DNA from: Chthoniobacterales bacterium
GTDB lineage: Bacteria; Verrucomicrobiota; Verrucomicrobiia; Chthoniobacterales; UBA10450
Direction: 5' to 3'
Assembly (NCBI GenBank): GCA_025934755.1
Contig: JAICWQ010000004.1
Location: 1-47,922, forward strand
Length of the DNA: 47,922 nt
Position numbers and translations under genes: made by a program. Shown piece by piece: positions 1 to 47,922 of the stretch (position 1 is the stretch's first letter; every line of letters starts with the position of its first letter). The notes below the pieces were generated by a model that saw nothing but the letters and a program-made list of their open reading frames with translations, made no database searches and had not been told where the DNA came from.

Positions 1-525
1 ATTACGAACCAAGACGGTCATGGTGTGGCCACCACTCGCGACCAGCGAAAGGTTTCGTTTGATCGTGGCACGGGCATCTTGCCCGTGATTTTCTTGAATC
101 ATCGGCAGGCTGCCGATGCCACTTCCAAAAAATGGCGAGAGGAGATGACCTTCGAGATGGTTGATCGCGAGATATGGTTTCCCGAAACCAATCGCCAAAC
201 CTTTCGCGATTGATGCGCCGATCATCAGCGAGGTTGCCAGCCCCGGCCCGCTTGTCGCCGCGAACGCGTCGATCTGTGCGAGGTCGATCTTCGCAACGCG
301 CGCCGCCCGCTCCAGTAGATGCCCTGCGTGGACCAAATGATTCCGCGAAGCGATCTCCGGGACAACGCCGCCGTATTTTTCATGCTCCGCAACCTGCGAT
401 GCAACTTCACTTGCCAGCAATTCCGAGCCGCGCAAAATCGCCGCGGCCGTTTCGTCACACGAAGTTTCGAGAGCAAGAAGAAGTTGAGGGGTCGAGATGT
501 TGAGATGTTGAGAAGATTGCTGCAC
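1..525 (-). CDS. tsaD: TsaD, tRNA threonylcarbamoyladenosine transferase subunit (N-terminal part, runs off the left edge)
   Basis: Universal t6A-modification enzyme: with TsaB/TsaE it transfers the threonylcarbamoyl group to A37 of ANN-decoding tRNAs in the cytoplasm. About 175 codons are visible. The Kae1/TsaD N-terminus is clear: LALETSCDET at residues 18-26, then GGVVPEIASRNH, the SGPGL loop, the metal-binding HLEGH pair (H123, H127) and SGGHT (164-168). No ATG fits; a GTG at 525 directly after an in-frame TAA is the best start, giving about 15 residues ahead of the conserved core. Residues about 135-154 are extra relative to the family and are encoded by a palindromic element (65-122). 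It follows ctpA on the same strand with 40 bp between, so co-transcription is likely. The start choice is uncertain because the first codons lie in a tandem-repeat arm. Confidence 0.93.
   Translation of the reverse strand, partial: MQQSSQHLNISTPQLLLALETSCDETAAAILRGSELLASEVASQVAEHEKYGGVVPEIASRNHLVHAGHLLERAARVAKIDLAQIDAFAATSGPGLATSLMIGASIAKGLAIGFGKPYLAINHLEGHLLSPFFGSGIGSLPMIQENHGQDARATIKRNLSLVASGGHTMTVLVRN
65..122. repeat. Palindromic mini-element inserted in frame in tsaD
   Basis: Terminal inverted repeat GTGGCA (65-70) / TGCCAC (117-122) encloses two perfect hairpins: CACGGGCA/TGCCCGTG (69-76/80-87) and ATCGGCAG/CTGCCGAT (101-108/110-117). On the tsaD strand it is read through as about 19-20 residues including HGQDARAT, between the HLEGH metal motif and the SGGHT loop, where homologues have a short link. 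I recall the HGQDARAT peptide as a recurrent insert in verrucomicrobial and planctomycete proteins. Confidence 0.85.
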
Positions 526-564
526 TTAACAATTCAACGGCTCAACTACTCAACTTCTCAACTA
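481..564. repeat. Paired octanucleotide-repeat arms between ctpA and tsaD
   Basis: The left arm 481-512 is four 8-bp units of consensus NNGTTGAG. The right arm 533-564 is four 8-bp units of the complementary type, CTCAACNN. The arms are separated by 20 bp, so the two strands could fold into one long imperfect stem. The GTG start proposed for tsaD (523-525) lies in the spacer, and the left arm encodes the first residues of TsaD. Same layout as 7579-7660 and 39570-39717. Confidence 0.8.
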
Positions 565-565
565 G

Positions 566-1867
566 TTATTTCTTGATCGCTTCCGGCTTAACCGTGTTTT
601 GCTGGGCGTAAATCATTACGCCTTTGAGGGCATCGATCGCTCGCATCATCTGGGGATCGTTGCTTTTGATGAAGTTTTTGTCCTCATCGGCCCGCATCGT
701 GTCGCCGCTGCTCCGGGCGGTGAAAACCATCCGTTCCTGCTCCGTGCTCATCGGCACGCGAATATTCGGTGTCACGCCGTTTCCGTGGATCACCTGTTTG
801 CTCGGCGTGTAATATTTCGCGGTCGTAAAACGCAACGCCGAACCGTCGGGAAGTTGCATCACATTTTGCACCGAACCTTTTCCGAAAGTGGTTTCGCCCA
901 CCACAATCGCGCGATGCAGGTCTTTCAACGCACCGCAAACAATCTCGGCCCCGCTTGCGCTCCCTTCATTGACCAGAAGCGCCATCGGAAAGTGTGGACG
1001 TTCCTTGGCTGCGCCGGAAGTTGAATATTCGCGCTGCTGGGAAGCGACTCGACCCTGGGTCGAAACCACTTTGGTGTTTGGCGGCAAAAATTGTGCGCAA
1101 ACGTCGACCGCGCTGTTCAACAATCCGCCCGGATTATTGCGCAGGTCCAGAATGAGCGCCTGCATCCCCTGCTTTTGCAAATCATCGAGGGTCTTGGAAA
1201 GCTCTTCGGCGGTCGGCTCATTGAATTGAATGAGTCGCACGTAGCCGATCTTGAATGACCCGGTCAGGTCAGCGTTCAGCAATCTCGCACTCTTGACGCT
1301 TTGAACCTTGATCTCCGCACGCTCCAGCGCGTAATCCTTGACCTCTTTGGTGGCCGGCCGAATCAAGGTTAGCGCAATTTTTTGACCGGGCGAGCCGCGC
1401 AAATGGTTGATCACGTCCTGCAAATCCATCTTCTCGGTCGAGGCGCCGTTTATCTTTAGAATCTGGTCCCCCGAGAGAATACCCGCCTTCGCTGCCGGAG
1501 TATCTTCCATTGGGGTCACAACCGTTGGTAAACCGTTCTTGATCGCCACTTCAATCCCAAGCCCGTTAAAGCGGCTTCGGGTGTCTTCCTGCATGTCGCG
1601 GAAATCATCCGGGTCCATGAATTGACTGTGCGGATCCAGGGAACTGAGCATTCCTTTCAATGCCGCCGTAACCAGATCGTGGTAACTCGTTTTGTTACCA
1701 TCGACGTAATCCTGCCGGATTAATTGAAGCGCCTTGGCAAAGATTGCGATTTGAGAATAGCCGGTGTCGTCATCCTCGTTGGTGGCGGCCAAGCTCCGTA
1801 ATGAAATGCCGCCCAACCCGGCTACCAGAATGAGGGCGAGGGTTCCAATGAGAATGCGACGCTTCAT
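566..1867 (-). CDS. ctpA: Carboxy-terminal processing peptidase, S41 family (CtpA/Prc)
   Basis: Periplasmic serine protease that trims or degrades envelope proteins from the C-terminus. The 433 residues are typical of the family. Residues 4-27 form a signal anchor, 95-190 the PDZ domain (GLGIEV, then AAKAGILSGDQILKING), and 205-370 the S41 core. The Ser/Lys dyad is visible: S305 in NEGSASGAE and K330 in FGKGSVQ, with the usual 25-residue spacing; LRNNPGG (242-248) is also conserved. It lies upstream of tsaD on the same strand with a repeat array between. The C-terminal 60 residues are less conserved. Family assignment is firm; the substrate is unknown. Confidence 0.95.
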   Translation of the reverse strand: MKRRILIGTLALILVAGLGGISLRSLAATNEDDDTGYSQIAIFAKALQLIRQDYVDGNKTSYHDLVTAALKGMLSSLDPHSQFMDPDDFRDMQEDTRSRFNGLGIEVAIKNGLPTVVTPMEDTPAAKAGILSGDQILKINGASTEKMDLQDVINHLRGSPGQKIALTLIRPATKEVKDYALERAEIKVQSVKSARLLNADLTGSFKIGYVRLIQFNEPTAEELSKTLDDLQKQGMQALILDLRNNPGGLLNSAVDVCAQFLPPNTKVVSTQGRVASQQREYSTSGAAKERPHFPMALLVNEGSASGAEIVCGALKDLHRAIVVGETTFGKGSVQNVMQLPDGSALRFTTAKYYTPSKQVIHGNGVTPNIRVPMSTEQERMVFTARSSGDTMRADEDKNFIKSNDPQMMRAIDALKGVMIYAQQNTVKPEAIKK

Positions 1868-1967
1868 TTGCGGGTGAATCGCTAACGGGCGGACATTCGC
1901 CTATTCCAAAATTTTTGGCAACGGCCAAACCGTGGCTAAAGTTGCCCGCGGGAACGGAGAGACGTAA

Positions 1968-2164
1968 GCCAAATCAATTTCGAGACTTAAGCGCCAGAGG
2001 CGCATCATGTTTATAGAACGTCATTACAACAACGAAATCAGCTCCGTCAGAAGCGACATGAGGGCCAGGGTGCCGCTCCGACCGGAGCTCAATTCGGACG
2101 AACAAATTCAACACTACAAACAGGGCGCGCCTACGGCGCTGATCCGACCAAACTGAGTGGCGCC
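1968..2164. repeat. Array of short hairpins in the ctpA-DUF885 intergenic region
   Basis: This 297-bp gap (1868-2164) between divergent genes holds a series of small GC-rich hairpins spaced about 30-45 bp apart and separated by AT-rich linkers: GCGCC/GGCGC (1991-1995/1999-2003), a degenerate GCTCC...AAGC (2041-2050), GCTCCG/CGGAGC (2075-2080/2083-2088) and GCGCC/GGCGC (2127-2131/2135-2139). A stop-free stretch on the minus strand here is not a plausible gene. The last hairpin ends 25 bp before the DUF885 start. Confidence 0.65.
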
Positions 2165-3925
2165 GTGAATACTTTTCGACGTCTCTTATTAATCCTCGCA
2201 ATCGGTACCCCGTTCGGCAGTGCGTTTGCCCTCCAGACGCCCGATCAAGAATATGAGGCGATCGCGGAAGAATTCATCAAAGGCTATTTCGTGGCCCGCC
2301 CTCTTCTCGGCACGGCTATGGGTATGCATGAGTACGACGGGAAGATTACCGACTACAGTCGTCTCGCCCTCGACGCCGAGCTTTCACGGTTGAAGCGGTT
2401 CGAAGATCGACTGCAAAAATTCGAGTTGAGCAAACTTAGCCAGCGCCAATCGATCGATCTGAGGATCCTGCAGGCTGGAATTCAAAAAGAGATTTTTCAG
2501 CGCGAAGCGATGGCGATCTACGAGCGGAACCCAATGGTTTATGCCCGTGCCGCCGACGTAAATACTTACATCAAGCGCAATTTCTCGCCCCTGGACGATC
2601 GGGTTCACAGCATCATTGCGATCGAATCACAGGTCCCGAACATTATGATCGCGGCGAAGATGAACCTCGATCCGGTGCTGCCGAAGCCCTACGTTGAGCT
2701 GGCGATTCAAATTGCCAAAGGTTCGGCCGAATTTCTGCGCAAAAACCTGGTCGAAGCCGTGGCCGACTTGAGGGATGAGAGGCTGCGCAGCGATTTTTTA
2801 GAATCGAACCGAAAAGCCGCCAGCGCTTTGACCGATTACGCGGGCTGGCTGGAACGGGAACGATTGCCGAAAGCGACCGACGATTTCGCGCTGGGTGAGG
2901 AAAAGTTTCAGCGAATGCTGCGCGAAACGCAGCTTGTTGATCTTCCGCCGCAGAAAATCCTCGAGATTGGTCTGGCTCAGCTCGAAAAGGAGCAAAAAAC
3001 GTTCGCTGATGCCGCGGCCAAAATCGATCCAACGAAATCTCCGGTGGAAGTTTTTAAACAGGTCCAATCCGAGCACCCCAAGGCAGAGAGTTTGCTCGCC
3101 GACATTAACAAAAACCTGGAAGGCATCCGCAAATTCGTGATCACGCGAAAGCTCGTCACCATTCCGTCCGAAATTCGCGCCCGGGTCAAAGAAACGCCCC
3201 AGTTTCAGCGGGCAACCTCTTTTGCGTCGATGGACACGCCAGGCGCCTTCGAGAAGCGCGCGACCGAAGCTTATTATTATGTGACGCCGCCGGAAAACGA
3301 CTGGCCGCCCTTGCAAAAGGACGAATGGCTGACCGCGTTTAATTTTTACACGGCCGACGTTGTTTCAATCCATGAAGTTTATCCGGGGCACTACGTCCAG
3401 TTCCTGCGCCTCAACGCTTCGTCGGCCAGCAAAGTGGAGAAGATTTTCGGCAGTTACGCATTCATCGAGGGCTGGGCTCATTACTGCGAAAAGCTCATGA
3501 TCGACGAAGGCTACGGCAGCGTCGCCAATCCGAATGAGGACGATCTCAAGCGGGCCGCGAAATATCGGATGGCCCAGGCCGATGAAGCGCTGCTGCGATT
3601 ATGCCGGCTGTGCGTTGCGATCAAAATGCACACTCAAAACATGACGATCGATGAGGCAACGAAGTTTTTTCAGGACAATTGTTACTATGAAGAAAAGCCG
3701 GCTCATGCTGAAGCGATGCGAGGAACGTTCGACCCGGGCTACCTGAACTATACTCTCGGCAAATTGGAAATCCTTAAACTGCGGGATGATTACAAAGCGC
3801 AGGAAGGCGCGAACTTTTCCCTCCAGAAATTCCATAACGAACTCTTGAACCACGGCATGCCCCCGATCCGGCTCCTTCGCGAGCTCATGCTTAAGGACAA
3901 AGGCAAGTGGGAAGAAGTACTGTGA
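2165..3925 (+). CDS. DUF885 family exported protein (probable metallopeptidase-like)
   Basis: 586 residues with a GTG start and an N-terminal signal peptide (FRRLLLILAIGTPFGSAFA, cleavage near residue 22). The DUF885 hallmarks are present: HEVYPGHY at 403-410 and EGWAHY at 435-440, which resemble a zinc-binding HE..H plus downstream E/H arrangement. The long middle part is helical and charged. DUF885 proteins are thought to be peptidases on the basis of these motifs; the substrate is unknown. The leader is filled by a hairpin array. Directly after the stop codon lies a short scar of a second copy of its own 3' end. Family call firm, function inferred. Confidence 0.9.
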   Translation: MNTFRRLLLILAIGTPFGSAFALQTPDQEYEAIAEEFIKGYFVARPLLGTAMGMHEYDGKITDYSRLALDAELSRLKRFEDRLQKFELSKLSQRQSIDLRILQAGIQKEIFQREAMAIYERNPMVYARAADVNTYIKRNFSPLDDRVHSIIAIESQVPNIMIAAKMNLDPVLPKPYVELAIQIAKGSAEFLRKNLVEAVADLRDERLRSDFLESNRKAASALTDYAGWLERERLPKATDDFALGEEKFQRMLRETQLVDLPPQKILEIGLAQLEKEQKTFADAAAKIDPTKSPVEVFKQVQSEHPKAESLLADINKNLEGIRKFVITRKLVTIPSEIRARVKETPQFQRATSFASMDTPGAFEKRATEAYYYVTPPENDWPPLQKDEWLTAFNFYTADVVSIHEVYPGHYVQFLRLNASSASKVEKIFGSYAFIEGWAHYCEKLMIDEGYGSVANPNEDDLKRAAKYRMAQADEALLRLCRLCVAIKMHTQNMTIDEATKFFQDNCYYEEKPAHAEAMRGTFDPGYLNYTLGKLEILKLRDDYKAQEGANFSLQKFHNELLNHGMPPIRLLRELMLKDKGKWEEVL

Positions 3926-4007
3926 CCAGCCACGCCGTAGCCTTGGCGAAGGCGGGCTTCGTGAAATCATGCTCAAAGATAAGAACAAGTGGGACGAAGT
4001 GCTTTAA
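3926..4007 (+). pseudogene. Relic of a second DUF885 gene (last 16 codons) joined to a palindromic repeat
   Basis: After the DUF885 stop codon comes a repeat-like stretch with a small GCCTT/AAGGC hairpin (about 3935-3955). Then, from about 3957, an in-frame remnant reads LREIMLKDKNKWDEVL and stops at 4005-4007. The intact gene ends LRELMLKDKGKWEEVL. The nucleotide match is diverged, mostly at synonymous sites, so this looks like the surviving end of an old tandem paralogue rather than a fresh duplication. Its stop overlaps the rmuC stop on the other strand. Confidence 0.8.
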
Positions 4008-5209
4008 TCTTCGTACGAATTGCCTAACAAATCCTTCAGGAGCGGCTGCGGATTGCTCGGCAATTCTTCTACGTCGCGAAGCTTTTTTGTGATCGCCCGG
4101 GAGCGAACCGCCACGTGGTCCACATGTTTCGCGGCCTGATCGAGCTTGTCTTTCACCGCCGCCAGCGATTCCCCAAACTTTCCAAATTCAGTTTTCACCC
4201 CCGCCAGCAAGTTCCACACTTCGCTGGAACGTTTTTGGATCGCAAGGGTCCGAAATCCCATCTGCAGACTGTTGAGTAACGCCGCCAGGGTGGTGGGTCC
4301 GGCAAAAATCACCCGACAATCCCGCTGCACCTGTTCGACGAGACCGACCCGCCGGATCGCTTCGGCATAGAGTCCTTCCGTAGGCAAAAACATCAGTGCG
4401 AAGTCGGTCGTCCTCGGGGGATTAATATATTTCTGGCAAATTTCCTTCGCGCTCTTCTTGAGCTGCGTCTCCAAACTCTTCATCGCGTCATCGATCGCAG
4501 CGGAATCCGCTTTTTCCTGGGCGCTGATTAATCGCTGATAATCTTCAGTCGGAAATTTCGCATCGATCGGGAGCCAGACCGGAGCGCCGTTTTCGTCGCC
4601 GGGCAATCTGATCGCGAAATCGACCTGTTCACCACTTTCGTCCCGTGTCTTCACGTTTCGGGCGAACTGATCGGCCGTCAGCACTTGTTCGAGTAAATTG
4701 CCGAGTTGCACTTCGCCCCAGCCGCCGCGCATTTTCACATTGCTTAAAACCTTTTGTAATCCGCCGACGTCGCTCGCCAGCTGTTGCATCGCGCCAAGAC
4801 CTTTGTGGACCTGTTCCAGACGTTCGCTCACTAACTTGAAGGATTCGCCCAATCGCTTCTCCAGCGTCCCCTGCAATTTTTCGTCGACGGTCGCCCGCAT
4901 CTTGTCGATCTGCTTGGCGTTGTCTTGCTGCAATTCTTTCAACCGAAGATCGACAATTGCGCGCACACCTTCGAGCGATTTTCCGAGTTCTTCGCGCTGA
5001 CTTTTAGCAGCTGATGCACCTTCCTCCCGGTTCCGCGAGAATTCGTCGCGGAGTCCGCGGTCCAACATTTCAAGACGTCGAATCAGTTCCGCTTGGATTT
5101 CAGGGTCGTAATTGTCCTTGCCGCTGCCCCGCTTGGAGAGAAAAAAAATGATGGCAGCAAACAATCCGCCGGCGATTAGACCGAGAACCAGGTAAACAGC
5201 GGGAGTCAC
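4004..5209 (-). CDS. rmuC: RmuC family DNA recombination protein
   Basis: 401 residues. A single N-terminal membrane segment (about 4-25) is followed by a long coiled coil (about 38-140), then the RmuC nuclease-like domain (about 150-375) with VKMRGGWGEVQL, DFAIRLPG, LPIDAKFPTEDY and DFALMFLPTEGLYAEA. E. coli RmuC limits rearrangements at inverted repeats; a membrane-anchored nuclease role is proposed for the family. It lies downstream of the TonB receptor on the same strand but is separated by a strong inverted repeat (5249-5305). Its stop is tail to tail with the DUF885 relic. Confidence 0.93.
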   Translation of the reverse strand: MTPAVYLVLGLIAGGLFAAIIFFLSKRGSGKDNYDPEIQAELIRRLEMLDRGLRDEFSRNREEGASAAKSQREELGKSLEGVRAIVDLRLKELQQDNAKQIDKMRATVDEKLQGTLEKRLGESFKLVSERLEQVHKGLGAMQQLASDVGGLQKVLSNVKMRGGWGEVQLGNLLEQVLTADQFARNVKTRDESGEQVDFAIRLPGDENGAPVWLPIDAKFPTEDYQRLISAQEKADSAAIDDAMKSLETQLKKSAKEICQKYINPPRTTDFALMFLPTEGLYAEAIRRVGLVEQVQRDCRVIFAGPTTLAALLNSLQMGFRTLAIQKRSSEVWNLLAGVKTEFGKFGESLAAVKDKLDQAAKHVDHVAVRSRAITKKLRDVEELPSNPQPLLKDLLGNSYED

Positions 5210-5248
5210 TAACGCTGATTAAGCGATGCCGTCGAGATTTCAAGCTGT

Positions 5249-5305
5249 TGGAGGGTGCTGTGCTGTCGGCGCCGCATTATTTTGGGACAGCACAGCGTCC
5301 CTCCA
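5249..5305. repeat. Long inverted repeat / possible terminator between the TonB receptor and rmuC
   Basis: TGGAGGG (5249-5255) pairs with CCCTCCA (5299-5305), and GCTGTGCTGTC (5257-5267) pairs with GACAGCACAGC (5286-5296), leaving a loop of about 18 nt. It begins 4 bp after the receptor stop codon. It has no T-tract on the minus strand, so it may be a transcript-end or mRNA-stabilising element rather than a classic terminator. Confidence 0.7.
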
Positions 5306-5308
5306 GTA

Positions 5309-7336
5309 TCAAAACCGCAATTTCATTCCCCCGAAAGCCGTCGTTCCGAGCGCCGGAAATCCGAAAACCTCCGAATAATGTTCGCCGGTCACGTTATCGA
5401 CCCGGCCGTAAATCGTCAGGTGCGGATTGATTTCATACTCCGCCGCAACGTTGAGGAAACTGTAATCCTCAATGTCGAAATTCGGCGCGCCGAAACTCAA
5501 TTCCTCGCGGGCGTTGACAAACTTTGCTTCGACAGTCGTCCGCAGCTTTCCCCAACACAGGTACGATCCGGAAACGTAAACCTCGTTCCGCGGCCGGCGG
5601 GGCAAGCGTGAGCCCTGCGGTTGGGCGATGTTCGCGTTGTCGGTCTTTTCGGCTTCGAGATAAGTGTAGCTCGCGCGCAAGGTAAGATCTCGAATCGGCG
5701 TGGCCCGTAATTCGGTTTCCACACCTTGGGTTTCGGCCGCTCCGAGGTTCAGCGTTTTAAACTGACCGTTGAACCCGATCACGTTCGACAAATCGTTGTG
5801 AAAATAAGTCGCGCTGATGGTCGCCCGGCGTTCCCACAATCGTTGTTCCACACCCGCGTCCCAGCCAAAATCCTTTTCGGGCTGAAGGTTAAAGTTATTT
5901 CCAAAAATCTTATCCTGGCTGCTGGGTGGACTGAACCCAGTGGCCACACTGGCGTGCAGCGTCGTGTCCGTCTTCTCGATCTTGTAACTGCCGGCGACTC
6001 GATAGGTCCAAATGTTCCCGATGTGATTAAACCAGTCGACTCGGCCTCCTGTCACGAACACGAAGTTCGAAATATCAACCGTGCCTTGAAGAAAGCCGCC
6101 GATGTCTTCCATTTCATCGCTGATAAAAGTCGGGCCGAACAAAACGAATGGCCGCTCCTGCTCCGCGAGAACGTGGCTAAAGAAAAAGCCATCGGTGATC
6201 GTGAGCCACGAAGCCGGCTTGATGTCGTTTTGGTAGTCTAATTGCGTCCGTCGAAAAAGTGCCCGAGTAGCGCCGGTGAAACCATCCTGGTTCGGATCGT
6301 TGATTTGCCGCTCATGATCGTAATCGAAGATGATCTTCTGCTCCCACCAATCGTTCGGTTTCCAATCGAGATGCGGACCGATGAGCCAGCGCTCGGTTAG
6401 CAGATTATCGAGCGGCCGGGGGTCAAAAATCGTGTTGGGGTTTCCAGCGTCGCTCAGGGAATACAATACCAACGTTCCAAGACGCAGACCCTCGGCCGGG
6501 GATAAACCGAGGTCAGCCGTTACCGCGGTATTGCGATATTGATTGTTTGGCCGCGCGTTGTCGGTGTCGATGCGGCTGGCGCCAATCGAATAATCAAACA
6601 GGTCAACCTTACCGTTGCTCGAGATAGATTCGCGAAATGTTCCATATGATCCGCCTTCGCTGCTGACCGTCACCCCGGGCGAACCCGTACCTTCCACGGT
6701 AAAAAGCTGGATCGCTCCCGCCAAAGCGCGCGGTCCGTAGAGTGTGCTTTGCGGACCGCGCACCACTTCGACGCGCCCGATGTCGTCGATCGTCAGGTCG
6801 GCGAAATTCATTGCGCCGGAAAGGCCTTGATTGATCGGAATTCCATTGAGCAAGACCTGCATGTCTTCGCTCGGCAACCCGCGCATGAAAACCGAGGTCA
6901 GTTGGCCCTGGGTTCCGGTTTGCACAACGGACAAGCCGGGCACCGCGCGCAATGCATCCGCGACACGCTCGGTTTGGTTGTTCTCCATTTCGGACGCGTC
7001 AATCACACTCACGCTTGCCGGCGACTGATCGAGCGGAATCTCAAACCGGGTGGCTGAAACGACTACCGGTTCGGCTTCCGGCAATTGGTCGCCGTTGGCG
7101 TTTGTCGATGTTGTGATGTCTTGCGCGAATAACCCCGATATGAGGCCAAACCAGAAGGTGACAAAGAACGTTGGACAGCGGATTTCTGGGTAGCGCGACC
7201 GGCTCGGTCGCTGGTTTTGGCGTCTCGCCAAAACCATCTTCGGAAAAGTTTGGGATCGCGAGACGTCATCGCCAACAGGCGACACCAGCGCCGTCCCGGA
7301 ACAATCTAACGCAGAACATAATGGGCGTATTCGCAT
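5309..7336 (-). CDS. btuB: TonB-dependent outer-membrane receptor, BtuB-like (probable cobalamin transporter)
   Basis: 675 residues. The plug domain follows the signal peptide (VVVSATRFEIPLDQSPASV; DALRAVPGLSVVQTG; FMRGLPS; VEVVRGPQSTLYGPRALAG), then a 22-strand-type barrel ending in a terminal aromatic (GGMKLRF). The plug resembles BtuB, and the leader looks like a cobalamin riboswitch, so vitamin B12 uptake is likely. The start is the ATG at 7336, preceded at 9 nt by GGAGG; no upstream codon has such a site. The hydrophobic signal core is only at residues 57-71, with QD following, because residues about 16-49 come from an inserted palindromic element. An internal start at M34 is an alternative. 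Confidence 0.9.
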   Translation of the reverse strand: MRIRPLCSALDCSGTALVSPVGDDVSRSQTFPKMVLARRQNQRPSRSRYPEIRCPTFFVTFWFGLISGLFAQDITTSTNANGDQLPEAEPVVVSATRFEIPLDQSPASVSVIDASEMENNQTERVADALRAVPGLSVVQTGTQGQLTSVFMRGLPSEDMQVLLNGIPINQGLSGAMNFADLTIDDIGRVEVVRGPQSTLYGPRALAGAIQLFTVEGTGSPGVTVSSEGGSYGTFRESISSNGKVDLFDYSIGASRIDTDNARPNNQYRNTAVTADLGLSPAEGLRLGTLVLYSLSDAGNPNTIFDPRPLDNLLTERWLIGPHLDWKPNDWWEQKIIFDYDHERQINDPNQDGFTGATRALFRRTQLDYQNDIKPASWLTITDGFFFSHVLAEQERPFVLFGPTFISDEMEDIGGFLQGTVDISNFVFVTGGRVDWFNHIGNIWTYRVAGSYKIEKTDTTLHASVATGFSPPSSQDKIFGNNFNLQPEKDFGWDAGVEQRLWERRATISATYFHNDLSNVIGFNGQFKTLNLGAAETQGVETELRATPIRDLTLRASYTYLEAEKTDNANIAQPQGSRLPRRPRNEVYVSGSYLCWGKLRTTVEAKFVNAREELSFGAPNFDIEDYSFLNVAAEYEINPHLTIYGRVDNVTGEHYSEVFGFPALGTTAFGGMKLRF
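7192..7290. repeat. Three-hairpin repeat element inside the 5' end of the TonB receptor gene
   Basis: Three perfect stems lie in tandem: GCGACC/GGTCGC (7195-7200/7206-7211), TGGTTTTGGCG/CGCCAAAACCA (7212-7222/7226-7236) and TCGCC/GGCGA (7269-7273/7278-7282). The element is translated as residues about 16-49 of the receptor, ahead of the signal-peptide hydrophobic core, without breaking the frame. It is rich in Arg and Ser and has no resemblance to a signal-peptide n-region. Confidence 0.75.
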
Positions 7337-7560
7337 AACAAGTTTCCTCCAACTCGAGAGTCGGACTTGTTTGTCTCCCGCTAAGACGAGAAGGCGCATC
7401 GCCCAGCTCTCATTCTTCTTTTTGCGAAGAAGTTTTTCCGCGGTCCGAGCCGGACTGGCACTTACCAGAGGTTCGGTTTTGCAGCGCAGCCACGAACCCG
7501 GATTCTTTAACCGGGTCCAGCGTGACGCTGGCGAATGAGATGGAACGGTCGAATATTCTG
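7337..7560 (-). promoter_or_regulatory. Probable cobalamin (B12) riboswitch with SD-sequestering hairpin
   Basis: Read on the minus strand, elements occur in the order of the cobalamin aptamer: CCGGTTAAAGAATCCGG (compare GGTGAAAATCC), GCTGCGCTGCAA (compare CTGCCCGCAACTG), GCCAGTCCGG...CGGAAAAAC (compare GCCACTG...GGGAAGG), and AGCGGGAGAC (compare the B12 box AGCCAGGAGACC). Next comes a hairpin (7337-7343 with 7365-7371, extended by TCC/GGA) that holds the GGAGG ribosome site at 7346-7350 just before the ATG. Several positions depart from the consensus, so this is a variant or a divergent copy. Regulation would be at translation initiation. Confidence 0.7.
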
Positions 7561-7578
7561 GCTCCTGGCTTCTCAAAA

Positions 7579-7660
7579 AGTTGAGAGTCTTTAGTTGAGA
7601 GATGAGAGCGAAAGAGAAGCGTTCTTGCTTCTCTCAACTCTCAACCCTCAACCCTCAACT
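7579..7660. repeat. Paired heptanucleotide-repeat arms upstream of hldD
   Basis: The left arm has four 7-bp units: AGTTGAG 7579-7585, AGTCTTT, AGTTGAG 7593-7599, AGATGAG. The right arm has four 7-bp units: CTCAACT 7633-7639, CTCAACC, CTCAACC, CTCAACT to 7660. The arms are opposed and complementary, and the 26-bp spacer holds its own hairpin AGAGAAGC/GCTTCTCT. It lies between the receptor riboswitch and hldD, which are divergent. Confidence 0.85.
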
Positions 7661-7867
7661 GATCTTTCCCTTCTTCCCGCCTTCACCCTCCGGCAACTGC
7701 CGGACGATTGGCCTTGGGAAGTCGTATCCAGTTACAGCAGCGCAACTGCTCCCGGCTTTCACGGGATTTCTCGCGCCGATCCACTTTTTCAAGCTCGCAA
7801 AGAACTGGGCCCAGAACTAGCCGCTTGCGCTTCTCGGCTCAAGATTTATTTATCTCGCAACTCATTC
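7661..7867 (+). other. Leader region of hldD, no gene recognised
   Basis: These 207 bp stay open in the hldD frame, but the encoded residues do not resemble any epimerase N-terminus. A second open frame here ends at 7820 and also matches nothing I know. The last 30 bp before hldD are AT-rich (AAGATTTATTTATCTCGCAA), which may hold the promoter -10. I see no other feature. Confidence 0.4.
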
Positions 7868-8809
7868 GTGGCTTCATCCGCTCCTAATTTCCTCGTCACC
7901 GGCGGGGCCGGCTTCATCGGCTCTAATTTGACCCTCAATCTTCAGGAAAGATTCCCGGACGCTCGCCTCACCGTCATCGACGATTTCCGGTCGGGCGATT
8001 TCAAGAATCTACTCGGTTATCGCGGCGATTTCGTCGCCCAAAATTTGGCCGCCCTGGATTGGCAGGAACAATTCGGCAGCGAGAAGTTCGACGCGATCTT
8101 CCACCTCGCTTCAATTACCGATACGACCTTGCACGATCAATTCGTCCAGGTGCACGACAACGTCGAAAGCTTTCGGCGACTGCTGAATTTCGCGAGATCA
8201 AACAAAACGAGGATTGTCTACGCATCGTCGGCCTCGACCTATGGCGCGGCTACGACAGCGAGCGTCGAATCAAATGGGGCCGCGCCGTCGAACATTTACG
8301 CGTTTTCGAAAACGATCATGGACAATCTCGCGATGCGCGAGGCCCAGGAAAATCCGAGCTGGATGATCGTCGGACTTCGCTACTTCAACGTTTACGGCCC
8401 GCGCGAAGCGCACAAGGGCGTGCCGTCGAGCATGGTTTATCATCTCAGCCAGCAAATGAAAGCCGGCCAACGGCCGCGCATATTCAAACACGGCGATCAA
8501 AAACGCGATTTCGTTTACGTGAAGGACGTGGTCGAAGGCAGCATTCTCGCGCTCGAAGCAAAAGAGAGTGGCATTTACAACCTCGGTTCAGGTCAGGCCC
8601 GCTCGTTCAACGAACTGGTCGATGTGCTGAACAAATGCCTCGGCACAAAATTTCAACCCGATTACATCGAAAATCCGCACGCCCATTACCAAAACTTTAC
8701 CGAAGCGGACCTCGAACGAGTCCGCAGCGCTCTTGGTTATCAACCGCAGTTTTCACTCGAGCGCGGGGTGGCCGATTACGTTGAGTGGCTGTACTCGGCG
8801 GACAAGTAG
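7868..8809 (+). CDS. hldD: ADP-L-glycero-D-manno-heptose 6-epimerase-like NAD-dependent epimerase
   Basis: Makes the heptose donor for the LPS inner core by epimerising ADP-heptose at C6, in the cytoplasm. From a GTG at 7868 it is 313 residues, matching family size. Visible are the NAD-binding VTGGAGFIGSNL near the N-terminus, SSASTYG with the following YAFSK (the Tyr/Lys pair of the short-chain dehydrogenase type), YFNVYGPRE, HGDQKRDFVYVKDVV, and the C-terminal YQNFTEADL typical of HldD. The frame is open upstream to 7595, but that extension is repeat-derived and does not match the family. There is no obvious ribosome site. The general epimerase call is certain; the heptose specificity is likely. 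Confidence 0.87.
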   Translation: MASSAPNFLVTGGAGFIGSNLTLNLQERFPDARLTVIDDFRSGDFKNLLGYRGDFVAQNLAALDWQEQFGSEKFDAIFHLASITDTTLHDQFVQVHDNVESFRRLLNFARSNKTRIVYASSASTYGAATTASVESNGAAPSNIYAFSKTIMDNLAMREAQENPSWMIVGLRYFNVYGPREAHKGVPSSMVYHLSQQMKAGQRPRIFKHGDQKRDFVYVKDVVEGSILALEAKESGIYNLGSGQARSFNELVDVLNKCLGTKFQPDYIENPHAHYQNFTEADLERVRSALGYQPQFSLERGVADYVEWLYSADK

Positions 8810-8821
8810 TCGGTAGGCCAC

Positions 8822-8833
8822 GCTCCGCGGAGC
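8822..8833. repeat. Palindrome in the hldD-osmC convergent gap
   Basis: A perfect 12-bp palindrome, GCTCCGCGGAGC, lies in a 64-bp gap between convergent genes, within GC-rich repeat-like sequence (8818-8872). It could act as a bidirectional transcript end, though no T-tract is present. Confidence 0.5.
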
Positions 8834-8873
8834 CGCCTCACGGAACCGGCCCGACAGAGTCTCGCCCTGCCAA

Positions 8874-9302
8874 TCAACCGCCAGTCCGGCTCGGACCTTC
8901 CCAGAAAAACTTTGTCGGGCGTTTGATTTCCGCCGGAAGACTTTTGTGCACCGGACAATTGAGTGCGGTTTGCTCCAGGACTTCCCGATGAGGTGAATCC
9001 GGCGGAAGCGGAATGTGAACTTCGCTTGGCAAGCCAACGATGCGGCGCGGTGCGTCGTTCGACATTTCTTTCTGAACGCTGACCTTCATTCCGCGAAGAT
9101 CGACCCCAAGCGATTCAGCCTTGAGTCCCATCGTTGTGCTGATGCACGTCCCGAGCGCGGTCGCGACCAGATCGGTCGGCGAAAACGCTTCGCCTTTACC
9201 TTTGTTGTCGGTAGGGGCATCGGTCGCGATTTTCGTTTTCGAGGGCCCGTGGGTTGCATCGCAATGCAGATCGCCGGTGTATTCAACGTCTACTTTGACC
9301 AT
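8874..9302 (-). CDS. OsmC family peroxiredoxin-like protein
   Basis: 142 residues. It carries the OsmC fold signature: SPTDLVATALGTCISTTMG with C53, and ALNCPVHKSL with C116, the two redox cysteines that reduce organic hydroperoxides in OsmC/Ohr proteins. The VKVDVEYTGDLHC start and late PTKFFWEGP are typical of the YhfA-like branch. The last few codons run into repeat-like sequence. It is downstream of a GH26-like gene on the same strand, with a two-hairpin element between. The cellular reductant and exact substrate cannot be told from sequence. Confidence 0.9.
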   Translation of the reverse strand: MVKVDVEYTGDLHCDATHGPSKTKIATDAPTDNKGKGEAFSPTDLVATALGTCISTTMGLKAESLGVDLRGMKVSVQKEMSNDAPRRIVGLPSEVHIPLPPDSPHREVLEQTALNCPVHKSLPAEIKRPTKFFWEGPSRTGG

Positions 9303-9338
9303 GTGGAACTATGTGACGCATCATCCAGCTTGTCATGT

Positions 9339-9401
9339 AAAGGTAGGGGGCGATTGCCCTCAATCGCCCGCGGGCCGTTGGGGGCAACGGCCCCTACCTT
9401 T
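9339..9401. repeat. Two-hairpin mini-element with terminal inverted repeats (osmC / GH26 gap)
   Basis: The 11-bp perfect terminal inverted repeat AAAGGTAGGGG (9339-9349) / CCCCTACCTTT (9391-9401) encloses two perfect 9-bp stems: GGGCGATTG/CAATCGCCC (9348-9356/9361-9369) and GGGCCGTTG/CAACGGCCC (9372-9380/9385-9393). The right end supplies the TAG stop codon of the GH26-like gene (9394-9396). Confidence 0.9.
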
Positions 9402-10458
9402 GAATGAGCGCCGTTTCTTGAATCCTGTCGCGATGTTGCGCAAATTCGTCCCGAAACACGCGCGTTAGCTCGGCGTTGTGCAGAACGATCATGTCGGTGT
9501 CGTGCTTTTTGTAATCGTCATTTTGCCAGCCCTCGTTCCACCAGCAAAATCCAACGATCGCCGGCCAACGATTTGAAAACAGATCATCCAGGGCATTTCG
9601 AGTCCACTTCACCACATCAACGCGGCGGTTGTTCAAATCGCAGCCGAACTCAGCGACGATCACCGGTTTTCCTGGCGCAAGCTTCGTCAGGCGCGGATAG
9701 GCGTCGCGCATTTTGAATGCGAAACTTTCGGCGCCGTCGCGGGTCAACGGCGTGGTCGGTCCGTAGGCGCTCAGCGCGACCCAATCACAATAATTCGCGC
9801 CCGGGAAATAATTTTCGAACGCGTTCCATTTTCGCTCCGGCTCGTCGTACCAGTTCACGTGCCAGACCCAGGTCAAGTTGCCGGCGCTTTCCGCGCGCAT
9901 CAGATCAACGATGTGTCGATAAGCCGCGACGTAACGCTTCGGTCCTTCGGCGGGACCGCCGTTCCATTTTCCATTCCAACTGAACCAGTTTCCGTTGGGC
10001 TCCGTTCCCCACTCGATCAAAATCGGCGAGCCAAATGTTTTTGCGTCCCGGGCCCAGGCGCGAAGATCGGGGTCGAATTCGCCGGCAATGATTTTCGCCA
10101 CGGAGAATTTTTTCTCACTGTGCTCCTGATCAACATCGGACCGAAGCATCAATCGAACGTAGGGAACCTTTCCGACATCGCGAATCCAACCGCACCTCTC
10201 GGCCGGAAATTTTCGCGATTCGAACCAATTGTCTGAGAAATAAACCCAGACGGTTTTGGCGCCGACCGCTTGTTCGTAACGCACCACATCCGCAGGGTTA
10301 ACATCATGCTCGGTCGGGTCGTGCGTATCAGTGCCGACGCCACCCCAATAAAATCCATGATAAAGTTTTCCAGTGGGCGGCGGGAGAATTCGGGCCGATT
10401 CAGCACGCAGAAGGAGGACGCTGCTGAAAAAAGCCGCGAGAAAAATCTTCACCAGCAC
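9394..10458 (-). CDS. Secreted glycoside hydrolase, GH26-like (mannanase-type fold)
   Basis: About 354 residues with a signal peptide (IFLAAFFSSVLLLRAES). The clan GH-A pattern is clear: the acid/base glutamate E153 in EWGTEPNGNW and the nucleophile E270 in VIVAEFG, 117 residues apart, with WWNEGW near the end of the barrel. GH26 enzymes are mostly endo-beta-mannanases, but the exact substrate cannot be read here. The start may be GTG 10458 or the GTG at 10452; both sit hard against a mini-element (10460-10515). The stop codon comes from another mini-element. Same strand as the DUF2383 gene upstream and osmC downstream. Confidence 0.8.
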   Translation of the reverse strand: MLVKIFLAAFFSSVLLLRAESARILPPPTGKLYHGFYWGGVGTDTHDPTEHDVNPADVVRYEQAVGAKTVWVYFSDNWFESRKFPAERCGWIRDVGKVPYVRLMLRSDVDQEHSEKKFSVAKIIAGEFDPDLRAWARDAKTFGSPILIEWGTEPNGNWFSWNGKWNGGPAEGPKRYVAAYRHIVDLMRAESAGNLTWVWHVNWYDEPERKWNAFENYFPGANYCDWVALSAYGPTTPLTRDGAESFAFKMRDAYPRLTKLAPGKPVIVAEFGCDLNNRRVDVVKWTRNALDDLFSNRWPAIVGFCWWNEGWQNDDYKKHDTDMIVLHNAELTRVFRDEFAQHRDRIQETALIQR

Positions 10459-10459
10459 A

Positions 10460-10515
10460 TTGTAGGGCAGGCGATCCGTCTGCCAAATCGCCGACGGATG
10501 CCCGTCACCCTACAA
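10460..10515. repeat. Two-hairpin mini-element with terminal inverted repeats (GH26 / DUF2383 gap)
   Basis: TTGTAGGG (10460-10467) and CCCTACAA (10508-10515) bracket two hairpins, GGCAG/CTGCC and GACGG/CCGTC. The GTAGGGCA(A/G)GCG end resembles the element in alaS (19166-19218). It starts one base before the proposed start codon of the GH26-like gene, so it replaces any native leader. Confidence 0.85.
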
Positions 10516-10546
10516 TCGGGAGGTACAGCCGCAAAGCGGCGCGAGA

Positions 10547-11002
10547 CTAAGTCTTCTTCGCGGCGTCGCGCAGTTGTTTCACGCGATCGTGCGCGCTTTG
10601 AATTTCGGTGAATTGACGCGAAACGATTTCGCGCGCCGTCCCGGTCAATCCATCCTGCATTGCTTCTTCGTATTCGTGCACGGCTGAATCTTCGCCTCGC
10701 TCGCACTCGCTCAGGATCGATTTGTCATCGCCGCTGGTGACGGCAGATTTCAAATTGATCCAGGCTCGATGCATCGCTCCGGCAGCACTGCTGGATTTCT
10801 CCGGCTTCGATTCTCCAAGCGTTTGGGCCTGGGTCTGCAGTTCGCTCGCAAAGCGGTGTCGCTGTTGCGAATATTGCTGAAATAGTGATTTCAGCTGTGG
10901 ATCTTTCACGGCTTCGGAAGCTTCCTTGAAGCCCTTCTCGCCATCCTTCAATGTCTCGATCAAGCTGTTGATCGTTGAAATAGCCTCTTTTTGTTGTGCC
11001 AT
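10547..11002 (-). CDS. DUF2383 / PA2169-family four-helix-bundle protein
   Basis: 151 residues, all helical by composition: INSLIETLKDGEKGFKEASEAV, a second helix of QQRHRFASELQTQA type, then ECERGEDSAVHEYEEAM and a final helix. This is the PA2169/DUF2383 ferritin-like bundle, often stress-linked; no function is established. Acidic and His residues at E22, H49 and E103-E107 could bind metal, but this is inference. It is divergent from DUF5069 (92 bp between) and upstream of the GH26-like gene. Confidence 0.85.
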   Translation of the reverse strand: MAQQKEAISTINSLIETLKDGEKGFKEASEAVKDPQLKSLFQQYSQQRHRFASELQTQAQTLGESKPEKSSSAAGAMHRAWINLKSAVTSGDDKSILSECERGEDSAVHEYEEAMQDGLTGTAREIVSRQFTEIQSAHDRVKQLRDAAKKT

Positions 11003-11094
11003 AGTACAATTGGTTCGCGTTTCGGGCGGCTTCCAGTTCCAACAAAATTTTCGCCACCTCCTTGCGACATTTCCTCAAGCCATTAGCGTGAAAT

Positions 11095-11550
11095 ATGAAT
11101 ACAAAGGTGATAGGGAAAGATCTGACAAAGGAATCACCGCGCAGTCCGCGCATTCGCGTTGGCGGTTATGCAATTCTCGGACGCACGCTCGACAAATGTC
11201 GCGCGCTTGTTGCCGGTGACATTGGTGATTACCACTTCGATTGTCCGCTCGACAACATGCTCTTCGGCTTCAAAGGCGTGAAAGGCGTCGATTTCAAGGC
11301 CCAAATCGAGACCGGGGCCGGGGACCAGGAAATGGTCGAATGGTTGAATCGCAATGGCGAAAACAAAACGCCGGATGAAATCAAACGCTGGAGCGACGAA
11401 GTGACGGCGAACAATCCGTACAACGACCCGGAGAAACGGGAATGGTTTGCCGAAAATGTGAAACCGCTTGGCCTCGATCCAAAAACAACAACCTTGTTCG
11501 ATTGGCTCGAAGCCGACGACAAAGCCAGTCACGCAAAAAAGGCGGCATAA
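11095..11550 (+). CDS. DUF5069 domain protein
   Basis: 151 residues, soluble, no signal peptide. The family pattern is present: SPRIRVGGYAILGRTLDKCRALVAGDIGDYHFDCPLDNMLFGF, followed by FAENVKPLGLDPKTTTLFDWLEADD. DUF5069 proteins are common in Verrucomicrobiota and Planctomycetota and have no assigned function. It has no obvious ribosome site. An ABC1 kinase gene follows on the same strand 83 bp downstream. Confidence 0.88.
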   Translation: MNTKVIGKDLTKESPRSPRIRVGGYAILGRTLDKCRALVAGDIGDYHFDCPLDNMLFGFKGVKGVDFKAQIETGAGDQEMVEWLNRNGENKTPDEIKRWSDEVTANNPYNDPEKREWFAENVKPLGLDPKTTTLFDWLEADDKASHAKKAA

Positions 11551-11633
11551 ACGTAATCTCAATCTTTTTCACGCGCGGCCTCATCGGAAACGGTGGGGCC
11601 GTTTTGCTGCGGAGTTTCGTTCTACAAGTGACT

Positions 11634-13298
11634 ATGGGCATATCGCTTAGACCGCAGCATCTCAATCGCTATCGGCAGATCGCCTGGCTCTTCATGAAGT
11701 ATGGCCGTTCCGATCTGGTAAAGCAGAGCGGCCTCGATGAAACACTGGCCGCCGAGCAAAAGGCCAGCCCGAAAGAAGCGGCCAAAGCCGACGAGCTGGC
11801 CAACGACTTGGAGAAGCTTGGGCCGACCTTCGTAAAACTTGGGCAGTTGCTTTCCACCCGGGTCGAGTTGCTGCCCCGCGCTTACATCGAAGGGCTCGCT
11901 CGTTTACAGGACAACGTGGAGCCGTTTGATTTCGCCGACGTCGAGAACACCGTGATCAGCGAAATCGGCGTCCGCATGTCGAAGGCGTTTTCCGATTTCC
12001 AATCCAGACCGCTGGCATCGGCCTCGCTCGGGCAGGTCCATCTTGCTCGCTTGCGCGATGGCCGCGCCGTCGCCGTGAAAGTCCAGCGACCCGGGATTCG
12101 CGAGGCAATGATGGAAGATCTCGACGCCCTGGGAGAAATCGCCGAATTCCTCGACCGCCATACCGACTTGGGCAAGCGCTACCGATTTACCCAAATGCTT
12201 GATCAGTTTCGCAAAAGCGTTTTGCGCGAGCTCGATTATCGTTTGGAAGCGCAGAACCTCGCGACTTTTCGGAAACAACTGCAGAATTTCGACCGGATCA
12301 TCGTCCCGGCGCCTATTGATGACTATTGCTCCCAGCGCGTTCTGACCATGGAGTACGTGCCCGGAAAAAAAATTACCGAAATGAGTCCTCTCGCGCGGAT
12401 GGAGTTCGACGGCGCGGCCCTGGCTGAAGAATTGTTTCGCGCCTATCTCGATCAAATTTTAGTGCACGGGTTTTTTCACGCCGATCCGCATCCCGGAAAT
12501 GTTTTTTTGACGGACGATTACCGGATCGCGCTGCTCGATCTTGGCATGGTCGGGCGAATCGCCCCGCGTCTGCAGGAAGATCTGCTTCAACTGTTGCTCG
12601 CGATCTCGGAGGGCCGCGGCGACGAAGCCGCGCAGATCGCGATCAAGATCGGCGATCGCAGAGAGGAGTTCGACGAAAAAGAATTCACCCGCAAAATGTC
12701 CGAGCTGGTCCTGGTTCAGAAGTCCGCCACCGTCGACCAAATGGAAGTTGGCCGGCTCGTCCTCGAAGTGACTCAAACCTCGGCCGAAAGCGGCATTCTC
12801 GCGCCGGCCGAACTGACATTGCTCGGAAAGACTTTGCTCAATCTCGATCAAGTAGGAAGGACCCTCGATCCAGAATTCGATCCGAACGCATCGATCCGGC
12901 GCAATTCCGCGCAAATTTTGCAACAAAGAGTTTGGAAATCGCTTTCACCGGGAAATCTGTTCAGCGGCGTTCTTGAGCTGAAAGATTTACTCCAGCGATT
13001 GCCCGCACGGCTTAACAAATTCATCGACGCGATTGCCAACGGCGAATTCAAAATTTCTGTCGACGCGATCGACGAGCGCAAATTAATGGTCGGATTTCAG
13101 AAAGTTGCGAATCGGATCACGGTCGGATTGATCGTGGCAGCCCTGATCGTCGGCGCCGCGCTATTGATGCGCGTCGACACGACCTTTCGAATATGGGGTT
13201 ACCCGGGGCTCGCGATTGTTTTCTTTCTTGGTGCGGCCGCCGCCGGTGTTGTTCTCCTCATCAACATTTTGTTCTACGACAAGTCGAACAAGGAGTGA
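11634..13298 (+). CDS. ubiB: ABC1/UbiB-family atypical kinase
   Basis: 554 residues from the ATG at 11634; the upstream open frame overlaps DUF5069 and is not family-like. ABC1 hallmarks: LGPTFVKLGQLLSTR (KxGQ motif), ASASLGQVHLARL (Ala-rich loop), VAVKVQRPG (the ATP-site lysine), HADPHPGNVFL (catalytic loop) and LLDLGMVGR (metal-binding DFG equivalent). Two C-terminal membrane segments lie at about 500-552. UbiB proteins support isoprenoid quinone synthesis, probably by ATP-driven handling of lipid intermediates at the inner membrane. No other quinone genes are nearby, so the pathway link is by family only. Confidence 0.9.
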   Translation: MGISLRPQHLNRYRQIAWLFMKYGRSDLVKQSGLDETLAAEQKASPKEAAKADELANDLEKLGPTFVKLGQLLSTRVELLPRAYIEGLARLQDNVEPFDFADVENTVISEIGVRMSKAFSDFQSRPLASASLGQVHLARLRDGRAVAVKVQRPGIREAMMEDLDALGEIAEFLDRHTDLGKRYRFTQMLDQFRKSVLRELDYRLEAQNLATFRKQLQNFDRIIVPAPIDDYCSQRVLTMEYVPGKKITEMSPLARMEFDGAALAEELFRAYLDQILVHGFFHADPHPGNVFLTDDYRIALLDLGMVGRIAPRLQEDLLQLLLAISEGRGDEAAQIAIKIGDRREEFDEKEFTRKMSELVLVQKSATVDQMEVGRLVLEVTQTSAESGILAPAELTLLGKTLLNLDQVGRTLDPEFDPNASIRRNSAQILQQRVWKSLSPGNLFSGVLELKDLLQRLPARLNKFIDAIANGEFKISVDAIDERKLMVGFQKVANRITVGLIVAALIVGAALLMRVDTTFRIWGYPGLAIVFFLGAAAAGVVLLINILFYDKSNKE

Positions 13299-13366
13299 AC
13301 CTGGCCTGACATTGGCAGGGCCGGCGCGCGCCCCCCGGACCGCGGACGCCGCAACGCGGCGCCCCT

Positions 13367-14971
13367 TTACGACTTTACGATCGGCGGCGGATTGTCTTCC
13401 GTGATGCCGGTATCGACTCCACCGCGCAGTTTGCTGTGCCGAACGCTGTAGAGAAAGTAAATCACAAGGCCGATCGCGAGCCAGACAAAGAAACGAACCC
13501 ACGTTTCAACCGGCAGGCTAAGCATCAAGACAAAGCAAAGGAACACGCCAAGAATTGGAAAAACCGGCACAAACGGCACCCGAAACGGCCGCGGCCGGCT
13601 CGCGTCCGTGCGCCGCAGGATGACAACGCCGATGCAAACCAGAATAAACGCGAACAGCGTCCCAATGTTGGTCAAGTCAGCGAGGGATCCGATATCGACC
13701 ACCGCTGCGACCGCAGCGACGACCACACCGGTCCAGATAGTCGTGATATGCGGCGTGCGAAATCGCTGATGAATCCTCGCGAAGTATTGCGGAAGCAGAC
13801 CGTCGCGGGCCATGGACATGAAAATGCGCGGCTGGCCAAGTTGAAACACGAGCAGCACCGAAGTCGTTCCAGCAAGGGCTCCGGCGCTGACCAATGCTTG
13901 CGCCCACGGCTTGCTGGCGAACGCAGTCGCAACCGCCGCCGAGTCGTTGAGATAGACCGTGTAATGCTTGATCCCGGTCAGGATGATTGAAACCAGCACG
14001 TACAAGAGGGTGCAGATGATCAGGCTGGCAATGATTCCAATCGGCATGTCGCGCTGTGGATTGCGGGTTTCCTCCGCCGTCGTCGAAACGGCGTCAAAAC
14101 CGATGAAGGCGAAAAAGACAATCGCTGCACCGCTCATCACCCCAGTAAACCCGTTCGGCACAAACGGGTGCCAATTCGGCGGGTTTACCATGAACGCCCC
14201 GAACGCGATTACGAACACCACCACCGCGGTCTTAATAATGACGATGATTGTGTTCGCGCCGGCGGTTTCACGAATGCCATAGACCAGCAGCATCGTCACC
14301 GCGGCAACAATGAGGATGGCCGGCAAATTGAACGCGATCGAATGGCCGGCGATCAAGGGCAGGGTTGAGGACGAATAATTCGCGAGATCCCCGCTCTTGC
14401 TGGAAATTTTTTGCAGCGCCGTTGTGTGATCCGTCATCAGCCACAGCGGAAATTTTAAATTAAACAGACTGCCGCACAATTGGACGAAGTATCCCGACCA
14501 GCTCACCGCCACCGCCATGTTGCCGACGGCGTATTCAAGAATCAGGTCCCAACCAATAATCCAGGCGATGATTTCGCCAAGCGTCGCGTAGGAATACGTG
14601 TAAGCAGAGCCGGAAACTGGAATCATCGATGCCAGCTCGGCATAGCAAAGCGCAGCGAAAGCGCAGGCCAATCCCGCGACGATGAAAGAGATCGCAATCG
14701 CGGGACCCGCTCCGGAGCGGCCAAGGACAACATCCGCACCAGAAAACCATGCCTGGATAAAATTCATCACCGGGGTTTCGAGCCGCGAGCCGAAGGTCTG
14801 GCCGGCCGCGGCCGTTCCAGTGAGGGAAAAAATTCCAGCGCCGATAATCGCGCCGATCCCGATGCAGGTGAGGGCGAACGCGCCCAGCGTCCGTTTCATT
14901 TGCCGATCCGGAGCCGCCGCTTCGGCCATCAAATGGTCCGGACTCTTTTTCCGAAAAAGTTGGGATGCCAT
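13367..14971 (-). CDS. APC-superfamily cationic amino acid permease
   Basis: 534 residues with 12 or more membrane segments. The N-terminus reads [28 protein letters not shown], the conserved substrate-binding unwound helix of APC transporters. Further motifs include [59 protein letters not shown] and [15 protein letters not shown], the last two typical of the CAT/YfnA subfamily. It imports amino acids with protons or as an exchanger; exact substrate not readable. Convergent with the ABC1 kinase, with a GC-rich repeat-like gap (13299-13366). A tiny membrane protein gene is divergent upstream. Confidence 0.93.
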
Positions 14972-15057
14972 GGAGAAAGTTCCGGAATCGTGTCACCGCG
15001 GCTTGGCGCTGGTCAAGCAATTGTAGCTGCTAATACCCCGTGGCCCAAGTCTAGCTG

Positions 15058-15279
15058 ATGAGTCACATCGTGAACTTCGGCACGGCAAATCTGCTTGGAG
15101 GCTTCATCTTCGGATCGATCGGTTTTGTCGCCTTCATTTACGGAAAGCGAATGAACCTGTGGGCGCCGATCTTTCTCGGCCTCGCCCTCATGATTTATCC
15201 ATATTTCGTCAACAATGACGTCGTTCTCTGGGTCGCCGGAGTTGTCGGTTCGGTGACGCTTTGGTTCGTGCGAACCTGA
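15058..15279 (+). CDS. Small membrane protein, function unknown
   Basis: 73 residues with two predicted membrane helices: LLGGFIFGSIGFVAFIYG, then a KRMNLW link and IFLGLALMIYPYFV, with a possible third, VVLWVAGVVGSVTLWFV. Similar short proteins occur widely in bacteria beside transporters; I do not know a function. It is divergent from the amino acid permease (86 bp) and ends at a bidirectional terminator (15300-15333). Confidence 0.75.
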   Translation: MSHIVNFGTANLLGGFIFGSIGFVAFIYGKRMNLWAPIFLGLALMIYPYFVNNDVVLWVAGVVGSVTLWFVRT

Positions 15280-15299
15280 CTCCTGGCTCGCGCCAAATA

Positions 15300-15333
15300 A
15301 AAAGCGGAGCCCGCGTTCACGAACTCCGCTTTT
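15300..15333. terminator. Bidirectional Rho-independent terminator
   Basis: AAAAGCGGAG (15300-15309) pairs with CTCCGCTTTT (15324-15333), giving a GC stem with A- and T-rich flanks on both strands. It sits between two convergent small genes. Confidence 0.85.
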
Positions 15334-15351
15334 AAAGCTGCTTCTACCCGA

Positions 15352-15579
15352 CTATCGGGCGTTGCCCATCCCCCGCTCGGTCTCGCTAATCGCGCGATCG
15401 GTGTTTTCAATCGCCCGAACCCGCCAACCACCTTTGTTATGCTCCGCCGATTGAAGTTCGGCACGGGCCGCGCGTAAATGTTCCAGAGCCCGGCGCATAT
15501 GAGGCTGGTCCGCCCGAGCCGACACGTTGAATGCGCAAATTGCTGCTAAACCAAGGATCGTAATTTTGATTGTTTTCAT
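15352..15579 (-). CDS. Small exported helical protein, unknown function
   Basis: 75 residues from the ATG at 15579; the longer reading upstream lacks a signal peptide. A clean signal peptide (MKTIKITILGLAAICAFNVSARA) is followed by a helix, HMRRALEHLRAARAELQSAEHNKGGWRVRAIENTDRAISETERGM. This arrangement of a short helical hairpin with a KGG turn recurs in small periplasmic proteins of many bacteria; no function known to me. Tail to tail with the small membrane protein across a shared terminator. Confidence 0.75.
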   Translation of the reverse strand: MKTIKITILGLAAICAFNVSARADQPHMRRALEHLRAARAELQSAEHNKGGWRVRAIENTDRAISETERGMGNAR

Positions 15580-15679
15580 GGGTCGGTTGTTAATCGCGCG
15601 AATTCTATCCGTCAAGACAGGCACGGCCTTACAAGGCAGGCATGGACGGGGCGAGCGTTATTCAGTAACCTCGCCCGCC

Positions 15680-16867
15680 ATGTCGGATGAACCGGCAAAA
15701 ATCATTCTCGGAGATAGCGCAATCTCGGCGATCGAAAGAAAATCGAGCCAGGGATGGCTGTGGCGTCGGAAAAATCGGGAATCGCCGCCGCTGACTCATT
15801 GCGAGAATTGCGGCGCGAAATTAACCGGACAGTACTGCTCGCAATGCGGACAGGCGGCGATCGATTATCGCCGGTCCTTTGGGCATGTCGTCCTCGATGT
15901 GCTGAATGAGTTCTTGAATTGGGACTCGAAATTTTTCGGCACCCTCGGGCTCTTGATCACCAGGCCGTGGCGTCTGACCAATGAATTCGTCAGCGGCAAG
16001 CGGGTGCGTCATGTCCATCCACTCCGCTTGTACCTCCTTGCGAGCGTGGTTTTTTTCTTCGCGGTGAACTACGGAGCGAAAGGATTGCGGTTCGAGCCAG
16101 GCAAGATTTCCAATGAAAAGCGAGCGGAAGTAGCCGCCGCTGTCGCGGACAAGCGGGGCGAGATTCAAAAGGAGCTCGACAAGGAAAATCTTTCGCCCGA
16201 AGACCGCAGAAAAGCCGACGCGGTACTGGATTCTTTGACCAAACCGAATCCCTCCCCGGCAGCGTCGACTTCCCCCGCCGCCAGCGCGTCAGCGGAGGCG
16301 AGTGCGACGGCTTCGGGCAGCCAGTCGAATCCACGGGAGTACGGAGCGGTGGGAGATCGTCCGTTCGTCGTGTTCGATGACAACGAGAAATCGTCGACAC
16401 CGTTCGAGCGTTGGCTGGAAGCGCGGGCCAAGGAGAAGATGGGCGAACATGGAACGAAGATGGGCCTCTTTATCACCACCCTCTTCAGCAACCTGCCCTA
16501 CATGATGCTTTGCTGCATTCCGCTGTTCGCGTTTGTTCTGAAAGTTCTCTACGTCCGGCGCCGTATCTTCTACATCGATCACTTGATTTACGCGCTTCAC
16601 ATCCACTCGTTCTTCTACACTGGCGTCATGTTGATTGTGCTGGCGACCATTGGCCTCAATCGTGTAATCCCAGGAGCGTTCGCGGGTTGGATCATTGCGC
16701 TGCTCTGGGTCACGTTCGCGATTCAGATTTTCCTGTCGATCCGATACGTTTACCGGCAAGGCTGGTTCTTCAGTGTGCTCAAGTTTTTTACCGGCGGCTT
16801 TATTTATCTCATGGTCTTATTCCTGGCCCTCGCCGCAACGTTCTTCATCACCCTTGCAATCCCGTGA
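15680..16867 (+). CDS. DUF3667 domain membrane protein with N-terminal zinc ribbon
   Basis: 395 residues from the ATG at 15680. A four-cysteine zinc ribbon (CENCGAKLTGQYCSQCGQ, about residues 39-56) leads into the DUF3667 region (FLNWDSKFFGTLGLLITRPWRLTNEFVSGKRVRHVHPLRLY). A membrane segment follows, then a charged and Ala/Ser/Pro-rich linker (about 150-240), and four membrane segments in the C-terminal third. Function is unknown. The preceding gene is divergent. Its stop overlaps the GTG of a decayed gene downstream. The Ala/Ser linker is low complexity. Confidence 0.82.
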   Translation: MSDEPAKIILGDSAISAIERKSSQGWLWRRKNRESPPLTHCENCGAKLTGQYCSQCGQAAIDYRRSFGHVVLDVLNEFLNWDSKFFGTLGLLITRPWRLTNEFVSGKRVRHVHPLRLYLLASVVFFFAVNYGAKGLRFEPGKISNEKRAEVAAAVADKRGEIQKELDKENLSPEDRRKADAVLDSLTKPNPSPAASTSPAASASAEASATASGSQSNPREYGAVGDRPFVVFDDNEKSSTPFERWLEARAKEKMGEHGTKMGLFITTLFSNLPYMMLCCIPLFAFVLKVLYVRRRIFYIDHLIYALHIHSFFYTGVMLIVLATIGLNRVIPGAFAGWIIALLWVTFAIQIFLSIRYVYRQGWFFSVLKFFTGGFIYLMVLFLALAATFFITLAIP

Positions 16868-17233
16868 ATCGAAAAAGCCCTTTCTCAACCGTATTGGCAT
16901 TTTCGGCGCGACCATCGCGTTCGCCGCATCGCCGCGGCGAATCGCCTACGAAGACAAGGAGAATATTTTCGTTGCCGGCCTCGATGGCACTCACCCCAAG
17001 AAAGTCGCTTGTGGAGCGCTTCCCGATATTTCTCCGGAGGGCAACTGGGTAGCATTCAACACCGAAGACGATGCCAAAAGCCGTCCCGGTCCGGAATGTC
17101 ACATCGCAATTACAGATGTCGCGCCCGGAAGGAAAACGAAAAGGAGCCGTCGATTTACCGAAGGTCGATCGACGGCAAGAATCCGAAGCTGATCGTTAAA
17201 TACGCGCGGACGCCGAGCGCGAGCGCTCCTTAA
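16864..17233 (+). pseudogene. Decayed exported beta-propeller (PD40/TolB-like) gene
   Basis: A GTG at 16864 opens a signal-peptide-like start (MNRKSPFSTVLAFSA). The frame must then shift to continue as RIAYEDKENIFVAGLDG...ALPDISPEGNWVAFNTEDD, which has the repeated 'DG - PDISPEG - VAFNT' rhythm of PD40/TolB propeller blades. A second shift near 17110-17140 leads to IYRRSIDGKNPKLIVKY and a stop at 17231-17233. Only about one and a half blades survive out of the usual six or so. Tail to tail with alaS, overlapping by a few bases. The family call is moderate; the decay is clear. Confidence 0.7.
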
Positions 17234-20106
17234 GAACTCATCCCCGCCACCAACAGCTGATGCGCTTCGATCAGAGCGCTGTCGATTTTGGTCACGTCAC
17301 TGCCTGCCCCTTGCGCGTTCTCCGGTCGCCCGCCACCTTTGCCACCAACGATCGGTGCGATCTGCTGAATTAATTTGTTCGCTTGAATCTTGGATGTGAG
17401 TTCTTTCGGAATCGATGCAATCAACCCGACGCGGCCATTTGCCTCCCCAGCGAGGAAAACTGGTCCGCTGAATTTTTGCTTCAGGCCGTCGGCGATTGCC
17501 TGCAAAAGCTTCCCATCCGCGTCTGGAACTTTCGCGACGCAAACTCCCTGACCAGTTTTCGAAGACACGAGATCGTTCGCAATCTTCGCCGCTCGACTTT
17601 GTAGCTCCGCTTCAGACGCCTTTGCGTTTTTCTTTTCCCAATCATGAACGTCGGCATCGAGCTTTTCCAGATACGCGGCGCGCGCGTCCATCTGTTCCAG
17701 CATTTTGTTTGTTTGGGCTGTGTCCGTGAAAACCGGCAGCGGCTCCACGTCCGGTTTCTTGCGCATTAACATTTCGAATTTTTCTTGCTGACGCTGCGCT
17801 TCCTCCTTCGCCCAGTTTCGCGCCGCGTCGCCTGTGACCGCTTCAATGCGCCGTGTGCCTGCGGCAATCGCCTCCTCTTTCACTATCCGAAACGCCCCGA
17901 TTTCGCTCGTGGACCGCACGTGGGTGCCGCCACACAATTCCATGGAATAACCATTTAGCTTCGTTGGTTCGCCCCCGATTTGAACAACCCGGACAAGGTC
18001 GCCGTATTTTTCCCCGAAGAATTGCTGGATCTCTTTCCGCTGCTTGGCATCGGCATAAGGAATTTCCGTCCACGAAACCGCAGCGTTCTCGGCGATCTTC
18101 TCATTGACCAGCTTTTCCACGTCGTGTTTTTGGTGCGAAGTCAGGGGCGCGCTTGAAAAATCGAAGGTCAACTTATCCGGCCCGACATAACTGCCCTTCT
18201 GAGTGGCATCGTTGCTGACAATTTGATGGAGCGCCCAGTGCAATAAATGGGTCACAGTGTGATGGCCCTGAACAAGTTTCCTTCGATCCGAATCGATTGC
18301 GATGCGAACGGCTTCGCCCGGTTCCGGCGCGCGTCCCGCAATTACGCGAGCGCGGTGAATGAATACATTGCCCCGTTTTTGAGTGTCGACGACCTGCACC
18401 TGTCCGACTTCGGTCCGGTCGTGTCCCGGAACATGCAATAGCGCGCGGTCACCGACCTGACCGCCGCTCTCCGCGTAGGAGGGTGTTTGATTCAGAACAA
18501 TGTTGAGCTCATCCGGCTTCTTACCGGGCAAGACTGTTTCCACGACGGCCTCTGTTTCCAAAAAATCGTAACCAAGAAATTTTGTCGGCCCTGCGGCGAT
18601 CTCTCCTTCAACCGCGATCGTCTCTTTTTTTTGAGCTTTGCGCGCGCGCGCGCGCTGCTCATCCATTAATTTCTCAAAACCTACAACATCGACACTTAAG
18701 CCACGCTCGCGCGCCATTAACTCTGTGAGATCGAATGGGAAGCCATATGTATCGTACAGCTTAAATGCGATCGTTCCGGAGACCTCGCGCGCATGGCCTG
18801 CTTTGCCCATCTCTTCATTAAACTGCATCGCGGACTCAAACATTCGGATTCCCTCGTCGAGCGTTTTGTTAAACGACTCCTCTTCGCGTTTGATCGTTTC
18901 GGTGATGTGCTTTTGCTTTTCTCGGACTTCCGGAAAGACGTCGCCGATACTTTTGCCAACGATATCGACCAGCTTAAAGAAGAACGGCTCGTGAAATCCT
19001 AACGAGCGGCCATAGCGGACCGCGCGGCGCAAAATGCGGCGAAGCACGTAGCCACGTCCTTCATTCGACGGAATAATTCCGTCGGCAATCGCAAAACTGA
19101 GAGCGCGAATGTGATCGGCAACGACGCGGAATGCGATGTCGATCTTTTCCTGCTCAGGGTTACTCGTAGGGCTCCCGCTGCCGGCTCCTTCGTCAGGCAA
19201 GCGATGCGCTTGCCCTACCATCGGCAGCGTGCTGGCATATTTCTTCCCGCTCAGTTTTTCGATCTCATCGAAGATCGGGCGAAACACGTCGGTCTCGTAA
19301 TTCGAAACCGTGCCGGAAAAGTCGGTGAGATTTTTCGTGCCTTGGATGATTGCAGTCGCGCGTTCGAAGCCCATTCCGGTATCGACATGCCGTTGCGGCA
19401 ACGGCGCGAAGGTTCCGTCGGGGTTGGCGTTGAACTGAATGAAGACCAAGTTCCAAATCTCGATACAACGCGGATCGCTCTGGTTAACAAGCGAGCCGCG
19501 GGTGTCGCCGTCGGGCGTGAGATCGACATGCAGCTCCGAGCACGGACCGCATGGCCCAGTGTCGCCCATCATCCAGAAATTGTCGGTTTTTCCAAAACCC
19601 AAGACGTGAATCTTGGGATCGAGATCGGCGTCTCGAAATAATCGCGCCCAGTGATCGTGCGCTTCGTGATCGAACTCGCTCGGCTCTCCTGACCCGGGTT
19701 TGTAAACGGTCGCGTAAAGCCGTTGCGCGGGAAATTTCCAACGCTCGACCACCAGTTCCCACGCCCACTCGATTGCTTCCTTCTTAAAGTAATCGCCGAA
19801 ACTCCAGTTGCCGAGCATCTCGAAAAACGTGTGGTGATAGGTATCGAGCCCGACGTCGTCGAGATCGTTGTGTTTGCCCCCGGCCCGAATGCATTTCTGG
19901 GTATCGGTCACGCGTGGGGGTTTCCATTGGGGTTTTTGTTGTCCCAAAAAAATCGGCACGAACTGGTTCATGCCCGCGTTGGTGAAAAGCAGGTTCGGCG
20001 CGTCGGGCAAAAGAGAAGACGACGGCACGATGGTGTGCTTCTTCTCGCGGAAGAAATCGAGAAACGATTGGCGAACCTGGGCCGAGGTCATGGCTGTTCT
20101 AGACAC
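17230..20106 (-). CDS. alaS: Alanyl-tRNA synthetase
   Basis: Charges tRNA-Ala and edits mischarged Ser/Gly. 958 residues, longer than the usual 870-880. The catalytic domain begins SFLDFFREKKHTIVPSSSL with RVTDTQKCIRAGGKHNDLDDVG; the editing domain has zinc ligands H616/H620 (HTVTH) and C725/H729 (CGGTH). The C-terminal DHHA1 domain ends GGKGGGRPENAQGAG. Start is M1 or M6. Residues about 295-313 (VGQAHRLPDEGAGSGSP) are an extra stretch encoded by a palindromic element (19166-19218), just before IAFRVVADHIR. A run of GC dinucleotides (about 18640-18655) codes for RARA near residue 485. TPR and recA genes lie upstream on the same strand. Confidence 0.97.
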   Translation of the reverse strand: MSRTAMTSAQVRQSFLDFFREKKHTIVPSSSLLPDAPNLLFTNAGMNQFVPIFLGQQKPQWKPPRVTDTQKCIRAGGKHNDLDDVGLDTYHHTFFEMLGNWSFGDYFKKEAIEWAWELVVERWKFPAQRLYATVYKPGSGEPSEFDHEAHDHWARLFRDADLDPKIHVLGFGKTDNFWMMGDTGPCGPCSELHVDLTPDGDTRGSLVNQSDPRCIEIWNLVFIQFNANPDGTFAPLPQRHVDTGMGFERATAIIQGTKNLTDFSGTVSNYETDVFRPIFDEIEKLSGKKYASTLPMVGQAHRLPDEGAGSGSPTSNPEQEKIDIAFRVVADHIRALSFAIADGIIPSNEGRGYVLRRILRRAVRYGRSLGFHEPFFFKLVDIVGKSIGDVFPEVREKQKHITETIKREEESFNKTLDEGIRMFESAMQFNEEMGKAGHAREVSGTIAFKLYDTYGFPFDLTELMARERGLSVDVVGFEKLMDEQRARARKAQKKETIAVEGEIAAGPTKFLGYDFLETEAVVETVLPGKKPDELNIVLNQTPSYAESGGQVGDRALLHVPGHDRTEVGQVQVVDTQKRGNVFIHRARVIAGRAPEPGEAVRIAIDSDRRKLVQGHHTVTHLLHWALHQIVSNDATQKGSYVGPDKLTFDFSSAPLTSHQKHDVEKLVNEKIAENAAVSWTEIPYADAKQRKEIQQFFGEKYGDLVRVVQIGGEPTKLNGYSMELCGGTHVRSTSEIGAFRIVKEEAIAAGTRRIEAVTGDAARNWAKEEAQRQQEKFEMLMRKKPDVEPLPVFTDTAQTNKMLEQMDARAAYLEKLDADVHDWEKKNAKASEAELQSRAAKIANDLVSSKTGQGVCVAKVPDADGKLLQAIADGLKQKFSGPVFLAGEANGRVGLIASIPKELTSKIQANKLIQQIAPIVGGKGGGRPENAQGAGSDVTKIDSALIEAHQLLVAGMSS
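19166..19218. repeat. Palindromic mini-element inserted in frame in alaS
   Basis: Terminal inverted repeat GTAGGGC (19166-19172) / GCCCTAC (19212-19218) with an internal perfect hairpin GGCAAGCG/CGCTTGCC (19196-19203/19207-19214). It is translated as roughly VGQAHRLPDEGAGSGSPT within AlaRS. It shares its ends with the intergenic element 10460-10515. I recall the GQAHRLPD peptide as a recurrent insert in verrucomicrobial proteins. Confidence 0.85.
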
Positions 20107-20181
20107 TAATTAGCACGAATAAACACGAATTCGGGAAACCTGAAACCGTTACCCTTGATTGCGCCGGTTCGTAACTAGCGA

Positions 20182-21810
20182 TCAGCGCGCGGAAACCTTC
20201 GCCGTATCGGCAACTTTCCAGGCCGCGCGAAACTGTCGATCGATCTGATCGGCTTCGTATGGCCGATTTTGGGCCTTCAACGCGTCCCGCAGGCCGGACA
20301 AGGCACGCCCATCCCGTGGATCCCGCGCGAGATCTTCGCGAAAAACTTTCTCCGCCTCGGCAGCCTGATTGTTCGCGAGCAAAAGCTTTCCGAGCATGGG
20401 GCGAACCGGCGGATACCAGGCCGGTGGTTCACTATAGTTGAGAGCGTCCTCCGCCGCAGCGGCTTGTTTCAGAGATTCAACGGCCGCAGCGTTGTCGCCA
20501 CGGCTCCGCGCGATCGAACCGGCCAGGATATTCTCGTGGATCTTGAACACCGACGAAACCTTGTTGAGTGGATCGAACATCTGGTCAGGCGGAATCTTGG
20601 CGACGAGATCCTGGAACTGTTTTTGTTCCGTTTCGGCTTCCGTGGTTTTGCCTGTATTGGCAAAGGCGATCCCGCGGAACGAATGCCAGAGCGCGTTTGT
20701 CGTAACGAAGGACGGGGCCGGTGCCCGGAACTTCAGCAGGTCATCCCAACGTTCGAAAGCGAACAGCACGATCATCGGTGTCGGCAGAAATCCTTCGAGA
20801 TCGGGCATTGCCTTCACACCGGGGGCGACGTTCGCGACCAACTTTGCCGCGGCATCCCGCGCTTCAGCGAAATTTCCGTCCATGCATGCAGCAAACGCCA
20901 GGAAATGCATGTTGTGGCTGTAGTACATTAGTCGATAAACCCCTTGCTCCTGGGTTGCCGCCAGGAATTTTTTGTCGGCGGCGACCGCCAGCTCATTGCA
21001 ATGCGCCGAGGCCGGATGATCGCCCACGCGCGAGTAGATGTGCGCGGGCATGTGAACGAGGTGACCGGCGGCCGGCGCGAGCTTTTCCAGCCGTTGGGCG
21101 CTCGCGAGCGCTCGCTCCGGGTGCGTCGAAGCTTCAACCGCGTGGATGTAATAATGGTTTGCCCCGAGATGGTTCGGGTCGCGTTTCAGAACTGATTCGA
21201 GCACGGAAACGATTTCGTCGGTTCCTTCAGCTGCTTTGCCGTCGGCACTCCAAAGCTTCCACGGATTTAAATTCATCATGCTCTCGGCGAAAAGAGTCGC
21301 GGCGTCGAGATCGTCCGGATAACGCGCGGACAATTTACGCATCGCGTGGCTGTAAGCGCGGTCCAGCGCATGCAGATCCACGTTTGGATCGCGGGAATAG
21401 CGGACCACGAGCGCGTCGATATACGCGCGCTCGGGCTCGGACGCATTCTCTTTCAGTGCGACGGCTCGCTGGACGGCATCATAACCGGCATGCTCCCGGT
21501 CGGGATCAACCGGCAGATTATAATTTGGTCCGAGGGTCAAGGCGACGCCCCATTGGGCCATGGCAAGTTTGGAATCCAACTCCGCGGCGCGCACAAAAGA
21601 ACGGCGGGCTTCGTCGTGATTGAACCCGTAGACGAGTTTCAATCCTTGATCGAAAAACTCCTGCGCTTCCTTGTTCTTTGTCGAAACCGGGTGATGGACA
21701 TCGCCGAGACCGGGGATCAATCGAACCGGCGCTTCCTGATTCGGGGTGGCGGCATTCGCGGAGACGAGACTAAAAAAGAGAACGAGCAGAGGGACAAATC
21801 GATCGACCAT
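20182..21810 (-). CDS. Exported tetratricopeptide-repeat protein
   Basis: 542 residues with a signal peptide (FVPLLVLFFSLVSANAA). TPR-like helical pairs run through it: AQEFFDQGLKLVYGFNHDEARRSFVRAAELDSKLAMAQWGVAL, VLKRDPNHLGANHYYIHAVEAS, and a C-terminal GKLLLANNQAAEAEKVFREDLARDPRDGRALSGL. Between them is HLVHMPAHIYSRVGDHPAS, a conserved feature of a widespread uncharacterised TPR family. Probably a periplasmic scaffold; no partner is evident. It sits between recA and alaS on the same strand, 17 bp after the recA stop. Confidence 0.85.
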   Translation of the reverse strand: MVDRFVPLLVLFFSLVSANAATPNQEAPVRLIPGLGDVHHPVSTKNKEAQEFFDQGLKLVYGFNHDEARRSFVRAAELDSKLAMAQWGVALTLGPNYNLPVDPDREHAGYDAVQRAVALKENASEPERAYIDALVVRYSRDPNVDLHALDRAYSHAMRKLSARYPDDLDAATLFAESMMNLNPWKLWSADGKAAEGTDEIVSVLESVLKRDPNHLGANHYYIHAVEASTHPERALASAQRLEKLAPAAGHLVHMPAHIYSRVGDHPASAHCNELAVAADKKFLAATQEQGVYRLMYYSHNMHFLAFAACMDGNFAEARDAAAKLVANVAPGVKAMPDLEGFLPTPMIVLFAFERWDDLLKFRAPAPSFVTTNALWHSFRGIAFANTGKTTEAETEQKQFQDLVAKIPPDQMFDPLNKVSSVFKIHENILAGSIARSRGDNAAAVESLKQAAAAEDALNYSEPPAWYPPVRPMLGKLLLANNQAAEAEKVFREDLARDPRDGRALSGLRDALKAQNRPYEADQIDRQFRAAWKVADTAKVSAR

Positions 21811-21827
21811 GTTGGTCTTAGAAGTGT

Positions 21828-22865
21828 TTAATCCTTCTCCTCGTTCAATTTAGCTTTCACCGCGGCTTCAATTTCCGAATAAAGCTTCGGGTCATCCTTC
21901 AACACTTCCTTGGCGGCATCACGGCCCTGGGCCAGCTGCGAACCCTTGTAGTTCAGCCATGAGCCTCGCTTTTCGATTATCTGCTTTTCCAGGGCCAGAT
22001 CGAGCAACGATCCAGTGGTAGAAATTCCCTCGTTGTACATGATGTCGAACTCGGCCTCGGTGAAAGGCGGCGCCACTTTGTTCTTCACCACTTTCACCCT
22101 CGTGCGATTGCCGGTCACACTGCCATCGGTCTGCTTGATCGCGCCGATGCGGCGGATGTCGATCCTGACGCTGGAATAGAACTTCAATGCTTTGCCACCC
22201 GGCGTGGTCTCGGGATTGCCGAACATCACCCCGATTTTTTCACGAATCTGGTTGGTAAAAATGCAGCAGGTTCGAGCCTTCGCGATCAACGAGGTGAGTT
22301 TCCTCAAGGCGGCGCTCATCAGACGCGCTTGCGCGCCAACCGTGGTATCGCCGATCTCGCCTTCCAACTCTGCGCGGGTAACGAGAGCGGCGACCGAATC
22401 GACGACGATAACATCCAGGGAATTGGAGCGAATCAGCGTCTCGCAAATTCGAAGCGCCTCTTCGCCCGAGCTCGGTTGAGAAACCAGGAGATCATCCAGG
22501 TTTACGCCAAGTCTCTTGGCATATTGCGGATCGAGCGCGTGTTCAACGTCAATAAACGCGGCCAGGCCGCCCCGTTTTTGCGCCTGGGCGATAACGGTAA
22601 GGGTCAGAGTAGTTTTGCCGGACGATTCGGGGCCGTAGACTTCCACGACCCGGCCGCGGGGGAATCCGCCGACCCCAAGGGCGCGGTCGATAAGAATGTT
22701 GCCGGTCGGGATAACATCGATGTCGACGATCTTTTCGCCGCCGAGCCGCATAATTGCGCCTTCGCCATAGTCTTTTGCGATCTGCTGGATAGCGAGATCG
22801 AGGTTTTTGTTTCGGGCTGCGGTAACCTTGTCGGCACCGGATTTCTCTTCAGTTTTGGTGGCCAT
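21828..22865 (-). CDS. recA: RecA recombinase
   Basis: 345 residues, normal length. Forms the ATP-dependent strand-exchange filament and triggers LexA self-cleavage. Walker A is GPESSGKT at 78-85; [10 protein letters not shown] is Walker B; loop 1 region [25 protein letters not shown] and loop 2 [28 protein letters not shown] are intact. The C-terminus is short and acidic (KLNEEKD). I saw no clear SOS-box palindrome in the short upstream gap. Confidence 0.99.
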
Positions 22866-22927
22866 ATTGTTTGGGGGTGTTGTGCCTCTAAGTAAGTCAG
22901 ACCATAGAGATTCGCCAAGCAGAAACT

Positions 22928-22963
22928 AAAAAAAGGCCGCGAAGCCTTTTAGCTCCGCGGCCC
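22928..22963 (-). terminator. Rho-independent terminator after hsp20
   Basis: On the minus strand GGCCGCG (22962-22956) pairs with CGCGGCC (22941-22935) and is followed by a run of seven T. It lies about 25 bp past the hsp20 stop and in front of recA. Confidence 0.9.
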
Positions 22964-22985
22964 TTCGTCAAAACGACAACGATCG

Positions 22986-23342
22986 TCAGGAGACGGCAAT
23001 TCGTCGCGGTTTAACGTGCTCTGCCTTCGGCAAGGTCACAGTCAGGAGACCCTCCTCGATGCGCGCGTTGATCTTGTTCCCATCAATCGAGGGATCGATC
23101 TCGAAGGTGCGCCGGAAATTCTCGCGACGAGATTCGTGATGGATCAATCTGCCATCGATCGTGGGCAGCGAACGCCGGCCGGTAATCGTCAACTCGGTGC
23201 CTTCGGTCGAAATTTCCAGGCCCTCTTTATTCACGCCTGGCATCTCAACTTCCAGGATGTAGCCGTCCGCGTCTTCCAAAACGCTGGCGGCTGGAGCGAC
23301 AAACTGTTCGGTTTGCGCCGTTTCACGGACAGTAGTGTTCAT
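22986..23342 (-). CDS. Small heat-shock protein Hsp20 (second copy)
   Basis: 118 residues. An alpha-crystallin domain fills most of it: VLEDADGYILEVEMPGVNKEGLEISTEGTELTITGRR, FRRTFEIDPSIDGNKINARIEEGLLTVTLPKAE, with the short C-terminal tail KPRRIAV carrying the I-x-V oligomer anchor. Acts as an ATP-independent holdase. An AAAGGG site lies about 9 nt before the ATG. It follows the other hsp20 by 42 bp on the same strand and ends in a strong terminator, so the two form one operon. It lacks the longer N-terminal arm of its neighbour. Confidence 0.95.
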   Translation of the reverse strand: MNTTVRETAQTEQFVAPAASVLEDADGYILEVEMPGVNKEGLEISTEGTELTITGRRSLPTIDGRLIHHESRRENFRRTFEIDPSIDGNKINARIEEGLLTVTLPKAEHVKPRRIAVS

Positions 23343-23384
23343 AATAATTCCCTTTCAGTTAATGATTCATCGTGTGCTTTCGGA

Positions 23385-23843
23385 TTATCCGACGTTGATT
23401 CGCTTCGGCTTTGCTTCTTCTGCTTTCGGCAACGTCACAGTCAAGATTCCGTTGCGGTATGTCGCGGTAACTTTATTGGCGTCGACCCGCACCGGCAGGC
23501 CGATGCTCCGACGGAAACTTCCCACGTAGCGCTCGGTGCGTTCCGCGGCTTCGCCATTGCGGGAAGAACTTTTCCGCTCTCCACTGATGGTCAAAGTACC
23601 GTCGTGCAGCGAGATCCCGATGTCTTCCTTGCGCATTCCGGGAAGCTCAAGGACGGCAATCACGCTGTCATTGTTCTGATAGAGATCGAGCGCGGGCGAC
23701 CAGCCGCCGAAAAGGTCCTGGCGATGAGAGTTCGTCAGGAACGGCAGATCGAAGAGCGAATTAAGCTCTTCACGCAGGTTGCTCCAGCGATCGAAGGCCG
23801 GCCACGCCGAAAGTTCGGGGGCCTGATAACGGATTAGGTTCAT
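23385..23843 (-). CDS. Small heat-shock protein Hsp20 (first copy)
   Basis: 152 residues. The N-terminal arm (FDRWSNLREELNSLFDLPF) is followed by the alpha-crystallin domain (ALDLYQNNDSVIAVLELPGMRKEDIGISLHDGTLTISGERK; RNGILTVTLPKAEEAKPKRINV). Holdase chaperone partner of the downstream hsp20. A good AAAGGAG ribosome site sits 10 nt before the ATG. I looked for a CIRCE element in the 265-bp gap to ribD and found none, so heat control, if any, must use another signal. Confidence 0.95.
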   Translation of the reverse strand: MNLIRYQAPELSAWPAFDRWSNLREELNSLFDLPFLTNSHRQDLFGGWSPALDLYQNNDSVIAVLELPGMRKEDIGISLHDGTLTISGERKSSSRNGEAAERTERYVGSFRRSIGLPVRVDANKVTATYRNGILTVTLPKAEEAKPKRINVG

Positions 23844-24108
23844 AGGTTATTTTGCTCCTTTGTGTCGGTTAAAAATTAACTGCCCTATAGCTCGCGGTGT
23901 ACCGAAAGTTGGCCAGCCCGCACCGGATTTATAAGTGGCTGAGGAAAAAATAATTACGTTATTGGATAGCTAGTCCTCGTGACCAGCCGGCGTGACGACG
24001 TGTCACACCCGATTGCGCCGCACGAAAAATGACTATGACAAATTCGCACAACTACCCGCACCCACAGTTTGCGCGAACCGCTTGCTACCGAATATTGATC
24101 CTTCCGAC

Positions 24109-25143
24109 ATGAATAAGGACGAGCAATTCATGAGTGAGGCATTGCGCGAGGCCAAAAAATCGATCGGCCAAACCAGTCCCAATCCCGCAGTGGGCGCGGT
24201 CCTCGTTTTGCGGAACCGGATTGTCGCCCGAGGACACCATCGGCGGGCAGGCCTGCCACATGCGGAGATCGAATGCCTGCAGCGTTTCAATCGGGCCGTG
24301 CCAAAAGGCGCAGTCTTGTATGTTACGCTCGAACCTTGTTCGTCGGTTGGTCGCACCGGCGCGTGCACTGAGGCAATCATTCGATCAGGGATAAAGTCTG
24401 TCGTGATCGGCACAGCCGACCCAAATCCTCGACATCGCGGCCGGGGCCTGGAAATTTTGCGGAACGCTGGAATCGAAGTCCGCAGTGGCGTGCTCGCGGA
24501 AAGGTGTGCGGCTCTAAACGAGGCGTTCAACAAGTGGATAGCTACCGGGATCCCATTCGTGATTGCAAAATGTGGAATGAGCCTGGATGGGCGCCTGACT
24601 CTGCCGGCAGACGAGGGTCGATGGATCACCAGCGCCGCGGCGCGACGCGATGCTCAAACATTACGCGCACAAAGCGACGCCATACTGATCGGCGCTGAAA
24701 CGCTCAGGGTCGACAATCCCCGGTTGACGGTTCGCAACGCCGGCGCTTCCCGCCAGCCCATTCGCGTGGTAATGACACGCTCGGGAAAACTTCCACCCCG
24801 TTCTCGCATTTTCACCGATCGCAACGCGAAGCGAACGTTGGTTTATCGCAATGAACCACTGGCCGCGGTTTTGGCCGATCTTGGCAAGAAAGATGTGGTG
24901 AGCGTGACAATCGAAGGCGGCGGCGATGTGCTTGGCCATGCTTTGGACCAACGTTTGATCGACAAAGTCCAAATTTACATTGCGCCAATTTTCACCGGCG
25001 GCGGCGTAACTGCGTTTTCCGGCAAAGGCTCGCGGTCGACATTGGAGAGCGCGCGTCTGGATCGGATCCAGTTTGAAAAAATCGGGCCCGATCTTTGCCT
25101 GAGCGGCTACCCGAAATATCCGGCGAGCGCGCTTGGCGAATAA
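24109..25143 (+). CDS. ribD: Bifunctional riboflavin biosynthesis deaminase/reductase RibD
   Basis: 344 residues. The N-terminal deaminase has the zinc site H51-A-E53 with C77 and C86 (LEPCSSVGRTGAC). The C-terminal reductase has FVIAKCGMSLDGRL, WITS, RAQSDAILIGAETLRVDNPRLTVR and VTIEGGGDVLGHAL. It carries out steps 2 and 3 of riboflavin synthesis from the GTP-cyclohydrolase product. The start MNKDEQFM at 24109 matches the family; the longer open frame to 23992 does not. No other rib gene is adjacent, and I could not find an FMN riboswitch upstream. Confidence 0.95.
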   Translation: MNKDEQFMSEALREAKKSIGQTSPNPAVGAVLVLRNRIVARGHHRRAGLPHAEIECLQRFNRAVPKGAVLYVTLEPCSSVGRTGACTEAIIRSGIKSVVIGTADPNPRHRGRGLEILRNAGIEVRSGVLAERCAALNEAFNKWIATGIPFVIAKCGMSLDGRLTLPADEGRWITSAAARRDAQTLRAQSDAILIGAETLRVDNPRLTVRNAGASRQPIRVVMTRSGKLPPRSRIFTDRNAKRTLVYRNEPLAAVLADLGKKDVVSVTIEGGGDVLGHALDQRLIDKVQIYIAPIFTGGGVTAFSGKGSRSTLESARLDRIQFEKIGPDLCLSGYPKYPASALGE

Positions 25144-25203
25144 TCCGAGAAACTTTTTCACCCATGGGCAGTTTAATTATTAAACAGCGGAGGTGAACGA
25201 ATA

Positions 25204-25464
25204 ATGAAGAAGCTACTATTAGTCGCGCTGGCTGCCGCGGGCATCGCGGTGGCGTCAGCTCCAACCTCGAATGCGGGTGTTAGGGTCGGTATTGGATTCG
25301 GATTTCCGGGACCTTATCCGTACCCTTATTACGGATATCGGCCATATCCGTATTACGGGTATGTGTATCCTTACTGGTACGGTCCGGGTTTCTACTGGTA
25401 TCGCGGTCATCGAGTATTTTTCTCGCGGCCGTTCCACGGAGCGCGGTTCCGTCACTGGCGTTAA
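25204..25464 (+). CDS. Small exported Tyr/Pro/Gly-rich protein
   Basis: 86 residues. A signal peptide (KKLLLVALAAAGIAVASA) leads into a mature part dominated by Y, P, G and W (repeated PYPYYGY units) with a basic C-terminus (HGARFRHWR). Of unknown function; such proteins are often secreted structural or surface peptides. It has the strongest Shine-Dalgarno of the window, GGAGGTGA 8 nt before the ATG, and a strong terminator 25 bp after its stop, so it is likely a highly expressed single-gene unit. Confidence 0.8.
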   Translation: MKKLLLVALAAAGIAVASAPTSNAGVRVGIGFGFPGPYPYPYYGYRPYPYYGYVYPYWYGPGFYWYRGHRVFFSRPFHGARFRHWR

Positions 25465-25489
25465 GCCGTAAGAAACTGCAACTTCAAAG

Positions 25490-25524
25490 CCGGCGGGTGG
25501 AGACGCCCGCCGGTTTTATTTTTT
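25490..25524 (+). terminator. Rho-independent terminator
   Basis: CCGGCGGG (25490-25497) pairs with CCCGCCGG (25506-25513), followed by TTTTATTTTTT. The T-tract covers the 3' end of the converging gene at 25516. Confidence 0.92.
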
Positions 25525-26061
25525 CGGCGATCCCGAGGCCACCGGCGACGACGTGGATGTTGTCGCAGGAGATTTTTCCTGGAATTCCTTTTTCAAACGT
25601 TCCTCCAACACGGGCAATTGCTGTTGACGTTTGTTTTCGATTTCTTGTCGCAGCGAATGCTCGAACTGGCGGCGCTCCTGGAGGTAGCGCTGTTCAAATT
25701 GTGCGCGCCTTTCACCTTCCAGGTGCAAACCGGATTCTCTTAACGCCGTGTCTACCTCCTTGCTCACCTGGGCGCGGTAAATTCTCTCACGCTCACGCAT
25801 GATTCGGCGTTCGTCGGGGCCCATTTGCATCCAACGCTCGGCGTTTCGTTGAAAGATTTGACGATCCTGTGGAGGCATGGCGAGCCACCGCTGACGAGGA
25901 TCGTTGAAGGCAGGAGCGCGATGCGGCGCGGGCATCGCCCTGGCGTTACCGGAAGGCCCTTGCTGTCCATGGGGCTGCGCCGTCGCGATTAGCGGCCAGC
26001 CGAATAGAAAAACCGCAATCGCTGCGCCAGTCCCTACAAAGTTTGCGTATCGTCGTCCCAC
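25516..26061 (-). CDS. Exported Arg/Gln/Glu-rich helical protein (DUF3106-like)
   Basis: 181 residues. A signal peptide (TGAAIAVFLFGWPLIATA) is followed by a His/Pro/Gln-rich stretch. Next comes PRQRWLAMPPQDRQIFQRNAERWMQMGPDERRIMRERE, the 'W..m.p..R......R...m.p.eR' pattern of DUF3106-type proteins, then a long charged helix and a Ser/Thr/Pro tail. Function unknown; possibly a periplasmic sensor or chaperone-like protein (inference). It overlaps the upstream anti-sigma-like gene by 28 bp, so the two are coupled. Confidence 0.72.
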   Translation of the reverse strand: MGRRYANFVGTGAAIAVFLFGWPLIATAQPHGQQGPSGNARAMPAPHRAPAFNDPRQRWLAMPPQDRQIFQRNAERWMQMGPDERRIMRERERIYRAQVSKEVDTALRESGLHLEGERRAQFEQRYLQERRQFEHSLRQEIENKRQQQLPVLEERLKKEFQEKSPATTSTSSPVASGSPKK

Positions 26062-26390
26062 AAATTGCTTTCGTCGGTGACTACCAATTCATCCAAGTCA
26101 GCGACAACGTCATAATCCTGTGGGTCGATCTGGGCAATCACGTCCGGCGTGCCATCGGAAGATTTATGAATTACTGGCCGATGAATCGCCAATACGGCCG
26201 CGACGACCGCGACGGCTAGCCCGGCGACCGGCACCAGCCGGCGCCGACTGAACCAGTTACCCAGCGATTCAAGCGGCCGCGAGCGTTGCCGGATGGTTCG
26301 GACAATATTGCGCGCAAAAAATGGCGAAAGCTTCGGCGCTGAGGCGTGGCCCAGAAGATCCCACAATTGCTGATCGTCTTCGCGTTTCAT
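26034..26390 (-). CDS. Single-span membrane protein resembling an anti-sigma partner
   Basis: 118 residues. A cytoplasmic N-terminal part (DDQQLWDLLGHASAPKLSPFFARNIVRTIRQ) precedes one membrane segment (VPVAGLAVAVVAAVLAI, about 52-70) and an acidic outer tail (PQDYDVVADLDELVVTDES). Comparable short genes accompany ECF sigma factors in related bacteria, but here the gene follows rpoD by 72 bp and no ECF gene is present. It overlaps the next gene by 28 bp. Anti-sigma function is only a suggestion; no HxxxCxxC zinc motif is seen. Confidence 0.6.
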   Translation of the reverse strand: MKREDDQQLWDLLGHASAPKLSPFFARNIVRTIRQRSRPLESLGNWFSRRRLVPVAGLAVAVVAAVLAIHRPVIHKSSDGTPDVIAQIDPQDYDVVADLDELVVTDESNLWDDDTQTL

Positions 26391-26462
26391 TTCCTCGCGA
26401 ATTGAACAAACTTGATGTTCAAAAGTTGCGCGCAGCGCGAAAGCGGCCGGTGCGGTAAGGCC

Positions 26463-28298
26463 TTACACCTCGGGGGCTTCCAAAAATCCTTCCAACTGGC
26501 GAATGCGGGTTGGATGACGCATTTTCCGCAATGCTTTCGCTTCGATCTGGCGAATCCGTTCCCGGGTCACTCGGAACTGGCGTCCTACTTCTTCGAGTGT
26601 GCGGCTATATCCATCGACCAAACCGAACCGTTGTTCGAGAACCTGGCGTTCACGTTCGGTTAAAGTTTCGAGCACGTCTTTGATCTTCTCCTTCAGCAAG
26701 ACGATTGCGGTCATGTCGCAGGGATTTTCTGCTCCCTTGTCCTCGATAAAATCGCCGAAGTTCGTCTCTTCGCTTTCGCCGACCGGCGACTGAAGTGAGA
26801 TTGGCTGCTGGGCCATTTTTAGAACAGCCCGGACCCGATCCACCGGCAGCAAAATTTCCTCGGCGACTTCTTCAGGGGTTGGTTCACGCCCGTATTCCTG
26901 GACCAACTGCTTCTGCACCCGCATCAACTTGTTGATCGTCTCGATCATGTGCACTGGGATGCGAATCGTCCGGGCCTGGTCGGCGATTGAACGGGTAATC
27001 GCCTGCCGGATCCACCATGTCGCGTAAGTCGAAAATTTATAACCGCGGCGATATTCAAACTTCTCGACCGCTTTCATCAGGCCCATGTTGCCTTCCTGGA
27101 TCAGATCCAGAAACGAAAGTCCACGATTGGTGTATTTCTTTGCGATCGAAATCACGAGTCGAAGGTTTGCTTCGACCATTTCCGTTTTCGCGCGGAGGGC
27201 TTTCCGCAACCAGGTTTTGAGAGACTGATATTGGTCCGAGTACTCCTCGAGCGACAACCACAGTGATTTTTCAAGGTCTCGCGATTTTTGGCCAGCGGGC
27301 GGGCGTGCCGCCGTGGCGCGTCCTTTCTTGGAGGTTTCGTGCTGCGCCGCCACCAGCGACCGGTAATGCTCGTCGGCCAGGTGAACAAACTCTTCAGTGA
27401 CCTTTTGTTTGAAATAGAACTTTGGATACAGCCGTTGAAGCGAACCAAGTGACCGCTGGAAGCTCTTCAATCGCTTGCTGTCTCTTTTGGAGCCGCCCGA
27501 TAACTTCGCGTACTGTTCAGTGATGTCGTTGGCAAGCTTCTCCACCTGCTTGCAGAGACGCGGCAGGATTTTCATGTAGCGCTCGCGGCTCTCAATTTTC
27601 TTATCGAGGATGACGCGATCAAAACGTTCCCGCCCTTCGGTCAGTTTTTGGGCAAGATCGAGATGCGCCCGCGCGGTGAAGCCAAAACGGTTGATGTGCT
27701 TTTGCACCATGTTTTCGGCTTCTTCAATCCGCTTGGAAATTTCGACTTCCTGTTCTCGAGTGAGCAGCGGGACCTGGCCCATCTGCTTGAGATACATCCG
27801 GACCGGGTCGTCGAGGATGTCGAGTTTTGTCTCCGGCTTTTCCTCTTCCTCTTCATCCGGGTCTTTCTTGATCTCTTTGTGGCGGTCGACATCCGACGCT
27901 TCAATGACATCGATCTCCATCCGGCGCAGTCGAGTGAGAATGGCGTCCAGCTCGTTGGCGTCGGTAATTCCTTCAGGCAGGGCCTCATTGAGGTCGTCAA
28001 AGGTGAGATAGCCTTGCTCTTTGGCCAGTTTGATGAGCTCGCGTAACCGGGCTTGGATTTCGCTGGCGGCGTCCGCCTCGGTCTTGGGAGCGAGCAACGA
28101 ATTCCCAGTGCCCCGACGCGCGCGCACTAGTTTGGTAATTCGTTTTGGTTTGAACGCCGCAATCCTTGCCGCCCCGTTTTTCGATCCTACCGGCGGAGCA
28201 GCAACCCGAGACGTCGGAACGCGGTGGGCGCGTTTAAATTTCGGGCGCTTCGCCGCTGACCGGCGAAGAGCTCTTCGTGCTTTCGAGTGTCTGGCCAA
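26463..28298 (-). CDS. rpoD: Primary RNA polymerase sigma factor (sigma-70)
   Basis: 611 residues. Region 1.1 ([15 protein letters not shown]) and an acidic linker precede region 1.2 ([29 protein letters not shown]). Regions 2.1-2.4 ([61 protein letters not shown]), 3 ([12 protein letters not shown]) and 4.2 ([30 protein letters not shown]) are all intact. A basic N-terminal extension (about 65 residues, rich in R/K/A) is unusual. It follows dnaG by 52 bp, the classical dnaG-rpoD pairing without rpsU. Confidence 0.98.
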
Positions 28299-28350
28299 GA
28301 CTGTAGGTTAAGGGTTGTGGCCTTCGGTCACGATTCCCGCAGATCGACAA

Positions 28351-30153
28351 TTACCGGCCGGCCTCAGGAACAGACGAAAGCCGGGAAATGTGCTGGAGTT
28401 GGTCACGTAGGTCAACAATTTCTTTCTGCAAATTCACTATCTCGCCGGTAGTCAACTGCGGGAGGCGAATTCGCGTTTCCGCGATCTCGAGCTGGCGGCG
28501 CAAGGCCCCCTGCATCAGGCCTTTCCACCAGCTTTCAGTCACCTCCAGCGCATTTGCCGGCAGCTTCTGCATCAGCCAAGCAGAAACCAGGCCCTCCTCT
28601 TTCGCGGAAAGATTCGACATGAACGCGTTGATCGAGCCCGGATCCTCCGGACGCAGATTGCTCTCCAAGATTCCGGTCAACAACTCAGTGCCGGCGATCT
28701 GTTCCAGTAATTCGCGCCAGTTCTGTTGGAGGAGAAAATTGCGGGCGCGTTCGTCTCGCAGGGCCAACAGACAAAGCATCGCCACGTCGTGCCGAGGCAT
28801 GATCCCGACCTCAACCCCGGCAGCTTCTCGATCCGGCCCGCGCTCGCGTCGCGGTGGCGGCACCAGCTTTTCAAATTCTGACGCCGGGACCCCGAGCCGA
28901 GCGCTCATCTTGCTTAGCACTTGGCCACGCATTAAGGGGTCCCGCACTTGCCCCGCGGTTTCGGCCAGTTTGCGCGCCAGCTGCATTTTCGCGCCGAGCG
29001 AGCCCAGGTCCACACTTTCCGCTTCCCGCTCGATCCAATGATCGAAAAAATCGCGGGCGGCTGCGACGCGCTTCTCGAATTCTTCTTTCCCATTTCGGCG
29101 AATGAGGGAATCCGGATCCTCTCCGGGGGGCATGTCGACGACCCGAACCACGAGATCGTGCTGGAGAAGAGAGTCGAGCGAATGCTGGGCCGCCTTTTGG
29201 CCGGCTTGGTCGGCGTCAAAACAGAGTACTACTTCATTGACGAAACGCTTGAGGATCCGGGCCTGATAATCCGTGAAAGCGGTTCCTTGCGGCGCCACAA
29301 CGTTCTTGATGCCGGCTTCGAACAAGCTGATCAAATCAAGCTGCCCTTCACAAACAATGGCGGAGCTTGCTTCGATCAGGGCGCGTTTGGTCTTGTGAAG
29401 CCCGAATAAAACGCGGCCCTTTTGAAAAAGGGGCGTCTCAGGCGAATTCACATATTTCGCAGCCTTCGGGTCGGATTCGAGCAATCGGCCACTGAATGCG
29501 ATGACTTCGCCCACGTCATTGCAGATCGGAAACATGATCCGGCTGCGAAAGCGATCGTAAATGTCCCCGCCTGGATTTTCCTCGTGCCGCGGCTTAACCA
29601 GTCCGCTTTGCAAAAGCTGGGTCCTCGAATAACCGCGGCCAACCGCCCACTTCAAAAACGAGTCCCAATGGTCGGGCGCAAACCCAAGCTGCCAGTCTTT
29701 CGCGACCTGCCGGTCTATTCCACGGTTTTTCAAATAGGTCCGGGCCGGTTCGGCGAATTCTTTTTTCAGAAGGTTGTCCTGAAACCAGTCGGCCGCTTCG
29801 GCGTGCAGTTTTAACAACGTCCGCCGCGACTCATGTTGCCGGTTCTCGTCTTCGCTTGCGCGCTGTTCGACAATTGGAATCCCGACCCGTGTCGCCAATT
29901 TCCGAACTGCCGACGGAAAATCGACGTGCTCGTATTCCATGACGAAACGAAAAACACTCCCCCCGACCCCGCATCCGAAGCAGTGAAAGGTCTGCCGCTG
30001 CGGGTTGACGTGAAACGACGGTGTCTTTTCCTGATGAAACGGACACAGGGCCTTAAAGTTTGCGCCGGCGCGTTTCAGCGGAAAATAGGAACCGATGACT
30101 TCAACGATATCGTTGGCTGTCGCGATTTGTTCGATTGTTTCGGAAGGAATCAC
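28351..30153 (-). CDS. dnaG: DNA primase
   Basis: 600 residues from a GTG at 30153, which aligns with the family start (IPSETIEQIATANDIVEVIGSYFPLKRAG); upstream codons in the open frame are unrelated, and no good ribosome site decides it. Zinc ligands C37, H40, C58 and C61 (CPFH...CFGC) form the CHC2 finger. The TOPRIM core is ALIEASSAIVCEGQLDLISLFEAG with NEVVLCFDADQAGQKAAQ. A helicase-binding C-terminal domain follows. Synthesises RNA primers at the fork. Upstream of rpoD on the same strand and divergent from the NfeD gene. Confidence 0.96.
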   Translation of the reverse strand: MIPSETIEQIATANDIVEVIGSYFPLKRAGANFKALCPFHQEKTPSFHVNPQRQTFHCFGCGVGGSVFRFVMEYEHVDFPSAVRKLATRVGIPIVEQRASEDENRQHESRRTLLKLHAEAADWFQDNLLKKEFAEPARTYLKNRGIDRQVAKDWQLGFAPDHWDSFLKWAVGRGYSRTQLLQSGLVKPRHEENPGGDIYDRFRSRIMFPICNDVGEVIAFSGRLLESDPKAAKYVNSPETPLFQKGRVLFGLHKTKRALIEASSAIVCEGQLDLISLFEAGIKNVVAPQGTAFTDYQARILKRFVNEVVLCFDADQAGQKAAQHSLDSLLQHDLVVRVVDMPPGEDPDSLIRRNGKEEFEKRVAAARDFFDHWIEREAESVDLGSLGAKMQLARKLAETAGQVRDPLMRGQVLSKMSARLGVPASEFEKLVPPPRRERGPDREAAGVEVGIMPRHDVAMLCLLALRDERARNFLLQQNWRELLEQIAGTELLTGILESNLRPEDPGSINAFMSNLSAKEEGLVSAWLMQKLPANALEVTESWWKGLMQGALRRQLEIAETRIRLPQLTTGEIVNLQKEIVDLRDQLQHISRLSSVPEAGR

Positions 30154-30225
30154 CGGCTCGATTTTTCGCTCGTTTGGTTTCTGAAGCGATGCCAAATTTA
30201 GCCAACGCCCAATCGTTTCCAACCC

Positions 30226-31626
30226 ATGAAGAGATTGCCTATCCTCTGCCTGATCGCCGGTCTGGCCCTGCTTAAGACTGGATATTCGCGTGACGCGATT
30301 CACAAAGGCGATGTGGTTGTCGTCCCATTGCGCGGCGAAATCTCTCCGTCGCTGCTCATGTTTCTGCGGCGGGCGGAAAAGCTGGCAGAGACAAATAATG
30401 CCAGCGCGATGATTTTTGAAATGAACACCTACGGGGGCCGCCTCGACGCCGCGGAAGAGATCACGAGCGTTTTGAATCACGCCAAAATTCCGACCTACAC
30501 CTTTATCAACTCAAACGCCGGCTCGGCCGGGGCGCTGATCGCGCTGGCGACGCAACATATTTATATGGCGCCGGTGAGCGCAATCGGCGCCGCCGCTCCA
30601 GTCCTGTCCACCGGCCAGGACCTGCCCCTCACCGAACAGGAGAAAACAATTTCCTACTCGTCGGCGTTGATCCGCGGCTCAGCCCTGAAAAACGGTCATA
30701 ATCCGGACATTGGCGAAGCGTTCATGACCAAAGACAAAGAAGTAAAAATTGGCGACCGGGTGATTCATCCGAAAGGGACGCTGTTGACTTTGAACGCCCA
30801 GGAAGCAGTGGAAAAGATAAACGGCAAACCTGTCCTGGCGGATGGGATTGCCGACTCCGTTGCCGATTTAATGCAGAAAGCCGGGCTGAAGGGTAATGCC
30901 GTTTCCCTCGGTCCGACCGGCTTCGAGCAACTTGCGTTTTGGATCACGGCTCTGGCGCCCTTGCTTTTGTTGGGAGGCATTATTGGAGCGTGGCTCGAAT
31001 TCAAGATTCCAGGGGCAACTCTCCCCGGAATTGTTTCGGCGATCTGCTTCGCACTGTTTTTCCTCGGTCATTATCTGGCCGGTCTCGCCGGTTGGGAGGT
31101 CGTCGCCCTCTTCGTTTTGGGAATGGTCCTTGTTATCGTTGAGATCCTTTTCTTTGCCCACTCGACAATTGTTTTTGGCGTAGTCGGCGTATTCCTCATG
31201 CTGGCGTCTTTGTTTTGGGCAATGGTCGATCGGTATCCGGGCGAGACATTTTTTCCGACCGGCCGCAGACTTGCGATCCCGCTGTTGAATCTTTTGCTCG
31301 CTTTGATCGGCGCCGGGATCGTGATTGCACTTTTGGCGCGCTATTTGCCAAAGACAAGTATCTACCGCCGCTTTGCCTTGATAACGGCGAACCCGCCAGG
31401 CCCATCCCTGGCCGGGGTTCCGCGCGAGTTTGTTACAGCGCTCGATCTTTCGCCCGGGACGGAGGGAACTTCCCTGTCAATCTTGCGACCAAGCGGTAAG
31501 GCGCGGTTTCTTGATCAGATCATCGACGTCGTCACACAGGGGGAGTTCATTCCGCCAAACACGGCGATCATCGTTGTGCGCAAGGATGGGATGCGCGTAG
31601 TCGTTAGGGCCGCAGCGGGCGCCTAA
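30226..31626 (+). CDS. NfeD family membrane serine protease (ClpP-class, long form)
   Basis: 466 residues. A signal peptide leads to a ClpP-like protease domain: VVVVPLRGEISPSLLMFLRRA, MIFEMNTYGGRLDAAEEI and NAGSAGALIALATQHIYMAP with S100, and K140 placed like the Ser-Lys dyad of PH1510. Then four or more membrane segments (about 236-360) and a C-terminal OB-like NfeD soluble domain (GTEGTSLSILRPSGKARFLDQIIDVVTQGEFI). Family members cleave stomatin-type partners in the membrane; no stomatin gene is adjacent here. Its stop overlaps that of thiS on the other strand. Confidence 0.93.
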   Translation: MKRLPILCLIAGLALLKTGYSRDAIHKGDVVVVPLRGEISPSLLMFLRRAEKLAETNNASAMIFEMNTYGGRLDAAEEITSVLNHAKIPTYTFINSNAGSAGALIALATQHIYMAPVSAIGAAAPVLSTGQDLPLTEQEKTISYSSALIRGSALKNGHNPDIGEAFMTKDKEVKIGDRVIHPKGTLLTLNAQEAVEKINGKPVLADGIADSVADLMQKAGLKGNAVSLGPTGFEQLAFWITALAPLLLLGGIIGAWLEFKIPGATLPGIVSAICFALFFLGHYLAGLAGWEVVALFVLGMVLVIVEILFFAHSTIVFGVVGVFLMLASLFWAMVDRYPGETFFPTGRRLAIPLLNLLLALIGAGIVIALLARYLPKTSIYRRFALITANPPGPSLAGVPREFVTALDLSPGTEGTSLSILRPSGKARFLDQIIDVVTQGEFIPPNTAIIVVRKDGMRVVVRAAAGA

Positions 31627-31823
31627 CCGCCAGCAACAACGCGAATAATTTCGACTCGATCCCCGTCAGCCAGAATCCTCTCGTCCCACTCCCGCCGATG
31701 AAGCGCGACACCGTTGTGCTCGATCAAAACCGCCTGGGGCGACATTTGGTATCGGTTCACCAGCTCGGCAACATTGCCAGGGCCGTGAAGCTCCGCTTCC
31801 TCGCCATTAACGTAGATTCGCAT
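31623..31823 (-). CDS. thiS: Sulfur carrier protein ThiS
   Basis: 66 residues from the ATG at 31823. Beta-grasp ubiquitin-like fold (MRIYVNGEEAEL; NVAELVNRYQMSPQAVLIEHNGVALHRREWDERILADGDRVEIIRVVAGG) ending in the Gly-Gly that is adenylated and thiocarboxylated to donate sulfur to the thiazole of thiamine. The thiH stop and thiS start overlap as TAATG, so translation is coupled. The usual thiG partner is not next to it. Confidence 0.95.
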   Translation of the reverse strand: MRIYVNGEEAELHGPGNVAELVNRYQMSPQAVLIEHNGVALHRREWDERILADGDRVEIIRVVAGG

Positions 31824-32944
31824 TAGCCGGTGAGCGTTTGTTCCCAATCTTTCCAGATCGGTTCCAGCCCTCGCGCCCTTAACAACGTCGCGATCTTGGC
31901 TGGGGACCGGTCGTCACTGATTGCAAACTGGCCAGTCGCCAATTCGTCCTGCCCGTCCTGGAATTCCGGCGGAACAATACGACCGCGCACGGTGTGATGC
32001 AGATGTTCGGTACCGCGGCGGGTATAACCGCCCGGCTCGGTGTGGCTCCCGGCGCTCATCATCGTGACCCCAAGTGACACCAACGCGTCGCGGAGAGCAG
32101 GACTTTCCCGGGTGCTCAGCACGATTCCGACCTGCGGAAAAACAATGCGCATTGCGCAGATGAGTTGCGCCAGTTCGCGATCGCTAATGGAAAACAACGG
32201 CCGAAAACCGCCAGCCGCGGGCCGGAGTCGGGGAAGACTCACGGTGATCTGGGCCCGCCAGCAGTGTTGCAACAGATATTCCACATGGGCGGCGAGAGCG
32301 ATTGCTTCATCCTGCCACCGCCATAGACCAAGCAACGCTCCTATCCCGAGCCGTCGAAATCCGGCAGCGTATGCTCTCTCCGGTGAACTGAGGCGGTAAT
32401 CAAAATCCCGTTTGGGACCGGCGGTGTGAAGCTCGGAGTAGACGCCGCGGTGATAGGTCTCCTGATAAACCACCAGGCCTTCGGCGCCGGCCCGGACAAC
32501 CGGAAAATAATCCTCAGTGGTCATAGGGCCGACCTCGATCGCAACGGAGGGAAATTGCGGGCTCAATTCTCGAATGCAATCGGCCAAATAATCGCCACCA
32601 ACGAACTTCGGGTGCTCGCCTGCCACCAGCAGGACCTGGCGAAAACCCGCTTCCCAAAGAAAACGCGCTTCGGCTGCAACTTCCTCGACGGTAAGGGTGA
32701 CGCGCAGGATTGGATTGTCGCGCGAAAAACCACAATAGCGGCAGTTATTGATGCATTCGTTCGAAAGATAAAGTGGGGCGAACAGACGCATAGTCCGCCC
32801 AAAATTCTGTAAGGTCAGCGTCCGTGCCGTTTGGGCCATCGATTCCAGCTCCAAGTCGGACTTCGGCGCAATCAGTTGTTCGAACTGACGAACCGAGACG
32901 GACTTCCGCAGCGCGAGATTGTCGAGGACTCCAGCGAATGACAT
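31823..32944 (-). CDS. thiH: 2-iminoacetate synthase ThiH (radical SAM)
   Basis: 373 residues. Radical-SAM cluster cysteines C64, C68 and C71 (CINNCRYC); LVAGEHPKFVGGDYL, YQETYH and LGLWRWQDEAIALAAHVEYLL are ThiH-type. It splits tyrosine to dehydroglycine and p-cresol for thiazole formation, mainly under low oxygen. The start ATG (32944) lies in one arm of a 10-bp inverted repeat and close to another that reaches into codons 9-12, so initiation may be structure-controlled. No TPP riboswitch motifs (CTGAGA, ACCTGATC) are in the leader. Confidence 0.94.
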   Translation of the reverse strand: MSFAGVLDNLALRKSVSVRQFEQLIAPKSDLELESMAQTARTLTLQNFGRTMRLFAPLYLSNECINNCRYCGFSRDNPILRVTLTVEEVAAEARFLWEAGFRQVLLVAGEHPKFVGGDYLADCIRELSPQFPSVAIEVGPMTTEDYFPVVRAGAEGLVVYQETYHRGVYSELHTAGPKRDFDYRLSSPERAYAAGFRRLGIGALLGLWRWQDEAIALAAHVEYLLQHCWRAQITVSLPRLRPAAGGFRPLFSISDRELAQLICAMRIVFPQVGIVLSTRESPALRDALVSLGVTMMSAGSHTEPGGYTRRGTEHLHHTVRGRIVPPEFQDGQDELATGQFAISDDRSPAKIATLLRARGLEPIWKDWEQTLTG

Positions 32945-33014
32945 TCCCTATAATCTCGCGCTCGCCGAAGCCTTCGCAAATCACCAGCGGAGATTTGAGG
33001 GAATGTCAGTCCCT
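32910..33014 (-). promoter_or_regulatory. thiH leader with two competing stems around the start codon
   Basis: GACATTCCCT and AGGGAATGTC (+ strand 32940-32949 and 32998-33007) can pair in the minus-strand RNA. One arm contains the thiH ATG, and the stem is extended by AATCTC/GAGATT. The segment at 32952-32962 (+ strand AATCTCGCGCT) can pair upstream with 32986-32995 (one bulge) or downstream, inside thiH, with 32910-32920 (11 bp, perfect). These two pairings exclude each other. No known riboswitch matches. Confidence 0.6.
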
Positions 33015-33042
33015 AAACAATCAGGGCGCCCTCCAGAAAGCA

Positions 33043-33075
33043 AAGCGCCGGAATGCCCGAGGCATTCCGGCGCTT
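33043..33075 (-). terminator. Strong stem-loop after the outer-membrane protein gene
   Basis: AAGCGCCGGAATGCC (33043-33057) pairs perfectly over 15 bp with 33061-33075 around a CGA loop. On the minus strand TTTGCTTTC follows, so it should end the outer-membrane gene 20 bp upstream and isolate thiH. Confidence 0.85.
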
Positions 33076-33094
33076 AAATTACGCGTTTCTGACC

Positions 33095-34042
33095 TTAGTA
33101 AGAAAAGGTGACGCCAAGTCGCACCATTCCGAAGTCCTGGTTATCACTCCCGGAACCGGGCACCAGTTTCGGAGCCGTATTGATGACGGGTGTTCTAGCA
33201 AATGGAGCTCCGAAGAAATTCGTGATGTCGGTACCTTGCTCGGTAAACAACACAGTCTTGTCGGCCTCACTGTGGCCGAAAACAAAGTTCCACGAGAAGT
33301 CAGCCATCAAGCCGATATGGCAGGTCACACGGAATTCCATTCCGGCGCCCAACTGACCGAGCCCTCGGACGTGGCTGTTATTAACCGGATCGGTGGTCCA
33401 GAATTCCTGCTCGTTGAGGACAAATTGCGTGCCGGAGTAAATGCCAGGCCCGGCCCCTACTTGAGTGGCCTTTTCGTTGAAAAACTTATAGGTAGTTGCG
33501 CCACCCTCGATAGCTCCCAGACCCGCCCATGCATACGGAGCGAATCGTCCGAATGGATAGCGCGCCGTCAGGGTCATTAACTCACCGCCCGCGAAATTGG
33601 TTTTCGCGGCGAATCCCAGTCCCTCAACGCCGACGCCGAAATAACGGCTAAAGAAATATTTGACATCAACACCGCCGCCCCACGCATCATCCCGGGCCCA
33701 GAGTTGGTTCTTACTCCACTGACCGATATTTATCCGCTCGTTCGGGTTGTCAATTCTCTGTTCCCCGAAAAAACCGGTGCCGATATCGAATGTGCTCGGA
33801 TCGACGTCCGGTGTGAATGGGTCAACTTCCGGCACATCGAAGTGGCCGGTGTCGGACGCGAAGGACCATGAGGCCCAGATACCGAGGTCCCATTCATGAG
33901 CGCGATAGAAGTCGCACACCGGAGGTGCCGGCTGCATCACTTCTTTTTTGCCGGAATAGGATTCCGGACCGTCGGCAAAAATTGCCGGCGCGGCTGCGAA
34001 TAATGCGAACAATGCGCAAAAGGTTAAGGTCAGTTTTTTCAT
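33095..34042 (-). CDS. Outer-membrane beta-barrel protein
   Basis: 315 residues. Signal peptide (LTLTFCALFALFAAAPAIFA), then a lineage-typical VCDFYRAHEWDLGIWASWSF start. Alternating amphipathic strands follow (GGGVDVKYFFSRYFGVGVEGLGFAAKTN; FGRFAPYAWAGLGAIEGGA; VRGLGQLGAGMEFRVTCHIGLMADFSWNFVFG), ending in GMVRLGVTFSY, with the terminal aromatic used by the BAM machinery. Probably an 8- to 10-strand porin-like or OmpW/OmpA-like barrel; the cargo is unknown. No clear ribosome site. The AT-rich region upstream contains an 11-bp tandem repeat. Confidence 0.85.
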   Translation of the reverse strand: MKKLTLTFCALFALFAAAPAIFADGPESYSGKKEVMQPAPPVCDFYRAHEWDLGIWASWSFASDTGHFDVPEVDPFTPDVDPSTFDIGTGFFGEQRIDNPNERINIGQWSKNQLWARDDAWGGGVDVKYFFSRYFGVGVEGLGFAAKTNFAGGELMTLTARYPFGRFAPYAWAGLGAIEGGATTYKFFNEKATQVGAGPGIYSGTQFVLNEQEFWTTDPVNNSHVRGLGQLGAGMEFRVTCHIGLMADFSWNFVFGHSEADKTVLFTEQGTDITNFFGAPFARTPVINTAPKLVPGSGSDNQDFGMVRLGVTFSY

Positions 34043-34337
34043 AACTTGGCTATGCGTTTAGGGTTTCTGCAGAAGTTCGTCAATAAAAAAAATAATTGTT
34101 TTTTATAGGCTGTTTATAGGCTGTTTCAGGACCGGCTCCGAAGCTGATTTAGGTTGTTCCGTGCGTTTTAACACGAAACCGTCACCCAGCGTCAAGCACC
34201 GAATTTAGCCCTGGTTTTACCCAAGGCCGCAGGTTCTAACAAAACGGCCGGGTGCGGTCAACCCCCTAATCACGCCCTAAAAGGGGTTTTTCCCGGGGCG
34301 GCAAACCGGGATGGTCCCCTGCCTGAATCTGGGAACG
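34043..34337. promoter_or_regulatory. Upstream region of the outer-membrane gene / downstream of rng
   Basis: 295 bp without a gene. On the minus strand an AT-rich tract precedes a possible promoter (TTGACG, 17 bp, TAAACG) about 12 bp before the ATG. Further up is an exact 11-bp tandem repeat TTATAGGCTGT on the + strand (34103-34113, 34114-34124), which could be a regulator or UP-element site. The part near rng is GC-rich (CCCGG/CCGGG, AAAAGGGG runs) but lacks a T-tract on the rng strand. Confidence 0.45.
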
Positions 34338-35909
34338 CTACGATTTCAGCTCAGCACCGGTGTTTGCGTCGGTCACAATAAACTTTTCGTGATGATAGGC
34401 CGGGTCTCCACGAAACATGAGTTTACCGGCGTACCGCCGCTCGAGCTCGATCAACAATTCCTCATCTTCTTCCTTCAACCGTTTGAGCACGTCCGGATTC
34501 AAGATGACGCGAAAATCATGCACACTGTCCTGATATTTTCGCATGACCGTGTTCAATGTCCGATGCAACTCAACGCTGGTGGTCATCGATGTTTTGACCA
34601 CGCCGCGCCCACCACAGTACGGACAATTTTCGTAGATCGTGTCGCTCAAACTTTCCTGGGCCCGTTGCCGGGTCATCTCCATCAGGCCGAGTTGTGAAAT
34701 TGGCACCACGTGGGTCTTCGCCTTGTCCCGCCGGAGCCGTTCTTTCATCAAATTGAAGACGGCCTGTTGGTCCTTGCGGCTCTTCATGTCGATGAAATCG
34801 GCAATGATCAGGCCGCCGATATTTCGCAAACGCAATTGGCGCGCGATCTCGTCGGCCGCTTCCAGGTTAGTTTGCAAAATTGTCTTCTCGACATCCCGGC
34901 CGCCCTTGTTTCTGCCGGTATTCACGTCCACTGCCACCAGCGCCTCCGTCTCGTCGATCACGATGTAGCCGCCGCACCGCAACCAGACTTGTCGATGAAA
35001 CGCGTCATCAATTTGTTTTTGGATGCCGAGCGCCTCGAAGATGGGTTCGGCCCCATCATAATGTTTCAGGCGGCTGTGTGATCGACGCGAAATCTTGTCG
35101 ACCAGCTGTCCCATTCGCTCAAGCGCTTCCCGGTCATCGACCAGGACTTCGTCGATTTCTTCGGTCAAAAAATCGCGCACCGTTCGTTCAACCAGATCCG
35201 GTTCTTCGAACACTCGACAAGGGGCGGGCTTTTCCCGAATCCACCGCTCGACTTCCGCCCATTGGTCGAGAAGAAAACGCAAATCCCGCACGAAATAACG
35301 CGCGCGCTGACCTTCGCCCACCGTCCGGATAATGACCCCCAGGCCTTCAGGAATATCAAGCTCGCGCAGGATTTTCCGTAGCCGGTTGCGCTCCTTCGGA
35401 TCTTCGATTTTCCGGGAAATGCCGCTGCGGTCGCTGAATGGCATCAACACGAGATAGCGCCCGGCGAAACTTAAATTGGTGGTTACCCGGGGACCTTTGG
35501 TCCCAATCGGCCCTTTCGTTACTTGAACGATGACCTCTGAGCCGACGGGGTAGATATTAGGAATATCTTTCGCGGTGATTCGCTTGCGCTGCTTCTTCGA
35601 CGGCCGGTCCACCTCTTCGATCCCGCTGTCGAGGGCCGCGGGCAAGGCGTCCCAAAAATGAAGGAACGCATTTTTGTCCAGGCCGATGTCGACGAACATC
35701 GCCTTGAGGCCCATCTCGATGTTTTTGACCCGGCCTTTGTAAACGCTGCCGACGATATGGCGCGAGCCGCTGCGCTCGACGCTATATTCTTCCAGTCGAC
35801 CGTTCTCGAGCAAGGCCACTCGCCGCTCGAGTTTTTCTGCGCTGACGACCAGTTTGTTCCCGGTCTTGCGTGAACCGATACCCAAAATTTTCTTCACTCT
35901 GTCCAACAT
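34338..35909 (-). CDS. rng: Ribonuclease E/G family endoribonuclease
   Basis: 523 residues, RNase G size. The S1 domain sits inside the N-terminal part (SVYKGRVKNIEMGLKAMFVDIG), interrupted by a basic insert (RPSKKQRKR). The DNase I-like catalytic aspartates are D328 (VAVDVNTG) and D371 (IIADFIDM), at the same 43-residue spacing as in E. coli RNase E. The Zn-link is C429/C432 (CPYCGGRG). No long C-terminal scaffold. Processes rRNA and mRNA 5' ends. It closes the mre operon, as cafA does in E. coli, 80 bp after mrdA. Confidence 0.95.
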   Translation of the reverse strand: MLDRVKKILGIGSRKTGNKLVVSAEKLERRVALLENGRLEEYSVERSGSRHIVGSVYKGRVKNIEMGLKAMFVDIGLDKNAFLHFWDALPAALDSGIEEVDRPSKKQRKRITAKDIPNIYPVGSEVIVQVTKGPIGTKGPRVTTNLSFAGRYLVLMPFSDRSGISRKIEDPKERNRLRKILRELDIPEGLGVIIRTVGEGQRARYFVRDLRFLLDQWAEVERWIREKPAPCRVFEEPDLVERTVRDFLTEEIDEVLVDDREALERMGQLVDKISRRSHSRLKHYDGAEPIFEALGIQKQIDDAFHRQVWLRCGGYIVIDETEALVAVDVNTGRNKGGRDVEKTILQTNLEAADEIARQLRLRNIGGLIIADFIDMKSRKDQQAVFNLMKERLRRDKAKTHVVPISQLGLMEMTRQRAQESLSDTIYENCPYCGGRGVVKTSMTTSVELHRTLNTVMRKYQDSVHDFRVILNPDVLKRLKEEDEELLIELERRYAGKLMFRGDPAYHHEKFIVTDANTGAELKS

Positions 35910-35989
35910 AAATCTCCAAAGGTTGCGCGATCGCGAGCGGAAGCATGATCAAGGAACTGTGCGTTGCTCGTTGGATCGACATTGATTTG

Positions 35990-38233
35990 TTAAAAACGAC
36001 GGCGTGGAACGGGCGTCGGCTGGGGAGCCGGCCGTTTGCCTCCCCCAAAGAGCCGTTCAAAAAAGTTCATCGGACGCGGGGTGGGCGCGGCCGTGGCACG
36101 GACAACGCGTGGACGTTTGGAAACCTGTCCCTGCGCATCGGCCTCCTGCTCGACATCGGGAGAAGCATTATCACTCGCCATTTGCACATCCGTGCTTGAC
36201 GAGCCCGCGTCTTCTTCGTCCTCGCCCCCGCCGACATTCGAGCCTTTGAATTCTACCGATTTAACCAGCTGAAACGGATTTTCATGATGCGCGGGAGCCT
36301 CCCAGGCGACTTGCATGTCGAAGTTGCCTTCGTCCATTGCCACGGTGCGTTCCAAAATCCGGGTGGCGATCGGCCCAGCGACCTCGCCGCCATGTCCGGA
36401 AGCGCCCTGGACCATAACAATGACGACATATTTCGGACTATCGAACGGCGCGTAACAAGCAAACCAGGCGACATTTTCCTCATGGCCACGCTCGGTGGCC
36501 TGGGCGGTTCCGGTTTTGCCTGCAACCACAACGTTCTTGAGCCGCGCCCGTCCACCGGTGCCGCCATCTTCGTTTACGACCTTCCACAAACCTTTTCGTA
36601 CTATATCAATCTGGTCCGGGGTCACTTCACGCCGAAGATCAGACCGCACTCGGGGCGCGAAACTTACTGGCTTTCCTTGTTCATTAAGCACCGGTGTGCC
36701 GTCCTGATTAAGTACCTTGTCGACCAACCGCGGGTAGTAACAGGTGCCGCCGTTGGCCGCCGCGGCATAGGCCATCGCCAGTTGCAGTGGCGAAACCAGC
36801 GTATAACCCTGACCGATTGAAACGTTGGCTGTTTGTGCGGACGACCAGCGCTCCTGCGGATGATGAATCTGCATCCATTCCGGCCCCGGCATGTTTCCAG
36901 TCTGCTCGCCACTCAGTTGCAGGCCCGATTCTTCCCCGATCCCGAGTAATTTCCCGATCGTGTCGATCGACTGGATTCCGGCAGCGTTGCCGTACTGATA
37001 AAAGAACGAATCGCACGAGACCTTGAGCGCGTCCGCCAGCCCGATCGTCCCATGGGTATAATGTTTCGACGCTACCCAGCACTGAAAGAAATGGTCGCCG
37101 TAGCTTACCCCGCCCCCGCAGTTGTATTTGTTGTTCGTTAGGCCTTTGCGCAAGCCGGCGAATGACGTAATCAATTTGAAGGTCGACCCCGGCGGAAGCC
37201 CACTGATCGCGCGATTCACCAGCGGGTCGGCCGGGTCCTTTCGCAATGCCTGCCAATCCTTCGCTTTAATGCTCGGGATAAAACTGTTCGGGTCGAACGA
37301 CGGGACCGACGCCATGGCGAGAATATTGCCATTGTTGGGATCGACCACTACCGCCCCGGCCCGGCTCACCGCTCGCAGGGCTTCGTCGGTAATGGCCTGG
37401 ATCCGTGAATCGATCGTCAAAAAAACATTGGCGCCCTGTTTCGGCGGATCTTCCTTCAACACGCTGTCGATTGCTCCTTTTGCGTTGCGCCGGAGATAAC
37501 GAACACCCGGTTTGCCGCGCAAATATTCGTCCATCGATTTCTCGATGTTAGATTTCCCTTCAACGTCACCCTGATAAAAAGTGAATTTGCGCGCTTCCTC
37601 CTGGTTTGTGTCGTCCGGCGCGCCGACGTAGCCTAAAATGTGCGACGCAAGCGCGCCGTAAACGTAAGCGCGCACCGGTTTGATCGCGATGTCGACGCCA
37701 GGAAGTCCAACATCGTGCTCGGAGAATTTGGCCATCGTCGGAAAATCAATGTCCTTGATATAGGAGTAAGGCACTTCGGTATCGTTTCGATAATGCCGCT
37801 CGAGTTGTTTGGAATTGTAATCGCGCGCCAGATCGAGGTCTTCCAGACGCGGAATGATCCCGTCATTGACAATTTTGATGATGTCCGGCTCCTTCACGTC
37901 TTTCGGCATGCCGCTGATAATGGCCCGGTGTTCGGCCAGCGGAGGCGAACCGAAGCGTTCGCGATATCCCTTCACCATCTCCGGCAGATAAAAATCGACT
38001 TCGTAGCTGGCGCGGTTTTGGACCAAGGTCAGCCCGTTGCGATCCTTAATTTCGCCGCGGACAGATGGAATTCGGACTGTCGCCTGGGAGCTGCCGCGAA
38101 TCTGCGCCGTCCACTCTGCTCCGTGGGCCACCTGAATCCACCAGAGCCGCAGGCCGAGGGCGCCCATCCCGAGCAACATCAACAGACCGACAAATTGGAT
38201 CCGCAATCGCGGAGTTAATCGACGGCGATTCAT
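35990..38233 (-). CDS. mrdA: Penicillin-binding protein 2, cell-elongation transpeptidase
   Basis: 747 residues. N-terminal membrane anchor (12-33), then the PBP dimerisation domain (RGEIKDRNGLTLVQNRASYEV). The transpeptidase domain has S350-T-F-K353, S406-C-D408 and K573-T-G575. It cross-links peptidoglycan on the periplasmic side within the elongasome. The C-terminal 90 residues are an acidic, then Pro/Arg-rich tail (EDEEDAGSSSTD..., PAPQPTPVPRRRF) not found in E. coli PBP2. Start overlaps the mreD stop by 4 bp (ATGA). Confidence 0.96.
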   Translation of the reverse strand: MNRRRLTPRLRIQFVGLLMLLGMGALGLRLWWIQVAHGAEWTAQIRGSSQATVRIPSVRGEIKDRNGLTLVQNRASYEVDFYLPEMVKGYRERFGSPPLAEHRAIISGMPKDVKEPDIIKIVNDGIIPRLEDLDLARDYNSKQLERHYRNDTEVPYSYIKDIDFPTMAKFSEHDVGLPGVDIAIKPVRAYVYGALASHILGYVGAPDDTNQEEARKFTFYQGDVEGKSNIEKSMDEYLRGKPGVRYLRRNAKGAIDSVLKEDPPKQGANVFLTIDSRIQAITDEALRAVSRAGAVVVDPNNGNILAMASVPSFDPNSFIPSIKAKDWQALRKDPADPLVNRAISGLPPGSTFKLITSFAGLRKGLTNNKYNCGGGVSYGDHFFQCWVASKHYTHGTIGLADALKVSCDSFFYQYGNAAGIQSIDTIGKLLGIGEESGLQLSGEQTGNMPGPEWMQIHHPQERWSSAQTANVSIGQGYTLVSPLQLAMAYAAAANGGTCYYPRLVDKVLNQDGTPVLNEQGKPVSFAPRVRSDLRREVTPDQIDIVRKGLWKVVNEDGGTGGRARLKNVVVAGKTGTAQATERGHEENVAWFACYAPFDSPKYVVIVMVQGASGHGGEVAGPIATRILERTVAMDEGNFDMQVAWEAPAHHENPFQLVKSVEFKGSNVGGGEDEEDAGSSSTDVQMASDNASPDVEQEADAQGQVSKRPRVVRATAAPTPRPMNFFERLFGGGKRPAPQPTPVPRRRF

Positions 38234-38769
38234 TCAAAAGTCCTTTCCGGCAAATAGGGATAACGCGTCACCCGCGCGACCCAGTTCAAAATCCAAAAAA
38301 TCACCGGCGCCATCAGCATGGCCATGAGTCCCGGCCCGCCAATTTGCCACCACACTTCCCGCGTGAACAGGAACGTGCCGCGCCGAAAGGTAATCATCAG
38401 ATATTGCGCCAAAATAAGGGCGGAGGTGCAGAGGCCGGTCAGCACACAATGAACTTCCCAGCGGCCGCGAATAAACAGAGGCCTTAGGCCATGCATAATT
38501 CCCGCGAGCACAGCGTAAATGAGTATCGACGAACCGACGGATATTTCAACTTTGGTGCCGATGACCTGCACGGTCAGGGCATCGAGCAAAACGCCCGCGA
38601 ACAGGGCCAAGCCCAGCATCAACGGAAACGGCAGCGCCATCGCTCCGTAAAATACAATTACCGGCGCAATGTAAATGTGCGCGTGATACATCCAATCCAG
38701 CGGCGGAATAAAAAATTCCGCAATCTGCGCGATCACAAGCAGCACCAGAAGTATCAAAAAGAAAATCAC
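38230..38769 (-). CDS. mreD: Rod shape-determining protein MreD
   Basis: 179 residues, five or six membrane helices, with LPFPLMLGLALFAGVLLDAL and a GTKVEISVGSSILIYAVLAG core like MreD proteins. Assigned from topology plus its place between mreC and mrdA. Couples the cytoplasmic MreB filament to periplasmic wall enzymes. Overlaps mreC by 4 bp and mrdA by 4 bp, indicating tight translational coupling. Confidence 0.88.
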   Translation of the reverse strand: MIFFLILLVLLVIAQIAEFFIPPLDWMYHAHIYIAPVIVFYGAMALPFPLMLGLALFAGVLLDALTVQVIGTKVEISVGSSILIYAVLAGIMHGLRPLFIRGRWEVHCVLTGLCTSALILAQYLMITFRRGTFLFTREVWWQIGGPGLMAMLMAPVIFWILNWVARVTRYPYLPERTFE

Positions 38770-39569
38770 TTTCGTCCCGTGACCACAAACACATCTTCCA
38801 ACTGGGATAGATCGACCGCCGGCGCCAGTTTCGCCTGACCATCCAGTTCGCGGACTTTAAAGCTTTTCACCGTTCCCAGGAGCAGTCCCGAAGGAAAAAC
38901 CCCGCCCACTCCGGAAGTATAGGCTTTTTGCCCCGGTTGCAGGTTGGCCTGTTTGGTCAAAAAATTCAGATCGAGCAACGGAGCCAGACCGCCTGAAATC
39001 CGTTCGCCTGACACAATCCCCTGTTCCCGGGTGCCTTCGACCGAAGCGGCGACTTTACAATTTTCATCCGTGACCAGGAGCACCACCGCAATGGTATTGC
39101 TGACCGTCGTCGTTTTTCCGACCAGGCCTTCGTCGGTCACGACCGGCATGTCGGTTTCAATGTGATCTTCCTTGCCGCGATTGATTGTGACGGTATGCCA
39201 CCAGGTTGAGGCGTCTCGCGTGACAATTTCCGCCGGGATCAACTTGAAGACCGAGCGCTCCCGATAATTCAGGGCGTGGCGCAACCGGTTCACTTCGTGT
39301 TCGACGTCGCGGAGAGCGGAGTTGGTTGCGCGTAACTGACGATTGTCGAGCCGGAGCGCGGCATTCTCCTTCTCTAGTTCATCCAGCGATTTCAATCCCG
39401 TGCGCACGGAGGTTATTTGCTTCTGGACGCTGGAGCCGGTGGTGAAGAACGGGGCTAGAAGCTGATAAACGTTAGACTGAAATTTCCGTGTCGTCTCCGC
39501 GCCGAAACTCAGGAAGTAACCGAGAACGGCGCCGAAAATCAGCAACGCGATGATGCTGGTTCTGCTCAT
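38766..39569 (-). CDS. mreC: Rod shape-determining protein MreC
   Basis: 267 residues from the ATG at 39569 (MSRTSIIALLIFGAVLGYFLSFG). Membrane anchor 5-25, a coiled coil at about 55-95 (LDELEKENAALRLDNRQLRATNSALRDVEHEVNRL), then the beta-barrel pair (AEIVTRDASTWWHTVTINRG; DMPVVTDEGLVGKTTTVSNTIAVVLLVTDENC). Periplasmic scaffold for PBP2. The ATG directly follows four heptad repeats; an earlier in-frame ATG would encode repeat-derived residues and is unlikely. Confidence 0.95.
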   Translation of the reverse strand: MSRTSIIALLIFGAVLGYFLSFGAETTRKFQSNVYQLLAPFFTTGSSVQKQITSVRTGLKSLDELEKENAALRLDNRQLRATNSALRDVEHEVNRLRHALNYRERSVFKLIPAEIVTRDASTWWHTVTINRGKEDHIETDMPVVTDEGLVGKTTTVSNTIAVVLLVTDENCKVAASVEGTREQGIVSGERISGGLAPLLDLNFLTKQANLQPGQKAYTSGVGGVFPSGLLLGTVKSFKVRELDGQAKLAPAVDLSQLEDVFVVTGRK

Positions 39570-39717
39570 TGCCAATTGCCAATTGCCAATTGCCAATTTG
39601 AAGAATCACCGATTGCCCATCGATCAATCATCCGTCGTGCCGTGACCGGACCAGAGCGACTCGACGCCGGCGCGTGCTCAATCACGTCCAATTGGAAATT
39701 GGAAATTGGAAATTGGA
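39570..39717. repeat. Paired heptanucleotide-repeat arms between mreB and mreC
   Basis: The left arm is TGCCAAT x4 exactly (39570-39597). The right arm is AATTGGA x4 exactly (39690-39717). They share the complementary core CCAATT/AATTGG and are separated by 92 bp of non-coding sequence. The left arm abuts the mreC start codon; the right arm ends 5 bp before the mreB stop codon at 39723. Same plan as 481-564 and 7579-7660. Confidence 0.92.
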
Positions 39718-39722
39718 AGTGC

Positions 39723-40760
39723 TCAGCGCCACTGGCGATCTGCCGCAGCCACTTGACGCAAAAATTTAAGTTCATTCAGACATTTGCCCGTGCCTTCGGC
39801 CACCGCGCTCAACGGGTCTTCCGCAACGTGGACAGGCAAACCAGTTTCCTCGCTCAAAAGCTTGTCGAACCCGCGCAACAACGCGCCGCCCCCTGCCAAA
39901 ACCAGACCGCGATCCACCAAGTCGGCTGAAAGCTCGGGCGGACAACGTTCCAAAGTGATCCGGACTGAATCCACAATCGTCGAGATCGGCTCCAGCAATG
40001 CTTCCCGCACTTCCTGCGACGTAATCATCAAAGTCTTGGGCAATCCCGCCACCAGATCGCGGCCCTTTACTTCCACGCTGGTTTCTTTTTCGCTCGGATA
40101 AGCCGAGCCAATTTTGATTTTGATTTCCTCGGCCGTGCGCTCACCCACCATCAAGTTATAGGCGCGTTTCATGTACTGGACGATTGCCTCATCGAGCTCG
40201 TCGCCTGCCACCCGCACGCTTCGGCTAAAAACAATTCCCGAAAGCGAAATCAACGCGACTTCGGTTGTGCCCCCGCCAATGTCGATAATCATGTTGCCGG
40301 CTGGATCCTGGACCGGCAACCCGACTCCAATCGCCGCCGCCATCGGTTCTTCGATCAAATAAACTTCACGGGCGCCGGCGTGGGTCGCTGATTCGCGCAC
40401 CGCTCGCTTTTCGACTTCGGTAATTCCGGACGGAACCGCGATCACGACACGCGGCCGCGCTTTCACCCGGCGGTTGTGCACTTTCGTGATGAAGTGACGC
40501 AACATTGCCTCGGTCACTTCGAAGTCGGCGATGACGCCATCCTTCAACGGTCGAACCGCGACAATGTTCGAAGGAGTTCGCCCGAGCATGCGCTTCGCTT
40601 CGTCGCCGACCGCCAGCACTTTGTTGGTGCCCGCTTGTACGGCTACGACCGACGGTTCGCGCAGGACAATGCCCTGATCTTTGACGTAAACGAGAGTGTT
40701 CGCGGTACCGAGATCAATACCGATATCGTTCGAGAGAAAACCGAAAAGTCCGTTGAACAT
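39723..40760 (-). CDS. mreB: Rod shape-determining protein MreB (actin homologue)
   Basis: 345 residues. Actin ATPase motifs: [17 protein letters not shown] (phosphate 1), [17 protein letters not shown] (phosphate 2), [16 protein letters not shown] (adenosine). [14 protein letters not shown] and [11 protein letters not shown] are typical of MreB. Forms membrane filaments that direct lateral wall growth. First gene of mreB-mreC-mreD-mrdA-rng, with 153 bp holding the heptad arrays before mreC. Divergent from rpe. Confidence 0.98.
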
Positions 40761-40898
40761 GAATTTGTTGTTTCAACGCGCTCGGAAACGCAAATCTTCG
40801 CTGCAAACGGTGCGCCTCAGAGCGCGATTCTAATCGGCTGAAACGCGGTAACATGAAACAGCGGCTCGCGTCGTCAAGCTCTTAATATATATAGAGCC

Positions 40899-41588
40899 AT
40901 GTCCAAGGTCCTCGTCGCGCCCTCGATCCTGGCCGCCGACTTTTCCCGCCTGGCCGAGGAAATCCACAAGGTTGACCACGCGGGAGCCGACTGGATCCAC
41001 TGCGACATCATGGACGGCCATTTCGTCGACAACATTTCGTTCGGCCCGGCCATTGTTGGGTTTGTGCGCAAACAGACCAAACTCCCCCTGGACGTGCATC
41101 TGATGATCGAACACGCCGATCATTACGTGCCGCGATTCGTCGACGCCGGGGCCAATTCCATCACCGTTCACGTTGAACCGGAAGCGAAACACGACGTTGA
41201 AAAAACGCTGCGACAGATTCGAGATGCGAAATGCCGCGTTGGATTAACGTTGAACCCCGAAACTGATTTCAAACTGATCGAACCGTTTCTGGACGAGATC
41301 GACATGCTTTTGGTCATGACCGTCCATCCCGGGTTCGGTGGCCAGTCGTTTCGGCCGGACCAGATGGAAAAAGTAAAGCGCGCAGCCGAATGGAACCAAT
41401 CGGGCGCGCGCGAGCCGTCGCGAGCCGGGGGCCCGGCGAAGAAGATCGATATTCAGGTCGATGGCGGGATTAACCCGGAAACCGCCCGCATCGCGATTGA
41501 AAACGGCGCGAACGTTCTCGTCGCCGGCACTTCGATTTTCAAGACCGACGATTACGCGAAAGCGATTCGCGATTTGCGCGGGCCTTAG
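40899..41588 (+). CDS. rpe: Ribulose-phosphate 3-epimerase
   Basis: 229 residues, TIM barrel. Motifs: APSILAADFSRL, DWIHCDIMDGHFVDNISFGP, LDVHLMI, MTVHPGFGGQSF, IQVDGGINPETA and NVLVAGTSIF, with metal-site H34, D36 and H67 and catalytic aspartate in VDGG. Interconverts ribulose-5-P and xylulose-5-P in the pentose phosphate pathway. A segment (QSGAREPSRAGGP, about 166-178) is longer than usual and is encoded by GC-rich sequence with two CGAGCCG repeats and a GCCGGG/CCCGGC hairpin. The 15 bp before the ATG are AT-rich (TTAATATATATAG). Confidence 0.96.
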   Translation: MSKVLVAPSILAADFSRLAEEIHKVDHAGADWIHCDIMDGHFVDNISFGPAIVGFVRKQTKLPLDVHLMIEHADHYVPRFVDAGANSITVHVEPEAKHDVEKTLRQIRDAKCRVGLTLNPETDFKLIEPFLDEIDMLLVMTVHPGFGGQSFRPDQMEKVKRAAEWNQSGAREPSRAGGPAKKIDIQVDGGINPETARIAIENGANVLVAGTSIFKTDDYAKAIRDLRGP

Positions 41589-41677
41589 CTTTGGACTGCG
41601 GGCGTCCTCGCACCGCTTTCACGTTCGACTCATAACCCGCGAAATGAAAGCGACGCTGGGACGCGTCGCACTCCAAA
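41589..41677. repeat. Palindromic mini-element between rpe and the secretion ATPase
   Basis: Terminal inverted repeat TTTGGACTGCG (41590-41600) / CGCACTCCAAA (41667-41677) with one mismatch. Nested CGCTTTCA/TGAAAGCG (41614-41621/41645-41652) and GCGACGC/GCGTCGC (41650-41656/41663-41669). It fills the gap between two convergent genes and may serve as their shared transcript end. Confidence 0.85.
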
Positions 41678-41700
41678 CGCCCGATGCAGCGGCGGCTTGA

Positions 41701-43437
41701 TTACCGCGTGACCGGTTCGCTCTCTTCGGCCGTTTCGGCCATCACCTCGTCGGTTTGGGTGACGCGGACGACTTCTTCAATCGTGGTTTTGCCCTGGGCG
41801 ACGCGACGCCAGCCGTCCTGCCGCAAAGTCATCATGCCTTCGGAGGTCGCGCATTGCTTCAATTCGCTGCCATCCCGTTTCTTCATGATCATTTTCCGGA
41901 GCGGCTCGGTCACCACGCAGATTTCGTAAATTGCCGTGCGCCCCTGATAGCCAGTCTGCCGGCAGTCTTCGCAGCCTTTGCCGCGTTTGAATTTCGTGCC
42001 GAGTTCCTTCACCGGGAACCCAATTTCGGCCAGATAATCGCTCGGATATTCGACCTCCTGCCCACATTCCGGACAGATCGTGCGAACCAAACGCTGGGCG
42101 ATGAACGATTTCACAACCGAGGCCAGCAAAAACGGCTCAACATCCATGTCGAGCAAGCGGGTGATGCCGCCGACAGCGTCGTTTGTGTGCAACGTGCTGA
42201 ACACGAGGTGACCCGTCATCGCTGCGCGGATCGCAATGTCCGCAGTTTCGACGTCGCGAATTTCTCCGACCATCACGACGTTGGGGTCCTGTCGCAAAAT
42301 GTGGCGCAACCCGCGGGCGAAGGTGAAGTTGATTTCCGGTTTCACGTCCATCTGCAAAACGCCCGCCAGTTTGTACTCCACCGGTTCCTCGATCGTAATA
42401 ATCCGGCGTTGGACTGAATTAATCGTGCTCAAAAAGCAATAGAGCGAGGTCGACTTGCCGCATCCGGTTGGACCCGTGAGCAAGATGATTCCGTTCGGCT
42501 GCGCCAACAGATGCCGGATGGTTTTCTCCTGCTTTTTGCCCAGGTCGAGCCGTTCAAACCCGAAGTGCTGACCGCCACGGCTGAGCAAACGCAAGCTGAT
42601 CGACTCGCCGTTCACGGTTGGAATCGTCGAAACACGCACGTCGATCTCCTGATTGTTGGACTGCAAATTCATGCGGCCATCCTGCGGCAGCCGGCGCTCG
42701 GCAATGTCCATTTGGGACATCACTTTCAAGCGCGAGATGATGGCGGAGTGGAGCACCCGCAGTTGGGGCGGCACCGCCACTTCGTGCAAAATGCCGTCGA
42801 TCCGGTAGCGAATTCGAATGTCGTTCTCCAGCGGTTCGACGTGAATGTCGGTCGCGCGCTCCACGATCGCTTCGCGAATGATCTGGTTTACGAATTTCAC
42901 GACTGACGCTTCCGGATCGTCCGAGCTGATATCGGTGGCGGTTTCGCCTTCCTGCAAAACTTCGAAGTCGCGTTTGCTCTTAAGAATCTCGTCGAAGGTC
43001 TCGGCGCCGACGCCGTAGAGGGTTTTCATGGCGCGAAGCAACTGGGCGCGCGGCACCAGCACCCACTCCGCCGGTTTTTTCAGGAGCTGCCCGGCGAGCT
43101 GCCTGCCTAACGAGTTGAACAGATCGTAAGTCGCCAGCACCACCGAATTCTCTTTCGTCTCGATTGGAAGAATATGATGTTGAAAGACGAAACGACTCGG
43201 CAGGATCGACAAGGTTTCGCGGTCGATCTTTTTTGGATCGATCGAAATCACCGGGACCCGGAAGAAATTTCCGATCACGCTGAGAAACTTTTGCTCGTCC
43301 ACCTTGCCGGAATCCAAAACCTGTGCCGTCCACGAACCGCCGTTCATGTTTTGGGCGAGCTGCGCAGCTTCGTCGCGCGAAGAGACACCGCTGGCCAGAA
43401 GAAGATCGATGACGGACTGGCTGGCCGTTTGATTCAT
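41701..43437 (-). CDS. GspE/PilB-family assembly ATPase
   Basis: 578 residues. N-terminal MshE-type domain (about 1-150), then the ATPase core: DIHVEP, Walker A GPTGCGKST (322-330), the Asp box ITIEEPVEY, Walker B DPNVVMVGEIRD, and the His box TGHLVFSTLHTNDA. A tetracysteine zinc site (CPEC...CEDC) in the C-terminal part is typical of T2SS GspE and T4P PilB. Powers pilus or pseudopilus assembly at the inner membrane. The nearby secretin and peptidoglycan-binding gene support a T2SS/T4P-like machine; GspF/PilC and pilins are outside the window. Confidence 0.94.
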   Translation of the reverse strand: MNQTASQSVIDLLLASGVSSRDEAAQLAQNMNGGSWTAQVLDSGKVDEQKFLSVIGNFFRVPVISIDPKKIDRETLSILPSRFVFQHHILPIETKENSVVLATYDLFNSLGRQLAGQLLKKPAEWVLVPRAQLLRAMKTLYGVGAETFDEILKSKRDFEVLQEGETATDISSDDPEASVVKFVNQIIREAIVERATDIHVEPLENDIRIRYRIDGILHEVAVPPQLRVLHSAIISRLKVMSQMDIAERRLPQDGRMNLQSNNQEIDVRVSTIPTVNGESISLRLLSRGGQHFGFERLDLGKKQEKTIRHLLAQPNGIILLTGPTGCGKSTSLYCFLSTINSVQRRIITIEEPVEYKLAGVLQMDVKPEINFTFARGLRHILRQDPNVVMVGEIRDVETADIAIRAAMTGHLVFSTLHTNDAVGGITRLLDMDVEPFLLASVVKSFIAQRLVRTICPECGQEVEYPSDYLAEIGFPVKELGTKFKRGKGCEDCRQTGYQGRTAIYEICVVTEPLRKMIMKKRDGSELKQCATSEGMMTLRQDGWRRVAQGKTTIEEVVRVTQTDEVMAETAEESEPVTR

Positions 43438-43492
43438 GGGTGGCCGCCTATTTTACCTCAAATCGGAAGAAATGCAGCAATCGCGATTCTCA

Positions 43493-43599
43493 TTAACACC
43501 GGACTTCAGTCCGGTGTTGACCCGGCATCCATAACTCAAACCGTTTAAACGGTTTTCAACAGCGCGCGGGGAACCGCCGCGCTAAAGCACGGTGTTAAC
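43493..43599. repeat. Compound palindromic element upstream of the secretion ATPase
   Basis: Terminal inverted repeat TTAACACCG / CGGTGTTAA (43493-43501 / 43590-43598). Inside are AACACCGGACT/AGTCCGGTGTT (43495-43505/43508-43518), an 18-bp perfect palindrome AAACCGTTTAAACGGTTT (43538-43555) and a GC-rich imperfect hairpin (about 43562-43582). It lies in the 166-bp gap between two same-strand genes. Confidence 0.88.
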
Positions 43600-43603
43600 A
43601 AAA

Positions 43604-44029
43604 TCAAGGCAGGTGCAAAACCCGCCGGACCGGAGGGGTTAGAGTGCCGGTAACTCGTTGTGAGTAATTCTTTTGCAGCCGCGCAATCGCATCGCTGACT
43701 TCGACTGTAAAAACGCCATCAATCGGGCCGCAATAATAGCCGAGCCGTTTCAAATCGCGCTGCAACGCACCGACATATGCCGGGCGACCGGTCAAATTCC
43801 TTCCCGACAGAAAGTAATACGGCACCCGCGAACCAAATCGACCGGCGAAATCGACGTCATAAACCGTAGTCCGGCTTTGATGCAGAAAATCCAGGTCGTC
43901 CCGCGCCGCCAGACTGTCCGAGTGATGAAAAAGCGGGGTGTAGGGCGGGTCGTAGATAAACGTCTCGAAAAATTGCGCGCTGGCAGTTCTCAGGCCGATA
44001 AAAAACAGGATCAGAAAAATCTTTTTCAT
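43604..44029 (-). CDS. Exported peptidoglycan-binding-domain protein
   Basis: 141 residues from the ATG at 44029, which opens a signal peptide (KKIFLILFFIGLRTASA). The mature part has a Tyr/Phe-rich stretch (FFETFIYDPPYTPLFHHSD) and a C-terminal PG_binding_1 repeat (YVGALQRDLKRLGYYCGPIDGVFTVEVSDAIARLQKNYSQRVTGTL). Five bp after the secretin stop, so it is probably in the same operon. A wall anchor for the secretin is a reasonable guess, not shown. Confidence 0.82.
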   Translation of the reverse strand: MKKIFLILFFIGLRTASAQFFETFIYDPPYTPLFHHSDSLAARDDLDFLHQSRTTVYDVDFAGRFGSRVPYYFLSGRNLTGRPAYVGALQRDLKRLGYYCGPIDGVFTVEVSDAIARLQKNYSQRVTGTLTPPVRRVLHLP

Positions 44030-44034
44030 ACCAG

Positions 44035-46614
44035 TTACTCCATTTTGATCGGTTCCTTTCCAAACGGAAGATCGGGCGGCGGCAATTGCTTGTCGAGTTG
44101 CTTCTCTTGGATCCCGCTCGGCGGGCAATCCGGACAATACCCTTGATCGATTTCCGGTCCGAAATGGGTGTGGTCCTCGGCCTTTTCCCGGAACCGCAGG
44201 AGATCCAGCTTCGTCAGAGTTACCTCGGGACACATCATAATAATCAGCTCGCTGCGCGTTCGGGTGTAGGTCGTGCTCCGGAAGGCCGCGCCGAGATACG
44301 GAATTTTATCCAGGACCGGAATTCCACTGAAACTCTTTTGCTTATTATCCTGGATCAACCCGCCGAGAACGATGGTCGATCCGTTCTCAGCGGAAACATT
44401 GGTGCGGATGTAGCGCGTGGCAATCGTTGGAACGGTGTTGCCGCCAATACTGACACTTCCGCCAGCCACCAGACTGTCGATCTTCTGCAGAATATCGAGG
44501 GACACTTCCTTCTCGGAATTGATCAGCGGAACCACTTCAAGCTGAAGCGCCACTTTTTTGTATTCGATATTGGAAGCAACGGCCGCCGTCGTGCCTGTCG
44601 TCGTCGTCGGGAGGACGTTCGACAAGGTATTCACCGGAATCGGAACTTCCTGGCCGGAAGCAATGATCGCTTTCTTGTTGTTGCTGGTGAAAACCATCGG
44701 CCGGGAAATCACCTGAAACTTTCCCGTCGATTCCAGCGCGTGCACGATCGTGGCCAGATAGTTGCCTGCTGCGATGTAAACATTGGTGCCGCCGGCCACC
44801 TGGGCCAGCGCTTGTCCGAAGTTGACCAACCCGCCCGGATCCACCACACCGGGGACCACTACCGGTGTTGCCCCCGCCGCGGCAGTCGTTGCCGCGGTCG
44901 GCTGTGGAATCGGTGCTCCGGTATTGCGCGAAATTCCGACGAGCTGGCCTTTGTATTTTCCAAACCAATCGACCCCGAGCTCCTCGTCGTTGTTTAAAGT
45001 CAACTCGCCAATGACCGTGCTGAGCGCGACCTGCGGCGCTTTCACGTCCATTTCGTCCAGGATCTTTTGCACTTTCACCACGACTTCCTGGTTCCCGAGC
45101 GTGATGATGGTGTTGGCCCGCTGATCTGCGATGATCTTGGCGTTGCCCACCGTTACAGACTTCGGTGTCGTATCCACCGGTTGGGTCTGCAATTCTTCCG
45201 AAACGTTCAAAGTGCTTTCGCCACCGCCCGCTCCCGTGCTGGAGGTCGTGCTTGATGCGTAACCTCCGGTCGCGGTAGTAGAAGTTGTGGTCCGTTTCTG
45301 CCCCCCCGGTGGAGTCGCTCCCGGAACGCCCGGAGCCCCTTCCTGACCGCCGCCCGGACCCGCTTGGCCCGGTTCGGTCAAGGCTTGCACGATCACCGGC
45401 AGCACGTCGGCCGCCGAAATATAACGCAACGACCGCGTGACCGGTTTGGCGAACTCGACGTTCGCGTCGAATTCCGAAATCAGTTTGCGAACAAACGGCA
45501 TGTTGACCGGACGGGTAATGACATGAATCCGATTGGTGCGGACGTCGGCTTCGAGTTTTATTTTTCCGACGATGACCGATTCTTCCGTAAGCGCGGTCAA
45601 TCCCGCCACCTCACTCGTTTCCGCATTCGCTGGTGGCGCCGGCGCATTGGGATTATTTACCGGACGAACACCAGGACGATACCCGGGCTGTCCGGGTTGG
45701 GTCGTCTTTTCCGTCTTTTCGAAAACGTCTTTGAGCATGTCGACCACTTTGCTCGCGTCGGCCCGTTCCAGTTTAATGAACTCGCTCACCACTTCGGCAG
45801 GCGGCTGGTCCACCTGATCGATGATTTTCGCCAGCGTTCGAATCACGCTGGAATTTTCCGTTACCAAAATCGCGCCGGCTTTCGGCAACGCTAGAAACGA
45901 AGTGTAGGGTTGCGGCGGCGAAAGATATTGCCCGAGGGCTTGAAGCAATTCCTGCGGGTCCGCATAACGAAGCTTGAACAGATAACTGATGACGTGATCG
46001 CCATCGGGAATTTCGTTTTCGTCCGAAATAATTGGCACCCCGGTCGCGCGCGGATTTTTTCCGGTGCCGATCACCTTCACGATGTCTCCTTCCGCCGGGA
46101 TGAGTGAGACCCCGTTCAACAACAAACTGATTTCGATGATCTTGATCGCTTCATCGCGCGGCACGTCTTTGCTCAGGAAAATGTTCACCTTGCCATTGAC
46201 GAAGTTGTCCATGATCAACTTCTTGCCGGTAAGCGACTCGTAGAAACGCAACACGTCCTGCACGTCGCTGTTTGGAAATTGCAATCGCACGGTTTGTTGC
46301 GAGCCAGGCGCATTTGCCGGCGGCGGTTGCGAGGGCGCTGCCGGGGGAATCGATGGCACGGGGCGTTGACCTCGCTGTCCGGCGGCCAGCGCGTTCCGAT
46401 CTCCTGGCGCCTGCGCTATCTGCGGAGGCGGCTGGGAATCTTGGTCATCATCATTGGTATTGTTTCCATCCTTATTGGCGGTGACGACTTGCGCAGTCCT
46501 CAATGACGTGGTTTTCGCCTTGGAGTTTTTCGAATGAGTGACTGGCGCAACTTGAGCGAAATTTACACCCGCCGTGAATACGGCGAGCAACAGAAGCCCC
46601 AGAAATCGACGCAC
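44035..46614 (-). CDS. gspD: Type II secretion/type IV pilus secretin (GspD-like)
   Basis: 859 residues. Signal peptide, a low-complexity Pro/Gln/Asn stretch (45-110), then N0 (VRLQFPNSDVQDVLRFYESLTGKKLIMDN) and KH-like N1-N3 repeats (ISYLFKLRYADPQELLQALGQYL; EFIKLERADASKVVDMLKDVF; TRSLRYISAADVLPVIVQAL), the last interrupted by a Gly/Thr/Ser-rich loop. The secretin barrel follows (VISRPMVFTSNNKKAIIASGQEVPIPV ... STIVLGGLIQDNKQKSFSGIPVLDKIPYLGAAFRSTT), ending in TRSELIIMMCPEVT. An extra tail with GYCPDCPP follows. Forms the outer-membrane channel. ATPase gene is downstream. Confidence 0.93.
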   Translation of the reverse strand: MRRFLGLLLLAVFTAGVNFAQVAPVTHSKNSKAKTTSLRTAQVVTANKDGNNTNDDDQDSQPPPQIAQAPGDRNALAAGQRGQRPVPSIPPAAPSQPPPANAPGSQQTVRLQFPNSDVQDVLRFYESLTGKKLIMDNFVNGKVNIFLSKDVPRDEAIKIIEISLLLNGVSLIPAEGDIVKVIGTGKNPRATGVPIISDENEIPDGDHVISYLFKLRYADPQELLQALGQYLSPPQPYTSFLALPKAGAILVTENSSVIRTLAKIIDQVDQPPAEVVSEFIKLERADASKVVDMLKDVFEKTEKTTQPGQPGYRPGVRPVNNPNAPAPPANAETSEVAGLTALTEESVIVGKIKLEADVRTNRIHVITRPVNMPFVRKLISEFDANVEFAKPVTRSLRYISAADVLPVIVQALTEPGQAGPGGGQEGAPGVPGATPPGGQKRTTTSTTATGGYASSTTSSTGAGGGESTLNVSEELQTQPVDTTPKSVTVGNAKIIADQRANTIITLGNQEVVVKVQKILDEMDVKAPQVALSTVIGELTLNNDEELGVDWFGKYKGQLVGISRNTGAPIPQPTAATTAAAGATPVVVPGVVDPGGLVNFGQALAQVAGGTNVYIAAGNYLATIVHALESTGKFQVISRPMVFTSNNKKAIIASGQEVPIPVNTLSNVLPTTTTGTTAAVASNIEYKKVALQLEVVPLINSEKEVSLDILQKIDSLVAGGSVSIGGNTVPTIATRYIRTNVSAENGSTIVLGGLIQDNKQKSFSGIPVLDKIPYLGAAFRSTTYTRTRSELIIMMCPEVTLTKLDLLRFREKAEDHTHFGPEIDQGYCPDCPPSGIQEKQLDKQLPPPDLPFGKEPIKME

Positions 46615-46794
46615 AACGTGAAGATTGACGACCGATGCTAACAGATGGTTCGGAACGGGTCAATTTGCTTCAGGCCGGAAAGAGCTGCGGGTATTTGATG
46701 GGTATAGAAGTGAACGCCATTGTAGCTCGCGACAGGCCACTCTTGACGCACGTGCGGCCATCAGCTTTGCTCTATTCGGTGGGTCACAATCTCT

Positions 46795-47169
46795 ATGAAA
46801 AACTCTCTGCGACTCCTTGCTGCCCTCTTCGTGTTTAGTTTTGTTAGTTTCGTCCACGCCGGCAACTGGATCAGTCGGGTCGTACAAGTAGGGGATACAT
46901 TCGCTGTAGAGGTCCCCGGTGGTCATTTTCTGGTCATCCGAAATTTCACCCAGGAGGGAACGTTCAGCGTAATAACTACTCGGGGTCAGATTACAGCTAC
47001 AGATAAAAATGGCTTCAGTGGAACTGTAATCACGGCAACCATTGCTGATACGGATCCGGGCACAGTATTAGAGCCGGTCAATGAAGTCGTGGTCGCGGGC
47101 CCGTCGACTGTCACCGTCACTGGGGGCAACACCAGCTGTTTCCTTACTTACCGCAAAGGCGAGGAATAA
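46795..47169 (+). CDS. Small secreted protein, unknown family (paralogue of the next gene)
   Basis: 124 residues. Signal peptide ([19 protein letters not shown]), then a beta-rich domain: [57 protein letters not shown]. The NFTQ(E/D), (V/I)AGP(S/A)T and TYRK blocks recur in the same order in the next gene, so they mark a shared domain of about 95 residues. I do not recognise the family. The 180-bp gap to the divergent secretin holds no other gene; no clear ribosome site. Confidence 0.7.
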
Positions 47170-47197
47170 ACTCGCTCACTTGCCAAGCGCGAGCTCA

Positions 47198-47922
47198 ATG
47201 ATGAAGGCCGTGATCAGAGTGTTGTTAGCTTTTTCCATTGTCGCAGCCGCTGCACTCGCGATCGACACCCAATTCAAAACACGCTTTATCACGAGCGCAA
47301 CTTTGACGATCCATGTCAAAGACGGTCAGTACATAACGATAAAGAACTTCACCCAGGATGAAGATGTTGGTGCCGGACGTGGTGTCATCGATGCGGGGCT
47401 CCCTCCACCGAGTCCAACACCTACTCCGACTCCCACGGCGACACCGACGATAACGCCCTCGCCCAGCCCTACTGCAACCCCTACGGCAACGCCAACACCA
47501 ACCCCGACGCCTACGCCGACGCCCACGGCGACGCTAACGCCAACGCCTACACCTCTTAAAGCAGGTGTGCTTACCGCGGCGCTTCTGAAGACACCCCCGA
47601 AAGAATTCATCAAACCAATTACAATCGCTGGACCAGCAACATTAACGATTGATCCAATTCCCGGCGCGACCCTTGCGATAACCTACCGAAAATCGCTCCA
47701 GCCGATTCAGCCGACCGCTACCGCAACAGCCAGTTCGACTTCGACGACCGTAAGATCATCGACGTCGGCAATCTCTACATCGGTGAACTCGACAACCACT
47801 ACGCGTTCCGGGACACTGAATAAGTCCGCCATCTTAGACTCAGACGAGGATGAGATCGAATGGTCGACTCCGCATCCGACGCCGACACCCACGGTCACGC
47901 CAACTCCGACTGCTACGCCAAC
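47198..47922 (+). CDS. Secreted Pro-Thr-repeat protein, paralogue of the preceding gene (runs off the right edge)
   Basis: 241 codons visible, open to the edge. Start is one of two adjacent ATGs (47198 or 47201) followed by a signal peptide ([17 protein letters not shown]). The domain of the preceding gene is recognisable in two halves: [21 protein letters not shown], then after about 45 residues of PTPTATP repeats (about 47405-47555) AGVLTAALL...[27 protein letters not shown] Ser/Thr-rich stretch, an acidic DSDEDEIEW and a second PT-repeat tract follow. PT-repeats are common linkers in verrucomicrobial surface proteins. Function unknown. Confidence 0.75.

Follow-up and report, generated by a model that had tools for sequence, protein, structure and literature searches.

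A candidate reading frame bridging mreB and mreC, kept open through replaceable heptad repeats in a family of soil Verrucomicrobia

In the RNA phages MS2 and fr, the lysis ORF begins inside the 3' end of the coat gene in a different reading frame, at -50 and -38 nt (PMC12548453). In Salmonella, a short ORF in the mgtC-mgtB region, mgtQ, affects downstream translation in an operon where stem-loops hide the ribosome-binding site of the next gene (PMC8092293). Termination-reinitiation coupling has been described for ATGA overlaps (PMC6728339). Heptameric repeats form a separate group of described elements, with GGGAATC in Xanthomonas, TAACTGA in Beggiatoaceae and the STRR of cyanobacteria (PMC4692102, PMC4679880) being the intergenic examples closest to the arrays considered here. 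A literature search combining mre terms with coupling gave a single match, which concerned riboswitch prediction, and a paper on the mre genes of Anabaena deals with regulation of transcription by NtcA, STRR appearing there as a cited reference only.

The window, by which we mean the whole analyzed stretch of 47,922 nt, contains an mre operon in which a gap of 153 nt, from the mreB stop to the mreC ATG, holds two heptad arrays and most of a small ORF. The relevant features are the following.

35990-38233, minus strand: gene of a PBP2-type transpeptidase (mrdA), with Pfam Transpeptidase and PBP_dimer matches; its ATG overlaps the mreD stop by 4 nt
38230-38769, minus strand: mreD by position, without a Pfam match; its GTG start overlaps the mreC stop by 4 nt
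38766-39569, minus strand: mreC, the downstream gene (Pfam MreC, 6.3e-40)
39566-39569, minus strand: ATGA junction, in which the TGA of the bridging ORF overlaps the mreC ATG
39566-39775, minus strand: unannotated bridging small ORF of 69 codons plus stop, with no internal stop and an ATG in the +1 frame of mreB
39568-39598, no strand assigned: left heptad array, (ATTGCCA)4.4, 3' arm of the predicted mRNA hairpin
39599-39689, no strand assigned: spacer between the arms, loop side of the predicted hairpin
39690-39718, no strand assigned: right heptad array, (AATTGGA)4.1, 5' arm of the predicted hairpin
39723-40760, minus strand: mreB (Pfam MreB_Mbl, 5.9e-155), the last 53 nt of which overlap the bridging ORF
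39756-39776, minus strand: AT-rich synonymous island at the start of the bridging ORF, the window of lowest GC3 in mreB
39773-39775, minus strand: ATG of the bridging ORF, formed by the mreB Asn codon AAT followed by GAA

The first-pass annotation had described the TGCCAAT x4 and AATTGGA x4 repeats as perfect, and both are exact, at 39570-39597 and 39690-39717; the corresponding TRF arrays (39568-39598 and 39690-39718, period 7, 4.4 and 4.1 copies) score 100%. Its placement of the arrays between mreB and mreC, with the left arm ending at the mreC ATG (39569-39567, minus strand), agrees with the coordinates. Downstream of the gap the operon is chained by 4-nt overlaps, GTGA for mreC/mreD and ATGA for mreD/mrdA. 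Neither a promoter nor an intrinsic terminator was found in 39500-39900, and no Rfam family matched up to an E-value of 1 in 39400-39900. Among related genomes, G010 and G013 carry extra full-length mreB copies (three in G010, two in G013) with 89-93% identical protein.

The gap was compared among 64 members of one soil Verrucomicrobia family. Its length ranges from 18 to 153 nt and is a multiple of three, placing mreB and mreC in the same frame, in 55 of the 64 despite the 7-nt period of the heptads; the species are related, so that this and the other simple counts are not independent and only the parsimony test allows for kinship. On a tree built from mreB plus mreC, parsimony gives at least 46 changes of gap length and only seven changes of length modulo 3, whereas 2000 unconstrained simulations averaged 19.6 such changes, with 12 or more in every run. 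Stop triplets in the 55 in-frame gaps are distributed as 47, 2 and 61 over frames 0, +1 and +2; within the heptad arrays alone the numbers are 10, 2 and 16. No stop interrupts the +1 frame in 54/64 gaps, the number expected from shuffles being 30.5. In the array of G011, the copy that would place TGA in the +1 frame reads TTA instead. No frame is clearly preferred in the divergent mreB-rpe gap of these genomes (14, 7 and 10 in the three frames). Two connections through frame 0, namely same-frame stop-codon readthrough from mreB into mreC and an N-terminal extension of MreC through the array, were considered and rejected, frame 0 being the stop-rich one with its 47 triplets. Nine genomes of other families have no ATG at the corresponding mreB site, and their frames are mixed. 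In one of these families, mreC of G049 (L093) can start at a TGATG on the mreB stop, and mreB and mreC may be coupled there without a bridge.

Both ends of the open +1 frame are marked by codon choice. The bridging ORF is fully intact (ATG, frame and TGA at the mreC ATG) in 51 of the 64 gaps, the window included, and incomplete or absent in 13; with the stop position taken slightly more loosely it is present in 55/64 mre gaps, as against 3/73 other tandem gaps of the window's genome. The distance from its ATG to the end of the mreB stop is 53 nt, or 56 or 59 nt where mreB is longer, and the Asn codon that makes it is AAT in 60 of 64 species, compared with 142 of 408 (35%) at other mreB Asn codons. 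GC3 in the 7-codon window beginning at this Asn codon is 0.26 (mean 0.67), the lowest value among 330 mreB windows, which fits what one expects where translation initiates. There is more than one such island, because alignment codons 448-454 of mreB form a second stretch of low GC3 that shares part of the pattern; that stretch coincides in many species with another +1-frame ATG, 107 nt before the gap. In a dozen species, that of the window included, the closest +1 stop on the upstream side is found 50-56 nt ahead of the gap, which means that in these any +1 translation must begin at or after that point. At the other end, residue 2 of MreC is Ser in 48 species and is encoded by AGY in all 48, the proportions at other mreC Ser codons being 30% AGY and 70% TCN; the residues that occur at this position, Ser, Asn, Thr and Lys, all have codons beginning with A. 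No clear Shine-Dalgarno sequence precedes the bridging ORF in most species, in a genome that itself shows one in 27/210 cases by a crude test. Pfam gives no match for the product of the window's bridging ORF, and the part encoded in the gap varies between species; because the peptide is not conserved, the function is likely to be the act of translation rather than the peptide.

Compared with the described systems, the bridging ORF resembles the MS2 and fr lysis genes in starting out of frame within the last 50 or so nt of the upstream gene (here at -53) and in running past its stop. The lysis gene, however, encodes a functional lysis protein, whereas the bridging peptide is not conserved, and its ORF stops precisely at the start codon of mreC. 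The likeness to mgtQ consists in a short ORF between two genes of an operon, in a stem-loop region; mgtQ differs in its ribosome-destabilizing acidic codons and its regulation by Mg2+, and the bridging ORF in overlapping mreB, spanning the whole gap and ending at ATGA. The mreC start has the overlap of an upstream stop with a downstream start that characterizes ATGA coupling, but in the known cases the partner is the upstream gene itself, and here an extra ORF bridges a long gap. The effect of the bridging ORF is likely to resemble that of mgtQ and that of ATGA coupling. The predicted hairpin, located directly 3' of the mreB stop, recalls the ribosome termination structure (PMC7518266); unlike that structure, it is contained in a second ORF and extends with its 3' arm to the start codon of mreC.

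While the frame is kept, the repeats that fill it are not. Runs of period 7 that reach 20 nt or more are present in 33/64 mre gaps and in only 6/73 other tandem gaps of this genome, and runs of period 6 or 8 of that length are absent from those gaps. Among the 64 family members the heptad unit differs from species to species almost every time, often with two inverted arms: ATTTCGA in G005, GCGGAAA with TATCCGC in G002 and G004, GATTGCG with CGCAATC in G018, ATTGCAG with CTGAAAT in G011. The arrays of the window are recent, because G005, whose MreB is 100% identical to that of the window, carries a different array in its gap. The earlier alternative that perfect arrays are either recently made or under constraint thus resolves into both, at different levels, the arrays being recent and replaceable and the reading frame through the gap being constrained. 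Judged by this comparison, the arrays are recent, interchangeable insertions and serve as replaceable filler in the gap. In G089, G097 and G098 (L108, L101 and L100) and in L165, a GTGGCATCGGCTTCCAGCC palindrome replaces the heptads at the same site, and the palindrome gaps of the three named genomes are still in frame.

Heptad arrays are also abundant elsewhere in the genome. In a 376-kb sample, TRF reports 30 arrays of period 7 and 11 of period 8, with varied units, whereas a first-order Markov shuffle contains no array of these periods. The arrays lie almost entirely outside genes, with just 3 of the 45 rows of period 7 or 14 inside called genes, and the unit family of the gap arrays reappears at some ten further sites in the 2.97-Mb genome, where a reversed control pattern has no match. 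As tandem 7-nt units that are dispersed and mostly intergenic, these arrays are of a known kind, found also in Xanthomonas, cyanobacteria and Beggiatoaceae. The known heptamers likewise often form inverted pairs (Xanthomonas) or lie beside start codons (Beggiatoaceae); the heptads of the window differ in that their units are diverse within and between species, are not of the G-quadruplex type and, in the mre gap, obey the frame. Other repeats noted in the window include octad arrays of AGATGTTG and CTCAACTA that face each other as inverted arms (479-564), a heptad array (CTCTCAA)4.3 within a 783-nt divergent gap (7631-7660), a perfect 11-nt repeat of TTTATAGGCTG in 2.3 copies (34102-34126) and an imperfect 6- and 12-nt repeat, CAACGC / CAACGCCGACGC (47467-47547). 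GTTGAG arrays of period 8 occur repeatedly in the genome (L062, L041 and L037), and inverted TTGGMAA heptad arrays lie between its tRNA-Arg(tcg) and tRNA-His(gtg) genes (L051, 1515-1609).

On the mRNA, the two arms of the window read (TTTCCAA)n and (TTGGCAA)n; they are near-inverted and therefore able to pair, with one mismatch per heptad. Across the family, the predicted folding of the gap is stronger than in control gaps (median z of -2.3 vs -0.9, p = 2e-5), with z above -2 in 27 of the 64 mre gaps. The hairpin of the window's own gap is only weakly better than shuffles (z of -1.8, and -0.2 for a longer segment). The predicted hairpin is the weaker part of the coupling model developed below.

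Several other explanations of these observations have to be weighed. The arrays might be slip-strand, phase-variable regulators of mreC, as the first-pass annotation had proposed in suggesting that copy number could tune cell shape. Perfect 7-nt arrays are prone to slippage in principle, and one of them adjoins the start codon. The annotation did choose the right place, as the gap bears on ribosome access to mreC, but tuning by copy number is unsupported, because the closest species pairs (G002/G004, G010/G034 and G087/G100) have identical unit counts and lengths. Among the 64 family members no relatives differ by unit number alone, units being replaced rather than counted, and adding or removing a single 7-nt unit would disrupt the +1 frame conserved in the family. 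This explanation is very unlikely, and we give equally little credence to a variant in which the gain or loss of one unit uncouples mreC and three restore coupling, producing reversible cell-shape variants in a population. It is also conceivable that the gap is neutral intergenic DNA colonized by a common repeat, with the rest due to shared ancestry: heptad arrays are indeed common in the intergenic DNA of this genome, and some gap sequence is common to related species. Such a reading, already disfavoured, is left with hardly any probability, for the tree-aware simulation never gave so few frame changes as observed, the adjacent divergent gap in the same genomes lacks a clear frame preference, and heptads are far more frequent in the mre gaps than in other tandem gaps.

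Two further explanations accept that the gap is functional. The arrays and the hairpin could matter only as mRNA structure, stabilizing the 3' end of mreB or insulating ribosome termination, with the ORF being incidental. Hairpins in the mre gaps are stronger than in other tandem gaps, unrelated repeats and other palindromes yield a hairpin at the same place, and post-stop hairpins have been described as insulating against reinitiation (PMC7518266). A role in structure alone is nevertheless quite improbable, since it leaves unexplained the length modulo 3, the depletion of stops in one frame, the codon choice at the ATG and the ATGA, and a z above -2 in 27 of 64 gaps fits it poorly. Programmed +1 frameshifting near the end of mreB would produce an alternative MreB tail ending at the mreC start, without separate initiation; the frame, its openness and its end would then be the same as for the bridging ORF, and in G036 the +1 frame is open though the ATG is absent. 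Frameshifting is unlikely, however, as the mreB stop (TGA, TAA or TAG) and the base after it vary, leaving no constant slippery site, and as such a mechanism accounts neither for the ATG nor for the minimum of GC3 there. Moreover, the frame is lost in three of the four species without the ATG, compared with 6 of the 60 with it (p = 0.007, among related species).

The reading that we prefer, and regard as probable, is that the bridging ORF is translated and thereby links mreC translationally to mreB, by way of a repeat hairpin whose sequence changes quickly. Comparative evidence supports the arrays, the conservation of start, frame and stop, and the ATGA; from these we infer translation of the ORF, reinitiation, a role for the hairpin and a purpose, which may be stoichiometry or the avoidance of polarity. 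That the frame is kept open while the repeats are swapped suggests that ribosomes are passed from mreB to mreC. Ribosomes would start in the +1 frame at the ATG inside the 3' end of mreB, cross the gap and terminate on the TGA that overlaps the mreC ATG, where they could reinitiate. The inverted arms would fold the mRNA, with the 3' arm covering the mreC start, so that the hairpin would be unfolded by ribosomes translating the bridging ORF, and initiation at mreC would be held to a constant proportion of the ribosome flow along mreB. Array insertions would be tolerated only where the total length remains in frame and no +1 stop arises, and the bridging ORF would supply the missing mreB-to-mreC link in the chain of 4-nt overlaps that joins mreC, mreD and mrdA. 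This model predicts that one added heptad breaks the frame and that three keep it.

The comparison thus indicates that an essential cell-shape operon contains an unannotated reading frame maintained by selection, which can be recognized only because repeat insertions keep replacing the sequence and yet respect the frame. As a proposed novel form of translational coupling, associated with repeat arrays of a type already described, it also suggests a general way of searching for translated 'intergenic' regions, by conserved length modulo 3 and stop depletion in one frame across non-homologous gaps. If the coupling is real, it would explain how the output of MreC is tied to that of MreB across a gap of up to 153 nt of hairpin-forming repeats.
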